This document shows positions 1 through 64,000 of a stretch of DNA of 64,000 nucleotides, piece by piece. A program made the translations under genes and the position numbers. The notes under the pieces are model-generated. The model worked only from the letters and a program-made list of their open reading frames with translations, made no database searches and was not told where the DNA came from. Source of the DNA: Planctomycetota bacterium (GTDB taxonomy: Bacteria; Planctomycetota; UBA1135; UBA2386). Location of the stretch: contig JANQJF010000044.1 of the NCBI GenBank assembly GCA_028281765.1, positions 62,001 to 126,000 on the forward strand, written 5' to 3'. How positions within the stretch are numbered: position 1 is the stretch's first letter; every line of letters starts with the position of its first letter.

Positions 1-334
1 CACTGTTGCGGAAAGCCCATCCCGGACCGCCGGGGGTCTGCTCGCCGACGAAGCGATACTCGACGCGAAGACGGTAGTTCGAGAACTCGCGGTCACAGAA
101 CAAGTGACCGAAGCGTCCGTCGAACTTCTCGTAGGCGTCGTAGCACACCTTGAGCACGCCGTCCTCGACCCGGAACGTCTCGCCGAAGTTCTCGCCGACG
201 GGGTAACCGGTGATCTTCGGTGTCCACCCGGTCAGATCCTTGCCGTTGAACAACGGCTGCCAGCGAGGAGCTGCCGGGCCCGACTGGCAGGCGGGTGAGA
301 GCAGGAGCACGACGAGGAGCAAGCGGCGCAGCAT
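1..334 (-). CDS. DUF1080 (3-keto-disaccharide hydrolase) lipoprotein, 3' part outside window
   Basis: Reading the minus strand from an ATG at 334 gives an open frame that leaves the window without a stop. The first 16 residues are a hydrophobic signal with Cys after Ser-Pro-Ala, a lipobox-like end. The mature part has the motif LFNGKDLTGW, which opens the DUF1080 / 3-keto-disaccharide hydrolase family. About 111 of the usual 200-250 residues are present. Family members act outside the cytoplasm on oxidised glycosides or serve as glycan-binding beta-sandwiches, and they are very abundant in planctomycetes. It is divergent from the TPR-redoxin gene at 431. The family call is firm; the substrate is unknown. 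Confidence 0.8.
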   Translation of the reverse strand, partial: MLRRLLLVVLLLSPACQSGPAAPRWQPLFNGKDLTGWTPKITGYPVGENFGETFRVEDGVLKVCYDAYEKFDGRFGHLFCDREFSNYRLRVEYRFVGEQTPGGPGWAFRNS

Positions 335-430
335 GCCCGGACGTTAGCACCAGCACGCGGAGCGACCACGAAGTTCCGTCGGCGCGGACTTGGGTTAGAG
401 TATCGAACGACTCTCCCACCCCTCGATCCG

Positions 431-2788
431 ATGCTTCGAATCACGCTCCTCCCGGTCACGTTCGCCCTCGTCGGTGCCCCGTTACTCGCACAAGAAGACG
501 CCGTTCTCGAAGGACACTCGCACCACGGCGCGGCGTTCAACGAAGGCCCGCGGCAGGCCGCGTATCTCATGGACGGCCAAGGCACGGTCCATTTCGATGC
601 CACGATTCGGGACGAACGCGCGCGCGCGTTCTTCGAACAGGGCGTCAGCCAGCTGCACGGCTTCTGGTACTTCGAAGCCGAGCGATCGTTCCGGCAGTGC
701 GCGGCGATCGAGCCCGACTGCGCAATGGCGTACTGGGGCATGGCTTTGGCCAACGTCGAGAAGGAGAACGAAGAGCGCGCCAAGGGTTTCGCCGCCGAAG
801 CGTGGAAACGCCGCGAAGCGACGACGAAGCGAGAGCAGCTCTACATCGCGGCCGTGAAGCGCTACTACTGGGGCGAGGAAGATCCGAAGACGGAGTCGAA
901 GGCCGACGAGGCTTCGAAGACGGACGGCGCCTCGAAGGACGGAGAGAAGAAGCCGACCACGAACAAACCGAAGGCGATCGACGACAAGGCTCGGCGCCGT
1001 CGGCTCGTCGAGGACTTCGAAGAGATCGTCTACGAGTTCCCGGACGACATCGAGGCGAAGGGACTGCTCGCGAACCAGCTCTGGCTGAACAACCGGTACG
1101 CCGGCATGCCGATCAGCTCGCGCGGCGCGAACCAGTCGCTGCTCGATCAGCTGTTCGAGAAGGCGCCGATGCACCCGGCGCACCACTACCGGATCCATCT
1201 GTGGGATCAGAAGAAGAACGCGCACCGCGTCGTCGACTCCGCCGCGAAGATCGGACACAGCGCGCCCGGCATCGCGCACATGTGGCACATGAGCGGCCAC
1301 ATCTGGGCCCGCCTCGACCGTCACGCCGACGCGGCGTGGCAGCAGGAAGCATCCGCCCGCGTCGACCACGCGCACATGATGCGCGATCGCGTGCTGCCCG
1401 ATCAGATCCACAACTTCGCGCACAACAACGAGTGGCTCGTGCGCAGCCTGCGCCACGTCGGCCGCGTGCACGACGCGATCGACCTCGCGAAGAACATGGT
1501 CGAGCTGCCGCGTCACCCGAAGTGGAACACGCTCGATCAGCGGGGCAGCGCGCAGTACGGCCGGCGGCGCCTGCTCGAGGTTCTCGAGATGTTCGAGTTC
1601 CACGAAGAGCTGATCGCGCTCAGCGACACGATGTATCTCGAGCGCAGTGGGGATCCGGACGACGACGCCAAGCTCGCGTTCGCGCTCGGCAAGGCCAAGC
1701 TCGCGTGTGGTGACCTGGACGGCGCCGATGCCGCGATCGCGAATCTCGAGAGCGCGCTCGCGGCAGCGCGGCTGAAGCGAGCCGAGGCCGTCGACGAAGC
1801 CGAGGACGAGGCGCTCGAAGCGAAGAAGAAGCCGGCGGAGATCGAAGGTGCGATCGACGAGGCGATGAACGAGCACAAGCGCGGCGTCCGCGGCATTCGC
1901 GAGATGCTCCTGACCCTGCGAGCGCTCACTCGGTTCGAACGCGGGGAGCACGACGACGCGCTGAAGGTCCTCGACGGCAAGCTGCCGAAGGGCCCGCTGG
2001 CGCGGCTCTACGCGCGCATCGACAAGTTCGACAAGGCGATCGAACACGCGAAGAAGGACGCCGAGAAGGAGGGTATGGCCTGGCCGCTCGCGAACCTCGC
2101 CGACATCCAGTGGCGCGCCGGCAAGCAGGACGACGCGAAGCAGACGTTCGCGAAGCTGCGCGAACTCTCGGCGCGCTTCGACCTGGACGTCAAGCCGTTC
2201 GCGCGTCTCGCGGAGATTGCGAAGGCCGCCGGACACCCGGCCGACTGGCGCGTCGAGGAGGTCACAGCCAAGGACGTCGGCGAGCGCCCGCCGCTCGACT
2301 CCTTGGGCCCGTTCCGCTGGTCACCCGGCACCGCGCTGTCCTGGTCGTGCCCCGACGGCTTCGGCAACACGCGCACGCTCGCCGACTACCGCGGCCGTCC
2401 GGTGCTCGTGATCTTCTTCCTCGGCTTCGGCTGCGTGCACTGCGTCGAACAGCTGCAGGCGTTCCGCCCGGTCGCGAACGAGTTCGCGAAAGCCGGCATC
2501 GACATCGTCGCGATCGGCACGGATGAAGTCAGCCAGCTGTCGCGCTCGCAGTCGGACCGCGACGAGGCGGACGCGTACCCGTTCCCGATCCTCGCGGATC
2601 CGAAGCACGAGGTGTTCAAGCGCTACCGCTGCTTCGACGACTTCGAAGACCTCCCGCTGCACGGCACGTTCCTGATCGACGGCAACGGCCTCGTGCGCTG
2701 GCAAGACATCGGCTTCGAGCCGTTCATGGACCACGAGTTCGTGCGGAAGGAAGCGCAGCGGCTGCTCGGAATCCCGGCGCGCGGCTGA
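431..2788 (+). CDS. Secreted TPR protein with C-terminal redoxin (AhpC/TSA-type) domain
   Basis: 785 aa. An N-terminal signal peptide ends near APLLAQ (residue 21). A TPR-like helical repeat region follows, including residues about 60-120 with alternating small and aromatic positions (FEAERSFRQCAAIEP), broken by a Lys/Asp/Ser-rich linker near 150-180 and a coiled-coil-like acidic stretch near 440-480. The last 160 residues form a thioredoxin-like redoxin domain with a CVHC pair at residues 668-671 in FLGFGCVHC, so a redox-active dithiol is likely. The architecture suggests a periplasmic thiol oxidoreductase brought to partners by the TPRs. It probably has its own promoter in the 335-430 gap (TAGAGT at 396-401). 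Partners are unknown. Confidence 0.8.
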   Translation: MLRITLLPVTFALVGAPLLAQEDAVLEGHSHHGAAFNEGPRQAAYLMDGQGTVHFDATIRDERARAFFEQGVSQLHGFWYFEAERSFRQCAAIEPDCAMAYWGMALANVEKENEERAKGFAAEAWKRREATTKREQLYIAAVKRYYWGEEDPKTESKADEASKTDGASKDGEKKPTTNKPKAIDDKARRRRLVEDFEEIVYEFPDDIEAKGLLANQLWLNNRYAGMPISSRGANQSLLDQLFEKAPMHPAHHYRIHLWDQKKNAHRVVDSAAKIGHSAPGIAHMWHMSGHIWARLDRHADAAWQQEASARVDHAHMMRDRVLPDQIHNFAHNNEWLVRSLRHVGRVHDAIDLAKNMVELPRHPKWNTLDQRGSAQYGRRRLLEVLEMFEFHEELIALSDTMYLERSGDPDDDAKLAFALGKAKLACGDLDGADAAIANLESALAAARLKRAEAVDEAEDEALEAKKKPAEIEGAIDEAMNEHKRGVRGIREMLLTLRALTRFERGEHDDALKVLDGKLPKGPLARLYARIDKFDKAIEHAKKDAEKEGMAWPLANLADIQWRAGKQDDAKQTFAKLRELSARFDLDVKPFARLAEIAKAAGHPADWRVEEVTAKDVGERPPLDSLGPFRWSPGTALSWSCPDGFGNTRTLADYRGRPVLVIFFLGFGCVHCVEQLQAFRPVANEFAKAGIDIVAIGTDEVSQLSRSQSDRDEADAYPFPILADPKHEVFKRYRCFDDFEDLPLHGTFLIDGNGLVRWQDIGFEPFMDHEFVRKEAQRLLGIPARG

Positions 2789-2822
2789 GCCGCAAAGAAT
2801 CGGCAGATCGCGCGTTCCGAGG

Positions 2823-2853
2823 TGTCGCGTTTGTCTACGTGACAAACGCGACA
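2823..2853. terminator. Perfect 13-bp inverted repeat between the redoxin and VOC genes
   Basis: TGTCGCGTTTGTC (2823-2835), loop TACGT, then the exact complement GACAAACGCGACA (2841-2853). It starts 34 nt after the redoxin stop, so it could end that transcript. It also overlaps the presumed -35 region of the VOC gene, so an operator role is equally possible. Its right half recurs at 16945-16967. Confidence 0.55.
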
Positions 2854-2860
2854 GTAAGAT
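2831..2860 (+). promoter_or_regulatory. Candidate promoter of the VOC gene (leaderless)
   Basis: TTGTCT at 2831-2836 and TAAGAT at 2855-2860 are separated by 18 nt. The -10 hexamer ends 7 nt before the ATG at 2868, so transcription would start at or next to the start codon. No Shine-Dalgarno sequence is present. Confidence 0.5.
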
Positions 2861-2867
2861 TTCCCCG

Positions 2868-3236
2868 ATGCAGCTCGCACACACGATGATCCGCGTCCGC
2901 GACCTCGACGAGACGCTGGCGTTCTACCGCGACTTCCTCGGCCTGCGCGAAGTGCGCCGCAAGCCGATCGGTGACGAGGCCACGCTCGTGTTCTTGACCG
3001 ACGAACGCGAGTCCTACCACATCGAGCTCACCCACAACCACGACGGTCGCGACTACACGCTCGGCGACCAGTTCGGGCACCTCGCGTTCTACGTCGACGA
3101 CCTCGAGGCGATCGTCGCCAAGGTCGAAGAGCACGGCTGGTGGTATCGCCGCAGCAAGCCCGAGGCCTCGTCGAAGTACATCTTCGTCAAGGACCCCAAC
3201 GGCTACGACATCGAGATCCTGCAGCAGCCCTCGTAG
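2868..3236 (+). CDS. VOC-family glyoxalase I-like metalloenzyme
   Basis: 122 aa, a single vicinal-oxygen-chelate unit of beta-alpha-beta-beta-beta modules. The opening LAHTMIRVRDLDETLAFYRD is the classic glyoxalase I start. His5, Glu53, His71 and Glu116 fall where glyoxalase I binds its metal. Length and motifs fit lactoylglutathione lyase, which turns the methylglyoxal-thiol hemithioacetal into S-lactoyl thiol, but planctomycetes may use another thiol or another substrate. It is transcribed alone from the candidate leaderless promoter just upstream. Confidence 0.8.
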   Translation: MQLAHTMIRVRDLDETLAFYRDFLGLREVRRKPIGDEATLVFLTDERESYHIELTHNHDGRDYTLGDQFGHLAFYVDDLEAIVAKVEEHGWWYRRSKPEASSKYIFVKDPNGYDIEILQQPS

Positions 3237-3248
3237 CTTCGGCGACGG

Positions 3249-4322
3249 CTACAGCCGAATGTGCGACACGAGAGCGTTGGTCGTCACGATGCCACCGCCC
3301 GCGAGTCCGACACCCTGCCAGTAGAGCGTGACGCCCTGTGCCGCGGGATCCGTGGGCCCGTTGAGCGTCAGGCCGACCGCGCCGTCGACCGGACCAACCC
3401 ACAAGTTCGGATTGACGTGCACATCACACGTCAACGGCGCCGGCAGCGGCAGCCCACCCGGGAAGGTCGAGTTGCCGAGGAACAACGTCGGCGACTGGAT
3501 CGGCTGCGAGCTACCGGGGATGAACTGCAGGCGGAACGTGCCGAAGATGCCGGAGCGACACAGCCCGACCGACGGATCCACGATCAGCTGCGGCGCCGTC
3601 GGCGAGTCACAACCCGCCCAGTACGGCTCGTTCTCGATGTAGGTCACCAGCAGGAATGGACGATTGATCTGGTTGTCGTGCTCACGCGAACCGAATGCAC
3701 GCGTCGAGCGGTTGAGGCTCTCGTTGCCGATGATGATCCAACCGTAGTTCGGCGTCGTGCCATCGAGGAACTCCTGCACGTCCGCGACGAACTGCTGCGT
3801 CGACGGGAAAGTGTAGGACTGCCACTGGATCGGCCCGACACGAGGAGTCGTCGTCGGCGTCGCGACGTAATCCCCACCCGGCGTGGTCCACGGCGTGCTC
3901 CCGAACTGCGCGTCACACCACGTGGCATCGCCCGGGAATGCCGGACCGCCGATGCCTTGACCACCAGCCGCCACGGTCGAACCCTCACCCCAATCCCTCG
4001 TCAGTCGGTGCATCGCGAAGTTATGCGATTGGGAGCTGCCCACTCCAATGTGGACGATGCGCATGTCCAGCTCGACCTGGAGGATCGTCGCCCCGGCCGG
4101 GATCGAACCCGCGATGTCGAAGCTGATCAACCCGCGACGCAGCTGGCCGGAGTTGGTCCGACCCGCAATCAACCGATCCCCGGCTCCGTTGGTCAGCGGC
4201 ACGCAGCCGGCCGAGTTCTGGAAGATCGTGTTGTCGCGATCCGGCTCGAGCGTGACCAACGTCTGCGCGCTCAGCGGCGCGACGAGAACGATCGAGGACA
4301 GTGCGGCGAAGAGCGGATTCAT
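3249..4322 (-). CDS. Secreted DNRLRE-type beta-rich protein with lineage C-terminal domain
   Basis: Start chosen at the ATG at 4322 (MNPLFAALSS), because a TAGGAT -10 hexamer lies at 4356-4361 and the upstream ATG at 4355 would sit at the transcript start. 357 aa. The signal peptide ends at PLSAQ. The first 220 residues contain RRGLISFDIAGSIPAGATI, the signature of DNRLRE/disaggregatase-type beta-sandwiches, which often bind carbohydrate on the cell surface. The last 120 residues form a domain also seen in the products at 32006, 33318, 35226 and 43881. The ligand is unknown. It is convergent with the VOC gene, 12 bp apart. Confidence 0.75.
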   Translation of the reverse strand: MNPLFAALSSIVLVAPLSAQTLVTLEPDRDNTIFQNSAGCVPLTNGAGDRLIAGRTNSGQLRRGLISFDIAGSIPAGATILQVELDMRIVHIGVGSSQSHNFAMHRLTRDWGEGSTVAAGGQGIGGPAFPGDATWCDAQFGSTPWTTPGGDYVATPTTTPRVGPIQWQSYTFPSTQQFVADVQEFLDGTTPNYGWIIIGNESLNRSTRAFGSREHDNQINRPFLLVTYIENEPYWAGCDSPTAPQLIVDPSVGLCRSGIFGTFRLQFIPGSSQPIQSPTLFLGNSTFPGGLPLPAPLTCDVHVNPNLWVGPVDGAVGLTLNGPTDPAAQGVTLYWQGVGLAGGGIVTTNALVSHIRL

Positions 4323-4355
4323 GCTGGGCGAAGTCTCCGAAGATCGAGAGCCCAA

Positions 4356-4361
4356 ATCCTA
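4356..4361 (-). promoter_or_regulatory. Candidate -10 element of the DNRLRE gene
   Basis: Minus-strand TAGGAT, 33 nt before the ATG at 4322. A GGAG (4335-4338) lies between them. It supports the inner start codon. No convincing -35 was seen. Confidence 0.35.
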
Positions 4362-4442
4362 GCAGGGCAAACGAGATGCTGAAGCCTGGCTCGCCGCGAT
4401 CCGAGTTCGCGGTGAGAACGGGCGCTCCGTATGCTTCACGGT

Positions 4443-5909
4443 GTGACGAAAATCAGCTACGCATCGACTCCCAACGCCCTCCTGACCGGCGCAGAAGCCG
4501 TGCTCGTGGTGGCGCCCGCCGCCGTCTTCAAGGGCAACAAGTTCCCCAAGGTCTTCTCGGCGAGTGACACCGCGCTGCTCCGCAAGCTCGGCGCGGCCAC
4601 GGCACCCGGGGATCGCGGCGCGAGCGCGAGCACGCTCTCGAGCGGCAAGATCGGTCAGCTGATGGTCGGCGTCCTGCCGAACGAAGGAAGTCGCTACAAC
4701 AGCCCATCCCGCGCTGCGGCGATCCATCGCGTCGTCGCAAGCTCCGGGATCGGTCGCAAGAAGAAGGGCGCCGTGCTGCTGATCCTCGACGACGCCGCGC
4801 ACGTCCTCCCGGCGTGCAACGCCATCGGCCGCGCGCTTCCCGAACTCTCCCTGAAGTCGGGCAAGAAGAGCGCCAAGAGCCTGAGAATCGGCGCGATCGA
4901 CAAGCGCGGCAAGGTGATCTCGATCGACAAGTCGACGAAGGAGACCGTGACCTCCAACCGCATCGCGGCCCGTCTCGTCGACACCCCGCCGACGGACCTC
5001 AACCCCACGGCCTACGCGCGAGTGATCCGCGCGACCCTCAAGGGCATCCCGAACGTCACGATCAAGGAGATCAAGGGCGACGCGCTGCTCAAGGCGAAGC
5101 TCGGCGGCATCCACGCGGTCGGACGCTGCGCCGTCGAACCGCCGCGCATGATCATCGCGACCTACGCGCCGCCGCGCGCCACCGGCAAGCACTTCGCGCT
5201 CGTCGGCAAGGGCATCACCTACGATACCGGCGGCCTACACATCAAAGGCCGCGGCGGCATGGAGGGCATGAAGGCCGACATGGGCGGCTCCGCCGCCGTG
5301 CTCGGCGCCTTCCGCACGCTCACGACGACCAAGGCCGTGCGCAACAAGGTCACGCTGATCATGTGCCTCGCCGAGAACGCGATCGGCCCCGCGGCGTACA
5401 AGCCAGACGACGTCATCACGATGCACTCGGGCAAGACGGTCGAGATCAACAACACCGACGCGGAAGGGCGCCTGCTTCTCGGCGACGGCGTGAGCTACGC
5501 GGCGCGCGTGCTGAAGGCGGATACGATCATCGACGCCGCGACTCTGACCGGCGCTCAGCTCATCGCGACAGGACTCCTCCACGCCGCCGTGTTCTCGAAC
5601 GACGCGAAGCTCGAGCAGACCGCCGTCGAGAGCGGCACGCGATCGGGCGACCTCTGCCACCCGCTGCCGTTCGCCCCCGAGTTCTACAAGCAGGAGTTCG
5701 CCACCCCGCTCGCGGACATGCGCAACTCGGTCAAGAACCGTGGCAACGCGCAGTCGAGCTGCGCCGCGCAGTTCATCTATTGGCACATCGAGGACACCCA
5801 GGCCAAGTGGCTGCACATCGACCTGGCAGGCCCGGCCTTCCCGAGCAACCGCGCCACGGGCTACGGCGTCGCCCTGGTCGCCGAGATGATCCGCACCCTC
5901 GGCAAGTAG
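4443..5909 (+). CDS. pepA: Leucyl aminopeptidase (peptidase family M17)
   Basis: A cytoplasmic dizinc aminopeptidase that removes N-terminal residues from peptides. From the GTG start at 4443 it is 488 aa. An N-terminal macro-like domain is followed by the catalytic domain. Lys256, Asp261, Lys268, Asp279, Asp339 and Glu341 sit in GKGITYDTGGLHIK, MKADMGG and NTDAEGR and match the metal ligands and active-site lysine of E. coli PepA. The ATG at 4431 is in frame but overlaps a TATGCT hexamer (4430-4435), so the GTG fits a leaderless transcript better. The C-terminal part (FAPEFYKQEF, SCAAQFI) also fits the family. Confidence 0.93.
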   Translation: MTKISYASTPNALLTGAEAVLVVAPAAVFKGNKFPKVFSASDTALLRKLGAATAPGDRGASASTLSSGKIGQLMVGVLPNEGSRYNSPSRAAAIHRVVASSGIGRKKKGAVLLILDDAAHVLPACNAIGRALPELSLKSGKKSAKSLRIGAIDKRGKVISIDKSTKETVTSNRIAARLVDTPPTDLNPTAYARVIRATLKGIPNVTIKEIKGDALLKAKLGGIHAVGRCAVEPPRMIIATYAPPRATGKHFALVGKGITYDTGGLHIKGRGGMEGMKADMGGSAAVLGAFRTLTTTKAVRNKVTLIMCLAENAIGPAAYKPDDVITMHSGKTVEINNTDAEGRLLLGDGVSYAARVLKADTIIDAATLTGAQLIATGLLHAAVFSNDAKLEQTAVESGTRSGDLCHPLPFAPEFYKQEFATPLADMRNSVKNRGNAQSSCAAQFIYWHIEDTQAKWLHIDLAGPAFPSNRATGYGVALVAEMIRTLGK

Positions 5910-5927
5910 CCACCACCCCGCCACTCT

Positions 5928-6025
5928 CCCGTGCTTCGCTTGCGCCTGCGCATGCGCCTGCGCATGCGCCTGCGCGGTGGTGCCCGTGACGCGTGCCGCG
6001 GATCGCGGTCACGCATCCCGCTACT
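5928..6025. repeat. Intergenic repeat element, copy A: three 12-bp units plus imperfect hairpin
   Basis: After CCCGTGCTTCGC come three tandem units of TGCGCCTGCGCA (5941-5976, last base changed), then GGTGGTGCCCGTGACGCG and a partly complementary CGCGGTCAC downstream. The same order of flank, units and GC-rich hairpin occurs at 31768-31850. Copy A lies between the convergent pepA and Arg-rich genes, so it may also act as a terminator. Confidence 0.55.
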
Positions 6026-6031
6026 CAGCTT

Positions 6032-7000
6032 TCACTTCCGCCCGCGCGCGCCGCCCGAGCGACGCTGCGGCGCCTTCCGCTGCTGCGCGCCCCGCGTGCG
6101 CTGTTGCTGCATCCCGCGCTGTTGGCCACGCTGCTGCATCCCGCGCTGCCCGCGCTGCTGGCCGCGCTGCTGCATCCCACGCTGGCCGCGCTGCTGCATC
6201 CCGCGCTGCCCGCGCTGCTGCATCCCGCGCTGGCCCATCTGGCCCATGCCGCCCCGCTGCTGCATCCGCTCGCGCACGTTTCCGCGCATGTTGTCCCGGC
6301 GATTGTCCTGCCGGCGATCCTGCATCCGCTCGCGCACGTTCTGACGCATGCTGTCGCGCCGGTTGTCCTGCCGGCGATCCTGCACGCGCTCCCGCACGTT
6401 CTGGCGCGCGCCCTGCCGTTCGCGCGGGCCGACGCGGCCGTCGTCGTTGCGATCCATGCGGTTCTTCATCCGCTCGGCGGCCTGCGGGTGGTTGTCTTGG
6501 AACTGCTGGAACCGCTCGTTCTGGTTTTGCCGCCGGTTCTGCATGCGCTTGCCGCGCATCATCTCGCGCGGGCCGAGCTTCCCGTCGTCGTTGCGATCGA
6601 GTCGCTCCGAGGCCTTCGGGTGGTTCTCCTGGAAGCGCTGCGCGCGCTCAGCGAACGGCCTGGCGTTCGGGTGGTTCTCGCGGAACTGCTCGCGGCGCTC
6701 CTGCATGTTCTCGCGGAACTGCTGGCGCTTCTCCTGCTTGTCCTCGCGTCGCTCCTGGCGTCGTTCGCGCACGTTTTCGACGCGCTCCTGGACGCGCTCG
6801 CGCACCTGCTGACGTCGCTCCTGGCGATTCTCGCGTTGGTCCTGGCGTTGTTCGCGCCGGTTCTCGACGCGCTGCTGCGCGTTTTCGCGCACGTGTTCTC
6901 GAACCGCGGGGCGATTCGGTTTCGGCTTCGGCTGGTTCTGCGCTTCGACTTGGTAGGTAAGGAGCAGAGCGACGGGCAGAGCGAGCAGTTTGTAGGTCAT
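6032..7000 (-). CDS. Secreted Arg/Gln-rich protein with two EF-hand loops
   Basis: Start set at the ATG at 7000 (MTYKLLALPVALLLTYQVEA), which gives a clean signal peptide; the frame runs further upstream without support. 322 aa. The mature protein is extremely basic. Residues about 25-110 are repeats of the type RERVQERVENVRERRQ, probably a charged helix or coiled coil. Two perfect EF-hand loops follow (LDRNDDGKLGPRE and MDRNDDGRVGPRE), then VRERMQDRRQDNRRD repeats, and a Gly-Met-Gln-Arg tail of about 60 residues built from RGMQQRGQ units. It should bind calcium and polyanions outside the cell. It is divergent from the PEP-CTERM gene at 7218. No named family was recognised. Confidence 0.75.
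   Translation of the reverse strand: MTYKLLALPVALLLTYQVEAQNQPKPKPNRPAVREHVRENAQQRVENRREQRQDQRENRQERRQQVRERVQERVENVRERRQERREDKQEKRQQFRENMQERREQFRENHPNARPFAERAQRFQENHPKASERLDRNDDGKLGPREMMRGKRMQNRRQNQNERFQQFQDNHPQAAERMKNRMDRNDDGRVGPRERQGARQNVRERVQDRRQDNRRDSMRQNVRERMQDRRQDNRRDNMRGNVRERMQQRGGMGQMGQRGMQQRGQRGMQQRGQRGMQQRGQQRGQRGMQQRGQQRGMQQQRTRGAQQRKAPQRRSGGARGRK
6096..6420. repeat. Coding tandem repeats in the Arg-rich gene
   Basis: 6096-6260 holds short GC-rich units encoding RGMQQRGQ on the minus strand. 6260-6420 holds imperfect longer units encoding VRERMQDRRQDNRRD. They make a long spurious plus-strand frame and are a likely site of length variation between strains. Confidence 0.7.
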
Positions 7001-7183
7001 GTCTAGGTGATCTCCCGATTCTCGGTACGCCCGGATCGACGCAGGGTGTCGATCGCTTGAGCACTCGACGACCACGGGATCTCGAATCGAGACACCGGAA
7101 TCGCTCGCGATGGAACACGCCGTGCGACCGCCGACTCCGCGTGCTCACACGGAGCTGCTTCCGCCTCCCCGCAATTCGTGAAG

Positions 7184-7189
7184 TAGCCT
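7184..7189 (+). promoter_or_regulatory. Candidate -10 of the PEP-CTERM gene in a divergent 217-nt spacer
   Basis: TAGCCT lies 28 nt before the ATG at 7218, and a GGGGGA Shine-Dalgarno precedes that ATG by 3-4 nt. The 7001-7217 spacer must also hold the promoter of the Arg-rich gene, so the two secreted cationic proteins could be co-regulated. Confidence 0.35.
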
Positions 7190-7217
7190 TCGAGCGGAAC
7201 ACCACACCGGGGGAACC

Positions 7218-7580
7218 ATGCTGATCGCCAACCTCATTCTTGCTGCTACCTCGAGCTTCGCCGCTCCTGAATCCATCACCATCGAATCTGTCGTCCTGAC
7301 CGAAACCATCGCCGTGGAACTCGGCGAAGACGGCCGCAAGCGCCGTCGTGGTCGCGGTCGCGCTCGCAACTTCCTCAAGCGCATCGGAAAGGGCAAGGGC
7401 GGCTCGAAGTGCCCGAAGCCGCCGAAGTGCAAGCCCGGCAAGGGCAAGAAGAACTGCAACCGCCCCGTCCCGGAGCCGATGACGCTCTCGCTGCTCGGCC
7501 TCGGTGGCGCCGGCCTCATCGGCACGCTGCGTCGTCGTCGTCAGAACGCCACGGACGCGATCGAGTCGGTCGACGCGTGA
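7218..7580 (+). CDS. Small cationic PEP-CTERM sorted protein
   Basis: 120 aa. An N-terminal signal (MLIANLILAATSSFA) is followed by a short acidic segment, then a Lys/Arg/Pro/Cys-rich stretch at residues 40-82 with Cys at 65, 71 and 80. The end is a textbook PEP-CTERM tripartite signal: VPEP at 84-87, a hydrophobic segment at 89-103, and RRRR at 105-108, with an unusual 12-residue tail after it. PEP-CTERM proteins are cleaved and anchored or released by an exosortase. The only exosortase gene in the window lies within 600 bp, so this is its probable cargo. The role of the basic Cys-Pro stretch is unknown; polyanion binding is a guess. Confidence 0.8.
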   Translation: MLIANLILAATSSFAAPESITIESVVLTETIAVELGEDGRKRRRGRGRARNFLKRIGKGKGGSKCPKPPKCKPGKGKKNCNRPVPEPMTLSLLGLGGAGLIGTLRRRRQNATDAIESVDA

Positions 7581-8174
7581 TCAACGCAGCGCTGCCGCGG
7601 CAGCGCCGGCGATCGCTTCCAGGCGACGGCGCGTGACTTCGGTCAACGTTCCGTCGCCTTCTGCGTCGTACGCTTCCTCGACTCGAATCCAAACGAGGTC
7701 CGACCGCGCACTGACCACGCGCCGCCACGCGCTCTCTCCGGCGGCTGCGGGTCGCTGCTGCCAGTAGAGCGCGACGCGGATCTCCTCTTCGCGCTGCACG
7801 ACGAGCCGCGTCACCTCACGCCCGGCAACGTCGACGGCCTCGGGCCCTTCGAGGATGTTCCACCCGAGCGCCGTGTAGCAGACCGCCGGGTCGTGGGGCT
7901 CCTCACTGAGCAGCCCTCCGCCCGGGAAGTAGCCGGAATAGACCGACAGCCACGGCGACTCCGCGTCGCCTTCGAAGTAGGAGTAACCCTCCGGTAGCAA
8001 CCCCTCGTCCTCGAAGCGCACCGCCGCCATCTCCACCGGAGCGCACGCCATCGCGACGCCGGACGCGAACGCGTCGACGTCGAACTCGCCGCTCCCGTCG
8101 AGAGATCGGTCACGCCAGACGACGACGTTGGTCGCGACGAGCACGCCGAGCGCGATGTTCGCGGCGCGTTTCAT
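7581..8174 (-). CDS. EpsI-like exosortase-associated protein (DUF3485 type)
   Basis: 197 aa from the ATG at 8174, which overlaps the exosortase stop as ATGA, so translation is coupled. An N-terminal membrane segment (ANIALGVLVATNVVVW) is followed by a soluble domain. The motif HDPAVCYTALGW corresponds to the H-x-P-x-x-C-x-x-x-x-G-W signature of EpsI/DUF3485 proteins, which are encoded next to or fused to exosortases and support processing of sorted proteins. The sequence is short and divergent, so the call rests on the motif plus the position. Its 3' end abuts that of the convergent PEP-CTERM gene. Confidence 0.75.
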   Translation of the reverse strand: MKRAANIALGVLVATNVVVWRDRSLDGSGEFDVDAFASGVAMACAPVEMAAVRFEDEGLLPEGYSYFEGDAESPWLSVYSGYFPGGGLLSEEPHDPAVCYTALGWNILEGPEAVDVAGREVTRLVVQREEEIRVALYWQQRPAAAGESAWRRVVSARSDLVWIRVEEAYDAEGDGTLTEVTRRRLEAIAGAAAAALR

Positions 8175-9013
8175 GCGGGCTCCTCCACGAGCGGCTCGAC
8201 CGGCTCCGAGCACAGCTGGCTGCCGACGAACAGGGCAACCAGAGCGCTGCCCAAGCTCACCATTCCCAGCACCTCGTGCGCGACATCGGACTCCGCGAGC
8301 GGCAGGTCGAAGCGCACGAGAATCGCGCTGATCCACACGCGCAAGAGGCTACCGACGAAGGCGAGCACGATCCCGACGATCGGCAAGAGGGCGGCCTTCC
8401 AGGCGACCACGCGATCCTGCAGACCGACCAGCACGAGCGCGAGCGGCACGAACAGGAGCACGCCGCCGAGCCCGCTGCAGTCGTCGACGACCGCGACGCT
8501 GCCGCCCGTCATGTGCAGCACCGCTCCCTCGATCTCGATCCTGCCGACGAACGGTCCGAGCACGAGCGGCGTCACGAAGACCGTGATCGCGACGAGCGTC
8601 TGGGTCATGGCACCGAGCAGGAACCCGGGGGGCGGCGTGGCCAAGAGCAGCAGTGCGAGCGGGAGTGCCATCGCGCGGAGTGCGGACGACCCGCCGTAGA
8701 GCAGGATCAGCGCGGCGACGATCCCGACCGCACCGAGACCCGCGACGATGCGCACGTCGAACAGCACCGCAGCCGCGTACGCGAGAGCTGCGACCAAGAG
8801 CACCGCAATCCCGACGCCGGCATCTCCCGCGTGACCCTCGTCACGGAACACGTCCCGTCTGCGCCATGCCATCGCGAGTCCCGCGGCGAACGCGAGCGCG
8901 CTCGACGCTGCCACTTTCGACGAACCGGTCCACGTCGCGTACAGGAGCTCGAAGTACGGCACGAGCAGCAGCAGCGCGGCGGTCGCGAGGATCGAGATGC
9001 GGGAGTTCGACAT
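8171..9013 (-). CDS. Exosortase
   Basis: 280 aa with about eight hydrophobic segments. The three catalytic residues of exosortases are visible: Cys179 in VVDDCSGLGG, Arg225 in SLLRVWISAIL and His246 in VAHEVLGMV. It is a membrane cysteine transpeptidase/protease that recognises PEP-CTERM tails. It is shorter than the fused exosortase-EpsI proteins, and here EpsI is the next, overlapping gene. The DUF5916 gene starts 51 nt upstream on the same strand, so a three-gene operon is possible. The subfamily cannot be set by eye. Confidence 0.88.
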   Translation of the reverse strand: MSNSRISILATAALLLLVPYFELLYATWTGSSKVAASSALAFAAGLAMAWRRRDVFRDEGHAGDAGVGIAVLLVAALAYAAAVLFDVRIVAGLGAVGIVAALILLYGGSSALRAMALPLALLLLATPPPGFLLGAMTQTLVAITVFVTPLVLGPFVGRIEIEGAVLHMTGGSVAVVDDCSGLGGVLLFVPLALVLVGLQDRVVAWKAALLPIVGIVLAFVGSLLRVWISAILVRFDLPLAESDVAHEVLGMVSLGSALVALFVGSQLCSEPVEPLVEEPA

Positions 9014-9064
9014 GTGGAGCGGTTCCCCACGCGGTGGATCGGAACTCCGCGGACACCCGCTTCA

Positions 9065-11269
9065 CTAGAACCGGATCGTGTGGGCGAACTTGATCGCCAG
9101 CTCCTGCGCATCCGGGCGGAGGCTCCCATCCTCGCCACGCAACCAACCCGCGGTGACAACGACGAAAAGGTCCGACCCGGGACGGGTGATCCAGCGAGTC
9201 CGGCTCTGCAACCCGAGGTTCCGAGACTGGTTGTCGTACTGGATCAGGTTCTGCACGCTCAGCCACGGCGTGAAGTTGAAGTCGACGTTGCCCTGGGCGA
9301 TGGAGCTCGTGAAGTCCCGACCGAACAGGTCTGCCTTGGTCTGCCTGTACTCGCCGCCGAGGATCAGCAGCGGGCTCGTCCGCCAGGTGAACTCACCGCG
9401 CAGCTCCCAGGCATTGCCGTTGTAGAAGTCGCCGATGACGTTCGAGAGCTCGACGTTGATCGGGCGCGCCTCCGACGTCGAGAAGCTCACCCCGCCGCGC
9501 GTCTCCCAATAATCCCCGGCCGGCACGACGATGTCGTCGAAGATCGTGAACGCGTCGGGAACGCGTTCGAACTCGCGCTCGATGAACGTGCGGAACCGGT
9601 CTTCGTCGTGCGTCGAGAACCCGAACGGCGAGACCTGGAACTCCATGTCCGTGACCTTGTTGCCCTGATCGACGATCAGCTGCATGTCGAGGTCGAACGA
9701 ATAGAAGCGGATCAGGTCGTCGTTCTGCGTGCGCGGATTGAAGTCGATCTCGAGGCTCGTGTCCTTGACGTCACGCCGGCGCACGAAGCCGAGCTCGGGA
9801 TTGAACTCCTCGCCGACCCAGCGCGACTCCGCTTCGACCTCCCACTCCCGCCCCACCGCAACGGCGCGCACGCCGGCCGCGCTGCCGTCCCCGCCAACGC
9901 CGGACGTCTGGCTTCCGATCAGGAACGCCCACAGCCGCAGGTCCATGTCGCCGACGAACTCGGGCTCTCGGTGGAAGAAGTCGACACCCGCCACCTGGTT
10001 CGACCCGCGCTCGGTCGGACGGCCGGTGGTGCCGATCACGCCGACGCGGGTCTCCTCGGCGACCGAGCGGTTGATTCGCACGACCCCGAGCTCCCGGTTG
10101 AAGTCGTTCCCACCGCCCTCCCCGGTGCCGACGATCAGCCCCCCGACCTCCCAGGGCCCCTGTTGCCCCGCGATCTTCGCTCCGGCGAGGATCGGGATCT
10201 GCCCGTCGCCCCCGAGGCCGACCCGGCGGCTGAAGAACGGGACGAAGCTCGAGCTCCGGGGACCGAATTGGAAGCGCGACTCGTCTTCGAGGAAGAAGTC
10301 ACGGCGCTCGCGGAAGAACACCGGGAACCGAGTGAGGTTGATCACGCGATCGTCGTTCTCGGTCTCCGCGAAGTCCGTGAAAAACGTCACCGCGGCGCGC
10401 ATCGACGGGCTCAGTCGGAAGAACACTTCGCCACCCGCATCGGGGTCCGAGGTCCAGCTGTCATCCGTCAGCCGGTTTCGACGCTGACGAAACGCGACGT
10501 AGGGTCGCGCGTCGATGCCGGTACCCTCCTCGACTTCGCCGAAACCGTCGATCTCGCCGAGCTGATCGAGCCGGAAAAACGGTCGGGACTGACTCGCGTT
10601 CGACCAACGGTACTGCTCGTTCGTCCAGCGCCGGATCCGATTGACGTTGAAATTCCACGTCGAGTCGTCGTCCGGGAACGCGATGCTGCGAAACGGGATC
10701 CGCAGTTCGAACTGCCAGCCCGTGTCCGTGACGCGTGAACGTCCGTTCCAGATCGTGTCCCACGACTTGGCGAAGGAGTTGTTGCCGAGCAATCCGTCGC
10801 CGAGGCTGCCTCCGGCGCCGATCTGGAAGAAGTAGCCCTGGTTCTGGTTCTGGAACGTGTCGATCAGGAACTCGACGCGGTCATCGGGGTCGAGGCGGGC
10901 GTCGAACGCGCGCTGCGTCCGACGGATCATGTCCGGGCGATCGTCGAAGCACTGACCCGCGATGTAGAGATAATCGCGATCGTGCGTGATCTGGATCACC
11001 GTCCGCTGCAGGGGCACGACCCCCGCGACAGGCTCGACCTGGATGAGGTCGCCGATCTCCGGCGTCTTGGCCCAGCAAGCATCGTCGAGACGCCCATCCA
11101 GTCGCGGCGCCTCGCTGGAATCGATCCGCCCGATCTTCGCGCGCCGGCCGACCGCCTCGCCGAGAGGCGACGGTTCTTGCGAAATCTGCTGTGGCGCAGC
11201 CGCAATGGCGGCCGCTGCCAAGGTTGCGATCGAGAGCAGCAAGGTGGGGTCCGGAGGGGCGGGCCGCAT
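9065..11269 (-). CDS. DUF5916 outer-membrane protein with CBM9-like N-terminal domain
   Basis: 734 aa. The signal peptide lies in the first 25 residues. Residues about 45-230 look like a family 9 carbohydrate-binding fold (PRLDGRLDDACWAKTPEI, then YLYIAGQCFDD and WQFELRIPFRSIAF). The rest is rich in alternating aromatic strands and ends in FAHTIRF with a terminal Phe, the mark of an outer-membrane beta-barrel. This is the DUF5916 architecture, common in Bacteroidota and planctomycetes and of unknown function, probably glycan related. It lies upstream of the exosortase on the same strand. Confidence 0.82.
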   Translation of the reverse strand: MRPAPPDPTLLLSIATLAAAAIAAAPQQISQEPSPLGEAVGRRAKIGRIDSSEAPRLDGRLDDACWAKTPEIGDLIQVEPVAGVVPLQRTVIQITHDRDYLYIAGQCFDDRPDMIRRTQRAFDARLDPDDRVEFLIDTFQNQNQGYFFQIGAGGSLGDGLLGNNSFAKSWDTIWNGRSRVTDTGWQFELRIPFRSIAFPDDDSTWNFNVNRIRRWTNEQYRWSNASQSRPFFRLDQLGEIDGFGEVEEGTGIDARPYVAFRQRRNRLTDDSWTSDPDAGGEVFFRLSPSMRAAVTFFTDFAETENDDRVINLTRFPVFFRERRDFFLEDESRFQFGPRSSSFVPFFSRRVGLGGDGQIPILAGAKIAGQQGPWEVGGLIVGTGEGGGNDFNRELGVVRINRSVAEETRVGVIGTTGRPTERGSNQVAGVDFFHREPEFVGDMDLRLWAFLIGSQTSGVGGDGSAAGVRAVAVGREWEVEAESRWVGEEFNPELGFVRRRDVKDTSLEIDFNPRTQNDDLIRFYSFDLDMQLIVDQGNKVTDMEFQVSPFGFSTHDEDRFRTFIEREFERVPDAFTIFDDIVVPAGDYWETRGGVSFSTSEARPINVELSNVIGDFYNGNAWELRGEFTWRTSPLLILGGEYRQTKADLFGRDFTSSIAQGNVDFNFTPWLSVQNLIQYDNQSRNLGLQSRTRWITRPGSDLFVVVTAGWLRGEDGSLRPDAQELAIKFAHTIRF

Positions 11270-11341
11270 TTAGTACGGTACGGCCCGGCACGGCTCCATC
11301 AAATTCGATGAGTCCGGCCGCCCTCGGCCCCGGGCGCACGC

Positions 11342-12142
11342 TCAGCTCGTCGATCCAGCCGCCTTGACCCCCGTCGGACGCGTCGAGCCGATCTTCACCG
11401 GGAAGACCATCGGCACGCGTCGGCGGTATTCGCGGTAGTCGTCACCGTGGATCGCGATCAGCGTCGCCTCCTCGATACGGATCGCGATCGCCAGGTAGGC
11501 CGTCACGACACCGGCGAACATCAGGTGCCCGACGGTCATCGCCGGAGTCGCCCAGAATGCGATCAGGAAGCCGAGGTACAGCGGGTGCCGAGTGTGGCGA
11601 TACAAGGACCGCACCTGGAACTCCGGATTCGTGCGTCGCTTGCCGCGAAAGTACTCGATCCCCTGCTTGAGTCCGAACAACTCGAAGTGATCGATCAAGA
11701 ACGTAGCGACGAGGACGATCGCCCATCCGACGTACGACAGCACGGTCAGCCCGGTCGCGAGCCACGGCGTCTCGACGCTCCAAACGAGCTCCGGCACGGC
11801 GCGCCACTGCAGCATCAGCAGGACCAAGATCGAGCACGTCGCCAGCACGAAGATCGAGCGCTCGATCGCGGGCGACACGAACTTCGTCCACCAGCGCTTG
11901 AACGACAGCCTCGCCATGATCGTGTGCTGGATCGCGAACAGGCCGAGGATCGAGACGTTCACGAGCAGCGCCGGGCCGAGCGACGAGTCGAGCCCCGTGT
12001 CGATCGTCTTCGGCAGCACGATTCCCTCGACGAACGCGACGACCGCGAGGAAGGTGCCGAGGAAGAACACGTAGGTCACGGTCGTGAAGGACAGGACGGA
12101 CAGGCGCTGGAGGAGGGTCTTGGATTCGTCGTGGGCGGTCAT
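11342..12142 (-). CDS. mddA: Methanethiol S-methyltransferase-like membrane protein (NnrU/ICMT superfamily)
   Basis: 266 aa from the ATG at 12142 (MTAHDESKTLL); the frame runs on upstream but codes low-complexity Arg-rich sequence. There are five to six membrane segments. Conserved blocks are LFAIQHTIMARLSFKRWW, IERSIFVLATC, and the methyltransferase signature SLYRHTRHPLYLGFLIAFW near the C-terminus with RIEEATLIAIHGDDYREY. This pattern is that of MddA, which methylates methanethiol with S-adenosylmethionine to give dimethyl sulfide. A general isoprenylcysteine methyltransferase-like role is the main alternative. It is divergent from the kinase gene. Confidence 0.68.
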   Translation of the reverse strand: MTAHDESKTLLQRLSVLSFTTVTYVFFLGTFLAVVAFVEGIVLPKTIDTGLDSSLGPALLVNVSILGLFAIQHTIMARLSFKRWWTKFVSPAIERSIFVLATCSILVLLMLQWRAVPELVWSVETPWLATGLTVLSYVGWAIVLVATFLIDHFELFGLKQGIEYFRGKRRTNPEFQVRSLYRHTRHPLYLGFLIAFWATPAMTVGHLMFAGVVTAYLAIAIRIEEATLIAIHGDDYREYRRRVPMVFPVKIGSTRPTGVKAAGSTS

Positions 12143-12291
12143 GGCGCTCTCTGCGGCGGAAAAACTCGGGTCACACCCATCGCGCAAAGCCCTCCTCGAA
12201 CCTGCCAGAGTTGCCGAGAAATCCGATCCGATCGGCCGCCGCCCGAGAATTGCTGGCACGAACCGACGGCTTTTTGCGCCAATAGAGCGGC

Positions 12292-14946
12292 ATGCCGAAT
12301 CGCCCCGATCCCCGTGAGATCGAGATCTTCCTCGATGCGACCGAGCTCGACCCGACGGAGCGCGACGCGTTCTTGCGGAGCGCCTGCGGCGGGGATCCGG
12401 TTCGGGAGTCCCGCGTGCGGGAGCTGCTTGCCGCGCACGACGGGGCGGACGAGATCTTCGGCGACGCGCCGATGACCGGAGCGCCCCCACCGGGTTCGAA
12501 CGACGGGTTCGTCGACGAACTCGAGCCGAACGCGCGGATCGCGGGCTTTCGGCTCGTGCAGGAGATCGCCGAAGGCGGATTCGGCACGGTCTGGCTCGCG
12601 GAGCAGCGCGAGCCGGTGCGCCGCCGCGTCGCGCTCAAGGTGCTCAAGCCCGGCATGGACTGCCGCGAGGTGATCGCCCGGTTCGAAGCCGAACGTCAGG
12701 CGCTGGCGCTGATGGACCACCCGAACATCGCACGGGTGTTCGACGGCGGCTCGACCGACAAGGGCCGCCCGTACTTCGTCATGGAGTACGTGCCCGGCGA
12801 GCCGATCACGACCCACTGCGAGCGTCACTCGCTCGACACCGAGGCGCGACTGGAGCTGTTCAAGCAGGTGTGCGACGCGGTCCAGCACGCGCACCAGAAG
12901 GGCGTGATCCACCGCGACCTCAAGCCGTCCAACGTGCTCGTGACGCTGGTCGATGGCGAGGCCGTCCCCAAGGTCATCGACTTCGGGATCGCGAAGGCGA
13001 CCGAAGCCCGCCTGACCGAGAAGACGCTGTTCACACGCGGTGGTCAAATGATCGGCACGCCGGCGTACATGAGTCCGGAGCAGGCGGAGGGCTCCCTAGA
13101 CGTCGACGTGCGCAGCGACGTCTACGCGCTCGGCGTTCTGCTCTACGAGCTGCTCAGCGGGTCGACCCCGTTCGACACGGACACGCTCCGTAGCGCCGGA
13201 CTGGCAGAAGTGTTGCGTCTGATCCGCGAGGTCGAACCACCGCGGCCGAGCACGCGCATCGACCGACTGCAGACGGGCACGCGTTCGCAGGTCCGCGCGC
13301 GTCAGGTGAAGGGTGATCTCGACTGGATCGTGATGTGCTGCCTCGAGAAGGAACGCGAGCGGCGCTACGGATCGGTCGCGGTGCTGCGCAACGAGATCCG
13401 TCGCCACCTGCGCGGTGACCCCGTGCAGGCCGGGCCGCCGAGTCTCTCGTATCGCGTATCGAAGTTCGCACGCAAACACCGTGTCGGACTCGTCGCGGCC
13501 GCGCTGCTCCTGGTCACGCTGGTGTCGGCGACGATCGTCTCGTGGACGCAGGCCGACCGCGCGAACGAGCAGGCCGAGATCGCGCGTAGCGAGACTCTAC
13601 GCGCCAATCTCGAGGTCGACCGCTACAAGGCAATCGCGACCCTCCTCGAGCACCTGATCTCCGGCATCGATCCGAGTCATGCCGCCGGCAAGGACACCGA
13701 GCTGCTCGAGACGATGCTGAGTCGCGCACGGAAGACGGTCGAGGAGATGGCCGCTGGCCAGCCGCGCGTTCAGGCAACGCTGCGCAAGATCATCGGCAAG
13801 GCGTACCTGGCGTTGACACAGTTCGTCGAAGCGGGCGAGCAGATGCAGCGGGCGCTCGCGATCCAGGAGAGAGAGCTCGGTGCGAACCACACGGAGACCG
13901 TCGAAACCGCATACCTGCTCGGCTGCATCCGCTTGCAGGAAGACCGCGCGGACGCGGCCGCACCCCTGCTGCGGCGCGGCTGGGAACACCGCCGGGTCGT
14001 GCTCGGACCCGAACACGAGGACACGATCGGTGCGCTCGCGCAGCTCGCGACGTCGATGCGACTGCAGAAGCGATGGGAAGAATCCAAAGCCCTACTGCGC
14101 GAGCTCGAGGCCCATCTCAGCAACACTCTCAAAGCGGACGACCCCGAACTCTTGCGCGTGAGGAACAACCTCGCGACGACGCTCGAGGACCTCGGAGAAC
14201 TCGAAGCCGCCTGCAAGATCTTCGAGGAGGTCCTCGCACTGCAGGCACAAGGAGACGGATTCCGGCTCGACACCCTGCGCGCACTGAACAACCTCGCCAG
14301 CATCTATCGTCAACTCGACCGCGACGACGAAGCCATTGCGATTCTCGAACGCGCGCTCGCGCTGAAGAAGAGGTTCATGTCCGAGGGGCATGCGAGCGTG
14401 CTGATCGGCATGAACAACCTGGCCGACGCACTCTGGCCGATCGAGTCGCGTCGGGACGAAGCGATCGCGATGTGGCGCGACGCGCTGCGGCTCGCGCAGG
14501 AGCACCACGGGGAACGCAGTCACCTGACCCTGTCGTTGCGCATGGTGCACGGACGGTTGAAGGTTCGCGAAGAACGCTTCGCCGAGGCCGAACCCGAACT
14601 GCGCTCGGTTCTCGCGCTGGTCGAAGAGCATCTCGGCCCGAACCATCGCCTGGTTCCGTCGGCGCGCAGCACTCTCGTCGATGCCCTGCTCGGACAAGAG
14701 CGTTTCGAGGACGCGCTACCCATCGCGCTCGGACTCCCCAAGCTCGCCGAGCGCATTTTGCCGCGCCAGGCCCCGTCGCACGGCGTCTATCGCATCCAGC
14801 TAGGGCTCGCGCTCGTCGGCGCGGGCCGCGGTGAGGACGCCCGTCAGCCGCTCGAGGCTGGCCTCGAGCGACTGCCGGAGTCGTCGAAGAAGTGGCGCGA
14901 GCGTGCGCAGGCGGCGCTCGACCGGATTCGCACCGAACAGAACTAG
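12292..14946 (+). CDS. Membrane Ser/Thr protein kinase with extracytoplasmic TPRs
   Basis: 884 aa. An N-terminal helical segment (residues 1-55) is typical of planctomycete kinases. The kinase domain spans about 85-385: Gly loop EIAEGGFGTVW (91-101), Lys116 in ALKVLKPG, HRDLKPSNVL with Asp209, DFG at 230-232 and SPEQ at 261-264, so all catalytic residues are present. One membrane helix follows (HRVGLVAAALLLVTLVSATIV, around 395-415). At least seven TPR units then run to the C-terminus. Signals bound by the outer TPRs probably control the inner kinase. It is convergent with the glycosyltransferase, 16 bp apart. Confidence 0.93.
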   Translation: MPNRPDPREIEIFLDATELDPTERDAFLRSACGGDPVRESRVRELLAAHDGADEIFGDAPMTGAPPPGSNDGFVDELEPNARIAGFRLVQEIAEGGFGTVWLAEQREPVRRRVALKVLKPGMDCREVIARFEAERQALALMDHPNIARVFDGGSTDKGRPYFVMEYVPGEPITTHCERHSLDTEARLELFKQVCDAVQHAHQKGVIHRDLKPSNVLVTLVDGEAVPKVIDFGIAKATEARLTEKTLFTRGGQMIGTPAYMSPEQAEGSLDVDVRSDVYALGVLLYELLSGSTPFDTDTLRSAGLAEVLRLIREVEPPRPSTRIDRLQTGTRSQVRARQVKGDLDWIVMCCLEKERERRYGSVAVLRNEIRRHLRGDPVQAGPPSLSYRVSKFARKHRVGLVAAALLLVTLVSATIVSWTQADRANEQAEIARSETLRANLEVDRYKAIATLLEHLISGIDPSHAAGKDTELLETMLSRARKTVEEMAAGQPRVQATLRKIIGKAYLALTQFVEAGEQMQRALAIQERELGANHTETVETAYLLGCIRLQEDRADAAAPLLRRGWEHRRVVLGPEHEDTIGALAQLATSMRLQKRWEESKALLRELEAHLSNTLKADDPELLRVRNNLATTLEDLGELEAACKIFEEVLALQAQGDGFRLDTLRALNNLASIYRQLDRDDEAIAILERALALKKRFMSEGHASVLIGMNNLADALWPIESRRDEAIAMWRDALRLAQEHHGERSHLTLSLRMVHGRLKVREERFAEAEPELRSVLALVEEHLGPNHRLVPSARSTLVDALLGQERFEDALPIALGLPKLAERILPRQAPSHGVYRIQLGLALVGAGRGEDARQPLEAGLERLPESSKKWRERAQAALDRIRTEQN

Positions 14947-14962
14947 CGCGCCGCGAGCACGG

Positions 14963-15955
14963 CTAACGCGCCGCGAGCAGAGCCAGCCGAAGCCCGAGCC
15001 CGAGCACCGCCTTGCCGGCCTTGCCCATCCCCAGCAAGCGCCGGAACGCGCGCACCATTCGGTCGTCTCGAAGCTGTGGGGTGCTGTCGCGCGCGAACTC
15101 GATCTTCTCCTTCGCAGCGTCGTGATCTCCGGCGACGAGGTCGCGGTATGCGTCGTAGAGGAGATTGTTGCGCACCGCCGAGCGACGCTGGGCGACGTGC
15201 GGATCGAGCCAACCGCGCGCGAGCCCGTGCTCTGCCGCGAAGTCGAGCACGTCGAGTTCTTCTCGATAGCGGCGCAGCGTCCGCGCGTGGTCGAGCGTCG
15301 CGTTCGAGTCGTGGCGGCGATACCGGATCAACGCTTCCGACTCGGCTTCGATCGACCAACCGTCGAGCAGAAACGCAAACCAGAGCTTCCAGTCGGGCGC
15401 GAAGTGCATCGACTCATCGACGCCGCCGACGCGACGCCACGCGTCCGTGCGGTAGAGGGCGGACGGACAGTTGATGAAGTTGCCGCGAAACAGACGCCGG
15501 TAGACCTCGGGGCTCTTCGCGTGCTCGAGGCCGCGCCAGAACTTCACCTTGTAGGATTCCGACGGCGCGGCGATCGGTTGACCGCCCTCGTCGATCGCGT
15601 TCGCCCGGCAGTGCACGAAGCCGACGTCGTCATCCGCCATCAGCGCGAGCATGCTCTCGAGGTAGTTCGGCAGGTAGACATCGTCCATGTGCGCGAGGCA
15701 GAAGAACGGCGTCTCCACGAGCTCCGCGCAGCGATTCCAGTTGCCTGCGAGGCCGAGCGCCGGTTCGTTGCGCTCGATGCGCATCCTCGGTCCGCCGATC
15801 TTCTGCGCGATCGCGACGGAATCGTCCGTCGACGCATCATCGACGAGCAGCAGCTCGTAGTCCTCGATCGTCTGCGCGAGCAGGGACTCGAGCAGCGGTC
15901 GGAGGTAGGGCCCCGCGTTCCGGCAGGGGATGGCAAACGTCGCGTTGCGGGTCAA
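14963..15955 (-). CDS. Family 2 glycosyltransferase
   Basis: 330 aa from a TTG start at 15955. The GT-A fold is clear: FAIPCRNAGPYLRPLLESLL at the N-terminus, LLVDDASTDDS for nucleotide-sugar binding, and an HMDDVYLPNYL DxD-like metal site near residue 95. An alpha-helical C-terminal part (HARTLRRYREELDVLDFAA) may bind a partner or the membrane. It transfers a sugar to a cell-envelope or exopolysaccharide acceptor; donor and acceptor are unknown. It is divergent from the LD-carboxypeptidase gene, with about 60 bp shared upstream. Confidence 0.85.
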   Translation of the reverse strand: MTRNATFAIPCRNAGPYLRPLLESLLAQTIEDYELLLVDDASTDDSVAIAQKIGGPRMRIERNEPALGLAGNWNRCAELVETPFFCLAHMDDVYLPNYLESMLALMADDDVGFVHCRANAIDEGGQPIAAPSESYKVKFWRGLEHAKSPEVYRRLFRGNFINCPSALYRTDAWRRVGGVDESMHFAPDWKLWFAFLLDGWSIEAESEALIRYRRHDSNATLDHARTLRRYREELDVLDFAAEHGLARGWLDPHVAQRRSAVRNNLLYDAYRDLVAGDHDAAKEKIEFARDSTPQLRDDRMVRAFRRLLGMGKAGKAVLGLGLRLALLAAR

Positions 15956-16016
15956 TTCGACACGAACCTACCAACCTGTTCTGGCCCCGTCGCGGTCCCG
16001 GTCCGATCATTTCGCC

Positions 16017-16937
16017 GTGCTGCCTCATGCCCTGACACCCGGCGCGCGCGTCGCGATCGTCTCCCCCGCCGGACCCGTACGCGACCGCGACGCGCTCGAC
16101 GCAGGCCTCGAACGCCTTCGATCGTGGGGACTCGAGCCCGAGCTCATGCCGCACTGCCTCGAAGCGACCGGCTACCTCGCCGGCGATGATGCCGCGCGCG
16201 CGGCGGACCTCGAAGCCGCGCTCGAAGACGAGTCGATTCGCGGCATCTTCTGCTCGCGCGGCGGCTACGGCACGATGCGCCTGCTCGAGATCCTGAATCT
16301 CGACGCGCTGCGGTCGGACCCCAAGCCGATCATCGGCTACAGCGATATCACGGCGCTGCACGCTGCGGCTCTCGCCAAGACCGGAGTCGGCACGTTCCAC
16401 GGCCCGATGGTCGCGTCTCGGCTCGGCGAGTTCGATGACGCGACGGCAGAGCTGCAGCGCGCGCTGCTCTTCGACGCGAACAGCCCAGCGCCGCTTCCCG
16501 CACTCGAAGGTGCAAGCGTCGTGCGTCCCGGCGTCGCAGAAGGCGAACTCGTCGGCGGCAACCTCGCACTCGTCGGCGCGCTACTCGGCACCCCGGCACA
16601 GATCGACACGCGCAATCGACTGCTCTTCCTCGAAGACATCGACGAGCCGCCGTATCGACTCGACCGGCTGTTGACCCAGCTCCGGCTCGCAGGCTGCTTC
16701 GACGAAGTCGCCGGCATTCTGCTCGGAGACTTCCGCAGAGACGGCCACGACGCCGCAGAACTCGAGGCCCGAGTGCTCGAGCGACTCGCGCCGGTCGAGG
16801 TGCCGATCGTGCGCGGACTGCCATTCGGTCATCGCGCGGGATCGTGGACGCTCCCCTTCGGAGTGCGCGCGCGACTCGATGCCACCGCTTCCGACGCGCC
16901 GCCGCATCTCGCGCTACTCGAGCCTGCGGTGCAGTGA
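16017..16937 (+). CDS. ldcA: LD-carboxypeptidase (peptidase family S66, LdcA/MccF)
   Basis: 306 aa from the GTG at 16017; the ATG at 15930 would overlap the divergent glycosyltransferase and adds an unconserved tail. Conserved blocks are RVAIVSPAGPV, CSRGGYGTMRLLEILNLD, the nucleophile elbow GYSDIT (Ser at about residue 109), LFLEDIDEPPYRLDR with the catalytic Glu, and GLPFGHRAGSWTLPFGV with the His. The family cuts the L,D bond of tetrapeptide stems during cell-wall recycling, or detoxifies microcin-like compounds (MccF). Both functions fit the motifs seen. Confidence 0.88.
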   Translation: MLPHALTPGARVAIVSPAGPVRDRDALDAGLERLRSWGLEPELMPHCLEATGYLAGDDAARAADLEAALEDESIRGIFCSRGGYGTMRLLEILNLDALRSDPKPIIGYSDITALHAAALAKTGVGTFHGPMVASRLGEFDDATAELQRALLFDANSPAPLPALEGASVVRPGVAEGELVGGNLALVGALLGTPAQIDTRNRLLFLEDIDEPPYRLDRLLTQLRLAGCFDEVAGILLGDFRRDGHDAAELEARVLERLAPVEVPIVRGLPFGHRAGSWTLPFGVRARLDATASDAPPHLALLEPAVQ

Positions 16938-16944
16938 CAAGATC

Positions 16945-16967
16945 GTCTACGTGCAAAACGCGACAGT
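16945..16967. repeat. 23-nt motif shared with 2833-2855
   Basis: It matches the 2833-2855 motif at 21 of 23 positions; the two differences are adjacent (AC against CA after GTCTACGTG). It lies directly after the ldcA stop and before the convergent palindrome. Confidence 0.5.
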
Positions 16968-16993
16968 GAGTGTTACGCCGGCGTAACACTCGC
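16966..16993. terminator. Bidirectional terminator-like palindrome between ldcA and the YfhO gene
   Basis: GAGTGTTACGCC followed by its exact complement GGCGTAACACTC (16968-16991), extended by one wobble and one more pair. It sits between two convergent stops (16937 and 16997) and has no U-tract, as is common in GC-rich genomes. Confidence 0.55.
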
Positions 16994-16996
16994 TCG

Positions 16997-19627
16997 TCAC
17001 GTAGCGACGACCGCCCCCCGACGTCGAACACCGACGAGCAGCAGAATCACGATCCCCGCCGCCGCGCACAGCGTCACGATCAGGCCCGCACGAAAGCGCG
17101 GCGGCTCGTAGTGAAACTCGACCCGCGCGGCGCCCGCGGGGATCCGCAACGCGCGCATCGACAGATTCGCCCGCGTCAGCTCCACGGGAGAACCGTTCAC
17201 CGTCGCGCTCCAACCGGAGAACCACGAGTCGTTGAGAACGAGCCAGCCGGCCGGGCCGTCGTCGACCTCCATCGCGAGCTCTTGGACATCGTCGCGCGTC
17301 CAGCGAACGGTGCGCTCCGCGGCGCCCGCACTACCGGCGTCACTCGCCCCTTTCGGCGCTTCCTGTTCGAGAACGAACGCCACCGCGCGCGGCTCCAGCG
17401 TCGGCTCCGCCAACGCCTCGATCGCCGCCGCCTCGTCCGCGACCGTCTCGAGTCGCGGCACGACGAACGCCCGCGGCATCGCGCGCGCGCGCTCGTAGAC
17501 GTGGAACTGCACGTGCTCGCCGTCCGGTCGCCGGCGCGGCCCGACGAGCTGCGGCATCGCCTCCTTGCCGGCGTTCTGCAGCGCGTCCTCGCTCAGCACC
17601 CAACGCACACCGATCAGATCGAGATACGGATGCTGCAGCCGCGCATCGTCCGGCAGCGCGAACGGCCACGCGTTGCCCTTGACCATGTGCTCCTCGCCCC
17701 AGATGCGCGCGATCACCTTGTGCGAATGCGCATCCATGAACGTGTATCCGTTCACGTCGCGAATGCGTTCCGGGACGAGGCCACACGGCGGCAGCTGGAA
17801 CGGGAACACCCGTCGCCCTTCGGGTGGCAGCGGCACCGCGGTGGCGCGCACCACGGCGTACCCTCCGTCCTCGGCCAGCCGATCCCGCTCACGCCGGAGG
17901 AACTGATGCACAGCGCTGTCGTGCGGCACGGGCAGCTCGCGTCCGTCGAGCAGCGGCGCCGCGAACAGGCCGAGCTCGAGCACGACGCTGGCGACGCCCA
18001 CGCGGAGCCACCACCTTTGGCGCAGCGGATCCGTCGCCGCCCATTTCGCGAATCCCCACCAGACCGCGACCGCCGCGAGCACGAACCCGGCACGGCCGAG
18101 GTTCCAGATCAACGCCTCGAGCGCCGACTCCCCGACCATCACGGACGCGATGCTCTCGGCAGTCATGTCGGCCGGGAGAGAGCTCGCGAGGTCCGCGTAG
18201 AGCGAGCGCGACAGGTCGCCGACGAAGTCCGCCGGATCGACGCTGCGCATCAACTGCCACGCGACGAGCAACCCGAACGCGACGAGCGGGATGCCGATTC
18301 CAATCGCGCGCCGACGCATCGACTCCCGCTCGTCCACCAGCCGATCCAGCCCACACGCGCCGAGGATCGCGAGCGGCGCGCACAGCAGGGCGCAGAACCG
18401 AATCGGGTCCACGGCCTTGAGCCCGGGCAAGAGATGCAGACCGCTGAGCCAGAGGTAGCCACCCGACAGGATCACGAGCACGACCAACGCCGCTGTCATC
18501 CCCCGCTCGACCGTGCGCTTCGGTCGCAGCGCCGCGAACAGCGCGAGCGGCAATACGAGCGTGCCGACAAAGATCGTCCCCTCGATGAAGTTCCAGTTCG
18601 TCACGATCGGGTGGCCCTTCTCCCAGAGAACGCGCGGCAACAGCCAGAAGGCGAACGCACCACGCGCGTAGGGCAGAGAATCGACCGTGTGCGGATGCCC
18701 GAACACCGTAGGCATGATCCAGCCGAGCAGGCCGCCCGGCGCGAGCGAATTCTGCGCGAGCATGTCCCCGGTCACGGGCGTGCCGCGACTCGACTCGGGG
18801 AAGAACGCGGTCATCGGCAGAAACTGCACCGACGCGAGGAGTCCGCCGAGCACGATTGCGACGCCGAGCCACACGGCACCGCGAACCGCCGGCTGCAGGC
18901 CGCCACGGCCGAGCCCGATCAGTCGCGCGAGCGCATAGATTCCCGTCACGAGCATCGCGGGCGCGCCGTACTGCGGGAATCCCGCGAGCCCGTTCATCGT
19001 CACCGCGACGGCGAGCCCCGCGACCGCAGGGCCCCGCCCCCGGCCGCTCCGCGCCGTGACGGCCCGCACTCCCCACAGCATCGCCGGCAACCACACGAGT
19101 GACGCGAGCCGCTGGTAGAAGTGCGCCTGCGCGACGAGGGTCCCCGAGACTCCGAACGCGAGCGCGCCGAGGACGGCGGCTTCGACGCGCAATCCGAGCG
19201 ACCGCAGGAAGCCGAACATGAAGCCACAGGCCAGCACGAGCGAGAGCCACGCGCGCAGGGCGAACCCGTCCCGCGGATCGTCCCACAGGAACGACAGCCA
19301 GTTGGGCGGGTAGTTGAGACCGACGACCGCCGTCGCCTGGAGCGGCACGCCAAACCGCGCGTACGGATTCCACTGCGGCAGCCGCCCCTCGCGCAGCTCC
19401 TGGCCGACGAAACGGTTCTCCTCGATGAACGTGAGCACGACTTCGGTCGCGTCAAAGTTCGCTCGTTCGCGCACCGCGATCAGCTCGTCGTCGTCGAGCG
19501 TCGTCGCGATCGGCGGAAACGTCGCGATGTCGAACGGGACGAAGTGTCGGCCGCCGAACAGCGACGGTGCCAACAACAGTGTCGGCGCGAGGAGCACGAA
19601 CAGGAGGCCGGCGACGGTCGATCTCAC
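16997..19627 (-). CDS. YfhO-family multi-spanning membrane protein
   Basis: 876 aa from a GTG start. About a dozen hydrophobic helices fill residues 1-560 (for example AGLLFVLLAPTLLLAPSLFGG). A large extracytoplasmic domain follows, then a last helix and RRRG end. LREGRLPQWNPYARFGVPL and the C-terminal DSWFSGWSATVNG are typical of the YfhO family, which is related to GT-C glycosyltransferases and in Firmicutes moves sugars onto teichoic acids. The role here is probably glycosylation of envelope polymers with a lipid-linked sugar. Confidence 0.82.
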   Translation of the reverse strand: MRSTVAGLLFVLLAPTLLLAPSLFGGRHFVPFDIATFPPIATTLDDDELIAVRERANFDATEVVLTFIEENRFVGQELREGRLPQWNPYARFGVPLQATAVVGLNYPPNWLSFLWDDPRDGFALRAWLSLVLACGFMFGFLRSLGLRVEAAVLGALAFGVSGTLVAQAHFYQRLASLVWLPAMLWGVRAVTARSGRGRGPAVAGLAVAVTMNGLAGFPQYGAPAMLVTGIYALARLIGLGRGGLQPAVRGAVWLGVAIVLGGLLASVQFLPMTAFFPESSRGTPVTGDMLAQNSLAPGGLLGWIMPTVFGHPHTVDSLPYARGAFAFWLLPRVLWEKGHPIVTNWNFIEGTIFVGTLVLPLALFAALRPKRTVERGMTAALVVLVILSGGYLWLSGLHLLPGLKAVDPIRFCALLCAPLAILGACGLDRLVDERESMRRRAIGIGIPLVAFGLLVAWQLMRSVDPADFVGDLSRSLYADLASSLPADMTAESIASVMVGESALEALIWNLGRAGFVLAAVAVWWGFAKWAATDPLRQRWWLRVGVASVVLELGLFAAPLLDGRELPVPHDSAVHQFLRRERDRLAEDGGYAVVRATAVPLPPEGRRVFPFQLPPCGLVPERIRDVNGYTFMDAHSHKVIARIWGEEHMVKGNAWPFALPDDARLQHPYLDLIGVRWVLSEDALQNAGKEAMPQLVGPRRRPDGEHVQFHVYERARAMPRAFVVPRLETVADEAAAIEALAEPTLEPRAVAFVLEQEAPKGASDAGSAGAAERTVRWTRDDVQELAMEVDDGPAGWLVLNDSWFSGWSATVNGSPVELTRANLSMRALRIPAGAARVEFHYEPPRFRAGLIVTLCAAAGIVILLLVGVRRRGAVVAT

Positions 19628-19796
19628 CGACGTCAGTGTCGCAGGTGATCGAGTGCAGCAGAAGCACTCATGCGCGGCTTTCGGTTACTGATCGATCTCT
19701 CCTTCTCTCTCGATGCCATTCCCCTCGTCCGTTTCCAACCCCAGCTCCGCGAGCATTCGCGCGCGCGGCACCACAAAACCCGGAGTGCCGGCCGGG

Positions 19797-21764
19797 TCAG
19801 GGTAGCTCCGATTCAGAGAGCCGTTCGAACTCGACGCCCTCGATGGATTCGATCCAATTGCGGACCTCGCCAAATCGCTCGGGAGAATTCACCTCGACGA
19901 AGAGGAACTCGTTTCCGAACAGTTCCAGCGAACCGAGGTGCAGGCCAGCACGATGCCATTGCCACTGCACGCCGCCTTCCAGCTCCTCGACGTCATCGCG
20001 GGACGCCAGTGCCTCACGGAGGCGCTCCGAATTCGCCACCGAGAACTCTCCGCAATGCCACCGCAGCTCGTCCCCGGAGTGGTTCTGCAGCCGCACGTCG
20101 GAGGTGGCACAGCGAGCCGACCAATCCCACATTCGTCCGAGAAGGTGAATCCCGCCCGGGTCGACGGCACCGTCGAGACGCAGGCCGCACTCTCGCTCGA
20201 GGAAGTCGAGAGCCTTGGCGGGCTCCGCACCGAGAAGCACGGGGCCGATCGGTATCGCGAACTCGAAGTTCGCAACCGCGTACACGCGGGCGGGAAACAC
20301 CATGTCTTTCTTGGCCGTCAGCGACAGGCTGGTGTCTCGGATCTCGTGCCGCCGTCCTTGCAGCACGTCGCGGAACACCACACTCTCCCCCACGTCGACC
20401 CTCTCGACCCGAAACATGGAGACGACGCCGCCGTCTCGTGCGAGCAAGACCTCTCGCTCTGCGGCAGGAAGATCCTCCCGCAGCACCCGCTCGACCAAGG
20501 TGCGCGCGCGCTTGCTACCACGGTGCTGGTGCGCGTACCAATCAAAGTAGCCCGTCCACAAGCCATCCACGTATCGATCTTCGAGCGCCTCACGACGCTC
20601 GGCATCAACCCCGAGATACTTCCGCCACGCTTTGGCGTTCTCGGTCGCAACACGTGCCCCCGCGGCCAAGAGCCGTTCGGTCACGCGCCGTTCGACGTCT
20701 TTCCATCCATCGAGATCGTCCGCACCGGTCGGCTCGCGAGCAATCGTCGCGCCCAGAGAATCCGATCGAGCCTTCAGCGCCTGGGTCAGCTCGTCCACGA
20801 TACGGTCGACCTCGGGCGACGCTGGTTCATGCGCGCAATCGACGCCAGCCTCCTCCAACTCGTCGACGAGTTCTCGGTACAACCCCGCATCGAGGAACAC
20901 CATCTTCCGTGGCAGGCCAGGAGGTGTCGACTCGCCTCCGCTGTGCAGTGCGAGGGCAAGCCTCTCCGCGAGTTCACCGTTCGATTCGTCCCGGCGGAGA
21001 ACCTCCAGGGCGACGACGGTGTCGTCGGCCGTATCGAGGAGCAGCAGAGCGCGAACCGCTTCTCCCTCTCCGCCCAGCCCAACTGGCACCGTCACCAAGG
21101 CTGCGCAGTACGACGCATCGCGAATCGGCAGGTCGACCAAGCCAGGGAGAGACCAGCCGTCTCCCTCGTCCAAGAACTCCAACGCGGTAGACACGTCCCG
21201 AAGCTCTGACGATACCTGGAGATCTCGACAGTCTCCCCCCACCCGCAGAACGAGCAGCCGCCCGGTCTCGCGCGGATCGCCAGGCGCGAGACGGCCACCA
21301 GCGTCTGCGATCAGTAGAGCTCGGGTCACGCGAATCAGCAGTTCGAACTCCGGCTTGCGAGGAAGCCGCGGCACCTCTCCCAACTCGGCGGCGAAGAACA
21401 TCGGCACCATCCGCCCCTGCCGACCCGCCTGAACGAGCGGCCGATCGAACGGCGGTTCGATCTCGACACGGCGAACCAACCCGAATGACAGGTTCTTGCT
21501 CTGGATCTCATGCGCACTGAGTTCACCGAGGCCCGCGCGCAAGAGCTCGCTCACGGCATTCTCACCGACCAAGGCGTGGAGACCGAACTCGGCGCCGCCC
21601 GACCCCATGACCGATACCGCGATCGGTGGCTCACCCTCGATCTCGACGCCGACGACCTGTGCGCCATCGAGGTCGAGCCACAGGCGACGTTCCAGGAATT
21701 GGTCGGCTGCTCGAACAGCCTCCACAGCAGTCTCTCGGGCGTTCACGCCATCACCATCGCGCAC
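19797..21764 (-). CDS. Large soluble protein of unknown function (DUF6930-like and SEC-C-associated regions)
   Basis: 655 aa from a GTG at 21764; no signal peptide or membrane helix. The N-terminal third (VVGVEIEGEPPIAVSVMG) resembles DUF6930-type domains. The middle has YVDGLWTGYFDWYAHQH and VERVLREDLPAAEREVLL, then FRVERVDVGESVVFRDVL, an arrangement seen in proteins that carry SEC-C-associated helical and beta-barrel domains. No SEC-C zinc motif is visible. It starts 33 nt after the radical SAM stop on the same strand and is probably co-transcribed. No function is proposed. Confidence 0.6.
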   Translation of the reverse strand: MRDGDGVNARETAVEAVRAADQFLERRLWLDLDGAQVVGVEIEGEPPIAVSVMGSGGAEFGLHALVGENAVSELLRAGLGELSAHEIQSKNLSFGLVRRVEIEPPFDRPLVQAGRQGRMVPMFFAAELGEVPRLPRKPEFELLIRVTRALLIADAGGRLAPGDPRETGRLLVLRVGGDCRDLQVSSELRDVSTALEFLDEGDGWSLPGLVDLPIRDASYCAALVTVPVGLGGEGEAVRALLLLDTADDTVVALEVLRRDESNGELAERLALALHSGGESTPPGLPRKMVFLDAGLYRELVDELEEAGVDCAHEPASPEVDRIVDELTQALKARSDSLGATIAREPTGADDLDGWKDVERRVTERLLAAGARVATENAKAWRKYLGVDAERREALEDRYVDGLWTGYFDWYAHQHRGSKRARTLVERVLREDLPAAEREVLLARDGGVVSMFRVERVDVGESVVFRDVLQGRRHEIRDTSLSLTAKKDMVFPARVYAVANFEFAIPIGPVLLGAEPAKALDFLERECGLRLDGAVDPGGIHLLGRMWDWSARCATSDVRLQNHSGDELRWHCGEFSVANSERLREALASRDDVEELEGGVQWQWHRAGLHLGSLELFGNEFLFVEVNSPERFGEVRNWIESIEGVEFERLSESELP

Positions 21765-21797
21765 CCCTGGCGCGCGTCAAGAGACTGATGAACGAAG

Positions 21798-23357
21798 CTA
21801 CGCCGCCGCGCCGGTCTTCGACTTGCGCCCGCGCAGCGTGACCCGAATCTTCCGGCGCACGTCGATCAGGTACGTCTCGAGCTTCCGGGTCTCCTTGCCG
21901 ATCAGCGAGTTCCACAGCGTCGTGACGAGACGCCACGGGCGCGTCGCGAACGACACCGCGTAGAAGTTCAGCAGGGTCCAGTAGCGCCAGCGCGTGAGCT
22001 GCTTCGCGGTCAGGTTGTCCGAGTAGTTGTTCTCTTCGGCCACCTTCGCCTCGTTCGCGAAGATCGGCGTCAGCAGGAAGTCGTCGTTCAGCTCGATCCG
22101 GCCGGTGCCAACCAGCTGGTGGTAGAGCTTGGTGTTCGGGATCGGGAAGAAGAAGCCGAACGCCATGTCCGTGATGCCCAAGAACGCGAGCTTGCGCGCG
22201 AGCTTCACGGTCTGCTTGAGGTCGCTGACTTCGTCTTCCGGGAACCCGGCGATGAAGAACGCGGAGACGTTGAGACGGTGCCGAACGGCGGCCTTGACCG
22301 CGCGGAACAGCGACTCGTCCTTCATCATCTTCTTGACGCGCTTGCGCGTCGCCTGACTGCCGCTCTCGGGCGCGTAGTTCAGCGAGACGCCGTTGGTCTT
22401 CTTGAGCCACTCGGCGACCTCGTCGTCGATGACCTCTACGCGGGTGCCGGACGGGAGCTGCCAGCGGATCTCGTTCACGAAGGGCCGGCTCGCGAGCTCC
22501 TTGCAGAAGTTCACGACCCAGTCCTTCTTGAGGATCGCGGTCAGGTCGTGGAACGGGAAGTTGTTCGCGCTGTAGGTATGGTGCCAGTGCTCCATCTCGT
22601 CGACGACGAGCTTGGGGTCGCGCGCGTACCAGCGCGTGGTCCACATGTTGGGCGACGAGCAGTAGGTGCACTGGTAGGGGCAGCCGCGCGTCGCGAAGAT
22701 CGGCACGGTCATCCCGTAGTGGATCCCGGTGACGAGTTTGCGCTCGTTGTACGCCTCGACCTCGAACAGATCCCAGGCCGGCATCGGGATGTCGTCGACG
22801 GCCTTGCGGCGTGCGCGTTCGACGATCGACTTGGTCGGCTTGCCGAGCGCGTCGCGATACCAGATGCCGGCGACCGAGGAGAGGTTGCGCTCCCCGCGCC
22901 CCACAGCTTCGAAGACTTCGATCGCGCCCTCTTCGCCTTCACCGAGGACGATCACGTCGATCGGCGCCTGCTCCATCGAGTAGTCGGGCAGACCGGTGAA
23001 GTGTTCGCCGCCACAGACGATCGGCGTGTTCGGGAACCGCTCGCGCATCGCGTGCAGGATCTCGCGGACGATCGGCCACGAGAACGACCACATGTTCGTC
23101 ACGCCGAAGGCATCCGCCTCCGGGTCGAGGCGATCGACGATCTCCTCGGGAGTCAGGCCGAGAGCAGACAGCTGCGGCCGTGGACCGGGGGTGACCTTGT
23201 CCGGCGCGAGGCCGACGGCGTCGACGACCGACACGTCGTGTCCCGCTTCCCGCAGCGAAGACGCGATGTAGGCCAGGCCCAACGGCAAGCTCGGTCGCAA
23301 CGCGGTCATCGCGTGAACGTTCAGGTAGACCGGCGGATGGACCAGTTGAATCTTCAT
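21798..23357 (-). CDS. B12-binding radical SAM protein
   Basis: 519 aa. Residues 1-175 form a Rossmann-like cobalamin-binding domain (QLVHPPVYLN, SLPLGLAYIASSLREAGHDV, PIVCGGEHFTGLP, VIVLGEGEEG). The radical SAM domain has Cys226, Cys230 and Cys233 in RGCPYQCTYC for the 4Fe-4S cluster, then the NYAPESGSQATRKRVKK and FIAGFPEDEVSDLKQT blocks. The C-terminal 90 residues are helical and basic. Relatives methylate or rearrange unactivated carbons in lipids, sugars and natural products. Following the heptose genes it may act on a surface sugar or lipid. The substrate is unknown. Confidence 0.88.
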   Translation of the reverse strand: MKIQLVHPPVYLNVHAMTALRPSLPLGLAYIASSLREAGHDVSVVDAVGLAPDKVTPGPRPQLSALGLTPEEIVDRLDPEADAFGVTNMWSFSWPIVREILHAMRERFPNTPIVCGGEHFTGLPDYSMEQAPIDVIVLGEGEEGAIEVFEAVGRGERNLSSVAGIWYRDALGKPTKSIVERARRKAVDDIPMPAWDLFEVEAYNERKLVTGIHYGMTVPIFATRGCPYQCTYCSSPNMWTTRWYARDPKLVVDEMEHWHHTYSANNFPFHDLTAILKKDWVVNFCKELASRPFVNEIRWQLPSGTRVEVIDDEVAEWLKKTNGVSLNYAPESGSQATRKRVKKMMKDESLFRAVKAAVRHRLNVSAFFIAGFPEDEVSDLKQTVKLARKLAFLGITDMAFGFFFPIPNTKLYHQLVGTGRIELNDDFLLTPIFANEAKVAEENNYSDNLTAKQLTRWRYWTLLNFYAVSFATRPWRLVTTLWNSLIGKETRKLETYLIDVRRKIRVTLRGRKSKTGAAA

Positions 23358-23436
23358 GGTGCGGGTTCTGAGCGCCGAGGCGAGGCGGTCCAGTCGGGAC
23401 AGACGTGAGAGCAGAAAACCGTCCCAGGAGAAGGCT

Positions 23437-23442
23437 ATCTTA
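23437..23442 (-). promoter_or_regulatory. Candidate -10 of the radical SAM gene
   Basis: Minus-strand TAAGAT about 80 nt before the ATG at 23357, inside the 265-nt spacer after the sugar kinase gene. A weak TTCTCG lies 17 nt upstream. The rest of 23358-23622 shows no gene. Confidence 0.3.
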
Positions 23443-23622
23443 TTCCGGGCGATCCGGGGCGAGAATCCGGGAGTGTCCGTGAGTCCGCTTCCGGCGGATT
23501 ACGGCGAGCGGGAACCCGGGCGGAAACACCCGTGGTATCGCCCGTTGTGCCCACGGCACTCCGCGCCTCGTGCGCAGGAAAATCATCCCGGTCGGACGCC
23601 AGACCATCCGGACGGGAGCCCA

Positions 23623-24672
23623 CTAGCCCCCTTCGACCGGGTCGTGATCGACGAGCGGCGCCACGAGGCTGTCCGAGTTGCTGATGATCTTCGTCCCCTC
23701 GAACTCGATCGCGTACGGCAGGCGCTGCATCCCGGCCTGCTGCATGAACTGATTGAGCTCGGCGTGGCGTTGCGGGGCGTAGACGACGAAGAAGCCACCC
23801 CCGCCGGCGCCCGACACCTTGCCTCCGAGCACACCGAATCGTGCCTTGATCTCGTCGTAGAGCGCGTCGATGCCGGGGATCGTGATGCGCGACGACAGCG
23901 CCTTCTTGTGCTCCCAGTGCTCGTCCATGAGACGACCGAAGTCGTCGTAGTTCTCGGTCTCGAGCGCCTCTTTGATCTGGTAGCCGACCTCCTTGATGCC
24001 GTGCAGCGCGGCCTGCACCGCGTCGTGCACTGGCGTCCCGGGATCGCGCATCGCGTGGTCCTGGTCGCGGAGCACGTTCGGCGCGCTGCGGCGCACGCCC
24101 GTGTAGAACAGCATCGTGTTCGACGTGAAGTCCGGCATCGACGTCGGGTTGATCCGGCACGCGGACACTTCGACCGTCCCGTCGGTACCGATCTGCAGCA
24201 GCGTCATGCCGCCGAACGCGGCCATGTACTGGTCCTGCTTGCCGATCCCCTTGTCGAGCAGTCGCAGCTCGATCTCGCACGCCTCCTCGGCGAGCTCCTG
24301 CCGCGAGCAGAGATCCGCGCGGTAGGTGCGCAAGGCGTGCAACAGACCGACGAGATAGCAGCTCGAGGACCCGAGGCCGGTGCCCGCCGGCAGATCCGCG
24401 ATCGAAGAGACCTCCATGCGCGAGAAGATGCCGTGCCGCTTCAGCGCTTCGCGCGCGAGCTCGTGCTGCAGCTCGTCCGGGTGCGAGGCGGTTTCGCTCT
24501 TCGTGTACTGCAGTCGGATCTTGCGATCGACGAGCGGCGTGTTGATCGCGATGTGCATGTACTTGTCGATGCCCATCGCGAGGATGAACCCGCCGTGCTT
24601 CTCGTAGTAGGACGGCAAGTCGGTGCCGCCGCCACCGAGCGTGATGCGGAACGGTGTGCGCGAGACGATCAT
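23623..24672 (-). CDS. GHMP sugar kinase, HddA-like (heptose 7-phosphate 1-kinase type)
   Basis: 349 aa. GHMP signatures are present: RTPFRITLGGGGTDLPSYY at the N-terminus, the ATP loop DLPAGTGLGSSSC near residue 95, and KVSGAGGGGFFVVYAP near 290. The opening and the KQDQYMAAFGGM block match D-glycero-alpha-D-manno-heptose 7-phosphate kinases of the GDP-heptose route. The start overlaps the SIS gene stop as ATGA. Together with the GmhA-like isomerase this points to heptose 1-phosphate synthesis for a surface glycan. No nucleotidyltransferase gene is in the window. Confidence 0.85.
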   Translation of the reverse strand: MIVSRTPFRITLGGGGTDLPSYYEKHGGFILAMGIDKYMHIAINTPLVDRKIRLQYTKSETASHPDELQHELAREALKRHGIFSRMEVSSIADLPAGTGLGSSSCYLVGLLHALRTYRADLCSRQELAEEACEIELRLLDKGIGKQDQYMAAFGGMTLLQIGTDGTVEVSACRINPTSMPDFTSNTMLFYTGVRRSAPNVLRDQDHAMRDPGTPVHDAVQAALHGIKEVGYQIKEALETENYDDFGRLMDEHWEHKKALSSRITIPGIDALYDEIKARFGVLGGKVSGAGGGGFFVVYAPQRHAELNQFMQQAGMQRLPYAIEFEGTKIISNSDSLVAPLVDHDPVEGG

Positions 24673-25307
24673 CGTTCGGAGTTCTCCTGGGGGCGCGGCG
24701 CCGCTTCGGCGCGATGGTCTTCGATGAAGGCACGCAGACGCGCCGTCACGAGGTGGTGCAACACGACGTGCAACCCTTCGACGTGCGGGGTCGCGTCGGA
24801 CGGCACGACGACCGCGACGTCCGCGAGTTCGGCGAGCGGGCCACCGTCGTGCCCCACGAATGCGAGCACCCTGCCGGCGCGCTGTTTCGCGTAGCGGCAG
24901 GCGCGCAGAACGTTCTGGCTCCAGGGACCCGCGCGGTCCGATCCCGCACCGCCGTGCACGGAGATCGCGAACACGACGTCGCCCGGCGAGAACCAGGTTT
25001 CGAGCTGTCGCTCGTAGACCGATTCCCAGCCGAGGTCGTTGGTCAAGGCCGAGAGCAGCGGTCCGTTGTCATTGAGCGACAGCGCGCGCACCGGCGGTGC
25101 GCCGTCGACCCGCGTACACTGAAAGAGATCCGCAGCGAGATGCTGCGCCGTGCCGGCCGATCCACCGTTCCCGAACGTGAACACCGTGTTGCTCCGGCGC
25201 CATGCGCCGCCGAGCTCGTGGACCATGCGCTCGATCGCCGCGCCGTCCAAACGTGCGAGCAGCGCGCGCGAAGTCGCCAGAAAGTCGTCGATCGCGTCCC
25301 GACTCAA
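24669..25307 (-). CDS. gmhA: SIS-domain phosphoheptose isomerase, GmhA-like
   Basis: 212 aa from a TTG start at 25307 that overlaps the HAD gene stop as TTGA; no ATG exists near the conserved N-terminus, and longer frames read into the HAD gene. The core motif FTFGNGGSAGTAQHLAADL matches the GmhA phosphate and active-site loop, with Asp in place of the usual Glu four residues after His. VFAISVHGG and the HVEGLHVVLHHLV end, with its metal-site His residues, also fit. It converts sedoheptulose 7-phosphate to D-glycero-D-manno-heptose 7-phosphate. It is translationally coupled on both sides. Confidence 0.83.
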   Translation of the reverse strand: MSRDAIDDFLATSRALLARLDGAAIERMVHELGGAWRRSNTVFTFGNGGSAGTAQHLAADLFQCTRVDGAPPVRALSLNDNGPLLSALTNDLGWESVYERQLETWFSPGDVVFAISVHGGAGSDRAGPWSQNVLRACRYAKQRAGRVLAFVGHDGGPLAELADVAVVVPSDATPHVEGLHVVLHHLVTARLRAFIEDHRAEAAPRPQENSER

Positions 25308-25801
25308 CGCGCGGCTCCGTAGGCCTCGACGCGCCGCAGCATCGACAGGGCGGCGTCGAGGTCGGGGGCGATCAGGTCGGGCCGGTGGCGCGGCTTCGCG
25401 TGCGGCGCACCGACGAGGATCGAACGCATCCCCGCGCCGCGAGCCATCTCGATCGCATGGACCTCGTCGGCGACGACGTAGGAACGATCGAGATCGAATC
25501 GATGCTCGGCGGCGACATGGCACGCGAGTTCGGATCGCCACAGCCCGGCGCCAGCGGATTCGATGCGCTCGACGGCGTCGATCCGCGCGCCGTTGTCGCC
25601 CAGGTCCGCCCGTAGATCACGCTGGTAGCGATCGAACTGCTGGGGGGTCGCTTCCTCGCTCGGCAGTAGAAGGACGGTAAAGCACCCGGCGCGGTTGAGT
25701 CCGCGCACGAATCGGCTCGCCTGGCGACCGAGAATCGTGCCGCAGGCGGCCAGCAGCAGCCGGTCACCGGCGATCACCATGCCTGGGACGTGCTTCCTCA
25801 C
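25304..25801 (-). CDS. Degenerate GmhB-like HAD-fold protein (probable pseudoenzyme)
   Basis: 165 aa from a GTG at 25801. The layout is that of GmhB/HisB-N HAD phosphatases: an N-terminal strand and loop, a small insert, and the C-terminal block DRSYVVADEVHAIEMARGAG followed by RSILV. The nucleophile motif LDxDGT is replaced by LAACGT, and the usual GDKxxD near the end reads ADEVHA. Both catalytic Asp residues and the metal-binding Asp look lost. Family and operon position say heptose 1,7-bisphosphate phosphatase, but the residues say it cannot hydrolyse phosphate in the usual way. It could be a structural or regulatory partner. It lies 16 nt after the RNase D stop. Confidence 0.65.
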   Translation of the reverse strand: MRKHVPGMVIAGDRLLLAACGTILGRQASRFVRGLNRAGCFTVLLLPSEEATPQQFDRYQRDLRADLGDNGARIDAVERIESAGAGLWRSELACHVAAEHRFDLDRSYVVADEVHAIEMARGAGMRSILVGAPHAKPRHRPDLIAPDLDAALSMLRRVEAYGAAR

Positions 25802-25817
25802 GGTAGCCGAGAGTCTA

Positions 25818-27044
25818 TCACCGCACGGTCGCGATCGCCGAGACGATCGCCTCGCCGTACTCCTCGACGCGCCACGGCTCGAGGAGCCGGAGCGCGCGGA
25901 GCTTCTCGACGCTCGTCGGAAGCGGTCGCAGGCGGGCGAGTTCGACCATCATCGCGCGCGTGAGCACGAGCGATGCGTCCGTCGACCGGCGCTCCGCGAC
26001 GCGCTTGCGCCACATGCGGATCGCGTCGTAGATCTCGCGCTGCTCGCCGCGGAGCTGGTCTTCTGGCGCCCGCTTGCCGACCGGCATGCGCGAGAGCCCG
26101 CCGCGTTCGACCGCACGAGCGATCACTCTCTGCAGGTCACGGCCATATCGAGCCGCGAGCTTTGGCGCGAGAATGCGCGACTTGCGCATCTGCTCCGGCG
26201 TGGACGGCTTGCCCCGCGCCAGCGCGACGAGTGCGTCGTTCGGCAGGACCTTGAAGAGCGGCTTGTCGCGCTCCTCGGCGAGCTGATGTCGCAGTCGACT
26301 CAGGTCGCGCAGCACGCGCCTGCCGATCGGATCGAGTTGCGACGCGCCCTTGAGGCGCACCCAGTCGTCGAGATCCACGTCGCCCGGATCGGGAACGAGC
26401 GCCTCGAGCCGCCGACACTCGGACGCGACTTCTTCCATGTGCGGGAAGCCGGCGTCGAGCAGGTCTTCGCGCAGCAGCTCGGCGAGCTCGATCAGGTAGC
26501 GTGTGTCATCGCGCGCGTACTCGAGCTGCCCGTCACTCAGGGGCCGCTTGCCCCAGTCACTGCGCTGGTGCGCCTTGTCCACCTCGACGTCGAGCCACTC
26601 GCGGAGCAGCGCGGCGAGACTCGGCGCCTCGAACCCGAGCGACGCCGCGGCGACGCGTGTGTCGAACAAGCCTCGGATCTCGATCGGCCACGCGCGCTTG
26701 AGCTGCAGCACGTCGAACTCCGCACCGTGCAGGACCTTGACGATACCGGCGTCCGCCAACACCGCGCCGAGTTGCGCGACGTCTATGTCGGCGAGCGGAT
26801 CCACGAGGTAGTCCCGCCGCCGCGTGCTGATCTGGATCAGGCACAACCGCTCGCGATACGCGAACATCGGGTTGGCCTCGGTGTCGACGGCGATGATCGA
26901 CTGCTCGCGCAGTTCGTCGACGAGCCTGCGGAGCTCCCGATCCGTATCGACGTAAGTCAGCCCCGGCGAACCATTCCCACCGTCGTTCCGTCGCTGACGA
27001 CGGTTCTTGGAATGGGCTCCTCTTCTGTCGACCGGTGGGGACAA
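25818..27044 (-). CDS. rnd: Ribonuclease D (DEDDy exonuclease with HRDC domain)
   Basis: It trims the 3' ends of tRNA precursors and other small RNAs. The conserved part starts at LTYVDTDREL (26960). AVDTEANP gives the first Asp and Glu, HGAEFDVLQL the third acidic residue, and YARDDTRYLIEL the Tyr and last Asp. The HRDC domain follows near LFKVLPNDALVALA. The start is uncertain: TTG at 27044 is the nearest usual codon, while the family N-terminus would fit a CTG at 26960. Longer frames from 27602 read through the tRNA gene and are wrong. It begins just after the tRNA-Asp terminator and leads into the heptose operon. Confidence 0.88.
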   Translation of the reverse strand: MSPPVDRRGAHSKNRRQRRNDGGNGSPGLTYVDTDRELRRLVDELREQSIIAVDTEANPMFAYRERLCLIQISTRRRDYLVDPLADIDVAQLGAVLADAGIVKVLHGAEFDVLQLKRAWPIEIRGLFDTRVAAASLGFEAPSLAALLREWLDVEVDKAHQRSDWGKRPLSDGQLEYARDDTRYLIELAELLREDLLDAGFPHMEEVASECRRLEALVPDPGDVDLDDWVRLKGASQLDPIGRRVLRDLSRLRHQLAEERDKPLFKVLPNDALVALARGKPSTPEQMRKSRILAPKLAARYGRDLQRVIARAVERGGLSRMPVGKRAPEDQLRGEQREIYDAIRMWRKRVAERRSTDASLVLTRAMMVELARLRPLPTSVEKLRALRLLEPWRVEEYGEAIVSAIATVR

Positions 27045-27061
27045 GCGGTATCGGAGGCTAC

Positions 27062-27096
27062 AAAAAAACCCGCGAGAGCGAAGCACTCTCACGGGT
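27062..27096 (-). terminator. Rho-independent terminator after tRNA-Asp
   Basis: On the minus strand a 10-11-bp stem (ACCCGTGAGAG with CTCTCGCGGGT, one G-U pair) around TGCTTCG is followed by a run of T. It starts 3-4 nt after the encoded CCA and lies inside the leader of rnd, so rnd expression needs read-through or its own promoter. Confidence 0.85.
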
Positions 27097-27099
27097 TCG

Positions 27100-27176
<77 letters not shown>

Positions 27177-27193
27177 ACGCCGGGGGGCGGGGA

Positions 27194-27221
27194 ATCCTAC
27201 CGGCCGAAACCCGGGTTGCAA
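27194..27221 (-). promoter_or_regulatory. Promoter of tRNA-Asp
   Basis: Minus-strand TTGCAA (27216-27221) and TAGGAT (27194-27199) are spaced 16 nt apart, close to the sigma-70 consensus. The -10 lies 17 nt before the mature tRNA 5' end, so a short 5' leader is expected for RNase P. Confidence 0.7.
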
Positions 27222-27577
27222 GAGAGGGGCGTCCATTTTCCCCACCCCTCCTCCCGGCGCGCCCGCGCCCACCCGGCGCCCGCGCCCGGCCCGCTCTGCC
27301 GGCCGGTACAAAGTTTGGCCGCTCGCCGGGGAGGCGAGCGGCCAAAACACTCTTCGCTCACACTTGAAGCCACGGCTTCCGCCGCAGCAGTGCGCGGACC
27401 GAGGTTCGCCCGCCTCGGTAGTGCATCGCGCACATCGGCCTGATACGGCCCGATTCCGGCGCGGTTCCACGCGAAACCACATCGTCTCGAACCCTCCCGA
27501 ACGCCCGCCGATCGACCCTTCGAGCCTTGGCGTCGGGCCGTCCGCGAAGCGGTCGGGCGCGGGCCCCGGGATTCCCG
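27222..27577. other. Gene-poor spacer with a strong hairpin and possible small RNA
   Basis: No supported protein gene lies here. 27230-27305 is a very GC-rich tract. 27314-27346 is a 14-bp perfect hairpin. Between about 27350 and 27450 the minus strand can form two further small hairpins and holds a 25-codon frame (MCAMHYRGGRTSV...) ending just before the strong hairpin. Whether this is an untranslated RNA, a tiny gene or only the 5' region of the lipoprotein gene at 27578 cannot be decided by eye. Confidence 0.4.
27314..27346. terminator. 14-bp perfect hairpin, terminator-like
   Basis: TTTGGCCGCTCGCC, loop GGGGA, then the exact complement. A T-rich tract is missing on both sides, so the direction is unclear. 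On the minus strand it would end transcripts coming from about 27350-27570, before the tRNA promoter. Confidence 0.6.
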
Positions 27578-28636
27578 ATGAGACCGGCGATGAACGCTCC
27601 ACGCCTCACGCTCGGTCTCTGCGGGCTCGTCAGCATCCTCGCGGGCTGCAGCCACAAGCCGCCGGGGCCGATCGCGACCAGTCCGGACGGCATGGTGGCC
27701 CTGCTGGCATCGGTCGACGGCGGCGCGGACCGCAACGCGGCGCGACACACCGCCGACGAGCTGATCGCGACGCACCGGCGTTTCGACGCGTTGTTCGCCC
27801 ACTCCGACGACCTCGCGTTCGGAGCCGGAGACTTTCTGGGTTCGAACGAGTTGCAGACCCGCGTCGTGAGCATCGGCGCCGCGACGCAGCCGATGCGGGC
27901 CGCGATCGAACGGGGCGACATCCACGGCACCGTCATCGAACCGACCCACGCCTCGGCGGCGCTCGACCTCGCGATCATCGCCGCGACCGGAGGGGCGATC
28001 GAACGCCGCGACCTATCGCTCGGACCGCGCAAGATCTCATCGGAAACGATCCGATTCGACGGCGCCGTGAGTCGCGAACCGGGCGACTCGGAGCTCGAAG
28101 AACTCCGGACGCAACATCACCAGCTGCTCACGACGCCGGGTGACAAGGTGTTCGTCCGCGTCGGTGTCTCGATCGGCGGCGGCAGCAAGGCCTGGCGCGA
28201 GCGCCTGCGTCAGGATCTCGACGTCCTGGCAAGCGAGCACGCCGTCGACGTCGACCTGCAGACCAGAGTCGCGAAGCGAATGCCGATCCAGGCCGGACAA
28301 GTCCGCGAACTCCTCGCACTCGAACTCGACGCGCTGATCCTCGTCCCCTACGACGGCACGAAGGGCGCAGAGCTGGTCGCGTCCGCGAAGGGCACACCCG
28401 TCATCGTGATCGGATCCCCGATTCCGGACTCGAACTACACGTGCAGCGTGTCGACCCGGCCCTACGTGCTTGGCCGCGCCGCAGCCGAACTGTGCCGCGG
28501 CGCGCTCGGTCGTGACGGCGGCCGCGTCGTCGAACTCCTCGGCACGGGCTCGGCCCGCCACGCCGAGGTGAGTCGCGGTTTCCTCGAGACGCTCGGGCTG
28601 CACGAGGCGCTCCAGCCCGCGCAAACGCCGCGCTGA
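27578..28636 (+). CDS. Lipoprotein with periplasmic-binding-protein halves in swapped order
   Basis: 352 aa from the ATG at 27578. The signal ends in LAGC with Cys24, so it is a lipoprotein. Residues 40-140 (RRFDALFAHSDDLAFGAGDFL, RAAIERGDIHGTVIEPTH) resemble the C-terminal half of sugar-binding PBPs, where the text is normally daifahnDdmalGa and dGtiaaTv. Residues 190-345 (FVRVGVSIGGGSKAWRERL, ELDALILVPYDG, GRVVELLGTGSARHAEVSRGF) resemble the N-terminal half, which normally comes first. The order is therefore inverted, as in a circular permutation. The fold should still close, with the linker at about 150-188. It may bind a sugar or signal at the membrane; no ABC genes are adjacent. Confidence 0.72.
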   Translation: MRPAMNAPRLTLGLCGLVSILAGCSHKPPGPIATSPDGMVALLASVDGGADRNAARHTADELIATHRRFDALFAHSDDLAFGAGDFLGSNELQTRVVSIGAATQPMRAAIERGDIHGTVIEPTHASAALDLAIIAATGGAIERRDLSLGPRKISSETIRFDGAVSREPGDSELEELRTQHHQLLTTPGDKVFVRVGVSIGGGSKAWRERLRQDLDVLASEHAVDVDLQTRVAKRMPIQAGQVRELLALELDALILVPYDGTKGAELVASAKGTPVIVIGSPIPDSNYTCSVSTRPYVLGRAAAELCRGALGRDGGRVVELLGTGSARHAEVSRGFLETLGLHEALQPAQTPR

Positions 28637-28654
28637 TGACTTAGCTGCTAGCCT

Positions 28655-29761
28655 CTACTTGATGTACTTGGCCGGGTCCTTCTTGACCTTGGCCAGGCAC
28701 TTCGCGCAGCACACCGCGAGCTTCTTGCCGTTGTGCTCGGCGACGAACTTCGGGTTCGCCGGGCGGCCGGTCAGCGGGCACTTCTCGTTGAGCCCCTTCT
28801 TGGCCTCCTTCGCCGCCTTCTCCTTCGCGGCCTTGGCCGCGGCCTGTTCCTGCGCGAGCTTCGTGATCGCCTCGGCGTAGCCACCGCGATCGATCCGCAG
28901 CTCGGGGTTCGCCTTCTGCAGACGCTCGACGCCGGCGTCGGTCACCGCGGTCTGCCACAGGTAGAGCTTGCGCAGGGACTTCATCCCTTCGAGGTGGACC
29001 AGCCCCGCGTCGGTGACCTTCGTGCCGAACAGGTTGAGGTAGTGCAGCTTCTTCAGCCCGGCGATGTGCGCGAGGCCACCGTTGCCGATCCCCGTGCGCG
29101 CGAGATTGAGCCGCTCGAGCTCACCCATCGACGCGAGAGTCTGCAGTCCGGCATCGGTGATCGCCGTCCGACTCACGTTGAGGCGAGTCAGGCACGGCTC
29201 GAGACCCGCGAGTCGCTGCATGACGCCGTCGCCCGCGTCCTTGGTCTGCAAGCTGAAGTTCACCTCGACGGCATCCGTGTCGACCGCGAGTCGCCCGGCC
29301 GGAATGCGGTCCTTCTGCAACGCCGCGAGCACGCGGTCCCGTCGCACGCGGGATTCCTCGGGAATCTCGAGTCGCGGCATCTCGCGCTTCTTGGCGGCCT
29401 CGATCACCGCGCGATCCGCGGACTCGGGCCACTTCGCACCTTCCTTGATCCAGCGCTCGAGCAGCGCGATCTTCTCGGCCGGCAGCGAATCCTCGTTCTT
29501 CGGCATGCTGTCGTCGTCGTCCGCCGGCAGCTTCATCAGCTCGAGGAAGAGGCTCTCCTCCGGATCGCCCGGAATGATGACCCACAGGTCCTTGTCGTCG
29601 TGGAAGACCTCGGAGCGCAGATCGAGACGAATGTCACCCTTCTGCTTGTCCGCACCATGACACTCGATGCAGTGCGCACGGAGGATAGGCTGGACATCCT
29701 TGACGAAGTCGACCGGCGGCGGAGCCTGCACCTGGGCGACACAGAGTAGCGCGAGGAACAT
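28655..29761 (-). CDS. Secreted cytochrome c-like protein with LRRs and C-terminal YHS-like domain
   Basis: 368 aa. The signal peptide is followed by a planctomycete-type cytochrome c module: VDFVKDVQPILRAHCIECH with Cys31, Cys34 and His35 for haem attachment, and later WIIPGDPEESLFLELM and LLERWIKEGAKWP. Residues about 190-290 are leucine-rich repeats (GLQTLASMGELERLNLARTG and similar). An Ala/Lys-rich helix of about 30 residues leads to a C-terminal domain, CPLTGRPANPKFVAEHNGKK then CCAKC, resembling YHS-type metal-binding domains. It may be a periplasmic electron-transfer or metal-handling protein. It is divergent from the next gene. Confidence 0.82.
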   Translation of the reverse strand: MFLALLCVAQVQAPPPVDFVKDVQPILRAHCIECHGADKQKGDIRLDLRSEVFHDDKDLWVIIPGDPEESLFLELMKLPADDDDSMPKNEDSLPAEKIALLERWIKEGAKWPESADRAVIEAAKKREMPRLEIPEESRVRRDRVLAALQKDRIPAGRLAVDTDAVEVNFSLQTKDAGDGVMQRLAGLEPCLTRLNVSRTAITDAGLQTLASMGELERLNLARTGIGNGGLAHIAGLKKLHYLNLFGTKVTDAGLVHLEGMKSLRKLYLWQTAVTDAGVERLQKANPELRIDRGGYAEAITKLAQEQAAAKAAKEKAAKEAKKGLNEKCPLTGRPANPKFVAEHNGKKLAVCCAKCLAKVKKDPAKYIK

Positions 29762-29793
29762 GGGGTCGGGAGGCTACCATGTCGCGGCCGGAC

Positions 29794-30723
29794 ATGCAGA
29801 AGATCTCCGCCATCCCGACCGTCGTGTGCGCATTCTTGGGGGCGTGCGCCGTCGAGCCACGGACGTGGTCCGACGAGTGGCCGATCCCGCGCGACGAACA
29901 GCTCGTGGTCGCCCTCTTCCTGCCGCCGGATCGGCCGCTGTCCCCGTTCGTCGAAGACGCCGCGCACGACCCCCGCGTGCTCGCCAGACTATCCGACGAC
30001 GTCCTCGCGGTGCGGACCACCGCGGAAGCCCACCCCGACGCGTTCCGCGCGGCGACCGGCTACCCGACCGGACTCGCGATCGCGGTGTTCGATTCTCGTT
30101 CTCGCCCGATCGCCGCGCACGTCGGCTACGCGGATGGAGACACGTTCGTCACGCTGATCGAGCGCGCGCGGCAGCACGCACCCGAGCTCGCGCGACTCCG
30201 CGCCCTGCCGGCTCGCACAAACCAGGAGAACTTCGAGCTGGCCCGCCTCCTCGGACTGAGCGGCCTGCCACACCGAGCGCGCGAAATCTTGACCCGCGAC
30301 GGTACCGAGTTCGACGATTCGCCCGCTGCCACCCGGTCTCTCGCGCTACTCGCACGACTCGACGCGGAGCAGGGCGACAACGTCCTCGCGAAGCAATGGC
30401 TGTCACGCGCAGAGAAGGCCACGCGAGACGCCGACGTCGCGGCGCACTGCGCGTTCACCGCGGCTCACGTCGCATCGATCGAGCGCCGCATGCGCGACGC
30501 CGCGACGACGATCGAAGCCGCGCTCACGACGCACCCCGACTACGAAGAGCGCGACAGCATGCAGCTGTTCCGCGCGATCTGCCTGCACGAGGCCGGCGAC
30601 GACCCCGCGGCCGTCCAGGCACTCCAAGACTTGCTCAGGACATCCTCGAATCAGAAAGTCCGCGTGCAGATCCTCGAGACGATCCAGCACATCCAGTCCG
30701 CGGACCACGGCCACACTCACTGA
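29794..30723 (+). CDS. Lipoprotein with thioredoxin-like domain lacking cysteines, plus TPRs
   Basis: 309 aa from the ATG at 29794 (MQKISAIPTVVCAFLGAC). The earlier ATG at 29779 overlaps a TACCAT hexamer (29775-29780) that looks like the -10, so the second ATG fits better. Cys18 follows Leu-Gly-Ala, a lipobox. Residues about 35-130 have the strand order of a thioredoxin-like domain (LARLSDDVLAVRTT, YPTGLAIAVFDSRSRPIA) but no CxxC. The rest is TPR-like helical pairs. It lies 2 nt before the NHL gene and is probably co-transcribed with it. The function is unknown. Confidence 0.65.
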   Translation: MQKISAIPTVVCAFLGACAVEPRTWSDEWPIPRDEQLVVALFLPPDRPLSPFVEDAAHDPRVLARLSDDVLAVRTTAEAHPDAFRAATGYPTGLAIAVFDSRSRPIAAHVGYADGDTFVTLIERARQHAPELARLRALPARTNQENFELARLLGLSGLPHRAREILTRDGTEFDDSPAATRSLALLARLDAEQGDNVLAKQWLSRAEKATRDADVAAHCAFTAAHVASIERRMRDAATTIEAALTTHPDYEERDSMQLFRAICLHEAGDDPAAVQALQDLLRTSSNQKVRVQILETIQHIQSADHGHTH

Positions 30724-30725
30724 CC

Positions 30726-31736
30726 ATGCGCATCTCGACCACGCTCTCCGCTCTCTTGTTCGTCGCACCGCTCGCCGCACAGGACGATCCCGTGCAGCTC
30801 GGCGTCGACGGTTTCCGCTTCGAATGGGTCCCGAACTGGGCCAAGACCCCGAACGGCAAAGACCTCGGCAACACGCACGGCTGCATGTGCGTCGACGCCC
30901 AGGGCCGCATCTACGCGAACACCGACACCGACCGTGCAGTCGTCGTGTTCAACCCGGACGGCAAGTTCGTGAAGTCGTGGGGCAAGGACTACCGCGGCGG
31001 CCTGCACGGCATGACGATCGCGAAGGAGACCGTCGGGCACGGCGAACTCCGGGAAGAGCGCGAGGTCCTCTACCTCGCACACACCGGGCGTGGTGAGGTT
31101 CTCAAGGCCACGCTCGACGGCGACGTGCAGTGGTCGATCGGCTACCCGAAGGCGGCGGGGATCTACGACAACCCGAAGCACTTCAAGCCGACCGCGGTCG
31201 TCGTCGGGCCCAACGGGCACATCTACGTCGCCGACGGCTACGGCAAGAGCTGGGTGCACCAGTTCGACGCCAACCGGAAGTACGTGCGCTCGTTCGGCGG
31301 CCCCGGGACGGAGCCCGGCAAGATGCGCACGCCCCACGGCCTGTGGCTCGACACGCGCAAGGCCGACAAGCCGCAGCTGATCGTCTGCGACCGCGAGAAC
31401 CACCGCCTGCAGATGTTCGACCTCGACGGCAATCTGCTCGGCATCGTCGAGGGCATGTTGCGCCGTCCGTGCAACGTCTACCAGCATGGCCAGCACCTCG
31501 TCGTCGCCGACCTCGCCGGCCGCATCACCATCCTCGACGGCAAGAACGAACTCGTGTGCCACCTCGGCGACAACCCCGACCCGAAGAAGCGCGCCCGGAA
31601 CGGCATCGCGAAGAAGGACTGGCGCGACGGCGAGTTCCTGTCGCCGCACTCGGCGTGCTGGGACGCGGACGGCAACCTCTACGTGATGGATTGGAATCGT
31701 CACGGCCGCCTGACGAAGCTGCGCCGCGTGCGCTAG
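30726..31736 (+). CDS. Secreted NHL-repeat beta-propeller protein
   Basis: 336 aa. The signal peptide ends at APLAAQ (residue 19). The body is a six-bladed propeller of NHL type: DAQGRIYANTDTDRAVVVFN, GPNGHIYVADGYGKSWVHQF, QLIVCDRENHRLQMFDLDGN and DADGNLYVMDWNRHGRLTKL mark blades. NHL propellers bind proteins, RNA or ligands, or act as peptidylglycine lyase-like enzymes; no catalytic set was recognised. It is the second gene of a pair with the lipoprotein at 29794. Repeat element copy B follows 32 nt after the stop. Confidence 0.8.
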   Translation: MRISTTLSALLFVAPLAAQDDPVQLGVDGFRFEWVPNWAKTPNGKDLGNTHGCMCVDAQGRIYANTDTDRAVVVFNPDGKFVKSWGKDYRGGLHGMTIAKETVGHGELREEREVLYLAHTGRGEVLKATLDGDVQWSIGYPKAAGIYDNPKHFKPTAVVVGPNGHIYVADGYGKSWVHQFDANRKYVRSFGGPGTEPGKMRTPHGLWLDTRKADKPQLIVCDRENHRLQMFDLDGNLLGIVEGMLRRPCNVYQHGQHLVVADLAGRITILDGKNELVCHLGDNPDPKKRARNGIAKKDWRDGEFLSPHSACWDADGNLYVMDWNRHGRLTKLRRVR

Positions 31737-31767
31737 CCCCCCACGCCCACGCCCTCACCCGCGCCCA

Positions 31768-31850
31768 TCCCGTGCTGCGCGTGCGCCTGCGCATGCGCCT
31801 GCGCGATGGTGACCCGTGCCCGCGCCACGTGCACGCGCGCGGGCACGACA
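31768..31850. repeat. Intergenic repeat element, copy B: two 12-bp units plus 11-bp hairpin
   Basis: CCCGTGCTGCGC, then two units of TGCGCCTGCGCA (31782-31805), then ATGGTGACC and a perfect stem CGTGCCCGCGC / GCGCGGGCACG (31815-31825 and 31837-31847). It has the same order of parts as copy A at 5928-6025. Both copies lie shortly after a plus-strand stop codon. The remaining spacer to 32005 holds no gene. Confidence 0.6.
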
Positions 31851-32005
31851 CGGGAAACCCACACCCCTGCACGCTCGGCCGCATCCGCCCTCCCGAGCAA
31901 AATTCCGGAAAGCCCCCCAAATCCCCTCGCCCGGGCAAACCAGGGTTACTCAAGCAATCTTCCATCCAAACGAGTCGCTGCGGGCAACGCGCGACAGACC
32001 CCATC

Positions 32006-33199
32006 ATGAGATTCCTGAACTCCTCTCTGATCCTCGGCGCCAGCGCCCTCATCGCGTGCCCGTCCCTGCAGGCACAAGGCCCCATCGTCCTCCCGGCCCT
32101 CGCGGACGGCGTCGAAGGCAACGACGGCCAGAACCGCCTCTTCGAAGGCAACTCGTTCCGCGCGCAACAGTGCATCCTCGGCTCGACGATCACGAACGGC
32201 GGCATCGCCGACATCGTGTCGATCGGCTACCGCGCCGACAGCAACTTCAGCACCGGCGCGCCGTCGGGCGCGACGTTCCCGGACGTCGTCATTCGTGTCT
32301 ACACGACGTCGATGACGCCCGAGACCATCGCCGCCGACTTCGACGCCAACGTCGCGGCGTCGACCGAAATCACCACGTCGCCCGTCTACGACTGCACGGA
32401 CGCCGGCAGTGACGCGGATATCACGTTCGTCCCGAACACCGGCTCGGCGCCGGAGCCGTTCAACACGATCACGTTCAACCAGACGACGATCTTCGTGCCG
32501 ACTCCGGCCGAGCCGAACCTCCTGATCGACATCGAGTCGTTCACCGACCCGGGCGTCACGATCAACATCGACGGCGCGCGCGCCGGTGGCCACCACTTCG
32601 AGTTCGGCGCAGCCGGCCCGGTCAGCTGCCCCGACCCGTTCGCCGCCTACCGCCTGCAAGTCAGCGGCAGCAGCCTCCTCGGCAGCCCCGGTGGCAACCG
32701 CGCCGGCATGGCGCCGGGCGACGAGTACCGCATCTTCACTTCGGTCCCGCCGTGCATGCAGAACGCTCTCGGCACCTACTTCCTGACCTTCGGCCCGAGC
32801 AACCCGGCCGGTCTCGACCTCACCCCCGCCGGCGCCCCGGGCAACTTCCTCTACGGCAACCCGGCCATCTTCGTCGCCGTCCCCGGCGTCTGGTCCTTCT
32901 CGCCGATCTCGGGCGCGACGTACGTCTTCGACATCGCCGTGCCGTCGACCACCCCGATCGGCTTCAACTTCCAGGCTCAGGCGGCCCTCGCCGACGCGCC
33001 GGCCAACTCGCTCGGAATCGTGACCTCGAACGCCGTCAACATGTGGATCGGCGACACCGGCCCGAACCACCCGCTCGGCCAGTGCGCGTGCGCGCCGTAC
33101 ATCGGCCCCAACGATGGTGGCAACGGCACGACGTTCGTCCAATACGGCACCTCCGCCGGCATCTGGGGCGGCGCGGTCATCAACATCACCACGCAGTAA
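32006..33199 (+). CDS. Secreted beta-rich protein of unknown function
   Basis: 397 aa from the ATG at 32006. The signal peptide ends at SLQAQ (residue 24). The sequence is rich in Thr, Asn, Gly and beta-strands, has few charged residues and contains a handful of Cys. The N-terminal 230 residues (VPTPAEPNLLIDIESF and HHFEFGAAGPVSC are visible) match no family I recognise. The C-terminal 120 residues (GTYFLTFGPSN through NAVNMWIG) share the pattern seen at the ends of the DNRLRE and FG-GAP proteins. It is probably a surface or matrix protein. A strong double hairpin follows. Confidence 0.65.
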   Translation: MRFLNSSLILGASALIACPSLQAQGPIVLPALADGVEGNDGQNRLFEGNSFRAQQCILGSTITNGGIADIVSIGYRADSNFSTGAPSGATFPDVVIRVYTTSMTPETIAADFDANVAASTEITTSPVYDCTDAGSDADITFVPNTGSAPEPFNTITFNQTTIFVPTPAEPNLLIDIESFTDPGVTINIDGARAGGHHFEFGAAGPVSCPDPFAAYRLQVSGSSLLGSPGGNRAGMAPGDEYRIFTSVPPCMQNALGTYFLTFGPSNPAGLDLTPAGAPGNFLYGNPAIFVAVPGVWSFSPISGATYVFDIAVPSTTPIGFNFQAQAALADAPANSLGIVTSNAVNMWIGDTGPNHPLGQCACAPYIGPNDGGNGTTFVQYGTSAGIWGGAVINITTQ

Positions 33200-33212
33200 G
33201 TGCGCGGACAGC

Positions 33213-33271
33213 TCTCTCGTCTTCGGACGAGAGCCGAACGGCCTCCGACTCCTCGAGTCGGAGGCCGTTTT
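33213..33271 (+). terminator. Tandem hairpins ending the 32006 gene
   Basis: First an 8-bp stem CTCTCGTC closed by a TTCG tetraloop (33213-33232). Then a 14-bp stem AACGGCCTCCGACT / AGTCGGAGGCCGTT (33237-33269) followed by TTCGTT. The second is a good intrinsic terminator. Confidence 0.75.
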
Positions 33272-33278
33272 CGTTCGC

Positions 33279-33284
33279 TATGAT
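33279..33284 (+). promoter_or_regulatory. Candidate -10 of the first two-repeat gene
   Basis: TATGAT 33 nt before the TTG start at 33318. It sits directly behind the preceding terminator. A GGAG ribosome-binding site (33308-33311) follows. Confidence 0.45.
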
Positions 33285-33317
33285 GCCGGCGCTCTCTTCT
33301 CGCCGCCGGAGAACGAC

Positions 33318-35084
33318 TTGTTCCGCACCGCTCGCGCCCTCGCCGTCCTGACTATCACCGCCAGCCTCGGCGCCCAGTCGTCCGTTCCGATTCCGCTCGA
33401 CTACAACTTCAACGGCATCGTGCACGCGGGTGAAGCCGGCCAGCCGGACGCTCCGAACGGCTTCCGCTCGATTTCCGATCGCGCGCTCGACTTCTCGAGC
33501 GGCGTCCCAAACGAAGCGCTGCTCAACGGCTACGAACTCGTCGGCACCGCGAACACGCTCGACATCGTCCATCTCGGCAACCGCAACACGGTCGACTTCG
33601 GCAACCGGCCGTTCGACGCCAGCCCGGACGGCGACGACTTCGGCACGCAGCCTGCATGGCTCGCGAACGCGGACCAATCGAGCCCACAGACGACCGACCT
33701 CGCCGCCAGCGGCAATTCGATCGCGCTCGGCGCGGCGGCATCCGCGTCGTTCCTCTACCAGATCAGCAACGGCGGCGGCTCGTTCGACGTCACGATCGGC
33801 TTCCTCGGCGGCGGCTCGCACAGCGAGACACTCTCGGGCCCCGACTGGTTCGGTGGCGCCTACGCCGCGAGGAGCTCGACCGACATCGCGACTCCCGGCC
33901 CGAACCTGTCGGTGACCGAAGGCGTGATCGATCTCTCGGCCTACGCCGGTCAGGTGATCGAGTCGATCTCGTTCGACAACGGGTCGAATCCGAATGCGGG
34001 GTACGCGATCCTCGCCGGCCGCGTCGACTCGGATGCGGTTCCGGCTCCCGAGGTCCCGATCCCGCTCAACTACAACTTCAACGGCATCGTCCACGCCGGC
34101 GAAGACGGCAACCCGAACGATCCGAACGGCTTCCGCTCGATCTCCGACCGGGCGCTCGACTTCCGCGGCGGTGTGCCGAGCGACGCCGTGCTCGATCGAT
34201 ACGAGCTCGTGGACACGCCCGGCGCGCTCGACATCGTCCACCTCGGCAACCGCAACCTCGTGGACTTCGGCAATCGCCCGTTCGACACCGTCGTCGACAA
34301 CGACGACTTCGGCGTCCAGCCGGCGTGGCTCCAGTTCCCGGACCAGGCGCTCCCGCAGGTGACGTCGACGAAGGACTCACGCGTCGCGCTGGTCGCGAAC
34401 TCCGAGGCATCCCTGCTGTTCCAGATCAGCAACGGCGGCGGCGGGTTCGACGTGACGTTCGCCTTCCTCAGCGGCAACGCCCTCACCCAGGCCGTGTCCG
34501 GTCCCGACTGGTTCGGTGGCTCCTACGCCGGGATGGACTCGACGGACGACGCATCGCCGGGTGCGAACCTGCGGATCACCGAACGCACGATCGATCTCAG
34601 CGCGTACGCCGGCGAAGTGCTCGACGCCGTGTTCTTCTGGAATCGCACCAACTCGATCGGCGGCTACGCGATCCTCGCCGTCAACGTCCGCGGGTGCGCG
34701 TCACCGGCCTCGATCACGAATCTCGGCGGCGGCAACGGCCCGACGGTCTCGACGAGCTCGGCGACGATCGGGTCGCTGTTCGAGTTCACGGTGAATGGCG
34801 CCGGGCCCCTCGCCAGCGGCACCGTACTCGGCGGGTCGGTCGCCAACGCGCTTCCGTTGTCGCTGGTCTTCCCCGCGTGTGCGGGCGACCTCGTCGTGTC
34901 GAGTCCGGACCTCGGAGTCGCAGCGAGTCCGGACGCCTCCGGCAGCTACACGCTGATGCTCATGACGCCCGCGGACCCGGGACTGTGCGGCGCGAGCTAC
35001 CACTTCCAATACGGGGAGATTGCGATCGGACCGCCGTGCCCGATCGTCATGAGCGACGCGGTGCGCGTGACGTTCGGCTACTGA
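33318..35084 (+). CDS. Secreted two-repeat protein, paralogue 1
   Basis: 588 aa from a TTG at 33318, chosen because it directly precedes a signal peptide ending ITASLGAQ and has GGAG 6 nt upstream. Two copies of a 215-residue domain occupy about 24-240 and 248-465; each starts YNFNGIVHAGE and runs through GFRSISDRALDF, LDIVHLGNRN, FQISNGGG/YQISNGGG, GPDWFGG and GYAILA. The last 120 residues are a separate beta domain ending in a VTFGY tail. The domain looks like a lectin-type beta-sandwich but matches no family I recognise. It is followed by a close paralogue. Confidence 0.7.
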   Translation: MFRTARALAVLTITASLGAQSSVPIPLDYNFNGIVHAGEAGQPDAPNGFRSISDRALDFSSGVPNEALLNGYELVGTANTLDIVHLGNRNTVDFGNRPFDASPDGDDFGTQPAWLANADQSSPQTTDLAASGNSIALGAAASASFLYQISNGGGSFDVTIGFLGGGSHSETLSGPDWFGGAYAARSSTDIATPGPNLSVTEGVIDLSAYAGQVIESISFDNGSNPNAGYAILAGRVDSDAVPAPEVPIPLNYNFNGIVHAGEDGNPNDPNGFRSISDRALDFRGGVPSDAVLDRYELVDTPGALDIVHLGNRNLVDFGNRPFDTVVDNDDFGVQPAWLQFPDQALPQVTSTKDSRVALVANSEASLLFQISNGGGGFDVTFAFLSGNALTQAVSGPDWFGGSYAGMDSTDDASPGANLRITERTIDLSAYAGEVLDAVFFWNRTNSIGGYAILAVNVRGCASPASITNLGGGNGPTVSTSSATIGSLFEFTVNGAGPLASGTVLGGSVANALPLSLVFPACAGDLVVSSPDLGVAASPDASGSYTLMLMTPADPGLCGASYHFQYGEIAIGPPCPIVMSDAVRVTFGY

Positions 35085-35175
35085 CGCGTTCGGCTCGGTA
35101 GACCGAATCCGCTGTATCAAGTCCTCCGTGCGGCAAACCCGAGAGATCGTACCCCCCCACGAGGCGAGTCGCGAC

Positions 35176-35181
35176 TAGCAT
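35176..35181 (+). promoter_or_regulatory. Candidate -10 of the second two-repeat gene
   Basis: TAGCAT 44 nt before the ATG at 35226, with a GGAG at 35211-35214 in between. It suggests that each paralogue has its own promoter. Confidence 0.35.
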
Positions 35182-35225
35182 GCAGGGCGGACAGTTTCCC
35201 CCCCGAAACCCGGAGACCCCTCGTT

Positions 35226-37004
35226 ATGGCTCATCCTCGCTTCGTTCCGTCCGTTGTCTGCACCGCCGCCGCACTCGCCACACTCGGGGCCGCGCAGACG
35301 AGCACGCAGATCGTGCTCGACTACAACTTCAATGGCATCGTCCACAACGGCGAAGCCGGCCTGCCCGACGACGCGAACGGCTTCCGTTCGATCTCGGACC
35401 GCGCCCTGGACTTCACCGGAGGCGTGCCGAGCGACTCGCTGTTGAACGGATACCAGCTCGAAGGCACCGCGGGCGTGCTCGACATCGTGCACCTCGGCAA
35501 CCGCAACACCGTCGACTTTGGCAACCGTGCGTTCGACGCAGCTCCGGACGGCGACGACATCGGCATCCAGCCCGCTTGGCTCGCGAACCCCGATCAGTCG
35601 ACCGCACAGACGAGCGACCTGCTGCTCGCCGGCTACCCGATCGGCATCGACGCGCCGGCGACGGCCTCGTTCCTCTACCAGATCAGCAACGGCGGCGGCA
35701 CGTTCGACGTCGTCTTCGACTTCGTCGGCGGCGTTCAGTTCACCGCCACGCTGTCCGGCCCCGACTGGTTCGGCGGCGCCTACGCCGGCACAGGCGGCAC
35801 CGACACGGGCAACATCGACGCGAACCTCTCCATCACCGAAGGCACGGTCGACCTGTCGGCGTTCGTCGGGGAAGTTCTCGAGAAGGTCACGTTCCAGAAC
35901 CCGTCCAACGTCAACGCCGGCTACGCGATCCTCGCAGGTCGCGTCGACACGGAGCCGGAGCCCGCGCCGTTCTTCCCGGTGCCGCTGGCCTACAACTTCA
36001 ACGGCATCGTGCACACGGGAGAAGAAGGCGCCCCCGACAATCCGAACGGCTTCCGCTCGATTTCGGACCGCGCGCTCGACTTCCGCACCGGCGTGCCGAG
36101 TGACGCCACGCTCGACAAGTATTCGATCGTCGACGCCGCGGGCGCTCTCGACATCGTGCACCTCGGCAACCGCAACACGGTCGACTCCGGCAATCGCGTC
36201 TTCGACGCGGCTGCGGACGGCGACTTCATCGGCATCCAGCCGAACTGGCTCCCGGCCGTCGACCAGACCGGCCCGCAGGTCTCGCCGCTCACGACTCCGA
36301 TCGCGCTCGTCGGCAACTCCGAAGCGTCGATCATCTTCCAGATCAGCAACGGCGGTGGTTCCTTCGACGTGACGCTCGCGTTCCAGAGCGGTGGAGCCCA
36401 GACGGAGACCATCTCGGGCGGCGACTGGTTCGGCGGCGTGTACGCCGGCACGGACGCCACCGACTTCGGCAATTTCGGCGCCAACCTCTCGATCACGGAG
36501 CGCACGATCGACCTTGGCGCGAACGCGGGCGAACTCGTCACGGCCGTGATCTTCTCGAACCAGTCGAACGGCAACGCGGGATACGCGATCCTCGCGATGA
36601 ACATCTCGGGCTGCGACACCGCGGGCTCGGCGCAGAACATCGGCGGCGGCAACGGCCCGACGATCTCGACGACGGCCACGGGTCAACTCGGTGCCGCGGT
36701 CGACGTCTCGATCGCGGGCGCGGGCTCGAGCGCGATCGGCACCATGCTGGTCGGCGTGACGGCCGTGCCGGTCCCGCTGAACCTCGTCTTCCCGGCGTGC
36801 GCCGGTGACCTGGTCGTGTCCTCGCCGATCGTAGGCATCCCGGCGAACCCGGACGCCAGCGGCAACTACACGCTGAATCTCACCGGTCCGTCGGATCCGG
36901 GCTTCTGCGGCAACACGTTCTACTTCCAGTACGGCGAGATCGCGATCGGACCCGCGTGCCCGATCGTCGTCAGCGACACGCTCGGGATCACGTTCGGGTA
37001 CTGA
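35226..37004 (+). CDS. Secreted two-repeat protein, paralogue 2
   Basis: 592 aa, the same architecture as the product at 33318: a signal peptide ending TLGAAQ, repeat domains at about 28-245 and 252-470, and a C-terminal domain ending in an ITFGY tail. Many blocks are identical, including DGDDIGIQPAWLANPDQ against DGDDFGTQPAWLANADQ. Four copies of the domain thus lie in 3.7 kb, and gene duplication is evident. The most divergent parts are the strands after QISNGGG, which may form the ligand face. The function is unknown; a surface adhesin or glycan binder is a guess. Confidence 0.7.
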   Translation: MAHPRFVPSVVCTAAALATLGAAQTSTQIVLDYNFNGIVHNGEAGLPDDANGFRSISDRALDFTGGVPSDSLLNGYQLEGTAGVLDIVHLGNRNTVDFGNRAFDAAPDGDDIGIQPAWLANPDQSTAQTSDLLLAGYPIGIDAPATASFLYQISNGGGTFDVVFDFVGGVQFTATLSGPDWFGGAYAGTGGTDTGNIDANLSITEGTVDLSAFVGEVLEKVTFQNPSNVNAGYAILAGRVDTEPEPAPFFPVPLAYNFNGIVHTGEEGAPDNPNGFRSISDRALDFRTGVPSDATLDKYSIVDAAGALDIVHLGNRNTVDSGNRVFDAAADGDFIGIQPNWLPAVDQTGPQVSPLTTPIALVGNSEASIIFQISNGGGSFDVTLAFQSGGAQTETISGGDWFGGVYAGTDATDFGNFGANLSITERTIDLGANAGELVTAVIFSNQSNGNAGYAILAMNISGCDTAGSAQNIGGGNGPTISTTATGQLGAAVDVSIAGAGSSAIGTMLVGVTAVPVPLNLVFPACAGDLVVSSPIVGIPANPDASGNYTLNLTGPSDPGFCGNTFYFQYGEIAIGPACPIVVSDTLGITFGY

Positions 37005-37044
37005 TCTGCAACCAGCCAACGGCTCGAGGCGGCATGATGACGCT

Positions 37045-39048
37045 GTGCGCGTCTTCGTCGTTTCGAGCCTTCTCGCAGGAATCCTGATTGTCTTGGCATT
37101 CTGCCGAGACGATCGACCGGAGCTGCCCGCCGTAGACAGCGGCACCGTTGCCACGGACTCCGGTACCGCAGCAGCGGACTCAGGTCCTCCGGCCGAGATG
37201 ACGAGCGACGACGCCAAGGCGTCGCGCGCCGTCGTCGAAGCGAAGGGTCGCCTCGTCGGTCGCGTGCTGAGCGCCGGGAGTCGCCCCGTGAGCGGCGCGC
37301 GGGTCTTCTTCGAGACGAAGCGCAACTTCGCCGGCCCCGACATCCTCGCGCATCCGACCGGCGTCTCGACGCGGTTGGCCAAGCTGCCGCAGACGAAGAC
37401 GAACGAAGCCGGCGAGTTCGAGATCCCTGCCACGGAACGCGGACAGCTGCTGGTCGTCGCCGAAGGCCACGTCGGCACGCGCGTCGCGACGCCCGCGACG
37501 GCAGGGCGGCGCTTCGAGGTCGAAGACGTCGTGCTCGAGCCGCGGGGACAGGTGTCCGGCATCGTCGTCGACCCGACCGGGGCACCGATCGCCGGCGCCG
37601 CGGTGCAGGTCGCGAGGAGCGATCGCCCGATCGTCGGCCGCGCGAACGACAACGCCGCTCGCACCGCCGCGGATGGTCGCTTCGCCGTCGCGGGCAGCGG
37701 CGACGGGGAGGAGCTCATCCTGATCGCGGATCATCCGGATCACGCGCCGGGGCGCGCGAGCTGCCAGATGCCCGGCACGTTCGAGCGTGTCGACGGCATC
37801 GAGATCCGACTCGGCAAATCCACGACGATCCAAGGCACGGTGACGAACGCCAGTGCGCACGCACGCGGCGTTCTGCGGGTCGAGGCGTTTCCACAGCGCG
37901 GCCGCAGCCTCTCATTGCGCCATCAGCGCCACCTCGCAGAGGTCGAAGAAGACGGATCCTTCGTCGTCCAAGGGCTGATCGAGGGGTTGGAGTACAACCT
38001 CCGGGTCGTCCGAGACGGTGACTCAGGACTCCGGATACTGAAACGAGTCATCGGGCCGATCGTTCAAGCGACGAGCGGCGCGAGCGACGTCGAGCTGTTG
38101 GCCCTGCCGCCCGTGCGTGTCCGGTTTCGCCTCGGCACCTCGCAGCTCATCCGCTCGGCGCGCGCGCACGCCGCGGTCGAGAAGCGGGGACGCGCCGCGT
38201 ACGGCGGCCTCCTGAACGCGCGCGCGAGACGCGTGTCCGCAGACGCATCCGGAGTGTTCGAGATCTCCGTCCAGCCGACGGACCAGGAGATGCAGCTCGC
38301 ACTCGGTGTCGCCGCTCCCGGCTTCGCCCCCGTGTTCCGCACAGGCCTGCAGGTTCCCGAAGATGGCATCGTCGACGCGGGCGTGCTCGCGCTCGAACCG
38401 CGGCCCACGCTGCAGATCCGCGTGCGTGACTCGGACGGCACACCGGTTCCCGACGCCCGTCTCCGCATCGCGCAATCGGATCGCGATCGAAGAGCCGGTT
38501 CGACCTTCATCGACACGAGCACCGCCGAAGACGTCGTGCGCCACGCGGTCGTCCCGGACGAGGCCTTCGCGGAAGCACAAAGCGACGACAGCGGACTCGC
38601 CGTGCTGACATTCGATCATGCCGGCCACGCGTGTGACGTCTTCGTCTCGCACCGGGGCTTCGCGATCACCGAGCTGAAGTCGATCGAGATGCCTGCCGTC
38701 GGAGAAGCCGTCGAAACGACGGCCGTTCTCGTTCGCGGCGCTACCGCACGAGTCGAAGTGACGGACGCCGACGGAAAGCCGGTCGGAGGCGTCAAGGTCG
38801 CGGGCGGGCTCGTCGAAGAGGGATCGAGGACCAAGAGCAAGGAGACCGACGCCGCCGGAGTCGCCGTCTTCGCACAGCTTCGCGCAGGCGAATACGTGTT
38901 CACCGTCACCGACGCACGCTACCCGAAGGAGGCGAGCGCTGCTGTGTCACGCGCGGCGCGCCTCGAAGGCCAGACCGACCCATCCGCGCGACGGATCCAG
39001 ATCGACGGTCGATCGGATGAAGTCACAACCGTGCGACTCCGCCGCTGA
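37045..39048 (+). CDS. Membrane-anchored protein with carboxypeptidase-regulatory-like domains
   Basis: 667 aa from a GTG at 37045; a CATGAT hexamer ends 6 nt before it. The N-terminal hydrophobic segment VVSSLLAGILIVLAFC may be a lipoprotein signal (Cys20) or an anchor. An Asp/Ser/Thr linker follows. The rest is a string of about five to six beta-sandwiches of the CarboxypepD_reg/transthyretin-like type, recognised by GRVLSAGSRPVSGARV, GIVVDPTGAPIAGAAV, VRDSDGTPVPDARL and VTDADGKPVGGVKV. These domains usually act as binding or stalk modules. The sigma fusion at 41126 and the giant protein at 51018 share them. Confidence 0.75.
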   Translation: MRVFVVSSLLAGILIVLAFCRDDRPELPAVDSGTVATDSGTAAADSGPPAEMTSDDAKASRAVVEAKGRLVGRVLSAGSRPVSGARVFFETKRNFAGPDILAHPTGVSTRLAKLPQTKTNEAGEFEIPATERGQLLVVAEGHVGTRVATPATAGRRFEVEDVVLEPRGQVSGIVVDPTGAPIAGAAVQVARSDRPIVGRANDNAARTAADGRFAVAGSGDGEELILIADHPDHAPGRASCQMPGTFERVDGIEIRLGKSTTIQGTVTNASAHARGVLRVEAFPQRGRSLSLRHQRHLAEVEEDGSFVVQGLIEGLEYNLRVVRDGDSGLRILKRVIGPIVQATSGASDVELLALPPVRVRFRLGTSQLIRSARAHAAVEKRGRAAYGGLLNARARRVSADASGVFEISVQPTDQEMQLALGVAAPGFAPVFRTGLQVPEDGIVDAGVLALEPRPTLQIRVRDSDGTPVPDARLRIAQSDRDRRAGSTFIDTSTAEDVVRHAVVPDEAFAEAQSDDSGLAVLTFDHAGHACDVFVSHRGFAITELKSIEMPAVGEAVETTAVLVRGATARVEVTDADGKPVGGVKVAGGLVEEGSRTKSKETDAAGVAVFAQLRAGEYVFTVTDARYPKEASAAVSRAARLEGQTDPSARRIQIDGRSDEVTTVRLRR

Positions 39049-39086
39049 TCCGACGGATCGACCCGCGGCGCGGCTACCATGGCGCC

Positions 39087-41063
39087 ATGCGTCCCATCTT
39101 CGCGATCGTCGCCACTCTCGCCTGCCTCCCGCCCGTCACGGCCCAACGCAAGTTCCACCCGGACAAGGCCGTTCAGAAGGGTTGCGACGTCCTGCTCGAG
39201 ATGCAGGAGGGTTCGACGAAAGGCCAGTGGCCGTACGAAGGCGTCTACCGCGTCGGTGGACAGATCCCGGTCGGCTACCACGTCGGCGGCACCTCGATCT
39301 GCGCGCGCGCGATCCTCGAGGCGCCGGGCTACGAGCAGAGCAAAGAACGTCGCGCCGCGGTGAAGCGCGCGCTCGAGTTCGTCCTCGAGGAACTCGAGGT
39401 CCCGCTCATGGCGTCGGGCTTCAAGGGCGGCTACGACGTGCGCGGCTGGGGCCACACCTACGCGCTGATCTTCTTGCTCCGGCTGCACGAACTCGGCGTC
39501 GTACCGACCGGACTCGAGAAACGCGTCGCGGAGAAGACCAAGTGGCTCGTCGACACGCTCGTCGAGACCGAGATTCGCGACGGCGGCGGCTGGAACTACT
39601 CGCGTCGCCGCGGCCCGTCTTCGGCAGCATCCCCATTCATGACTGCGCCGACGCTACAGGCTTTGTTCCGCGCGATCGCGAACGGCCACTCGGTCGACGA
39701 GAGCGTGATCGAGCGCGCGCTCGACGCGCTCGACCGCGGCCGAACCAAGTCCGGCGGCTACAAGTACTCACACGGCGCGCAGTCGGCGAACAAGATCCCC
39801 GAGAAGAAGCTGCGCTTCATGGACGTGCAGCTCGGCGCCGTCGGCCGCATGGTCGTCACCGAAGCGACGCTGATGCTCGCCGGCCGCGGCGACGAGAAGC
39901 GCCTCGCCAAGTCGGTCGACGCGTTCTTCAAGCACTGGCAACACCTCAAGGATCGCAAGCAGCAGCACGGCACCCACATCCCGCCGGGCGGCGTCGCGCC
40001 GTACTACTTCATGTTCGCGCATCGCTACGCGGCGCAAGCGATCTCGATGCTGCCCGCGAGCAAGCGCAAGAAGCAGCACCGCAAGCTCGTGAAGACGCTC
40101 GCGAAGGAAGTCGAGAAGAACGGCGGCTGGAACGACCGCGTATTCGACCGTTCGCGCAACTACGGCACGGCGTTCGGCATGCTCGCGCTGCTGCAGCCCG
40201 ACCTGACGCCGGTGCCGAGCTGGCGCCCGGGCATGGCGGCTGCCTCCGACGCGATGATCGGTAGCTGGCAGGGCATGGACGGCGGACCGCTGCTCCACAT
40301 CGAAAAGGAGCGGGTGTTCCTCTACGAAAGCGACGAGCTGAAGATCCAGCGCGCGGCGGTGCAGCCCGCGTCGATCACGACGTGGCGCGGCGCCGCGGAG
40401 GCGAAATGGCAGGTCAAGGTCGACGGCGACTCGCTCGTCCTCACGCGAGACGGGGCCACCCAGCTCCTGCAACGCGTCGAGCAACGCCCCGCGAAGCTCA
40501 TCGTGACTCCGCTCGAATTGGGCACGGGACAACCCGCCGAAGACGCGATCCCCGCGATCCGGGAACAGCTCCGGGAACGCGTCGAAAAGGACCAAGCGGT
40601 CCGCGACCGAGCGACCGCGAAGGAAGCAACGGAGGAAGACCGCGCCGAGATGCGCGCGGTCGACCGAGACAACACGCAGTGGCTCCGCGGCAAGGTCGCT
40701 GAGTTCGGCTGGCTGGACGTGGCGCGCTTCGGCCGCAAGGCCTCCGACAACGCGTTCTTGCTCGTGCAGCACAGCGGCGACCGGGAGCTGATGCTCGGCG
40801 TCATCGACAAGATCGAAGCCGACGTCAAAAACGGCGAACTCGAGGGCGACGCGTTCTGCCTGCTCTACGACCGCCTGCAGGGATACCTCGGCAAGAAGCA
40901 GCTCTACGGCTCGCAGCTCTCTCAACTCGGCAACGAACTCGTGCTGCTGCCGATCGAGGATCCGGACGGCGTCGAGGCGCGGCGCAAGGAGTTCGGGATG
41001 CAGCCGCTGAGTGGGTATCTGAAGCTGGTGGAGAAGGCGTACGGGAAGAAGGTGCGGCGGTGA
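39087..41063 (+). CDS. Secreted alpha/alpha-toroid protein (squalene cyclase/prenyltransferase repeat type)
   Basis: 658 aa. The signal peptide ends at PPVTAQ (residue 20). Residues 25-390 carry the repeats of the terpenoid cyclase/prenyltransferase toroid: KGQWPYEG, FKGGYDVRGWGHTYALIFLL, RDGGGWNYSRRRG and KNGGWNDRVFDRSRNYGTAF. Cyclase catalytic DxDD or VxDCTA motifs are not visible, and the protein is exported, so it is not a hopanoid cyclase. It may be a scaffold or a protease-inhibitor-like module. The C-terminal 260 residues are charged helices of unknown family. A TACCAT hexamer (39075-39080) ends 6 nt before the ATG, a leaderless arrangement. Confidence 0.75.
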   Translation: MRPIFAIVATLACLPPVTAQRKFHPDKAVQKGCDVLLEMQEGSTKGQWPYEGVYRVGGQIPVGYHVGGTSICARAILEAPGYEQSKERRAAVKRALEFVLEELEVPLMASGFKGGYDVRGWGHTYALIFLLRLHELGVVPTGLEKRVAEKTKWLVDTLVETEIRDGGGWNYSRRRGPSSAASPFMTAPTLQALFRAIANGHSVDESVIERALDALDRGRTKSGGYKYSHGAQSANKIPEKKLRFMDVQLGAVGRMVVTEATLMLAGRGDEKRLAKSVDAFFKHWQHLKDRKQQHGTHIPPGGVAPYYFMFAHRYAAQAISMLPASKRKKQHRKLVKTLAKEVEKNGGWNDRVFDRSRNYGTAFGMLALLQPDLTPVPSWRPGMAAASDAMIGSWQGMDGGPLLHIEKERVFLYESDELKIQRAAVQPASITTWRGAAEAKWQVKVDGDSLVLTRDGATQLLQRVEQRPAKLIVTPLELGTGQPAEDAIPAIREQLRERVEKDQAVRDRATAKEATEEDRAEMRAVDRDNTQWLRGKVAEFGWLDVARFGRKASDNAFLLVQHSGDRELMLGVIDKIEADVKNGELEGDAFCLLYDRLQGYLGKKQLYGSQLSQLGNELVLLPIEDPDGVEARRKEFGMQPLSGYLKLVEKAYGKKVRR

Positions 41064-41125
41064 GGCAGCGCGAAAATCGCACCTGACCTGAGGCCGATTT
41101 CGCCGTCACGGCATGCAACCCTGTG

Positions 41126-43630
41126 ATGACGACGACCGACCCGGCTGCGATTCAACCCGAAGACCTGCTGCGCCACGCGGGTGCGCTCCGGGCGCTCGCG
41201 CACCGACTCGTCGAGAATCGCGATGATGCCGAGAGCTTGGTGCAGGAGACGTTGGTTCGAGCTCTGGAGCACCGGCCGCGCGCAGGGCATGGACTTGCCG
41301 CGTGGCTCGGCCAAGTGTTGCAGAACGAGGCACGTCAGGAGAGACGAGCCGCGGAGAGGCGTGCCGCCAACGAAGCCAGAGCCGCTCAGCCGAACGAGTC
41401 GCCGGCTGCGGCGGACGTCGCGGCGCAGCTCGCCACGCAGCGGCGCCTGCTGGAAGCCGTGGAATCCCTGGAGCCGATCTACCGCGATGTGGTGTTCATG
41501 CGCTGGTTCGAGGATCTGCCTCCCCGCAAGATCGCCGCGCGCCTCGGGGTTCCGACGAACACGGTGAAGACCCGCCTCGAACGCGCGCACGCCCGACTGC
41601 GCGCACGCCTCGAGTCCGTCTACCGCGACCGACACGAGTCGTGGGCGACGGCGCTCGCTGCCATCGCACTCCCGGCTCGGTCGAAGTCACTGCCCCTACT
41701 CTTGACAGCTGGAGCCGTGATGAACCTGAAGTTTCTCGTCCCCGCAGTCGCGGGAATCACCGCCTTGGGAATGCTCGCGTTTTGGTCGGACGGCGGCGCC
41801 GCCGACTCGAACCCGATCCCTGACGCCGGCCCCACCGCGCCCGCGACCGCACGGATGGGCGAGCCGGAAACGCATCCGGAGCACGACCCGATCCGCGAGC
41901 ACGTCCCGCTCGACACGAGCGACGTCGCGGCAGGGATTCGCGACGACGCGATCGGTCCGCGAATTCGCGGGCGCGTGTTCGACGCCGCAGGCACTCCACA
42001 GGCCGGGATCGATCTGCAGTTCGTCCCCCAGGTCCCGTCACCTGGCGACCGACGAGTTCTCGCGACGAGTGACGCGAATGGACATTTCGAGATGGCCAAG
42101 CCGAGCGGTTCGGGCATGGTCTTCACGGCGTCCGAGAACTGGACGACGCTTCTCGCGGGAGAGCCGGGACCGGATACCTCCGTGATCGTCGTCGTCGCCA
42201 GCGCTCGACGGACGGCCGGATTGGTCGTCGATGCTCGCACGGACCAACCGGTCGGCGACGCGACGGTTACAGTCCGAATGCCCGAGGGCTTCCGGGCGCG
42301 ATTCCCACAGCCACTCGACAACACCGCGGATCAAACATGGACCGCGACGACGAACGCGGACGGCCGCTTCACATCGGAAGGGATTCCGGCCATCGCGGGT
42401 TGTCGCGTCACCGCCGAGCACGACGGCTATCTCGACACGAGCCGAGTGATGGGCCTCGAAGAGCGCGAGCTTCGCTTCGAACTCGTGCCTGCGGACGAGG
42501 TGACCTCGATCGCCGGCGTCGTGCTCGACGCTGCGGGTGAAACTGTCGCGAATGCGCGCGTCGCGCTCGGTCGACAACCCACGCGCACGGATGCGCAGGG
42601 AGGATTCGAACTGGTCGTCGAGGGCCCGAGCCCCGATCGGCTCACCGCAGTCGCCCTTGGATGGCAACCGAAGGTGATCGAGCGCACCTCGCAGCCGGCC
42701 ACCGAGTGGCCCGACTGGATCGAGGTTCGGTTGACGGACACTCCGGAGTCGATCCGCGGACGCGTTCTTCGAGCCGACGGTAGACCACACGACTCGGCAG
42801 AGGTCTGGGTGCACGATCCGACATACTTCGCGCAACAAGGCACGCTCGCCCTCTCGGCCGAACGAGAGATGCACACGACACAGGAACTCTGGCAACGCGT
42901 CACGACCGACGATCACGGGGAGTTCTCGATACCCGGACTCCTCGCGCGCGAGTACGAGGTCCGTGCGGTCGACCTGCGCACTCTCGAGCAAGTGCACGTT
43001 CGCGGCGTTCGAGCCGGCGGCGCGGGGATCGAGCTCCGATTCTCGGCCGATGGCGTGCTTCCCCGACTGGAGGGTCGCATCGTCGACAGCCGCGGCCAGC
43101 CCGTACCGGAAGTCGACGTTCAGTTGACCGCCCACGGCTTCATATACGGGGCAGGCCAACCCGGCGCGATGAACTACGTTTGTCCTGCGAGAGGGCCCCA
43201 AGCCACCAGCGACTCGAACGGCGTATTCGAGTTCGAGAATGTCACGCGACGCGCGTACCAACTCGGCTTCGGATTCAGCTCTGAGAGAGTGCTGACCGGT
43301 GGCTTCACGTTCGTTGACGGGCTCGCCGTGTCTCCGATCGAGGTCGTGGTGCAGTTGCGGTGTCGCGTGCGCGTCGACGTCTCCGGGTCCGACCTGGAAG
43401 CCGCGACAAAAGTGCGGTTCGTCGACGCGCGCGACGAGCCGGTCGCGTTCGAACGAGCGACGGCAAAAAGGACCTACATCGAGAAGTCCACCTACTTGAG
43501 CGGTGGAAAGTCCGAGTTCCTGACCCTTCCCGACACCGCGTGCGAAGCGGTGTTCGAGCTCGATGGAATCGAACGAGGTCGACGACCGGTGCGGCCGGAT
43601 CCGAATTCGACCGTGATCGTGCGCCCGTGA
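41126..43630 (+). CDS. ECF sigma factor fused through one membrane helix to extracellular beta-sandwich domains
   Basis: 834 aa (a GTG at 41123 is also possible). Sigma-70 region 2 lies near residues 15-75 (ENRDDAESLVQETLVRALEH) and region 4 near 115-165 (YRDVVFMRWFEDLPPRKIAA then RLGVPTNTVKTRLERAHARL). A single hydrophobic helix, NLKFLVPAVAGITALGMLAF, follows at 201-220. After an acidic Pro-rich linker, 580 residues form several carboxypeptidase-regulatory-like domains outside the cell (RIRGRVFDAAGTPQAGIDL, SIAGVVLDAAGETVANARV, IRGRVLRADGRPHDSAEV). No anti-sigma gene is adjacent. Either the sigma part is released by proteolysis on a signal or it works at the membrane. Confidence 0.88.
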   Translation: MTTTDPAAIQPEDLLRHAGALRALAHRLVENRDDAESLVQETLVRALEHRPRAGHGLAAWLGQVLQNEARQERRAAERRAANEARAAQPNESPAAADVAAQLATQRRLLEAVESLEPIYRDVVFMRWFEDLPPRKIAARLGVPTNTVKTRLERAHARLRARLESVYRDRHESWATALAAIALPARSKSLPLLLTAGAVMNLKFLVPAVAGITALGMLAFWSDGGAADSNPIPDAGPTAPATARMGEPETHPEHDPIREHVPLDTSDVAAGIRDDAIGPRIRGRVFDAAGTPQAGIDLQFVPQVPSPGDRRVLATSDANGHFEMAKPSGSGMVFTASENWTTLLAGEPGPDTSVIVVVASARRTAGLVVDARTDQPVGDATVTVRMPEGFRARFPQPLDNTADQTWTATTNADGRFTSEGIPAIAGCRVTAEHDGYLDTSRVMGLEERELRFELVPADEVTSIAGVVLDAAGETVANARVALGRQPTRTDAQGGFELVVEGPSPDRLTAVALGWQPKVIERTSQPATEWPDWIEVRLTDTPESIRGRVLRADGRPHDSAEVWVHDPTYFAQQGTLALSAEREMHTTQELWQRVTTDDHGEFSIPGLLAREYEVRAVDLRTLEQVHVRGVRAGGAGIELRFSADGVLPRLEGRIVDSRGQPVPEVDVQLTAHGFIYGAGQPGAMNYVCPARGPQATSDSNGVFEFENVTRRAYQLGFGFSSERVLTGGFTFVDGLAVSPIEVVVQLRCRVRVDVSGSDLEAATKVRFVDARDEPVAFERATAKRTYIEKSTYLSGGKSEFLTLPDTACEAVFELDGIERGRRPVRPDPNSTVIVRP

Positions 43631-43678
43631 GGAAGGCGCAGCGCTGAGATCCCGCCGGAGCGGCTACGATGCGCGCCG

Positions 43679-43886
43679 ATGTTCGCCCCCCCGCCCCGTC
43701 GACGCTGACCATCCGACTGCTCCTCTGCGGCGGCGCGCGGGCAGACGACGGACCACAGGGCCTACCCTGCGCCATCGCGCCCTGCCGTGCCCGAGGTCCA
43801 GGCCCGAGACTGGCCACGCAATCCGATCGACGCGTTCGTATTGGCCCGGCTCGAACGAAAAGGACGGAACCCGCTGCCAGCTACTG
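43679..43886 (+). pseudogene. Decayed PSD1-type cytochrome gene, copy A
   Basis: A TACGAT hexamer (43665-43670) and an ATG 8 nt later repeat the arrangement at 45716 and 46008. From the ATG the frame stops after nine codons; correcting a run of seven C restores a signal-like STLTIRLLLCGGARA. Further on, 43787-43886 encodes VPEVQARDWPRNPIDAFVLA then RLERKGRNPLPATD, the DUF1549 signature also present in the intact gene ([20 protein letters not shown]). The middle of the gene is deleted. Its end overlaps the stop of the FG-GAP gene. Confidence 0.7.
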
Positions 43887-45581
43887 ACACGCCCCGATCG
43901 TCGCACGGCGGCCGTTCGATAGCGTGATTCCCAGGAGATTCGGCCATGAAGCCGGGGGACCCGGGCGATCGACGATGACACCCTGATTGAAGAACACCAG
44001 TCCGATCATCGCAGCCACGTTGGGAATGGTGAACCCAAAGTCAGCATGCGTACCTTCGACGGAGAGCGGCCCCGCAGTGACCTCGAGATTCGTGACCAAG
44101 ATGCAACCGTTCATTCCAATGGGAGCAAGGTCCAACGGCGGCAGGCTCAGAGGCGTGAATGAGAAGGTGACATACGGCAAGCTCGATGCGGGCAGACTCG
44201 ACAGTCGCAAAGAGAATGGAGTGCCGATCGTCGGAACCGTGCTCCCCGGTGCCGCGCCGAGACTCGGCACCAAATCATTGCTTCCAGGGCATCCCGGCGC
44301 GCGGTCAGGAACAGGCAGCGGGACAAACTCTCCCAGCGTGCAAGCCGGAGAGAAGACGTACGCCGCACCCGCCAACGCGGCAGCACTGCTTTCTCCCGAC
44401 GCTCCAACCACAATGGTCCCGGCGTCGTGCTCGACTGCGCTCCCAAAGTGGCTGCCGTTCGACGCATCGCTCGCCAGGAGCTTCGCAGCCTGTGACCAGG
44501 TACCGAAGCCATCGCGCTCGAACACGTAGACCGCACCAGCCTCTGCTCCCCCGTCTTCGTCTCGACTCGCGCCGATTACGGCAATGTCTCCGCGAAGCGA
44601 CACCTTGCGCCCGAAACGGCGCGCAGGAGTCGCCGCTCCGCCTGCGGGCTGCAGCTTCTGCTCTTGGTTCCAAGTTCCCGCCGCATCACGACGAAAAACA
44701 TAGACTGCCTCCGCGTTGGCCGTCCCGACCAATAAGAGGTCTCCGTCCACCGACACGTCTCGGCCAAACTGGTGATCTGTCGAGCCGTCCCAAGCAACGA
44801 GCTTCGAGTGCTCAGACCATGTGCCCGCGGGGTTGCGAGTAAACACGTAGACGGCCCCGGCGTTGTTTGCGACGTCGTCGTCTCCCGCCGCCCCGATGAA
44901 CGCGATGTCGCCTCGGAGAGCCACGGACTCGCCGAACACGTCACCGAAGGCGCCATTCGATCCGGCCGACACCACCTGTTGGAACTGCCAATCTCCCGCG
45001 GGGTCCCTTTCGAAGAACTCGGCGAAACCGACGCCTCCGCCTCCCGCACCTGGAGTGCTCCCGCCGCCGGGACTACTGACCAAGGCGACATCACCGTCGA
45101 GCGCCACCGACGAGCCGAACTGATCTCCGACGTGCGAGAACTCGGAGAAGCGCCAGTCCGTCTGCAGCCAGTGTCCGTTCGGCTGTCTATCGAAGACATA
45201 GATTGCGCCAACACCCAAGCCGGCTGGCCCATTGTGCGAAGGGGCTGCAACGAGCGCCCTCGTCCCACTCAGCGCAACCGCGGTTCCCAGGAAGTCGCCG
45301 GTGCTGCCATCGCTGGCCTGTAAGACGGACTCTTCGACCCAGCCGAGAACCGGGTCCTTCCGAAACGCGTACGCAGTCCCCGAGTCTTGAGAAGGAGAGT
45401 TCCCGAAGCGCGCCCCGACGATCAGGAAGTCCCCATCAACGTCGACGCTGGCCCCAAACGCGTCGTTGGAATCAGCGTCGCTCGCCGTGAGCTTCGCTGC
45501 CTGCTCTTGACCCGAGAGCCATCCGGAAAGGACCACGGCGGCAAACAACGAACGAAGCGCGATAGCGCGATGACTCGACAT
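43881..45581 (-). CDS. Secreted FG-GAP repeat protein
   Basis: 566 aa. Signal peptide MSSHRAIALRSLFAAVVLSG. About seven FG-GAP repeats of integrin-alpha type fill residues 25-430: each has FGxSVxxDGDxxxVG and then an AVYVF strand (for example FGASVDVDGDFLIVGARFG and FGRDVSVDGDLLLVGTANA), so a seven-bladed propeller is likely. The last 130 residues are the C-terminal domain shared with the 3249 and 32006 products. Good Shine-Dalgarno-like GAGGAG lies upstream. It occupies the space between two decayed gene starts, as if inserted there. It is a probable surface protein. Confidence 0.85.
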   Translation of the reverse strand: MSSHRAIALRSLFAAVVLSGWLSGQEQAAKLTASDADSNDAFGASVDVDGDFLIVGARFGNSPSQDSGTAYAFRKDPVLGWVEESVLQASDGSTGDFLGTAVALSGTRALVAAPSHNGPAGLGVGAIYVFDRQPNGHWLQTDWRFSEFSHVGDQFGSSVALDGDVALVSSPGGGSTPGAGGGGVGFAEFFERDPAGDWQFQQVVSAGSNGAFGDVFGESVALRGDIAFIGAAGDDDVANNAGAVYVFTRNPAGTWSEHSKLVAWDGSTDHQFGRDVSVDGDLLLVGTANAEAVYVFRRDAAGTWNQEQKLQPAGGAATPARRFGRKVSLRGDIAVIGASRDEDGGAEAGAVYVFERDGFGTWSQAAKLLASDASNGSHFGSAVEHDAGTIVVGASGESSAAALAGAAYVFSPACTLGEFVPLPVPDRAPGCPGSNDLVPSLGAAPGSTVPTIGTPFSLRLSSLPASSLPYVTFSFTPLSLPPLDLAPIGMNGCILVTNLEVTAGPLSVEGTHADFGFTIPNVAAMIGLVFFNQGVIVDRPGPPASWPNLLGITLSNGRRATIGACQ

Positions 45582-45729
45582 CCTCGGTCTCCTCTCTTCT
45601 CGCGGTTGCTGCGAACCCCGCTGATCTTAGCCTCGATCCAACAATCGAATCCACAAGCCGGCTTGGAGTTCGACGAGCCGAGCGCACGCGAGATCCGGCA
45701 CAACGGCGATCGGGCTACCATGCCCGCCG

Positions 45730-45846
45730 ATGCCTGGCCCCGCCCCGTCGACGCCGACCATCCGACGGCTCTTCTACGGCGCGCTCGCCGCCACGTCTCC
45801 CGGGCAGGTGACGGCCCACCGGGCCCCGCGCAGATGTGCCGCGTAG
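45730..45846 (+). pseudogene. Decayed gene start, copy B
   Basis: A TACCAT hexamer at 45716-45721 is followed 8 nt later by an ATG and a 38-codon frame, MPGPAPSTPTIRRLFYGALA..., that looks like a signal peptide and then stops. The first 55 nt match copy A at 43679 closely. It is probably the truncated 5' end of a PSD1-type gene like the intact one that follows. Confidence 0.55.
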
Positions 45847-46007
45847 TCATCTCGATCGAAGAGCTGTCTGCCAACGGGAGAACTGAAGACGGTTTCCCAG
45901 GCGACATCCGTGCGAAATGTGCACGTGTGGCCACAAACAGCACGCACACCCACGTGGATCGAGTGCCGTCCCTCGCAACGCGCCAAGCAACTGCTGAGGC
46001 ACAGTCG

Positions 46008-46013
46008 TATACT
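46008..46013 (+). promoter_or_regulatory. Candidate -10 of the PSD1 gene
   Basis: TATACT, near consensus, ends 8 nt before the ATG at 46022. The mRNA is expected to be leaderless or nearly so. The same 8-nt spacing is kept in decayed copies A and B. Confidence 0.5.
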
Positions 46014-46021
46014 CCGCGCCC

Positions 46022-49000
46022 ATGCGCGCTGCGGCCCTCGCGATTTCCCTGCCGGCCCTCGGTGCCCTCGTCGGCGCCCAGGAACCGATCGATTACCAGC
46101 GGGACGTTCGACCGATCCTCTCGGACAACTGCTACCAGTGCCACGGACCCGACGGCAACGAGCGGAAAGCGGGGCTAAGGCTCGACGTGCGCGAAGCCGC
46201 GCTGCGTGAGCTGCCGTCCGGCGAGCGCGCGATCGTCCCGAACGATCCCGACGCGAGTGCCCTTCTGCAGCGGGTGCACGCGAGCGATCCGGACGTGCAC
46301 ATGCCACCGCCGAAGAGCGGCAAAGATCTGACCGATGCGCAGCGCGCGACGCTGCGGCGATGGATCGAGCAGGGCGCGGAGTTCACGCAGCACTGGTCGT
46401 TCGTGGCGCCGAAGCGTGCGGCATTGCCTCAGGTGCGCGACATCGAGTGGTGTCGCAACGAGATCGACCGGTTCGTGCTCGCGCCGCTCGAGACGGACGG
46501 CATGCGACCGAAGGCCCAGACCTCGCGGGAACGCCTGCTGCGCCGCGTTACGTTCGACCTGACCGGTTTGCCGCCGACCGTTGCTGAGGTCGAAGCCTTC
46601 TTGGCCGACGAGCGACCCGATGCGTACGACCGCGTCGTCGACCGGCTGCTCGCGTCGCCGCACTTCGGCGAGCACCGCGCGCGCTTCTGGCTCGACGCCG
46701 CGCGCTACGGCGACACGCACGGCTTCCACCTCGACAACTACCGCTCGATGTGGCCGTACCGCGACCACGTGATTCGCGCGTTCAACGCCAACCAGCCGTT
46801 CGACGAGTTCACGGTCGAACAGCTCGCGGGCGACCTGCTGCCGAAGCCCACGCTCGAGCAGCAGATCGCGACGGGCTTCAACCGCTGCAACCCGACGACG
46901 GCCGAGGGCGGACTCATCGCCGCCGAGTATCTCGCCCACTACGCCGCGGACCGCGTCGAGACGACGTCCACGGTCTGGCTCGGACTGACCGTTGGCTGCG
47001 CGCGCTGCCACGACCACAAGTTCGATCCGATTTCGACTCGCGACTTCTACCGCATGTTCGCGTTCTTCAACTCGATCGAGGAGAACGCGAGCGACCGCAA
47101 CATCCCGACACCCGCTCCGGTCATCGCCGCGCCGACCGAGGAGCAGAAGAAGGAACGCGAGCGCCTGAACAAGGCAAGCACGGCGATCGCCGAGCGGATG
47201 CGCGCGCCGATGCCCGACGTCGACCGACGCCAGCGGCTGTGGGAAGAAGAGTGGGCGATCTTCTCCGGTCGCAGCTGGAGCGAGCTCGTGCCGACGTCCG
47301 CGGTGTCCCGCGGCGGCGCGACGATGCAGCTGGGGAAGGACAACACGGTGCTCGCGACGGGCTTCTCCCCCGCGAACGACGTCTACGAAGTCGTGCTGCG
47401 CAGCGACGCGAAAGACCTCCGCGCGCTGCGCATCGAAGCTCTGGCACACGCGGAATCTCCCGGCAAGGGAGTCGGTCGCGCTTCGCACAACAACATCGTG
47501 CTGACCGACATCTCGGTCGAGGCGGCGCCGGCCACGCGACCGCTCGACGCGAAGCCCGTCGCGCTCGCCTCGGCCTGCGCCGACTGGAACCAACCGAACT
47601 TCCCGATTCAAAACGCCCTGGACGGCAAGCCCGCGACCGGATGGGCGATCGACAACGGGGACAGTGACGACCGCACGGTCATCGTCGCCGCCGCGCAGCC
47701 ATTCGGCTTCGACGGTGGCACAATCGTGCGCATGCGTCTCGGATTCGAGTCGCAGTACGCGCAGCACACGATCGGCAAGCTCCGGATCTCCGCGAGCAGC
47801 GAGGACCGCGTCTTGCCCGCCGTCCTCGGCAACTGGGAAGTCTCGAACCACATCCCGGCGAAGAACCGCACGGCCGCGTATGCGCTGTCGCCGACGAGCC
47901 CCGAGGCGAATGGTACCGCGTGGACCGAGCGACCCGAGTTCGTCGACGGCAAGGTGCACAGCCTGCCGGCCGGGCTCGGCGCAACCTTCTTGCGCCGCAC
48001 GATCGAGTCGCCGAGTGACCGCGATCTGCACGTCACGCTCGGCAGCGACGACAGCATTCGCGTGTTCTTGAACGGTGAAGCCGTGTTCGAACGCGAGGTC
48101 GCACGCCCGGTCGCACTCGACCAGGACCGCGTGACGCTGCGACTTGCCGAAGGGAACAACCAGCTGGTGCTCGCGGTCGCGGACTACGGCGGCGGCCACG
48201 GCGTGGCGTTCCGCGTCGTGGGCGAGGACGTCCTTGGCATCCCGAACGCGGTCGCGCGAGTCCTGAACAAGCCCGACACACAGCGCAGCAAGGCCGAGCT
48301 CGCGGCGGTCCGCGACCACTACCGTCGCAGCGAGTCCCCCGAGTGGCGCGAGCTCGACGATCGGCGCAAGGCGATCGCAACCGAACTCGCCGCACTCGAC
48401 AAGGCGATCCCGCGCACGCTCGTCATGCGCGAGCGCAAGGAGCCGCGCCCCGCGCACATCCTGCTGCGCGGGAAGTACGACCAGCTCGGTGAGAAGGTCG
48501 ACCCGGGTGTCCCCGCGGCGCTACCGCCGCTCCCGACCAAGGATCGCGCCTCGCGCCTCGACCTCGCCCGCTGGCTCGTCGACCCGAACCACCCGCTGAC
48601 CGCCCGCGTCACGGTCAACCGCTTCTGGCAGAGCCTGTTCGGCCGCGGCCTCGTCGCGACGCCCGAAGACTTCGGCTCGCAGGGCCAATGGCCGAGCCAC
48701 CCCGAGCTGCTCGATTGGCTAGCACGCGAATTCGTCGAGAGCAGTTGGGACGTGAAGCACATGTTCCGCACGATGGTGACGTCCTCGACCTATCGCCAAG
48801 CCAGCGAGGCTTCGCCAGCGGACTACGCCAAGGACCCCGACAACATTCGCCTCGCGCGGGGTCCGCGCTTCCGCCTCGGCGCGGAGAGCATCCGCGACCA
48901 GGCCCTCGCCGCGGGCGGCCTGCTCGTGCGCGACATCGGCGGCCCGAGCGTCAAACCCTACCAGCCCAAGGGGCTCTGGCGTGCCGTCGGATACACCTCG

Positions 49001-49501
49001 AGCAACACGGCACGCTTCACGCGCGACACCGGCGAGAAGCTTTACCGCCGCAGCCTCTACACGTTCTGGAAGCGAACGTCGCCCCCGCCGTCGATGCAGA
49101 CCTTCGACGCGCCGACGCGCGAAGCCTGCCGCGTGTCGCGCGCGCGCACCAACACGCCGCTCCAAGCCCTCGTGCTGCTCAACGACGTGCAGTTCGTCGA
49201 GGCCGCGCGCGGATTCGCGGTGCGGATCCTCCGCGACGGTGGCGCGACGTTGCAGGACCGCATCGCGTTCGCGTTCCGCACCGTCACGGCACGCGCGCCG
49301 AACGAACGCGAGCAGCCGGTGCTGCTCGACGCGATCGAACGGCAGCTGTCCGAGTACGAACCGGACGAAAAGGCGGCACGGAAACTGATCACGTTCGGCG
49401 AGTCCAAGCCGCCGGATGACCTGAGGCCGACCGAGCTCGCCGCGTGGACGGCGTTCGCGGGCATGCTGCTCAACCTCGACGAAGCGATCACGAAGGGCTG
49501 A
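46022..49501 (+). CDS. PSD1 cytochrome (PSCyt1 + DUF1549 + DUF1553) secreted protein
   Basis: 1159 aa. The signal peptide ends at ALVGAQ (residue 20). PSCyt1 haem motif CYQCH at Cys37-His41, with the paired block [17 protein letters not shown]1549 runs from about 140 to 345 ([49 protein letters not shown]). The central 350 residues include a beta-rich discoidin- or PA14-like insert. DUF1553 closes the protein ([40 protein letters not shown]). The family is planctomycete-specific and is thought to act with its DUF1501 partner in periplasmic polysaccharide or redox metabolism. The partner follows 4 nt after the stop. Confidence 0.93.
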
Positions 49502-49505
49502 CGTG

Positions 49506-50963
49506 ATGGACCCACGACTCGACTACCGCCGCCTGCTCACCCGCCGCAACTTCTTCGCCCGCTCGGCGACCGGCGTCGGCGCCGCCGCGCTCGGCTCGCT
49601 GCTCTCGCGCGACGGGCTCGCGATGCCCTTCGATAAGGGCGGAGGCGGCGTGCTCGCCGCTCCCCACCACCCGCCGACCGCGAAGCGCGTCATCTATCTG
49701 TTCATGTCCGGCGCGCCGTCGCAGATGGACATGTGGGACTACAAGCCCAAGATGCGCGAGTACTTCGACAAGGACATGCCCGACTCGGTAGTGAACGGTC
49801 AGCGCTTCACGACGATGACGTCCGGGCAAGCGCGCTTCCCTATCGCGCCGTCTGTCTTCGACTTCGCGCAGCACGGGCAAGCCGGCACGTGGGTCAGTGA
49901 GCTACTGCCGTACACCGCACAGGTCGTCGACAAGCTCGCGGTGATCCGCTCCCTGCACACCGAAGCGATCAACCACGACCCCGGCATCACGTTCTTCAAC
50001 AGTGGTCACGAGCAGCCGGGACGCCCGAGCATGGGCGCCTGGATGTCATACGGACTCGGTAGCGAGAACGCCGACCTGCCGACGTTCGTCGTGCTGCACT
50101 CGAGCTGGAGCGCGAAGCGCGACGCGCAGGCGCTCTACTCACGCCTCTGGGGGTCGGGCTTCTTGTCGTCGAAGCACCAGGGCGTGTCGCTGCGCTCGGA
50201 CGGCGACCCGGTGCTCTACCTGTCGAACCCGCCGGGCACGTCGCCCCAGGCGCGCCGCCAGGCGCTCGACGCCCTCGCGCAACTCAACCAGCAGCAATAC
50301 GAGTCCGTCGGGGATCCGGAGATCCTCGCGCGCATCTCGCAGTACGAGATGGCGTACCGCATGCAGACTTCGGTGCCCGATCTCACCGACTTCTCCGACG
50401 AACCCGAGCACGTGCTCGAGATGTACGGCCCCGACGTGCGCAAGCCCGGCACGTTCGCCGCGAACTGCGTCCTCGCGCGCAGGCTCGCCGAGCGCGACGT
50501 CCGCTTCGTCCAGGTCTACATCCGCGGCTGGGACCAGCATGGCAACCTGCCGGCCGACATCCGGCGCCAGTGTGGCGACGTCGACCAACCGTGCGCCGCG
50601 CTGATCCGCGACCTCGAGCAGCGCGGCCTCCTCGAAGACACGCTCGTCGTCTGGGCGAGCGAGTTCGGGCGCACGACGTACTGCCAGGGTCGACTCACGG
50701 AGACGAACTACGGCCGGGATCACCACCCGCGCTGCTTCACCGTCTGGATGGCCGGCGGCGGCATCCGCGGCGGCGTCAACCTCGGGGAGACGGACGACTT
50801 CAGCTACAACATCGTCCGCGATCCGGTGCACGTCCACGACCTCAACGCCACGATCCTGCACTGCCTCGGGGTCGACCACGAACGGCTGACGCACCGGTAC
50901 CAGGGGCGGGAGTTCCGGCTGACGGACGTGCACGGCCACGTGGTTCGCAGCGTGCTGGCGTAA
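49506..50963 (+). CDS. DUF1501 protein, Tat-exported, partner of the PSD1 cytochrome
   Basis: 485 aa from the ATG at 49506 (a GTG at 49503 is in frame). The Tat signal is visible: [20 protein letters not shown]. The body has the sulfatase/alkaline-phosphatase-like fold of DUF1501: [49 protein letters not shown] and [19 protein letters not shown]. Metal ligands of true sulfatases are not all evident. It is translated right behind PSD1 and presumably works in the same periplasmic system. The substrate is unknown. Confidence 0.92.
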
Positions 50964-51017
50964 CAAGCCCGATTGCCCGACATCCCGGAGGCGCTCGACG
51001 GCCACCAGGATGTCCCC

Positions 51018-54000
51018 ATGCGCACGCCTGCGATCCTGCTGCTGCTCGCCGCCGCTCTCGCGGCGGTGCTCTGGGTCTGCTGGTCTCCGGACCCGGCCGA
51101 CGCGCTGCCGACCGCCACGCCGGACGGCGGCGTCCCGAGCACCGAGTCCACGACCGACGAGCAGGAGAGCGACGAGGAACCGGATCGCGTCGCGGTCGCC
51201 GAGACCGACCCGCTGGCCGGCGGGGCGGACGCCGCGGAGCCGATCGAACTGCGCGGCTCCCTCCTGCTCGACAAGCGGGCTGGTATCGGCGCCCGTATCG
51301 ACAGCGCCGAAGTGCTCGCCTACGCCGGCGACCCGCGCGACGAGAAGCTCGACTTCTCACGGCTGATGGACCAGGCCGCGCTCGAAACCGGCCACAACCA
51401 CGACCTCGCGCTCGACGGCGAGCCCATCGCGCGCGCACACGTCGAACCCGACGGCCACTTCGCGCTGCAGCTGCCCGGCACGCGCGACGTGCGACTGCAT
51501 CTGGATCACCATTTCTACAAGCTCACCGGCACCCTGCCGGTCCACGTGTCGAAGCACGCAAACGAGCATGACACCGGCCCCCTCGAGGTCGTGTTCGGTG
51601 GCCACATTCTCGGACGTCTCGTCGGCAGCGAACCGGTGGAAGGCGCGACGGTCCGGCTCGTGTCCGACGTCGATCCGATGTCGGTGCTCTCGGAGCCGCA
51701 GATGTTCATCGCGCACATCCTGCAAGGCGGCCACACGGACACCGATCTGGCCAGTGATGGCACGTTCGAGTTCCGCGCCGTCACGCCGTCCCCCAACATC
51801 ACGCTGAGCTCGAGCGACGGGGACCTGCTCGCGCGTAGCGACCGCGTCGGCGTCGGCGCGGGAGAAACCCGCGAAGTCCTGCTCCGCGCGGTTCCGACCG
51901 GGACGATCGCGGTGCGCGTCCACACTCTCGAAGGCGAGCCCATCCCCGACGTCCGCGTGCGCGCGATCCCCCTCGACGCCGTCGGCGAAACCACGCGCGC
52001 GCTGCTCACGAAGACGGCCTGGTCCGACGAAAACGGCGACGCCGCGATCCGTGGGGCGAAGGTCGGCGACTACCGCGTCATCGTCAAGCCGAGCGACTTC
52101 CGCCCAGCCAGCCAGGACGTGACGGTCGGCATCGACGCCGGCCCTCCTCTCGAGTTTCGACTCGACCCGGGCGGCATCATCCGCGGCCGCGTCGTCGACA
52201 AAACCGGCGCACCGATCGAGAACGCCGGCGTCGCGCTGCAGCACGTTCTCGAGATTCCGATGCTGGGTGAAACCGCCGACCTCGTCGGTGCCGACCTCTA
52301 CGCGAAGGCGGCGATCCACTCGGACCGACGCTCCGACGCGGAGGGCCGATTCGAGATCGCCGGCGTGCCCCGTGACGAGCCCGTCCACATCTCGGCCGCG
52401 CACGAGGACTACGCGCCGGGACTCGCCAAGTCTGCGCGCGCCGGCGACGAGCTGACGATCGAACTGTCGCGCCTCGCGGAGATCCGCGGCCGCGTCGTGG
52501 ATCGCGCCACGGGAGAACCGATCCCGACGTTCACCGCACGCACGGTGACGTCGATGATGATGTTCATCGAGCGCTCGACGCGGATGGTCGAAGTCCGAGA
52601 CTCCGAGGACGGCGCGTTCTCCATGCGAGGCGTCTCTCCGAGCAAGACGAACTTCGTGATCGATGCCGAGGGCTACGGGTCGCATCAGCAGCGCATCGCG
52701 ACGACCGAAGCCCAGGTTCTCGACCTCGGCACGATCGAGCTGGATCCCGCAGCTCGGATTCTCGGCCGCGTCCTGTCGCCGAGCGGCGAACCGGTCGCCG
52801 GCGCCACCGTGACGCAGCGGCGCGGTGGCCTGATGGACAACCCGGTCGTGCAGCAGTTTTTCGGGCGCGGGTCCGTGCGCTCGGATGCCGACGGCAACTT
52901 CGAGCTGATCGATATCCGCCCGGGCGGCGTGCGACTCCGCGCAACGGCGCGCGGCTACGCGTCGGCGGACAGCAAGCGGCTCAAGGTCCGCCGCGGCGAA
53001 GTCGTGAGCGGGATCGACCTACACCTCACGGAGGGCGGCAGCATTGCGGGCCGAGTCCTGCTGCCGCGCGGCCGATCGCACGAAGGCTGGGAGATCATCG
53101 CGACGATGGAACCGAGCGGCGCGATGGGCACGACGGCCCTGCAAGCAGACGGCACATTCCGCATCGACGCCCTCGACCCTGGCGGCTACCAGGTGCAGGC
53201 GATGGACGTGCGGTCGTTCGACAACATCAATCTCGAGGTGATGAGCGCAACCGAGCTCGGGAAGATGCCGGACGTCGGTGCGCTGATCCGCGCGACTCAG
53301 GATCTCGCCGTCAATACGCGCGTGCGCGTGCGCGCCGGCGAGACGACGGAAGTCGAACTCGACGCGAGCGACTTCGACGCCGACGGCATCCGCCTCGTCG
53401 GCGAGCTGACGCTCGGGGGCGCGCCGCTCGACTCCGGCCTGATCGAGGTGCAGGCGGTTCGCGGTGAGCAGCCGCGCATCTCCCAGGCGTTCATCCAGGA
53501 CGGCGCGTTCGAGATCCACCGACTGCGCCCGGGCGTCGTCCGCCTCCAGCTGCGCAGCGGCCTGACCATGAACCCGGTCGGCGACCCCAAGACGGTCGAA
53601 ATCGTCGAGAACAAGAGCACCCAACGCGTGTCGTGGAGCCTCCCCGGCGGCCGGATCGCGGGCCGAGTCATCGACGACATGACTGGAGACCCGATCCTCG
53701 GCGCGGCGATCAAACTGCAGCGCGACGACGAAGCCGGCGGCGCACCGATCGACTTCGGGTTCTCGCTGACCGACGCCGAGGGCAAGTTCGCGTTCGAGGG
53801 ACTCCGCGCCGGCACGTTCACCGTCATCGCGGACAGCGGTCTGAGCGCGGGCAAGGACAGCAGCGGCCGCCTCGAGGGGCTCCGCCTCGGTTCCGGCGAG
53901 ACGCTCGCCGATCTCGAGCTGCGCGCGCAACCGGGCGCCGGACTCGAGGTGCGCGTGCACGACACGACGGGCCGCCCGGTGTCCCGCGCGCTCGTCATCG

Positions 54001-54449
54001 CCGTCGACGGTGAGGGCCAGCCGATCGGGACGCTACCGATCGCGATGACCAATGCCGAAGGCTCGGCGTGGATCGCCGGCCTGCCCGCCGGCAAGACCCG
54101 CGCGGTCGTGCGCCATGACGGCTTCGCCCCCGCATTCTCGGAGCTCCGCACGCTCGAGGCCGCAGCGCGAGCACAGCTGCAAGTCACGCTCCAGAAGGGC
54201 ACCGCCGTCGAGCTCGAAATCCACGACGCCGACGGCAACCCCCTCGCGGGGGCCTCGGTGTCCGTGCGCTGGGGTGAGTCGCCGTGGATTCCGGCGTCGC
54301 TCTTCGGCACGGCGACCGGCAGCACGATCGACCTCGGCCAGCTTCCCTCGGGGCGTTGCGAGTTCATGGTGTCGCACCCGCGGGTGAGCTTCACGACGAC
54401 CAAGTCGATCGTGAGCGGACGCCGCGTGAGCCTCGTGCTGCTCCCCTGA
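51018..54449 (+). CDS. Giant extracellular protein of carboxypeptidase-regulatory-like repeats
   Basis: 1143 aa from the ATG at 51018; a TTG at 50973 is less likely since AGGA lies 8 nt before the ATG. The N-terminal helix TPAILLLLAAALAAVLWVCW is a signal or anchor, followed by an acidic Ser/Thr/Asp linker. About ten beta-sandwich domains of CarboxypepD_reg type follow; repeat starts include IIRGRVVDKTGAPIENAGVA, EIRGRVVDRATGEPIPTF, ILGRVLSPSGEPVAGATV and RIAGRVIDDMTGDPILGA. No catalytic domain is seen. It is a probable surface stalk or binding protein and resembles the outer part of the sigma fusion at 41126. Confidence 0.8.
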   Translation: MRTPAILLLLAAALAAVLWVCWSPDPADALPTATPDGGVPSTESTTDEQESDEEPDRVAVAETDPLAGGADAAEPIELRGSLLLDKRAGIGARIDSAEVLAYAGDPRDEKLDFSRLMDQAALETGHNHDLALDGEPIARAHVEPDGHFALQLPGTRDVRLHLDHHFYKLTGTLPVHVSKHANEHDTGPLEVVFGGHILGRLVGSEPVEGATVRLVSDVDPMSVLSEPQMFIAHILQGGHTDTDLASDGTFEFRAVTPSPNITLSSSDGDLLARSDRVGVGAGETREVLLRAVPTGTIAVRVHTLEGEPIPDVRVRAIPLDAVGETTRALLTKTAWSDENGDAAIRGAKVGDYRVIVKPSDFRPASQDVTVGIDAGPPLEFRLDPGGIIRGRVVDKTGAPIENAGVALQHVLEIPMLGETADLVGADLYAKAAIHSDRRSDAEGRFEIAGVPRDEPVHISAAHEDYAPGLAKSARAGDELTIELSRLAEIRGRVVDRATGEPIPTFTARTVTSMMMFIERSTRMVEVRDSEDGAFSMRGVSPSKTNFVIDAEGYGSHQQRIATTEAQVLDLGTIELDPAARILGRVLSPSGEPVAGATVTQRRGGLMDNPVVQQFFGRGSVRSDADGNFELIDIRPGGVRLRATARGYASADSKRLKVRRGEVVSGIDLHLTEGGSIAGRVLLPRGRSHEGWEIIATMEPSGAMGTTALQADGTFRIDALDPGGYQVQAMDVRSFDNINLEVMSATELGKMPDVGALIRATQDLAVNTRVRVRAGETTEVELDASDFDADGIRLVGELTLGGAPLDSGLIEVQAVRGEQPRISQAFIQDGAFEIHRLRPGVVRLQLRSGLTMNPVGDPKTVEIVENKSTQRVSWSLPGGRIAGRVIDDMTGDPILGAAIKLQRDDEAGGAPIDFGFSLTDAEGKFAFEGLRAGTFTVIADSGLSAGKDSSGRLEGLRLGSGETLADLELRAQPGAGLEVRVHDTTGRPVSRALVIAVDGEGQPIGTLPIAMTNAEGSAWIAGLPAGKTRAVVRHDGFAPAFSELRTLEAAARAQLQVTLQKGTAVELEIHDADGNPLAGASVSVRWGESPWIPASLFGTATGSTIDLGQLPSGRCEFMVSHPRVSFTTTKSIVSGRRVSLVLLP

Positions 54450-54508
54450 ACGGCGAACGCTTGCGGAGTGCGATCGCGGGCGGTTCTCGATAACCTCCCC
54501 CGCGGCAC

Positions 54509-55402
54509 ATGCCTCGGACACCGTACACCGCCGCCAAAGTCGAAGCCGGTCTGCGCGCGATCGTCTCGATCGTGATGATGGCCATCGGCTTCCTGATCGC
54601 GAACACGAAGCTGTTCCCGCTCGGCATCATCCTCGCGGTGTTCGGCACGATCCATGCGGCGCGCAACTCGGGTCGCCTCATCCGACTCTTGGCCGCCGAA
54701 GCGATCCTCGCGAACGAGCCGCACGCCCGGCTCGATCGCCAGCACCGCCGCGCGTCGATGCCGCGCAAGATCTTCTGGTTGCTGTTCTCGGTCGCCGAGA
54801 TCGACGGCGCGGCGGGTCCGAAAGAGCGCGAGCTCGTCCGCCAGTTCCTGCTGGAGCGCTTCCAACGTCCCGATCTCTACTCGGAGATCCGCGGTTGGAA
54901 CGCGACGCCGATCCCCCTCGAGCAGATCGACGAGCTCGTCCACGAGCTCCGCGCGACGCTGTCCCGGCCCGAATGCGAGACCGTGTTCACCTGGTGCTGC
55001 TGCGTCGCGCTCATCGACGAGAAGTTCAAGGCGATCGAGCACGAGCTTCTGCAGAAGATCGCGCGCCACTTCAGCATTCCGCAGGTCCACGCGCGGCGCC
55101 TGTTCTTGCACGCGAAAACACGCGTCATGGGTGCTCAGAGTGGTGGTCCAGGCGGCGGCCGCGGCGGGTCGTCGCACTCGTACGATCCGCCTCCCGCACC
55201 GCGCACCGGCTCGCGCAAGCAGGCGCTCCACATCCTGGGCCTGCCGGACAACGCAACCTCCGACGAGATCCGCAAGCGCCACCGCGAGCTCGTGAAGAAG
55301 TACCATCCGGACGCCCACTCCCACCTCGGTGACGTCGCCGCTCGCGAAGCGACCGAGCGCTTTCGTGAAATCCAATCTGCGTACGAGAGCCTGACCGCCT
55401 GA
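54509..55402 (+). CDS. DjlA-like co-chaperone: membrane anchor, TerB-like domain, C-terminal J domain
   Basis: 297 aa. Two close hydrophobic stretches at residues 15-50 anchor it. A TerB-like all-helical domain spans about 85-205 (LLFSVAEIDGAAGPKERELV, CVALIDEKFKAIEHELL). A Gly/Ser/Pro linker leads to a J domain at 236-297 with the essential HPD at 266-268 in LVKKYHPDAHS. This is the order of DjlA, which stimulates the ATPase of DnaK at the membrane. It lies 18 nt before the OCD-family gene, so it may share a transcript with the hydroxyproline pair. Confidence 0.85.
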   Translation: MPRTPYTAAKVEAGLRAIVSIVMMAIGFLIANTKLFPLGIILAVFGTIHAARNSGRLIRLLAAEAILANEPHARLDRQHRRASMPRKIFWLLFSVAEIDGAAGPKERELVRQFLLERFQRPDLYSEIRGWNATPIPLEQIDELVHELRATLSRPECETVFTWCCCVALIDEKFKAIEHELLQKIARHFSIPQVHARRLFLHAKTRVMGAQSGGPGGGRGGSSHSYDPPPAPRTGSRKQALHILGLPDNATSDEIRKRHRELVKKYHPDAHSHLGDVAAREATERFREIQSAYESLTA

Positions 55403-55420
55403 GGATCGGACCATCTGACG

Positions 55421-56389
55421 ATGCGACTGCTGACCCTGACCCCCGATGAGATCCGCGAATGCCTGCCGATGCCGGCCGCGATCGAGACCGCGAAGGACGC
55501 GTTCTCCGCGCTGTCTTCGGGCAGCGCGAGTGCTCCACAGCGAAGCTGCATCGACACGGGCAGCGGCGTGACACTCGTGATGGGCGCCGGTGTCGCGGGG
55601 CACGGACTCGCCACCAAGACGGTATCGGTCTTCGACGGCAATCACACGCGCGGCATCCCGGCCGTCCAGGGTCTCGTCCTCGTGCTCGACCCCGAGACCG
55701 GGACGCCCGACGCGATCCTCGACGGGACGTTCTTGACCGCGTGGCGCACGGGTGCGGCGTCCGGTGCGGCCACGTCGCTACTCGCCCGCGACGACGCGCG
55801 CGTCGGCCTCGTCATCGGTAGCGGACCACAGGCTCGGACGCAGGTCCTCGCAATCGACGCCGCGCGCGAACTCGACACGATCTTCGTGTACGGCCGCGAC
55901 CCCGAGCGGGCGAACGCGTGCGTCGACGACGTGCGCGGCCACGCGCGCGCAAATGTCCGCACCGCGGACGACCTCGACGCGGTTCTCGCTCGAGCAGACG
56001 TGCTGTGTACCGCGACCAACGCGCGCGCGCCGCTGTTCGATGGCGACCGGCTCCCCGCGGGGATTCACGTCAACGCCGTCGGCAGCTTCACGCCTGAGAT
56101 GCGCGAACTCGACGCGACGACCATTCGACGCGCGAAGATCTTCATCGATGCGGTCGAAGCCGCGCTCGAAGAAGCCGGCGAACTCATCGCCGCGCGTGAC
56201 GCCGGAGTCACGGATACCGCGGCGTGGACCGAGCTCGGGCGAGTCGCGACGGGAGCACCCGGCCGCACCGATCCGCAGGAAATCACGCTGTTCAAGTCGG
56301 TCGGCCACGCAGTGCAGGACGTCACCGCGGCCTCTCGCGCCGTCGCGGAAGCCCGCGCGCGCGGTCTCGGACGAACCATCGAGATCTGA
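55421..56389 (+). CDS. Ornithine cyclodeaminase/mu-crystallin family, probable pyrroline-2-carboxylate reductase
   Basis: 322 aa. Family motifs are GLATKTVSVFDGN, the substrate-binding ILDGTFLTAWRTGAASGAAT and the Rossmann loop GLVIGSGPQARTQVLAI for NAD(P)H, plus ARADVLCTATNA and HVNAVGSFTPEMRELD. The family includes ornithine cyclodeaminase, alanine dehydrogenase and ketimine reductases. The next gene, 4 nt downstream, encodes a trans-3-hydroxy-L-proline dehydratase-type enzyme whose product is delta-1-pyrroline-2-carboxylate. Reduction of that to L-proline is therefore the likely reaction. Confidence 0.82.
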   Translation: MRLLTLTPDEIRECLPMPAAIETAKDAFSALSSGSASAPQRSCIDTGSGVTLVMGAGVAGHGLATKTVSVFDGNHTRGIPAVQGLVLVLDPETGTPDAILDGTFLTAWRTGAASGAATSLLARDDARVGLVIGSGPQARTQVLAIDAARELDTIFVYGRDPERANACVDDVRGHARANVRTADDLDAVLARADVLCTATNARAPLFDGDRLPAGIHVNAVGSFTPEMRELDATTIRRAKIFIDAVEAALEEAGELIAARDAGVTDTAAWTELGRVATGAPGRTDPQEITLFKSVGHAVQDVTAASRAVAEARARGLGRTIEI

Positions 56390-56393
56390 CCGC

Positions 56394-57398
56394 ATGACGG
56401 CTCAGCTCCGCATTCGAACGATCGACGCCCATACCGCCGGCGAACCGCTGCGCATCGTCACGGGAGGCATCGAACCGATCCCGGGGGAGACGATCCTCGC
56501 CAAGCGGCGGTTCGCACGCGAACACCTCGAACACGTGCGGCGCGCGCTGATGCTCGAACCGCGCGGGCACGCCGACATGTACGGCTGTATCCTCACCGAG
56601 CCGACGACCGAGGACGGTGACGTCGGCGTGCTGTTCCTCCACAACGAGGGGTACAGCACGATGTGTGGGCACGGCATCATCGCGCTGGCTACGGTGGGGC
56701 TCGAGCAGCGACTGTTTGCAGTTCGCGACGAGAGCGCGATCCGGATCGACACTCCGGCGGGCCGGGTGACGGCGCGTGCCGACCGCGACGGGGAGCGCGT
56801 GCGCAGCGTGACTTTCGAGAACGTGCCGTCGTTCGTGTTCGCACCGGCGCTCGACGTCCCGGTGCCCGACCTCGGCGCGGTCCGCTGCGACGTCGCATTC
56901 GGCGGCGCGTTCTACGCCTACGTCGACGCGGCTTCCGTCGGCCTCGACCTCGAGGCGCGTGAGCTGCCGCGCATCATCGACCACGGCAAACGCATCAAGC
57001 ACGCCGTCGCCGAGGCGTGCGCGCTGTCCCACCCGTCCGGCGACGCGGACCTGGAGTTTCTCTACGGGGTGATCTTCGTCGGACCGGCGACCGCACCGCG
57101 ACACAGCCGCAACGTCTGCGTGTTCGCGGACGGCGAAGTCGACCGGTGCCCGACCGGCACCGGCGTGAGTGGTCGCGCCGCGATCCACCACGCCCGCGGC
57201 GAGCTCGCCGTCGGTGATTGGATCACGATCGAGAGCGTGCTCGGCACGCCGTTCGACGTGCGCGCCGCGGCGACGTGTCGAGCCGGCACGCACGCCGCGA
57301 TTCGCCCCGAAGTGCGCGGCGCGGCACACACGACCGGGTTTCACGAGTTCCTCGTCGATCCTGAGGATCCACTCCGAGACGGCTTCCTTCTGCGCTGA
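56394..57398 (+). CDS. Trans-3-hydroxy-L-proline dehydratase (proline racemase family)
   Basis: 334 aa from the ATG at 56394. Proline racemase fold: RTIDAHTAGEPLRIVTGG, the first catalytic Cys91 in STMCGHGI, and the second motif DRCPTGTGVSGR. In racemases and 4-hydroxyproline epimerases that motif reads DRSPCGTG; here Thr254 replaces the second catalytic Cys. Cys/Thr is diagnostic of trans-3-hydroxy-L-proline dehydratase, which eliminates water to give pyrroline-2-carboxylate. A stray Cys252 two residues earlier is unusual. The neighbouring reductase completes a route to L-proline. Confidence 0.85.
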   Translation: MTAQLRIRTIDAHTAGEPLRIVTGGIEPIPGETILAKRRFAREHLEHVRRALMLEPRGHADMYGCILTEPTTEDGDVGVLFLHNEGYSTMCGHGIIALATVGLEQRLFAVRDESAIRIDTPAGRVTARADRDGERVRSVTFENVPSFVFAPALDVPVPDLGAVRCDVAFGGAFYAYVDAASVGLDLEARELPRIIDHGKRIKHAVAEACALSHPSGDADLEFLYGVIFVGPATAPRHSRNVCVFADGEVDRCPTGTGVSGRAAIHHARGELAVGDWITIESVLGTPFDVRAAATCRAGTHAAIRPEVRGAAHTTGFHEFLVDPEDPLRDGFLLR

Positions 57399-57477
57399 TC
57401 GAGGAACACGCTGGCTGCGCCGGACCGAAACAGTTTGGAAAGCCGCTTCGACATCGGGCAATTGTCCGCCTCGGAGC

Positions 57478-57483
57478 TACAAT
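57478..57483 (+). promoter_or_regulatory. Candidate -10 of the rhamnosidase gene
   Basis: TACAAT, 59 nt before the ATG at 57543. A GGAGG ribosome-binding site at 57534-57538 precedes the ATG. No matching -35 was seen. Confidence 0.35.
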
Positions 57484-57542
57484 CGCGCCACGGTCAGGAA
57501 AGCGTGAACGGGTGTGACTCGCCGCCCACACGTGGAGGAACC

Positions 57543-60251
57543 ATGCTGCTCCCGATTCTCCTCGCAACCACGATGTCGGTCCTCTTGCCTTCGACTGTGA
57601 CGGCCCAAGGGGTCGACACCCCCGTCGTCACGGACGTGCGGGCCGAGTCGCTGGAAAGTCCGGCGTACGTCGCGACGGACTCGCCGCGGTTTTCCTGGCA
57701 GATCCAGCGCGGGCGGCGCGGGGTCAGCCAGACGAAGTACCAGATTCGCATCGGCCAGCTCCACGCCTGGCCTGCGATCCTCGCCTACGACAGCGGCGTC
57801 ATCACGAGCAACGCGAGCACGCTCGTCGACATCGGCACGACAACGCTCATGCCGGGCCACACCTACCTCGCGTCGGTGCAGGTGTGGGACGAATTCGACA
57901 CTCCCTCCCCGCCCAGCGAACCGCTGCAGTTCACGATCGCACCGGACGACACGCTCTGGAGCGCGGCAACACCGGTCTGGGACGGCACGAACAATTCGAA
58001 CAACTACGCGTTCTTCCGCGATCAGTTCACGATCGGAGCCGCGGCACGCAAGGTGACGACCTACGTCAGCGTCAACCGCTCGTACCGGCTGTTCGTCAAC
58101 GGCCATTACCTCGGCACGGGACCCGCGCGCTCCGACCTGAACCGCAGCCTGCTCGTGAACGCCTACGACCTGACCGAGGAGTTCCAGGTCGGCACGCACA
58201 CGGTCAACACCCTCGCGATCGAAGCGCACTACCTCGGCGCGGTGCCCGGAGGCTCGTTCTCGGGCTGGCCGGCCGCGCGCTGGATGACCATCGTCGAGGA
58301 CAACCAGGGCAACCTGACGGTCGTCGGCTCGGATCCCGCCTCGGCGAACCTGAAGGTCCTCGCGACGACGCCGTGGGACGAGAACGCACCGATTCGCGGT
58401 CCCGCATTCGGTCAAGCGAGCGCCGTCGAGTCCTACGACGGCGCGATGGCGGCCGCGGTCGCCGGCTGGCAGGACCCGAGCTTCGACGACTCGAGCTGGT
58501 CGTCCGCGATTTCGATGGGAGTACCCGACTACGATCTCATGTTGCAGGAGGTCCCGAACCGGATCGAGCTCCCGAGCGTCCCCGTCGGCTCGATCACCTA
58601 CGACGTAGCGACGGACGCGTACATCGTCGACCTCGGCTACCTGACGATGGGTTGGCCGAACCTGGTGATGCACAACACCCAGGCGGACGACGTCATCCGC
58701 ATCCACTACTCGGATCGACTCGACAAGCAGGGTCTGGTGTTGCGCGGAGATGGCCCCAACGGCATCACGGACAACTACGACGAGTACATCGCCGTAGGCG
58801 CCGCCTCGGAGAGCTGGTCGCCGCACTATTGGGAGGCGTTCCAGTTCATGGAGATCACGGGCCTGCGCGCACCGCTGACGCTCCAGGACATCACCGTGAC
58901 GCCGACGCAGGTGCCGCTCGAGAACCCACTCGAGGACGGCTTCGAGTCGTCGAACACCCTGCTCGAAGACATCTACGAGATCTCGTATCGGACGCAGATC
59001 GCCTGCATCGACGGCCTGTTCATGGACACGCCGCAGCGTGAGCGCAAGCAGTACATGGCGGACGGCTTCATCCAGGCCATGAACGTCGCGTACACGTTCG
59101 ACAGCCCGCACTTCCTGCGGAAGCTGTCGCGCGACGCCGTCGCGTTCGGCGCGCGCTTCTCGGGCATCATCCCCGCGGCATCGCCCGTCGACTCCCCGGG
59201 ATTCATCGCCGAATGGGCGCTGCACTATCCGCTCGCCGTCTGGAAGCAGTACGAGCTGTACGGCGACGCACGCGCCCTCGAAGAGCAGTATGTCGACCTC
59301 GTCGCGGTGAAGGACGTCTTCGAATTGCAGCGCCACCCGACGAACGGCCTCGTGACCGGCGTTCCGGGATTTACCGACTGGCCGCTGTCCTCCGTCGACA
59401 GCACGTGCGCGACGCGCACCGCGCTCAACGCGTTCTACTACGGCACGCTGCGCATCCTCGAACAGACGGCGACACACCTCGGCCACGCGACGGACGCGCA
59501 AGACTTCGGCGCGCTCGCGGACGGCCTGCGGACCGCGATCAACACGCACCTCTTTCAGACGGACCGCTACCTCGACTGCCTCGGCGCCGCCGACGCCAGC
59601 CAGATCTCCAGCGTGTTCGCGCTCTACTTCGACGTCGTACCGACGGCGCAGCGCCAGGCCGTTCTGAACCACGTGAAGTCGTTCGGCTTCGACGCGCAAA
59701 CCTACGGCGGCTACTACCTGACCGACGTCCTGATGAGCTTCGGCGAGCACGAGTTCTTGATGCAGCACATCGACGACTCGCGGACTCTCTGGGCGCAGAT
59801 GGTGACGCTCGGGTCGAGCACGACTTGGGAAGGCTGGGTCCCGGACGGCTCGCTGTGCCACGCGTTCACGGCCTACCCGCTGAAGTTCTGCAAGCAGATG
59901 GTCGGCATCGATCCCGCCGAACCGGCATGGGCGCGCGTGATCATCGACCCGAAGCTGCCGAGCACGGTCGAAACGGCTCGCGCGACGATCCCGACCCCGC
60001 GCGGCACCGTCGACGCGGAGGCGAAGATCATGAACGGCATCTGGTCCCTCTCCCTCGAGGTACCCGGGAACGTCGTCGCGGAGGTCCGCATTCCGCGGTA
60101 TCCGATCGATCAGCTTCTTCTCGACACGGACCGCCTGGTCGACAGCGGCGAAGTCGCCGAGCTTCCCGCCGGCGTGCTGAGCATCGTCGTGAACCCGACG
60201 GACTACGTGATCGAAGTCTGCGGCGGCTCGTTCGGCTTCACGTCACGATAG
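57543..60251 (+). CDS. Secreted alpha-L-rhamnosidase (glycoside hydrolase family 78)
   Basis: 902 aa from the ATG at 57543, supported by GGAGG just upstream. The signal peptide ends at STVTAQ. Order of parts: fibronectin-like N-terminal domain (SPRFSWQIQRG), beta-sandwich domains with YRLFVNGHYLGTGPARSD, an (alpha/alpha)6 catalytic domain and a C-terminal beta-sandwich. In the catalytic block near residue 493, DTPQRERKQYMAD keeps the acidic residues at 0, +5 and +12 seen in characterised GH78 enzymes, and STTWEGW carries a further Glu. It removes terminal L-rhamnose from algal or plant polysaccharides and glycosides outside the cytoplasm. Confidence 0.88.
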   Translation: MLLPILLATTMSVLLPSTVTAQGVDTPVVTDVRAESLESPAYVATDSPRFSWQIQRGRRGVSQTKYQIRIGQLHAWPAILAYDSGVITSNASTLVDIGTTTLMPGHTYLASVQVWDEFDTPSPPSEPLQFTIAPDDTLWSAATPVWDGTNNSNNYAFFRDQFTIGAAARKVTTYVSVNRSYRLFVNGHYLGTGPARSDLNRSLLVNAYDLTEEFQVGTHTVNTLAIEAHYLGAVPGGSFSGWPAARWMTIVEDNQGNLTVVGSDPASANLKVLATTPWDENAPIRGPAFGQASAVESYDGAMAAAVAGWQDPSFDDSSWSSAISMGVPDYDLMLQEVPNRIELPSVPVGSITYDVATDAYIVDLGYLTMGWPNLVMHNTQADDVIRIHYSDRLDKQGLVLRGDGPNGITDNYDEYIAVGAASESWSPHYWEAFQFMEITGLRAPLTLQDITVTPTQVPLENPLEDGFESSNTLLEDIYEISYRTQIACIDGLFMDTPQRERKQYMADGFIQAMNVAYTFDSPHFLRKLSRDAVAFGARFSGIIPAASPVDSPGFIAEWALHYPLAVWKQYELYGDARALEEQYVDLVAVKDVFELQRHPTNGLVTGVPGFTDWPLSSVDSTCATRTALNAFYYGTLRILEQTATHLGHATDAQDFGALADGLRTAINTHLFQTDRYLDCLGAADASQISSVFALYFDVVPTAQRQAVLNHVKSFGFDAQTYGGYYLTDVLMSFGEHEFLMQHIDDSRTLWAQMVTLGSSTTWEGWVPDGSLCHAFTAYPLKFCKQMVGIDPAEPAWARVIIDPKLPSTVETARATIPTPRGTVDAEAKIMNGIWSLSLEVPGNVVAEVRIPRYPIDQLLLDTDRLVDSGEVAELPAGVLSIVVNPTDYVIEVCGGSFGFTSR

Positions 60252-60256
60252 GCGGC

Positions 60257-60667
60257 ATGGTCAAGATCCACTCCACCTACGACGGCTCTCTGCGCTGCAA
60301 CGCGACGCACGGCCCGTCGGAAACCTCGCTCGCGACGGACGCACCCAAGGACAACGAAGGTCTCGGAGCCTCGTTCTCGCCGACCGACCTCGTCGCGACG
60401 GCCCTTCAGACGTGCGCCCTGACGACGATGGCGATCGTCGCCAAGCGGGAAGGCTTCGAATTCGGCGCGGCAACGTCCGAGATCGAGAAGGTCATGGTCG
60501 CCGATCCGAAACGCCGCATCGGCGCGCTACCGATGCGGATCGACATGCCGGCAGGCCTCACCACCGAGCAGCGAGAGAAGCTCGAGAACGCCGCGAAAAA
60601 CTGCCCGGTCGCGATGAGCATCCGCGAGAGCATCGAGGCGTCGATCGAGTTCGCGTATCCCGACTGA
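60257..60667 (+). CDS. osmC: OsmC/Ohr-family thiol peroxidase
   Basis: 136 aa. Two catalytic Cys residues are in place: Cys53 in TALQTCALTTM and Cys116 in NAAKNCPVAMSI. The Arg of the family may be Arg13. GASFSPTDLVATALQTC is the usual helix start. These small cytoplasmic homodimers reduce organic hydroperoxides. The gene lies 5 nt after the rhamnosidase stop, so the two may share a transcript although they have no obvious common task. The stop is 16 nt from the convergent methyltransferase gene. Confidence 0.88.
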   Translation: MVKIHSTYDGSLRCNATHGPSETSLATDAPKDNEGLGASFSPTDLVATALQTCALTTMAIVAKREGFEFGAATSEIEKVMVADPKRRIGALPMRIDMPAGLTTEQREKLENAAKNCPVAMSIRESIEASIEFAYPD

Positions 60668-60683
60668 GTTCTCAGGGATGTTC

Positions 60684-61856
60684 TCAGGACTCGGCGGACG
60701 CCTCTTCGGCATCGTCGCCGCGCCACTCACCGATTTCGTAGCGCAGCACGCGGCAATCGATCGGCCCGTTGCGAACCGGGTGCTTGCGGCTCGCCTTCAG
60801 GCGCATGAACTTGCCTAGCTCCGGGTGACCCGAGATCACGTAGGCCGTGCTATTGGGGCATTCCCGGCGCAGGAAGTCGCCGAGATCGCGCCACGACAGT
60901 TCGTGATCCCTCTTGCCGATGCGCTCGCCGTATGGCGGGTTGCAGATCACGATCGACGGCCGCTCCGCCGGGTGAAACTGATCGAGCCGCGCGTGGTGCA
61001 CGTGGATCCGATCCCGGAGCCCCGCGAGCTGGATCGACTCACGCGCAATCGCGATCGCGCCGGGATGCCGGTCCGCGACTTCGATCCGCGGAATGTCGGC
61101 CATGCGCATGCGCTTGAACGCCTCGTTGAGAAGCTCGCTCCACGCGTCCGAATCGAAGTCCGGCCACCGCTCGAACGGAAACCGACGCTTGAGGCCCGGC
61201 GCGCGGTCCGCGGCGATCCACGCCGCCTCGATCGCGATCGTCGCCGACCCGCACATCGGATCGCAGAGCGGACTGTTCTTGTCCCACTCCGACATCAGCA
61301 CGAGCGCGGCAGCTATCGACTCGTTGAGCGGGCTCTTGACCTGGATCGGCCGGTAGCCGCGCTTGTGCAGGCTCGCGCCCGCGAGATCGCGATACAGCGT
61401 CGCCTCGTCCTGCTGCAGGAACAGCTTTAGCGGCAGATCCGGCTTCTTGACGTTCACGCTCGGCCGGCGACTCGAGCGCTCGCGAAACTGATCGACGATC
61501 GCATCCTTCACGCGGAGCGCGGCATACTTCGAGTGCCGCATTCCGGAGTCCCGCACCGACGCGTCGACCGCGAGAGTCTGCTCGACCGTCAGGTAGTCGC
61601 GCCAGTCGACCGAGCGCACGAAGTCGTAGAGCGCGTCTTCGTCGGCGGCATGCGCCACCCCGATCCGCTCCTGCAGACGCACGGCGGTGCGCAGCCACAG
61701 ACCCGCGCGATAACCGAGACGCCGGTCCCCGACGAATCGCACGCCACCGCGACCGACCTCGACGTCGTCAGCACCGAGTCCACGCAGCTCGTCCGCGAGG
61801 ACTTCCTCGACGCCGAGCGTGCACGCGGCGAAGTAGTCGAGACGGGTATCAGTCAC
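60684..61856 (-). CDS. THUMP-domain rRNA (guanine-N2)-methyltransferase, RlmL N-module-like
   Basis: 390 aa from a GTG at 61856 that overlaps the sulfotransferase stop as GTGA. The N-terminal ferredoxin-like and THUMP parts (residues 1-165: YFAACTLGVEEVLADELRGL, YRDLAGASLHKRGYRP) bind RNA. The Rossmann-type methyltransferase has SPLNESIAAAL, CDPMCGSATIAIEAAWIA for SAM, and the catalytic ICNPPYGERIG. It matches the RlmL/YcbY N-terminal half, which makes m2G2445 in 23S rRNA; the RlmK half is absent. Confidence 0.88.
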   Translation of the reverse strand: MTDTRLDYFAACTLGVEEVLADELRGLGADDVEVGRGGVRFVGDRRLGYRAGLWLRTAVRLQERIGVAHAADEDALYDFVRSVDWRDYLTVEQTLAVDASVRDSGMRHSKYAALRVKDAIVDQFRERSSRRPSVNVKKPDLPLKLFLQQDEATLYRDLAGASLHKRGYRPIQVKSPLNESIAAALVLMSEWDKNSPLCDPMCGSATIAIEAAWIAADRAPGLKRRFPFERWPDFDSDAWSELLNEAFKRMRMADIPRIEVADRHPGAIAIARESIQLAGLRDRIHVHHARLDQFHPAERPSIVICNPPYGERIGKRDHELSWRDLGDFLRRECPNSTAYVISGHPELGKFMRLKASRKHPVRNGPIDCRVLRYEIGEWRGDDAEEASAES

Positions 61857-62602
61857 CGGAAGTACTTTCCTTCGATGTAGTCGACGAACTCGCGATCGAA
61901 GCGCGTGATCGAATCCAAGAAGTCCGCGTCGAACTCGCCGAGCAAGTCGCGCGAACTCGCACCTGCCGACACGTTCTTCGCTTCGGACGGCTCGTAGGGA
62001 CGGTCGAGCACGTCGGCAATCGACCGCATGCTCTGCTCGAACCAGTCGAGGTGCCCGACGAAGTCGAAGTGGCGCTCGACGTTGTCGATCGCCCTCTGAA
62101 CTTGCTCCTCCCCGATCTCGCCAACTGGATCGTTCGCCGCGGCGAAGTAGCGCACCGTCGCGTTGTCGAGGTCGAGCAGCCCGATCTCCTCGTAGAGCTG
62201 CTTCATGCCGGCCCGCCCTTCACGCACCGCATCGGCGACCTGCGCCATCTCCGGACCGGGCAGCGTCTCGGCGTTCGTTACCGCGTAGCGATACCAGGAC
62301 ACGGCGCGCGCTTTGGGTTCGCGCACGAACCCGAGCCCGCGGCAGCCCTCGCGCACGAACCACTCGCTGTTGAAGTGGTAGTGCCCGAAGAACACGCGAA
62401 ACGTCGGCAGCAGCCGATGGTGCTCGCGCACGACCGTCTCGAAGCTGTAGGTGTGCCCGTCGGGCGCTTCCGCGATCGCGCCCGGGTAGATGAAGAGGAT
62501 CTCGTCCCGCTCGAACGCGTCGGCCAACCACGCGCGCACGGTGACGCCCGCGGTCTTCGGCACGTGGATGAAGTAGTGGAGGGGTACGATCGGCGACGTC
62601 AT
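61853..62602 (-). CDS. Sulfotransferase-family protein
   Basis: 249 aa from the ATG at 62602; the longer frame upstream has no conserved sequence. The 5'-phosphosulfate loop of PAPS binding is FIHVPKTAGVTVRAWL at the N-terminus, and the 3'-phosphate site is GLGFVREPKARAVSWYRY near residue 95. It resembles the type 2 (heparan-sulfate-like) sulfotransferases that sulfate glycans. In a marine planctomycete a polysaccharide acceptor is plausible. It is translationally coupled to the downstream rRNA methyltransferase gene. Confidence 0.8.
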   Translation of the reverse strand: MTSPIVPLHYFIHVPKTAGVTVRAWLADAFERDEILFIYPGAIAEAPDGHTYSFETVVREHHRLLPTFRVFFGHYHFNSEWFVREGCRGLGFVREPKARAVSWYRYAVTNAETLPGPEMAQVADAVREGRAGMKQLYEEIGLLDLDNATVRYFAAANDPVGEIGEEQVQRAIDNVERHFDFVGHLDWFEQSMRSIADVLDRPYEPSEAKNVSAGASSRDLLGEFDADFLDSITRFDREFVDYIEGKYFR

Positions 62603-62695
62603 GCGGAATCGGAGATTGTGCCACCCCGGCGACCTCGAAGTTACACGCTTGCCGAAATCACCAACGGCCCCATGGGGGCGGCCACTCCGCGCGCT

Positions 62696-62701
62696 TAACC
62701 T
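62696..62701 (+). promoter_or_regulatory. Candidate -10 of the toroid gene at 62709
   Basis: TAACCT ends 7 nt before the GTG at 62709. It is the main support for that start codon and for a leaderless transcript. Confidence 0.4.
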
Positions 62702-62708
62702 CGGACGC

Positions 62709-64000
62709 GTGACTTCATCGCTGCTGAAACTCGCCTTGGGCGTGCTAATCTTCGCCGGTTCGAACGGAATCGCCACGGCGCAGCACCAGATGCCCCGCAA
62801 GTTCGCCAATCGGATCGGCGGGCGCGCCAAGCTCGAAGAGCCGGTGCGCGCCGCGATCCGCGACGGTCTGGCGTGGTTCGCCGCGCACCAGGAGGACAAG
62901 GGCCACTGGGACGCGATGAAGTTCATGCGGCACGACGACGAGTCGGCGCCGAGCTCGGGCGCCGCGGCCGTGCCGCTGGACGTCGGCGTCACGGGTCTGG
63001 CGCTGCTCGCGTTCCTCGCCGACGGCCAGCTGAAGGGCGGCGAACACGAAGCAACGGTCCGCCGCGGACTCGAGTGGCTGATCGGGCAGCAGTCGAAGAA
63101 CGGTCGCATCGGCACCGCCGCGCTCAGCGAGTTCATCTACTGCCACCTGCTGAGCTCCCTCGCCCTCTTCGAGGCGTACGGGCTCAGCGGTGAGACCGCT
63201 CTGCGCGCGCCCGCTCAGAAAGCCGTCGAGTACACACTCGCCCACCGGAACCCGTACAAGGGTTGGCGCTACTTCCCGAAGGACAACGACAGCGACACGT
63301 CGGTGACCGCCTGGGCCGCCGCCACGCTCCTGACGGCACGCGAATGCGGGCTCGCCGCCGACCTGCGCGCCATCGAGGACGCGAACCTGTGGATCACCTC
63401 GATGACCGACCCCTTCCTCGGTCGGACCGGCTACGTGTCGCGCGGTGCGCGCTCGGCCCGTCTCTCGAAGGACCACGCCAGACAGTACGACCGCGGCGAC
63501 GGCGAAGCGATGGCCGGCGTGTCGCTGCTCGTATCGTTCTTCCAGGGCGTCGACCCCACCTGCAATCCGGTCCTCGAGCAGCAGCTCGCGCTGATCGCTA
63601 CGCTGCCTCCGAAGTGGGACAAGCCACACGTCGACCTCTACTTCTGGTACGGCGCCACCCACGGCATGTGGCTCGCGGGAAACGAACGACGGTGGCAGAA
63701 GTGGCGCAAGGCGCTGCACGCGGCGCTGCTCCCGGCCCAGAGCCAGGGCGGCGCGGAGCGCGGCTCCTGGGATCCGATCGGAGTCTGGGGATCGATCGGC
63801 GGACGGATCTACTCGACCGCGCTGTCGCTGCTGTGCCTTCAGGCCGAGTATCGCTATTCGAGGCTCGGCGACTCGATCGCGTTCCCCAAGACGAAAGCCT
63901 TCGGCCCGGTTCGGCGGGCGTGGCAGACCCGCAAGTTCGGCTCGCTCGCGCAGCTCATCGAGAAACTCGACGCCGACGAAGCTCTGCCTGCCGAAGAGCG
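62709..64000 (+). CDS. Secreted alpha/alpha-toroid protein, 3' part outside window
   Basis: The frame opens at a GTG (62709) and is still open at the window end, giving about 430 residues. The signal peptide ends at IATAQ (residue 25). Prenyltransferase/squalene oxidase-type repeats follow: GLAWFAAHQEDKGHWDAMKF, GVTGLALLAFLADGQ, GLEWLIGQQSKNGRIG and KGWRYFPKDNDSDTSVTAWA. Cyclase catalytic DxDD is not seen (DNDSDTS is the nearest) and the protein is exported. It is related to the protein at 39087 and to other planctomycete surface toroids. The function is unknown. Confidence 0.78.
   Translation, partial: MTSSLLKLALGVLIFAGSNGIATAQHQMPRKFANRIGGRAKLEEPVRAAIRDGLAWFAAHQEDKGHWDAMKFMRHDDESAPSSGAAAVPLDVGVTGLALLAFLADGQLKGGEHEATVRRGLEWLIGQQSKNGRIGTAALSEFIYCHLLSSLALFEAYGLSGETALRAPAQKAVEYTLAHRNPYKGWRYFPKDNDSDTSVTAWAAATLLTARECGLAADLRAIEDANLWITSMTDPFLGRTGYVSRGARSARLSKDHARQYDRGDGEAMAGVSLLVSFFQGVDPTCNPVLEQQLALIATLPPKWDKPHVDLYFWYGATHGMWLAGNERRWQKWRKALHAALLPAQSQGGAERGSWDPIGVWGSIGGRIYSTALSLLCLQAEYRYSRLGDSIAFPKTKAFGPVRRAWQTRKFGSLAQLIEKLDADEALPAEE

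Follow-up and report, generated by a model that had tools for sequence, protein, structure and literature searches.

An exosortase gene next to a single small PEP-CTERM gene raises the question of whether the enzyme is devoted to that one cargo. The locus studied here lies in the window, a stretch of 64,000 nucleotides analysed from the genome of a Planctomycetota bacterium (8.78 Mb in 129 contigs, 88.8% complete). Three genes occupy 1.8 kb of it (7218-9013): a PEP-CTERM cargo gene on the forward strand and, on the reverse strand, genes for an EpsI-like protein and an exosortase. The two units are convergent, and the stop codons of the cargo and EpsI-like genes abut (TGATCA). The exosortase and EpsI-like genes are coupled via an ATGA overlap, in which the EpsI-like ATG, preceded by GGAGGAG, overlaps the exosortase stop. 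The first-pass annotation had described a 120-aa PEP-CTERM protein, an overlapping EpsI-like gene and an exosortase with Cys179, Arg225 and His246 within 1.8 kb, and the coordinates, lengths and residues all agree with ours. With four PEP-CTERM loci and two exosortases in 8.78 Mb, the chance of finding such neighbours within 1 kb is p ~0.003. A promoter and terminator search over 6900-9200 gave no match.

The cargo (7218..7580, forward strand) is a small cationic protein of 120 aa with what we call a class-2 sorting signal, as judged from TIGR02595, PF07589 and the class score described below. It scores 27.0 bits against TIGR02595 (curated cut-off 16) and 22.2 bits against PF07589 (curated cut-off 20.7), and has the PEP motif, helix and C-terminal basic cluster that define PEP-CTERM proteins. 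Read by eye, its N-terminus is hydrophobic, with an n-region free of Lys and Arg, and the presumed signal peptide would cover residues 1-16, ending at FAA/PE (7218..7265). By composition, there follow an acidic stretch of 22 residues (17-38, net -6) and a cationic segment with three Cys (residues 39-83, 7332..7466, net +20 in 45 residues). The sorting signal VPEPMTLSLLGLGGAGLIGTLRRRR (residues 84-108, 7467..7541) was matched by TIGR02595, and the genome search returned the same stretch. After RRRR comes a tail of 12 residues, QNATDAIESVDA (7542..7577; 11 residues under a cruder count). This tail had been singled out as a special feature, which the comparison does not bear out: tails after the basic cluster measure 0-16 residues in 37 cargos with the other, class-A signal and, where a genome is one of the six with this type of enzyme, 0-22 residues in its class-A cargos.

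The exosortase (280 aa; 8171..9013, reverse strand) scores 98.9 bits against PF09721 (Pfam gathering cut-off 25.7) and 33.0 bits against the exosortase/archaeosortase model TIGR04178 (cut-off 23); these matches and the tree described below place it in a small second clade. The conserved Cys, Arg and His of exosortases are read in the sequence as C179, R225 and H246 (codons at 8477..8479, 8339..8341 and 8276..8278) and are invariant in the six members of that clade. Against the EpsH-type model TIGR02602 it reaches 76.3 bits, below the cut-off of 105.55, and its five clade relatives, at 45-99 bits, likewise fall below. The models of named subtypes (XrtA, B, C, D, N, O, V, W and the cyanoexosortases) all score below their curated cut-offs, the best being XrtV (68.5 versus 313) and XrtA (66.6 versus 208). 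By Pfam and by its residues this is an exosortase system; by score it belongs to no named subtype. The EpsI-like protein (197 aa, DUF3485; 7581..8174, reverse strand) scores 30.4 bits against PF11984 (cut-off 26.1) and 25.5 bits against TIGR02914, below the cut-off of 42.8; its HxPxxCY motif (H94, P96, C99, Y100) is invariant across the clade. Exosortases have about eight membrane helices. Structure models were too poor for a structure search, the AlphaFold2 model of the exosortase being helical with a mean pLDDT of 52 and that of the EpsI-like protein having a mean of 42; for solved structural relatives, none emerged for the exosortase and two chance-level matches for the EpsI-like protein.

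The enzyme stands outside any polysaccharide gene cluster and does not qualify as an EPS-linked, XrtA-type exosortase. Its neighbours encode an Arg/Gln-rich protein, a DUF5916 protein, a DUF1295 protein and a kinase; no glycosyltransferase gene adjoins it, the nearest lying about 6 kb away (14963-15955). The extremely Arg/Gln-rich, repetitive protein (6032-7075, reverse strand) is the divergent neighbour of the cargo gene and is built on 33- and 87-base repeats; its start resembles a signal peptide, and it contains two EF-hand-like loops, DRNDDGxxGPRE (Pfam matches sub-threshold). No such protein was seen beside those clade loci of relatives that were read. Further along, at 21798-25801 on the reverse strand, a radical SAM/B12 protein, a GHMP sugar kinase and a HAD-like protein are encoded in series, presumably as part of a sugar pathway, perhaps heptose-like.

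A genome-wide PEP-CTERM count and exosortase search, which the first-pass annotation had named as its own refuting test, revealed three further cargos and a second exosortase. The window protein is the only visible cargo within the window; across the genome, four PEP-CTERM proteins exceed the cut-off. A sole exosortase with a sole cargo is ruled out by the second enzyme, on contig C16, and by the three other PEP-CTERM proteins. The C16 exosortase (PF09721 135.5 bits) sits in an EPS cluster that looks canonical from its gene content: an XrtA polysaccharide deacetylase (TIGR03006, 305 bits, cut-off 276), an exosortase-A-type O-ligase (TIGR03097, 250 bits, cut-off 188), an EpsI just over its cut-off (43.4 versus 42.8), and an XrtA-type amidotransferase and a PEP-CTERM-type response regulator, both below theirs. 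This genome, at 88.8% completeness, thus has four PEP-CTERM proteins for two exosortases; the class-2 signal is found on one of these proteins. The norm in the family is one to seven TIGR02595 matches per genome at E up to 0.3 (34 genomes; the matches listed reach E ~0.27).

In a tree of 62 exosortases, drawn from the 83 matches listed, the window enzyme and those of five relatives (G003, G055, G046, G038 and G042) form one clade with support of 99/99; the EPS-type enzyme of G046 lies outside the tree and was assigned by score only. The clade spans two families of the order and occurs in six of the 154 genomes of the class. A profile of the six members gives them 325-357 bits and nothing else in these 154 genomes above 89.5 bits; outside the class nothing exceeded 95.5 bits in a sample of 392 genomes from the phylum, a loose test with a profile of the same six members. 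Each of the six genomes has a high-scoring EPS-type exosortase as well. The nearest relative by exosortase is G003, which belongs to the family of the window's genome.

A small PEP-CTERM ORF adjoins the clade exosortase in all six genomes. In five of the six loci the cargo converges on EpsI and the exosortase, as in the window; in the sixth, G042, it lies upstream of the enzyme on the same strand. Exosortase and EpsI are fused in G055 and G046, and three cargo genes stand in series in G003. Of the 31 EPS-type exosortases of relatives, none has a listed PEP-CTERM match within 3 kb, some of them being near contig ends with incomplete flanks; the same listing shows such a neighbour for three of the six clade members, the other three having been found by pattern or protein search. 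Glycosyltransferase genes adjoin the clade enzyme at four of the five other clade loci (G003, G046, G038 and G042).

The cargos fall into two classes by sorting signal. Class A, VPEPxTLLLVGTGL, is carried by the three other cargos of the window's genome and by nearly all cargos of relatives with an EPS-type enzyme only; class 2, [VAT]PEPxx[LM]SLLGLG, is carried by the window cargo and by most cargos adjoining clade enzymes. Scored with W-minus-A matrices from which the genome under test had been excluded, the ten cargos beside clade enzymes all fell into class 2 and the 37 cargos of the class-A set (23 genomes with an EPS-type enzyme only) all into class A, the labels having been assigned after the sequences had been viewed. 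In the window's own genome the three other cargos scored -24.2 to -24.9 and the window cargo +9.5, the lowest value among the ten, and the search of this assembly (88.8% complete) yielded no further class-2 signal. Thirteen weaker matches from the 23 genomes, scored later, comprised four without a PEP signal, one excluded as not credible (G011 C8, with an internal stop and no helix; +30.5) and eight credible ones, seven of which scored class A (one at just -0.5), for a total of 44 of 45. The exception, G010 C235, scored +12.3, above the window cargo, in a genome where no clade enzyme was found.

At 48 bits or more, a class-2 profile matched clade-enzyme genomes only (121 genomes), a result that is circular for the rows from which the profile was built. 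At lower scores, two cargos of G058, from the genus of G038, are class-2-like (33.7 and 28.9 bits), and we could find no clade exosortase in that genome; because the neighbouring glycosyltransferase gene is missing too, loss of the locus and an assembly gap look alike. G113 has a match of 34.8 bits, again with no clade enzyme found, and the signals of G055 fit the profile badly, the best at 11.3 bits.

The cargos also differ in charge. Over the 25 residues before PEP, net charge is positive in nine of the ten cargos beside clade enzymes versus one of the 37 from EPS-type-only genomes (Mann-Whitney p 1.5e-5; p 1.1e-4 on genome means), in sequences that are not independent and with a property that was noticed before testing. 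The ten include a third adjacent cargo in G055 that is cut by the contig end; the second adjacent cargo of G003 is negative (-3). Among 14 class-2 cargos with mature starts placed by eye, a set that leaves out the cut G055 cargo and a 45-aa frame of G003 (C143, +13.8), twelve are positive over the last 40 residues; the class-A mean is -0.07 per residue. Two distant cargos, G046 C16 and G038 C211, consist of runs of Lys, Arg and His.

Many class-A cargos have a different build, with a lipoprotein-like start (for example MRLNLLLSLSLGLVLAACADHSG), a Gly-rich stretch of about 55-120 residues and the class-A PEP-CTERM. Examples are L012:8719-9225 (reverse strand) and L013 (C44:79295, reverse strand), with relatives in L133-L192 and a lipobox of the form ..LAACADHSG... 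Judged by eye, such proteins occur in 22 of the 23 EPS-type-only genomes of the family and in all six clade genomes, about one per genome; of the 40 picks, that on G009 C48 looks spurious on inspection, and in G025 the Cys chosen was not the right one. A lipoprotein-like start was found in none of the ten cargos beside clade enzymes. One end of such a protein could carry a lipid anchor and the other be processed by an exosortase; if so, the protein would be a direct tether between membrane and polysaccharide.

Do these data demand a dedicated enzyme? Both exosortases might process all four PEP-CTERM proteins, adjacency being a relic and the signal classes reflecting cargo ancestry. Sharing of this kind would accommodate the class-2-like signals of G058 and G010, where no clade enzyme was found, as well as the class-2 cargos that lie on contigs other than the enzyme's (C93 in G003, C10 and C16 in G046). 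However, it sits poorly with the clean split between the classes, in the window's own genome and in relatives, and with an adjacency that recurs in six of six clade members versus none of 31 EPS-type enzymes, and we consider it unlikely. The sequence of the cargo itself invites another thought, namely that the exosortase frees a bioactive cationic peptide from the membrane, with no anchoring. An acidic pro-part followed by a cationic part rich in Cys or Trp is the layout of prepro antimicrobial peptides, and the change from net -6 to net +20 with three Cys resembles it, as do the stretches rich in Trp/Arg or His/Lys in the cargos of relatives. Against such a release, the three-gene locus contains no immunity-like, transporter or regulator gene, and in the cargos that adjoin the enzymes of G046 and G038, just 21-22 residues separate the presumed signal peptide from PEP; its probability appears low indeed.

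The presence of one possible start codon only near the expected place, together with the lack of a basic residue in the n-region, might even suggest that the cargo ORF is no gene or that the locus is decaying. Yet G+C by codon position (0.62/0.53/0.81) follows the pattern of a real gene, an SD-like GGGGG precedes the ATG, both PEP-CTERM models are exceeded and the catalytic residues of the enzyme are intact. Moreover, the cargo aligns along most of its length, at 31% identity, with a relative in another family, the G038 C211 cargo (E 2e-7, in a single two-sequence comparison). We find this explanation scarcely credible.

Because the class-A/class-2 split holds in the window's own genome and no other class-2 signal was found there, we still favour a dedicated pairing over the other readings. 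The first-pass annotation had proposed a dedicated one-substrate system, which fails as the sole system of the cell and survives as a narrower pairing with the sole class-2 signal of the genome. The term one-substrate fits this genome as assembled and G042, not the whole clade: in G003 an enzyme of this type is accompanied by as many as four class-2 cargos. Most likely, then, the locus is a parallel channel that serves one to a few small cationic proteins.

From the gene content, the layout and its recurrence, the clade, the two signal classes and the charge difference, a mechanism may be proposed, in which export, cutting and catalysis follow what the protein families would predict. The cargo would be exported by Sec, after which its PEP-CTERM helix and RRRR cluster would keep it in the inner membrane. 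The neighbouring exosortase would recognise the class-2 signal, with its SLLGLG helix in place of LLLVGTGL, and cut next to PEP by means of its Cys, Arg and His. The EpsI-like protein may help to pass the cargo on, probably to a surface acceptor that we guess to be glycan- or lipid-linked. The cationic segment, rich in Lys, Arg and His and in relatives also in Trp, might bind anionic polymers such as exopolysaccharide and so act as an electrostatic glue. This last step is a guess prompted by the charge, by the glycosyltransferase genes at four of the five other clade loci and by reports, in the portions available of two papers, that PEP-CTERM proteins stabilise contact between EPS and cell surface (PMC12188702, PMC9850573). 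Taken as a whole, glue role included, a second, narrowly dedicated exosortase channel for small cationic cargo in a member of the Planctomycetota seems to us somewhat better than an even call. More tentatively, and with doubt prevailing, cargos may be sorted by charge: the EPS-type enzyme would take lipoprotein-like, Gly-rich, neutral or acidic tethers and the clade enzyme tiny matrix cross-linkers rich in Lys, Arg, His and Trp, the choice being set by just a few positions in the PEP-CTERM helix.

How does this pairing compare with known systems? XrtN/MSEP-CTERM of Bacteroidota is a one-target exosortase system with a large target; on the window exosortase the XrtN model reaches 21.4, versus a cut-off of 200. 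Closer at hand, tiny-cargo exosortase operons of the same order (for example L123, L119 and L116) place a PEP-CTERM ORF of about 67-92 aa beside a low-scoring exosortase. They differ from the locus studied here in belonging to other clades, in having the cargo upstream on the same strand and in their signals (SPEPITMIALAGG; GTPEPxxLLLxGGALGYG), and no strongly cationic segment was seen in them. In families f5 and f8, an ORF of 67-73 aa directly precedes the exosortase (L119, L123, L124, L074, L077, L070, L073 and L076), an arrangement present in eight of eight members of that clade, with just some 25 residues separating the presumed signal peptide from PEP. The window's own family contains a third exosortase clade (L112-L116; genomes G008, G015, G020, G021 and G030), with small GTPEP- or GTPAP-type ORFs just upstream of each exosortase. 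Elsewhere (L117, L120, L121, L125, L126 and L127) the exosortase directly follows a protein of 650-800 aa that ends in a PEP-type signal and that we take to be VIT/vWA-like; the L126 exosortase is closest to XrtQ (121.7 bits, below the cut-off of 270).

The PEP-CTERM/EpsH system (exosortase A, XrtA; Haft et al. 2006, PMC1569441) shares with the locus studied here the enzyme superfamily, the PEP-CTERM plan and, probably, the EpsI partner. The window enzyme differs from it in its place outside an EPS cluster, its adjacent cargo and its low XrtA score. Its cargo is rich in Lys, Arg and Cys, whereas classic cargos, in the part of that paper accessible to us, have fewer basic residues, about 0.4% Cys and more Thr, Ser and Asn. 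In the rhombosortase/GlyGly-CTERM system, according to the sections available of its description (Haft and Varghese 2011, PMC3237569), each enzyme has one target and the genes are adjacent in 16 of 21 single-target genomes, a likeness to the pairing described here in gene adjacency and, probably, in the single target; the enzyme family is another, and the window's genome has in addition an EPS-type exosortase with cargos of its own. A literature search at the level of titles and abstracts returned no description of the clade or of small cationic PEP-CTERM cargos. As far as this search shows, the clade, the signal class and the cationic cargos are new; dedicated sorting pairs are already known (PMC3237569, in the portion cited above).

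The clade is sporadic, with six of 154 genomes, which limits the weight of the finding. With a locus of three genes, one small cargo and another enzyme in the same genome whose cargos have a differing signal, this bacterium offers a small natural test case for what the acceptor of exosortase cargos is and for how cargos are kept apart in cells with two exosortases.

What the first reader, a model, noticed from the sequence alone, without database searches (positions are those of the whole stretch)
27578..28636. Circularly permuted periplasmic-binding-protein lipoprotein
In the sequence the first half (residues 40-140) reads like the C-terminal half of sugar-binding PBPs (FDALFAHSDDLAFGAGDFL, IERGDIHGTVIEPTHA). 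The second half (190-345) reads like the N-terminal half (FVRVGVSIGGGSKAWRERLR, ALILVPYDG, VVELLGTGSARHAEVSRGF). PBPs normally run in the other order. A duplication followed by loss of the outer halves would give this. With a lipobox and no transporter nearby it may be a membrane-bound sensor or scavenger.
Basis: partly seen in the sequence, partly recalled or inferred. Interest (0 to 1): 0.75.

Follow-up and report, generated by a model that had tools for sequence, protein, structure and literature searches.

The report
Circularly permuted, transporter-less sugar-binding lipoprotein
A bacterial sugar-binding protein has been cut and rejoined so that its back half comes first; the rearrangement arose once in one planctomycete family, and later descendants, including this one, lost the sugar transporter and the sugar-contacting residues but kept the protein.

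Summary
Window 27578-28636 (+) encodes a 352-residue lipoprotein (lipobox LAGC). Its first half matches the C-terminal part of Pfam Peripla_BP_4 and its second half the N-terminal part, in reversed order. AlphaFold gives a confident type I binding-protein fold (pLDDT 89, pTM 0.85). It is not a local artefact: 23 of 34 genomes of the same family carry the same order, while 96 single-copy relatives elsewhere have normal order. The permuted proteins form one side of a branch (SH-aLRT 99). Early-branching members sit next to a CUT2 permease and keep every checked sugar-contact residue. Later ones, the window included, lost the permease, and most pocket residues changed. The window genome (88.8% complete) shows no CUT2 permease, CUT2 ATPase or second Peripla_BP_4 protein. 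In these descendants the linker made by the permutation is among the best-conserved stretches, suggesting reuse as a non-transport lipoprotein; that step is inferred. Natural permuted binding proteins are already known: Treponema Tp0684, and PDB 5er3 from Rhodopirellula baltica, with the same order as ours. This is a new, apparently independent case of a known kind.

The parts
27578..28636 (+). Gene for the permuted Peripla_BP_4-type lipoprotein (352 aa plus stop)
   Evidence: G+C by codon position 0.72/0.51/0.85
27578..27649 (+). Signal peptide with lipobox LAGC; Cys24 is the predicted lipid anchor
   Evidence: this Cys is present in all 15 derived and 4 basal permuted proteins compared
27689..28063 (+). 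C-terminal half of the binding protein, placed first
   Evidence: family C-half HMM 144 bits; Pfam profile positions 165-253
28064..28144 (+). Linker joining the old C-terminus to the old N-terminus (residues ~163-189; helix 168-179; PGD..L..LR.QH...LTT.P)
   Evidence: structure model; mean conservation 0.64 versus 0.45 elsewhere in permease-less members
28145..28609 (+). N-terminal half of the binding protein, placed last
   Evidence: family N-half HMM 169 bits; Pfam profile positions 1-147

Best explanation
A lipid-anchored type I solute-binding protein whose halves are circularly permuted. SHOWN by sequence: the permutation; its presence in 23 genomes of one planctomycete family; that the permuted proteins fall on one side of a branch from normal-order CUT2 binding proteins; permease next to the gene, with intact pocket, in four early-branching genomes; absence of that permease and loss of most pocket residues in later ones, including the window's. 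INFERRED: the permutation arose in a working CUT2 sugar-binding protein by tandem duplication and loss of the outer halves, moving the lipid anchor from the N-lobe to the C-lobe. After the transporter was lost, the protein was kept for a non-transport role (binding, adaptor or sensor component) in which the new linker and the adjoining end of the C-half matter more than the sugar pocket.
For: Reversed Pfam order. Confident models of the window protein (pLDDT 89.0, pTM 0.85) and a basal relative (93.8, 0.88). Foldseek aligns ordinary binding proteins mostly over about 150 columns, one half, but the permuted structure 5er3 over full length. CH-NH order in 23 family genomes and in only 5 of 107 ORFs scanned in the wider collections, all five from that family. 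Tree: permuted rows one side of a branch, 99. Permease beside G008, G009, G017, G018 only. Pocket E W R D R R W N D in those four and in nearly all normal relatives (W or Y at the second place), K W R G S V A S G in the window. No PF02653 permease in G000, G012, G013 with positive controls, and no CUT2 ATPase. Linker conservation 0.64 vs 0.45 in permease-less members.
Against: No experiment. The window genome is 88.8% complete, so a missing transporter could be a gap, although G012 and G013 (93-94%) agree. The window protein and G016 sit on long branches, so their exact place is uncertain. No partner protein was identified, so the non-transport role rests on loss of pocket and transporter plus retained intact genes. 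G016, the nearest relative, keeps few of the conserved linker residues.
Confidence: 0.6

Rival explanations
1. It is still a solute-binding protein for uptake, with altered specificity, feeding a transporter of another type or an unassembled CUT2 system.
For: The bilobal fold is intact and confidently predicted; the gene is intact and has a lipobox; 11% of the genome may be missing.
Against: No CUT2 permease or ATPase in the window genome, nor in G012 and G013. Most checked pocket positions changed. The gene is not in an operon with any transporter.
Confidence: 0.2
2. A decaying relic of the lost transporter, drifting towards a pseudogene.
For: Fast evolution in permease-less members (long branches) and trimming of the C-half in several.
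Against: Intact reading frames with lipobox persist across deeply diverged genera, and conservation is concentrated in the linker and residues ~116-144 rather than lost evenly.
Confidence: 0.12
3. A ligand-sensing lipoprotein docking onto a membrane kinase or similar receptor (LuxP- or TorT-like).
For: Best solved match by profile is the fructose-binding domain of the hybrid sensor BT1754 (2x7x); orphan binding proteins of this fold are known to serve kinases (general knowledge, not tested).
Against: No kinase gene was recognised beside it in the window or among the genes read in relatives; the usual neighbours are DUF6687 and an EamA-type transporter.
Confidence: 0.15
4. An artefact: two unrelated binding-protein fragments joined by misassembly.
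For: The window genome is a fragmented assembly.
Against: Same order, same junction and a lipobox in 23 independent assemblies, 21-32% identical to the window protein.
Confidence: 0.01

Closest known systems
PDB 5er3, solute-binding protein of Rhodopirellula baltica (crystal structure, 2015)
   Same: The only solved structure matching the models closely over full length in sequence order (E 6.8e-18 and 8.1e-20); N-half at chain residues ~200-330, so a similar cut site; also a planctomycete.
   Different: Its N-half is 49-54% identical to a different, normal-order subfamily and only about 27% to the permuted family here, so its permutation looks independent. Only part of its sequence could be read.
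Tp0684 (TpMglB-2), 'Type Ic / Cluster Bc' glucose-binding lipoprotein of Treponema pallidum (PMC4990184)
   Same: Natural, circularly permuted, lipid-anchored type I binding protein; same general idea.
   Different: Cut within the N-lobe so that only its first three strands move to the end; ours is cut in the C-lobe and moves about 150 residues. Tp0684 binds glucose and lies with transporter genes; the window protein has no CUT2 transporter and a changed pocket.
Normal-order CUT2 binding proteins (G123, G126, G127; Kribbella, Polyangia and others) and BT1754 sensor domain (2x7x)
   Same: Same subfamily by sequence; both halves present; pocket pattern shared with basal permuted members.
   Different: Halves in normal order; most have ATPase and permease neighbours.
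Engineered permuted lobes of T. maritima ribose-binding protein (PMC9815098)
   Same: Shows that the fold tolerates new termini.
   Different: Designed single lobes, not a natural full-length protein.

Membership tests
Peripla_BP_4 (PF13407), type I solute-binding protein | Sequence match above the curated cut-off | tested here: met
   72.9 bits against 35.1
Peripla_BP_4 (PF13407), type I solute-binding protein | Halves in the canonical N-then-C order | tested here: not met
   Profile 165-253 precedes 1-147
Peripla_BP_4 (PF13407), type I solute-binding protein | Two-lobed fold | tested here: met
   AlphaFold pLDDT 89, pTM 0.85; full-length Foldseek match to 5er3
CUT2 sugar-transporter binding protein | CUT2 permease and ATPase partner | tested here: not met
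   No PF02653 and no CUT2 ATPase in G000; controls positive; genome 88.8% complete
CUT2 sugar-transporter binding protein | Conserved sugar-contact residues | tested here: not met
   K W R G S V A S G versus E W R D R R W N D
CUT2 sugar-transporter binding protein | Binds a sugar | not testable with these tools
   needs a binding assay
Type Ic / Cluster Bc (Tp0684-like) | Circularly permuted type I topology | tested here: met
Type Ic / Cluster Bc (Tp0684-like) | First three N-lobe strands moved to the C-terminus | tested here: not met
   Here the first ~147 profile positions are moved; Tp0684 structures match the basal model only at TMq 0.40-0.42
5er3-like permuted protein | Same order of halves and similar cut site | tested here: met
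   Full-length sequential Foldseek match, N-half at chain 200-330
5er3-like permuted protein | Common origin of the permutation | tested here: inconclusive
   5er3 N-half fragment is 49-54% identical to normal-order proteins and ~27% to ours, which argues against; full sequence not available

The most novel reading that the evidence does not exclude
After a circular permutation created a new linker in a sugar-binding protein, the lineage lost its transporter and sugar site but kept the protein because the new linker and adjoining surface had become a binding site: a new function built on the joint of a permutation.
Probability: 0.3. Interest if true: 0.72.

Novelty: new variant of a known kind. 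Interest (0 to 1): 0.55.

Why it matters
Natural circular permutations of solute-binding proteins are rarely documented. This one comes with an ordered series: normal-order relatives in other families of the same order, permuted proteins still beside a permease with an intact pocket, and permuted orphans with changed pockets. It lets one ask whether permutation itself is neutral for transport, what moving the lipid anchor to the other lobe does, and how a binding protein is reused. Together with Tp0684 and 5er3 it suggests the rearrangement has happened several times.

Tried and rejected
A genome-contig scan with the window protein alone found no relative; a tight alignment of basal members worked. 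Remnants of lost halves beside the gene: none. Pirellulaceae-like genomes as a source of 5er3 kin: all relatives found were normal order. DUF6687 as the window's partner: no match in G000, but that search had no positive control. Local files of the genome were not available. Misassembly rejected, because 23 assemblies agree. Literature for DUF6687: none in the library.

Full report
OBSERVATION. Pfam gives a single family, Peripla_BP_4 (E 4e-20). Profile positions 1-147 lie on residues 195-339, and the front fragment alone matches positions 165-253. The same split appears against NCBIfam and PDB sequences and in the own-genome family search. The two parts abut in normal-order relatives, so the order is circularly permuted, cut between the helix ending the first ~150 residues and the following strand of the C-lobe. 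The gene is single copy in its genome.

NOT AN ARTEFACT. Of 34 genomes of the same family, 17 gave hits with the single protein and 23 show C-half before N-half with halves tested by separate HMMs. Those with a complete 5' end have their own lipobox. Identity to the window protein is 21-32%. In an HMM scan of ORFs from the named genome collection and from other genomes of the phylum, 5 were C-N (all Planctomycetota or unnamed MAGs that correspond to this family), 96 were N-C and 6 were N-C-N-C; some loci overlap, so counts are of ORF records. The class searched equals the order; there and in a 392-genome sample of the phylum, permuted forms were seen only in this family.

FOLD. AlphaFold with an alignment of permuted proteins plus unpaired halves of normal ones gives pLDDT 89.0 and pTM 0.85 for the window protein, and 93.8 and 0.88 for a basal relative. 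No templates were used. Foldseek aligns ordinary ribose-type proteins mostly over about 150 columns, i.e. one half, as expected for a sequential aligner. It aligns 5er3 over 318-325 columns.

HISTORY. With halves re-ordered, the 20 permuted proteins tested form one side of a branch with SH-aLRT 99. Seen from the normal-order side, the branching order is G008, then G017/G018, G009, G033, then the rest including the window. The root was placed for drawing only, and long branches are present. Normal relatives in other families of the order (G123, G126, G127) lie beside a permease, in G127 also an ATPase. Beside the permuted gene a CUT2 permease is found only in G008, G009, G017 and G018, which fits one loss afterwards. 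Instead of an ATPase, the gene ahead is usually DUF6687 (18 of 23 loci), and an EamA-type transporter often follows. CUT2 ATPases exist elsewhere in the four permease-bearing genomes.

POCKET. At nine RbsB ligand positions (numbering recalled, identities checked in the script), nearly all normal relatives and the four permease-bearing permuted proteins read E W/Y R D R R W N D. G033 is partly changed. The window reads K W R G S V A S G. A tenth RbsB position (Q235) fell in a gap for the relatives and was not compared. G000, G012 and G013 have no PF02653 permease and no CUT2 ATPase at E 1e-40.

WHAT IS STILL SELECTED. Among 15 permease-less members the linker 168-191 has mean top-residue fraction 0.64 against 0.45 elsewhere; no random set of 24 columns out of 20,000 reached it. 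Only residues about 116-144 are comparably conserved. In the four basal members the linker is instead the least conserved region. This shift suggests that linker and adjoining surface gained a role. The inference is mine; it is weaker for the G000/G016 pair, where G016 retains few linker residues.

HOW IT MAY HAVE ARISEN. Tandem duplication, fusion and loss of the outer halves would give this order. Six Bacillaceae ORFs of about 640 residues are fused tandems, so the intermediate is feasible, but none was seen in this lineage. The linker is about as long as a signal peptide plus spacer, which fits but proves nothing.

KNOWN CASES. Tp0684 of Treponema pallidum is a natural permuted glucose-binding lipoprotein with a different cut site, proposed as Type Ic (PMC4990184). 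5er3 of R. baltica has the same order as here. Its readable N-half fragment is 49-54% identical to normal-order proteins of another subfamily and about 27% to ours, so it is probably an independent event. The window protein is thus a new variant of a known kind.

LIMITS. Function is inferred. Genome completeness is 88.8%. The tree was a quick search with long branches.

Noticed in passing
L099, L101, L102, L109, L115, L146 (ORF at about 7850-9800; L115 at about 920-2810): Bacillaceae ORFs of ~640 aa carrying two complete Peripla_BP_4 proteins in tandem (N-C-N-C), mostly beside CUT2 ATPase and permease genes.
   Followed up: partly
PDB 5er3 (outside the window): A solved planctomycete binding protein whose permuted topology is not mentioned in its title; it appears to be an independent permutation with nearly the same cut site.
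   Followed up: partly
L019-L021, L023-L030, L032, L069-L071, L073-L075: DUF6687 (PF20392) is the usual gene directly upstream of the permuted protein, or of the permease before it; an EamA-type transporter often follows.
   Followed up: partly
L067 (2833-3807), L068 (7183-8160): Normal-order relatives in another family of the order with altered pockets and no permease or ATPase hit nearby: a parallel orphan without permutation.
   Followed up: partly
window 33114-37004: Two neighbouring genes share repeated modules (PIPLNYNFNGIVHAGE...NGFRSISDRALDF).
   Followed up: no
window 23623-25801: Minus-strand genes that read like a sugar kinase, an isomerase (SIS) and a phosphatase, perhaps heptose synthesis for lipopolysaccharide; judged by eye only.
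   Followed up: no

Follow-up and report, generated by a model that had tools for sequence, protein, structure and literature searches.

The gene at 41126-43630 on the forward strand of the 64,000-nucleotide stretch of planctomycete DNA analysed here (the window) encodes, in one uninterrupted frame, an ECF sigma factor, a single membrane helix and a long array of outer beta-sandwich domains. Our main reading, which we hold with a probability of about two in three, is that it belongs to a phylum-wide class of sigma-receptor genes, present in tens of copies per genome, many of which carry a selected internal Shine-Dalgarno (SD) sequence that would give rise to a second protein, the ratio of the two products tuning sensing and a common promoter allowing auto- or cross-regulation. 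The more specific picture of a membrane-tethered ECF family in which one gene yields two proteins, a latent sigma-receptor that is released by cleavage and a receptor devoid of sigma, is favoured slightly less firmly. Many ECF sigma factors of planctomycetes have no anti-sigma gene, and the family suggests a way in which they may be controlled, by a sensor that forms part of the sigma chain itself. A hidden second product of this kind escapes standard annotation and, if the reading is true, a single such gene would by itself make up a signal transduction system, decoy or co-receptor included.

Architecture, family and gene neighbourhood

The frame runs without an internal stop from the ATG at 41126, or from the alternative start GTG at 41123, to 43630, and the long form that it encodes (sigma, helix and receptor) has 834 residues. 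Using Pfam, we located sigma-70 region 2 (PF04542, Sigma70_r2) at 41171-41359 (residues 16-78, 8e-9), sigma-70 region 4 with its helix-turn-helix (PF08281, Sigma70_r4_2) at 41441-41596 (residues 106-157, 2e-11) and five stretches of CarboxypepD_reg over the C-terminal part (7e-35). By the presence of regions 2 and 4 in its sequence, the product is an ECF sigma factor. Region 4 is followed by a short conserved linker helix of the G..R..W..L.P type (41633-41668); a tryptophan lies at most 20 residues from region 4 in 153/178 family members. The single membrane helix, FLVPAVAGITALGMLAF (41732-41782), was recognised by hydropathy, flanking charges and an AlphaFold helix, and corresponds to residues 203-219, the only strongly hydrophobic helix of the chain. 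Beyond it, a disordered juxtamembrane linker rich in acidic residues, proline and alanine (41783-41956; pLDDT below 50) leads to an extracytoplasmic array of carboxypeptidase-regulatory-like or Ig-like beta-sandwiches of about 555 residues (41960-43627), detected by Pfam, AlphaFold and Foldseek. The linker is variable, and its family composition is 17% alanine, 12.5% proline and 17% aspartate plus glutamate.

The AlphaFold model of the window protein, built from a 53-row alignment (pLDDT 82.8), places the sigma helices at residues 11-166, the extra linker helix at 170-181, the membrane helix at 205-220, disorder up to about residue 275 and the beta domains at 279-834. In Foldseek comparisons the sigma part resembles SigH and SigL of Mycobacterium tuberculosis, as seen in initiation complexes (about 30% identity). 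The outer part matches multi-domain Ig-like pilins and adhesins. The initial annotation had described ECF regions 2 and 4, one hydrophobic helix and outer beta-sandwiches in a single chain, a layout on which Pfam, hydropathy and AlphaFold agree. The charges around the helix likewise fit its picture of a sigma part in the cytosol and a sensor outside: the window helix has N-in/C-out flanks, the family mean net charge is +1.5 before the helix and -1.6 after it, and the N side is the more positive flank in 157/178 members, so that the N-in/C-out topology of the fused proteins is supported, by charge only.

The own genome of the window contains 111 matches, of which about 60 are intact fused genes, and we assembled a family set of 178 distinct fused genes, drawn from 54 genera (21 family codes), all within the phylum; the fused architecture recurs throughout the order and in many of the phylum's other families. 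Both sigma regions were found by Pfam in 53/53 scanned members and CarboxypepD_reg in 47/53, and the main hydrophobic helix lies 16-63 residues past region 4 in the extended set, with one outlier at 5. Regions 2 and 4 keep conserved residues among the paralogues; binding to core RNA polymerase and initiation at promoters of its own would be expected of an ECF factor. A frameshift joining two genes, named in the initial annotation as what would undo its proposal, was tested: about 60 own-genome paralogues and more than 100 foreign genes have the same layout in one frame, and the single frame in all 178 genes rules out such a fused-gene artefact. One further gene, at L081:1982 onward, encodes sigma, linker and helix with an AMKK start motif, and its frame stops 71 residues past region 4; it may be a truncated member, a sequencing error or a short variant. 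At another locus (L005/L006, G000:C99:56723-60897), two fused genes are arranged head to head with about 200 nt between them, possibly with a divergent promoter region in common, and a third is found about 5 kb away.

As the initial annotation had noted, no anti-sigma gene adjoins the window gene. Its upstream neighbour on the same strand (39087-41063), ending 62 nt 5' of the sigma gene, encodes a signal-peptide protein with a C-terminal DUF6624 domain, and downstream an FG-GAP protein is encoded on the opposite strand. The DUF6624 gene is a possible operon partner of the sigma gene and was not seen beside other family members. None of the zf-HC2 anti-sigma genes of the own genome adjoins a fused gene by coordinates; they mostly adjoin ordinary short ECF genes. 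At five loci (L091, L085, L088, L082 and L089), ordinary short ECF genes are followed by zf-HC2 genes, some with long C-terminal parts, and such loci are possible ancestors of the fusion. Within the fused chains, the linker between sigma part and helix (median 34 residues) has a zinc-finger H-x3-C-x2-C in 0/178 members and holds no recognisable anti-sigma domain, and a FecR domain is absent from the window gene and from the leading Pfam families of the 53 scanned members.

The genes at 37045-39048 and 51018-54449 (the latter likely starting at ATG 51018) encode receptor-only proteins with an N-terminal anchor, an acidic linker and CarboxypepD_reg arrays, and closely resemble the short form predicted below. 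Pfam bears out the outer domains that the initial annotation had assigned to both; its suggestion that they are partners or targets of the sigma gene found no support, because the fused genes have no recurring family of neighbours, and the two are therefore tied to the sigma gene by common domain type alone. We found no conserved partner gene beside the fused genes: the largest recurrent neighbour cluster comprises six loci and is kinase-like. These kinase-like genes, Hanks-type by eye (near L092, L012, L058, L027, L099 and L016), are the sole neighbour family seen in more than three loci. The PSCyt1-PSCyt2-PSD1 protein and the DUF1501 protein encoded one after the other at 46022-50963 in the window form a pairing typical of planctomycetes, and such genes point to a planctomycete origin of the DNA.

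Selection on an internal start codon

A GGAG at 41711-41714 is followed, 5 nt further on, by an in-frame ATG (Met199; 41720-41722), the DNA of the window gene at this point reading ctGGAGccgtgATGaacctgaag. Initiation here would give a predicted short form of 636 residues (41720-43630), made of anchor and receptor without sigma. In many members a methionine and then a lysine (M-x-x-K) stand directly before the helix, a pattern resembling the N terminus of a secreted protein. In paralogues such as L008 and L061 the SD is GGAGG.

We counted a site wherever an in-frame ATG, GTG or TTG was preceded, 4-11 nt upstream, by GGAG in the 18-codon segment before the helix, and compared the counts with a null model in which codons were resampled among synonyms of the same gene (1000 trials). 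The internal SD and start occur in 74/178 genes, where resampling predicts 16.3±3.5 (maximum 28). The excess holds for the own genome (23/64 against 5.3±2.0) as well as for other genomes (23/53 against 5.2±1.9), and the site occurs in 13 of the 23 genes fetched last, nearly all from other families, for which shifted segments give 0-2; other or neighbouring 18-codon segments along the same genes give 0-6. At position -4, glycine is encoded by GGA in 30/34 cases, compared with 17% overall and with 20/196 at two other conserved glycine positions (p=4e-20). By these counts the signal resides in the codons and not in the protein, and the internal start is shown statistically to be under evolutionary selection. 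The GGAG-plus-start is absent from 104/178 genes, and the short form is therefore not universal.

The single continuous chain proposed in the initial annotation stands as far as the gene is concerned, but its picture of one chain per gene is probably incomplete, having overlooked the size of the family, the selected internal start, which would yield a receptor without sigma, and the upstream motif described below. At their own 5' starts, which are approximate, GGAG was found in 10/116 fused genes, against 74/178 at the internal site. The planctomycete phylum is reported to have a small fraction of SD genes, with signs of leaderless mRNA or RPS1-dependent initiation (PMC5397173). Ten separate genes in other genomes are receptor-only homologues; most of these open with basic residues followed by a single helix, which places their start where that of the internal product would be, and no sigma open reading frame was found near them in the stretches fetched. 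As such separate receptor-only genes exist, the short unit is, judged from sequence, autonomous.

An alternative is that only one chain is made and released by proteolysis, the GGAG and start being the unused relic of an operon of two genes, a sigma gene and an overlapping receptor gene. The second gene of an operon would be expected to have just such an SD, receptor-only genes do exist and the site is missing from more than half of the family, all of which a relic would explain; nevertheless, the members that bear the SD share a mean sigma-domain identity of about 40%, and over such divergence a relic would have decayed, while the GGA preference is confined to the SD glycine and leaves the other conserved glycines at background. 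A relic should also cluster on the sigma tree, whereas SD presence does not (56 changes against 56.7±3.3 in shuffles), and the SD therefore turns over fast; the low identity and the scatter on the tree together speak against a passive relic. Split sigma and receptor gene pairs that could be ancestors were searched for and none was found. We regard the relic as unlikely. Still less credence, and indeed very little, is given to the idea that GGAG is a ribosome pause element aiding insertion of the helix. Its position directly before the first membrane helix would suit this role, but pausing requires no start codon, and methionine occupies the start position in 37/85 cases compared with 11/670 at equal distance from GGA|G elsewhere. 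In addition, valine at the start position after GGA|G is encoded by GTG in 19/19 cases (background 38%), and such replacement of ATG by GTG or TTG speaks for initiation rather than for pausing, as does the SD-start spacing, the mode of which is 8 nt, that of initiation.

Upstream motif and proposed signalling

Using expectation-maximisation from random starts on the regions upstream of fused genes, we obtained a promoter-like motif common to them, TGAA.CG.ATCC....C..GCGGCAT, typically 40-60 nt before the start, with a log-likelihood gain of 510-582 against 145-183 in shuffles. The top-scoring site in the window, TGAggCCGATTtcgCCGTCACGGCAT (41089-41114, forward strand; 17.3 bits), lies directly 5' of the start of the sigma gene. 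When trained only on other genomes, the motif was found at 10 bits before 22% of own-genome fused genes; the controls gave 0.7% (neighbour genes) and 1.1% (random stretches). The own-genome motif is somewhat different from the family motif, with a GGAATTCCTGA core. The promoter motif is diffuse, and a genome-wide search for targets with a strict pattern gave five matches against two on the backwards control. On sequence grounds, the motif is probably the family promoter, recognised by the family's own sigma factors, and its presence throughout the family suggests auto- or cross-regulation.

We therefore picture, as a proposal, a long form with a cytoplasmic sigma part, one membrane helix and an outer beta-sandwich receptor, the anchoring of which would hold sigma latent at the membrane, and a short form, begun at the SD and start codon before the helix, which would be an anchored receptor without sigma. 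We infer that both forms are made in cells. A signal at the receptor would lead to cleavage beside or inside the membrane by a site-1 and an RseP-type protease, freeing the sigma part, which would then direct transcription of its targets, probably including its own gene or sister genes by way of the upstream motif that they have in common. As a co-receptor, a decoy or a separate surface protein, the short form would determine what fraction of the receptors is linked to sigma. Cleavage beside the membrane, already put forward in the initial annotation, is plausible by analogy with IutY (PMC8999054, PMC5411451). An M50 site-2 protease is present in the own genome and M50 is also present in all 14 control genomes, and for this reason it lends little weight to cleavage; a juxtamembrane D[AS]G is a weak candidate signal (12/117 against 1-5 elsewhere).

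The sigma part could instead be active while bound to the membrane, in the one-component manner of ToxR or CadC, which would make cleavage unnecessary. No conserved cleavage motif was found in the family, and the juxtamembrane linker is variable and disordered, as this model would allow; but a sigma factor has to travel with core polymerase and touch two elements of a promoter, something difficult to do at the membrane, and IutY, the nearest counterpart among the systems studied, undergoes cleavage (PMC8999054, PMC5411451). We judge activity at the membrane to be improbable, a shade more so than the relic discussed above. The receptor array might, on the other hand, serve mostly at the surface or as a structural protein, with the short form as the main product and the attached sigma merely reporting its own export. 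The likeness of the arrays to pilins and adhesins, the receptor-only genes and the roughly 60 divergent outer parts per genome lean this way, whereas the lack of the internal start in many members does not, and we put the chance of this about as low as that of the relic. Release of a latent sigma factor by cleavage, alongside a receptor without sigma, remains our preferred reading.

Relation to known systems

The tethered fusion of a sigma factor to an outer part is a type already known, from IutY and from ECF52 proteins such as SCO4117 (PMC8999054). IutY of Pseudomonas putida is an ECF243 sigma/anti-sigma hybrid which is cleaved by Prc and RseP (PMC8999054, PMC5411451). Like members of the present family, it combines in a single polypeptide an ECF sigma part, one transmembrane segment and a C-terminal part outside the cytoplasm, and it has no separate anti-sigma gene. 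By contrast, its periplasmic anti-sigma part is coupled to the IutA outer-membrane receptor in an iron system, whereas here the outer part is an array of beta-sandwiches, an internal start is carried, no partner gene is conserved and the paralogues, about 60, are far more numerous per genome than in the IutY and ECF52 cases; the FecR-like anti-sigma part and the TonB-dependent receptor partner of the IutY type were not found in the present family. Searched by terms, the IutY paper yielded no mention of an internal start.

In the ECF52, ECF48 and ECF53 groups of Actinobacteria (SCO4117; PMC8999054, PMC5826349), a transmembrane helix likewise joins sigma to an outer part, possibly ligand-binding, but these proteins have a zinc-finger anti-sigma domain where the present family has its short linker of about 34 residues. 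Like the present genes, those of the ECF57 group (PMC8999054) extend the ECF sigma part by a long C-terminal region and lack an anti-sigma gene; WD40-like repeats in the extension set that group apart. The SigI/RsgI systems of cellulolytic clostridia (PMC6056542, PMC12203970) resemble the family in having many paralogous sigma factors per genome, each with its own outer sensor, and RseP cleavage in the pathway; there, sigma and sensor are separate proteins. The ECF57 group also has a planctomycete link.

An internal in-frame start that gives a second, functional C-terminal protein is described for RpnL/RpnS (PMC10327210) and Cas11b (PMC11899642), which are neither sigma factors nor receptors. 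The literature searched, which lay outside the main ECF classification papers, contained no report of an internal start in a sigma factor. A selected internal start within a sigma-receptor gene thus appears to be new, set in a type of tethered sigma factor for which IutY and ECF52 are the precedents.
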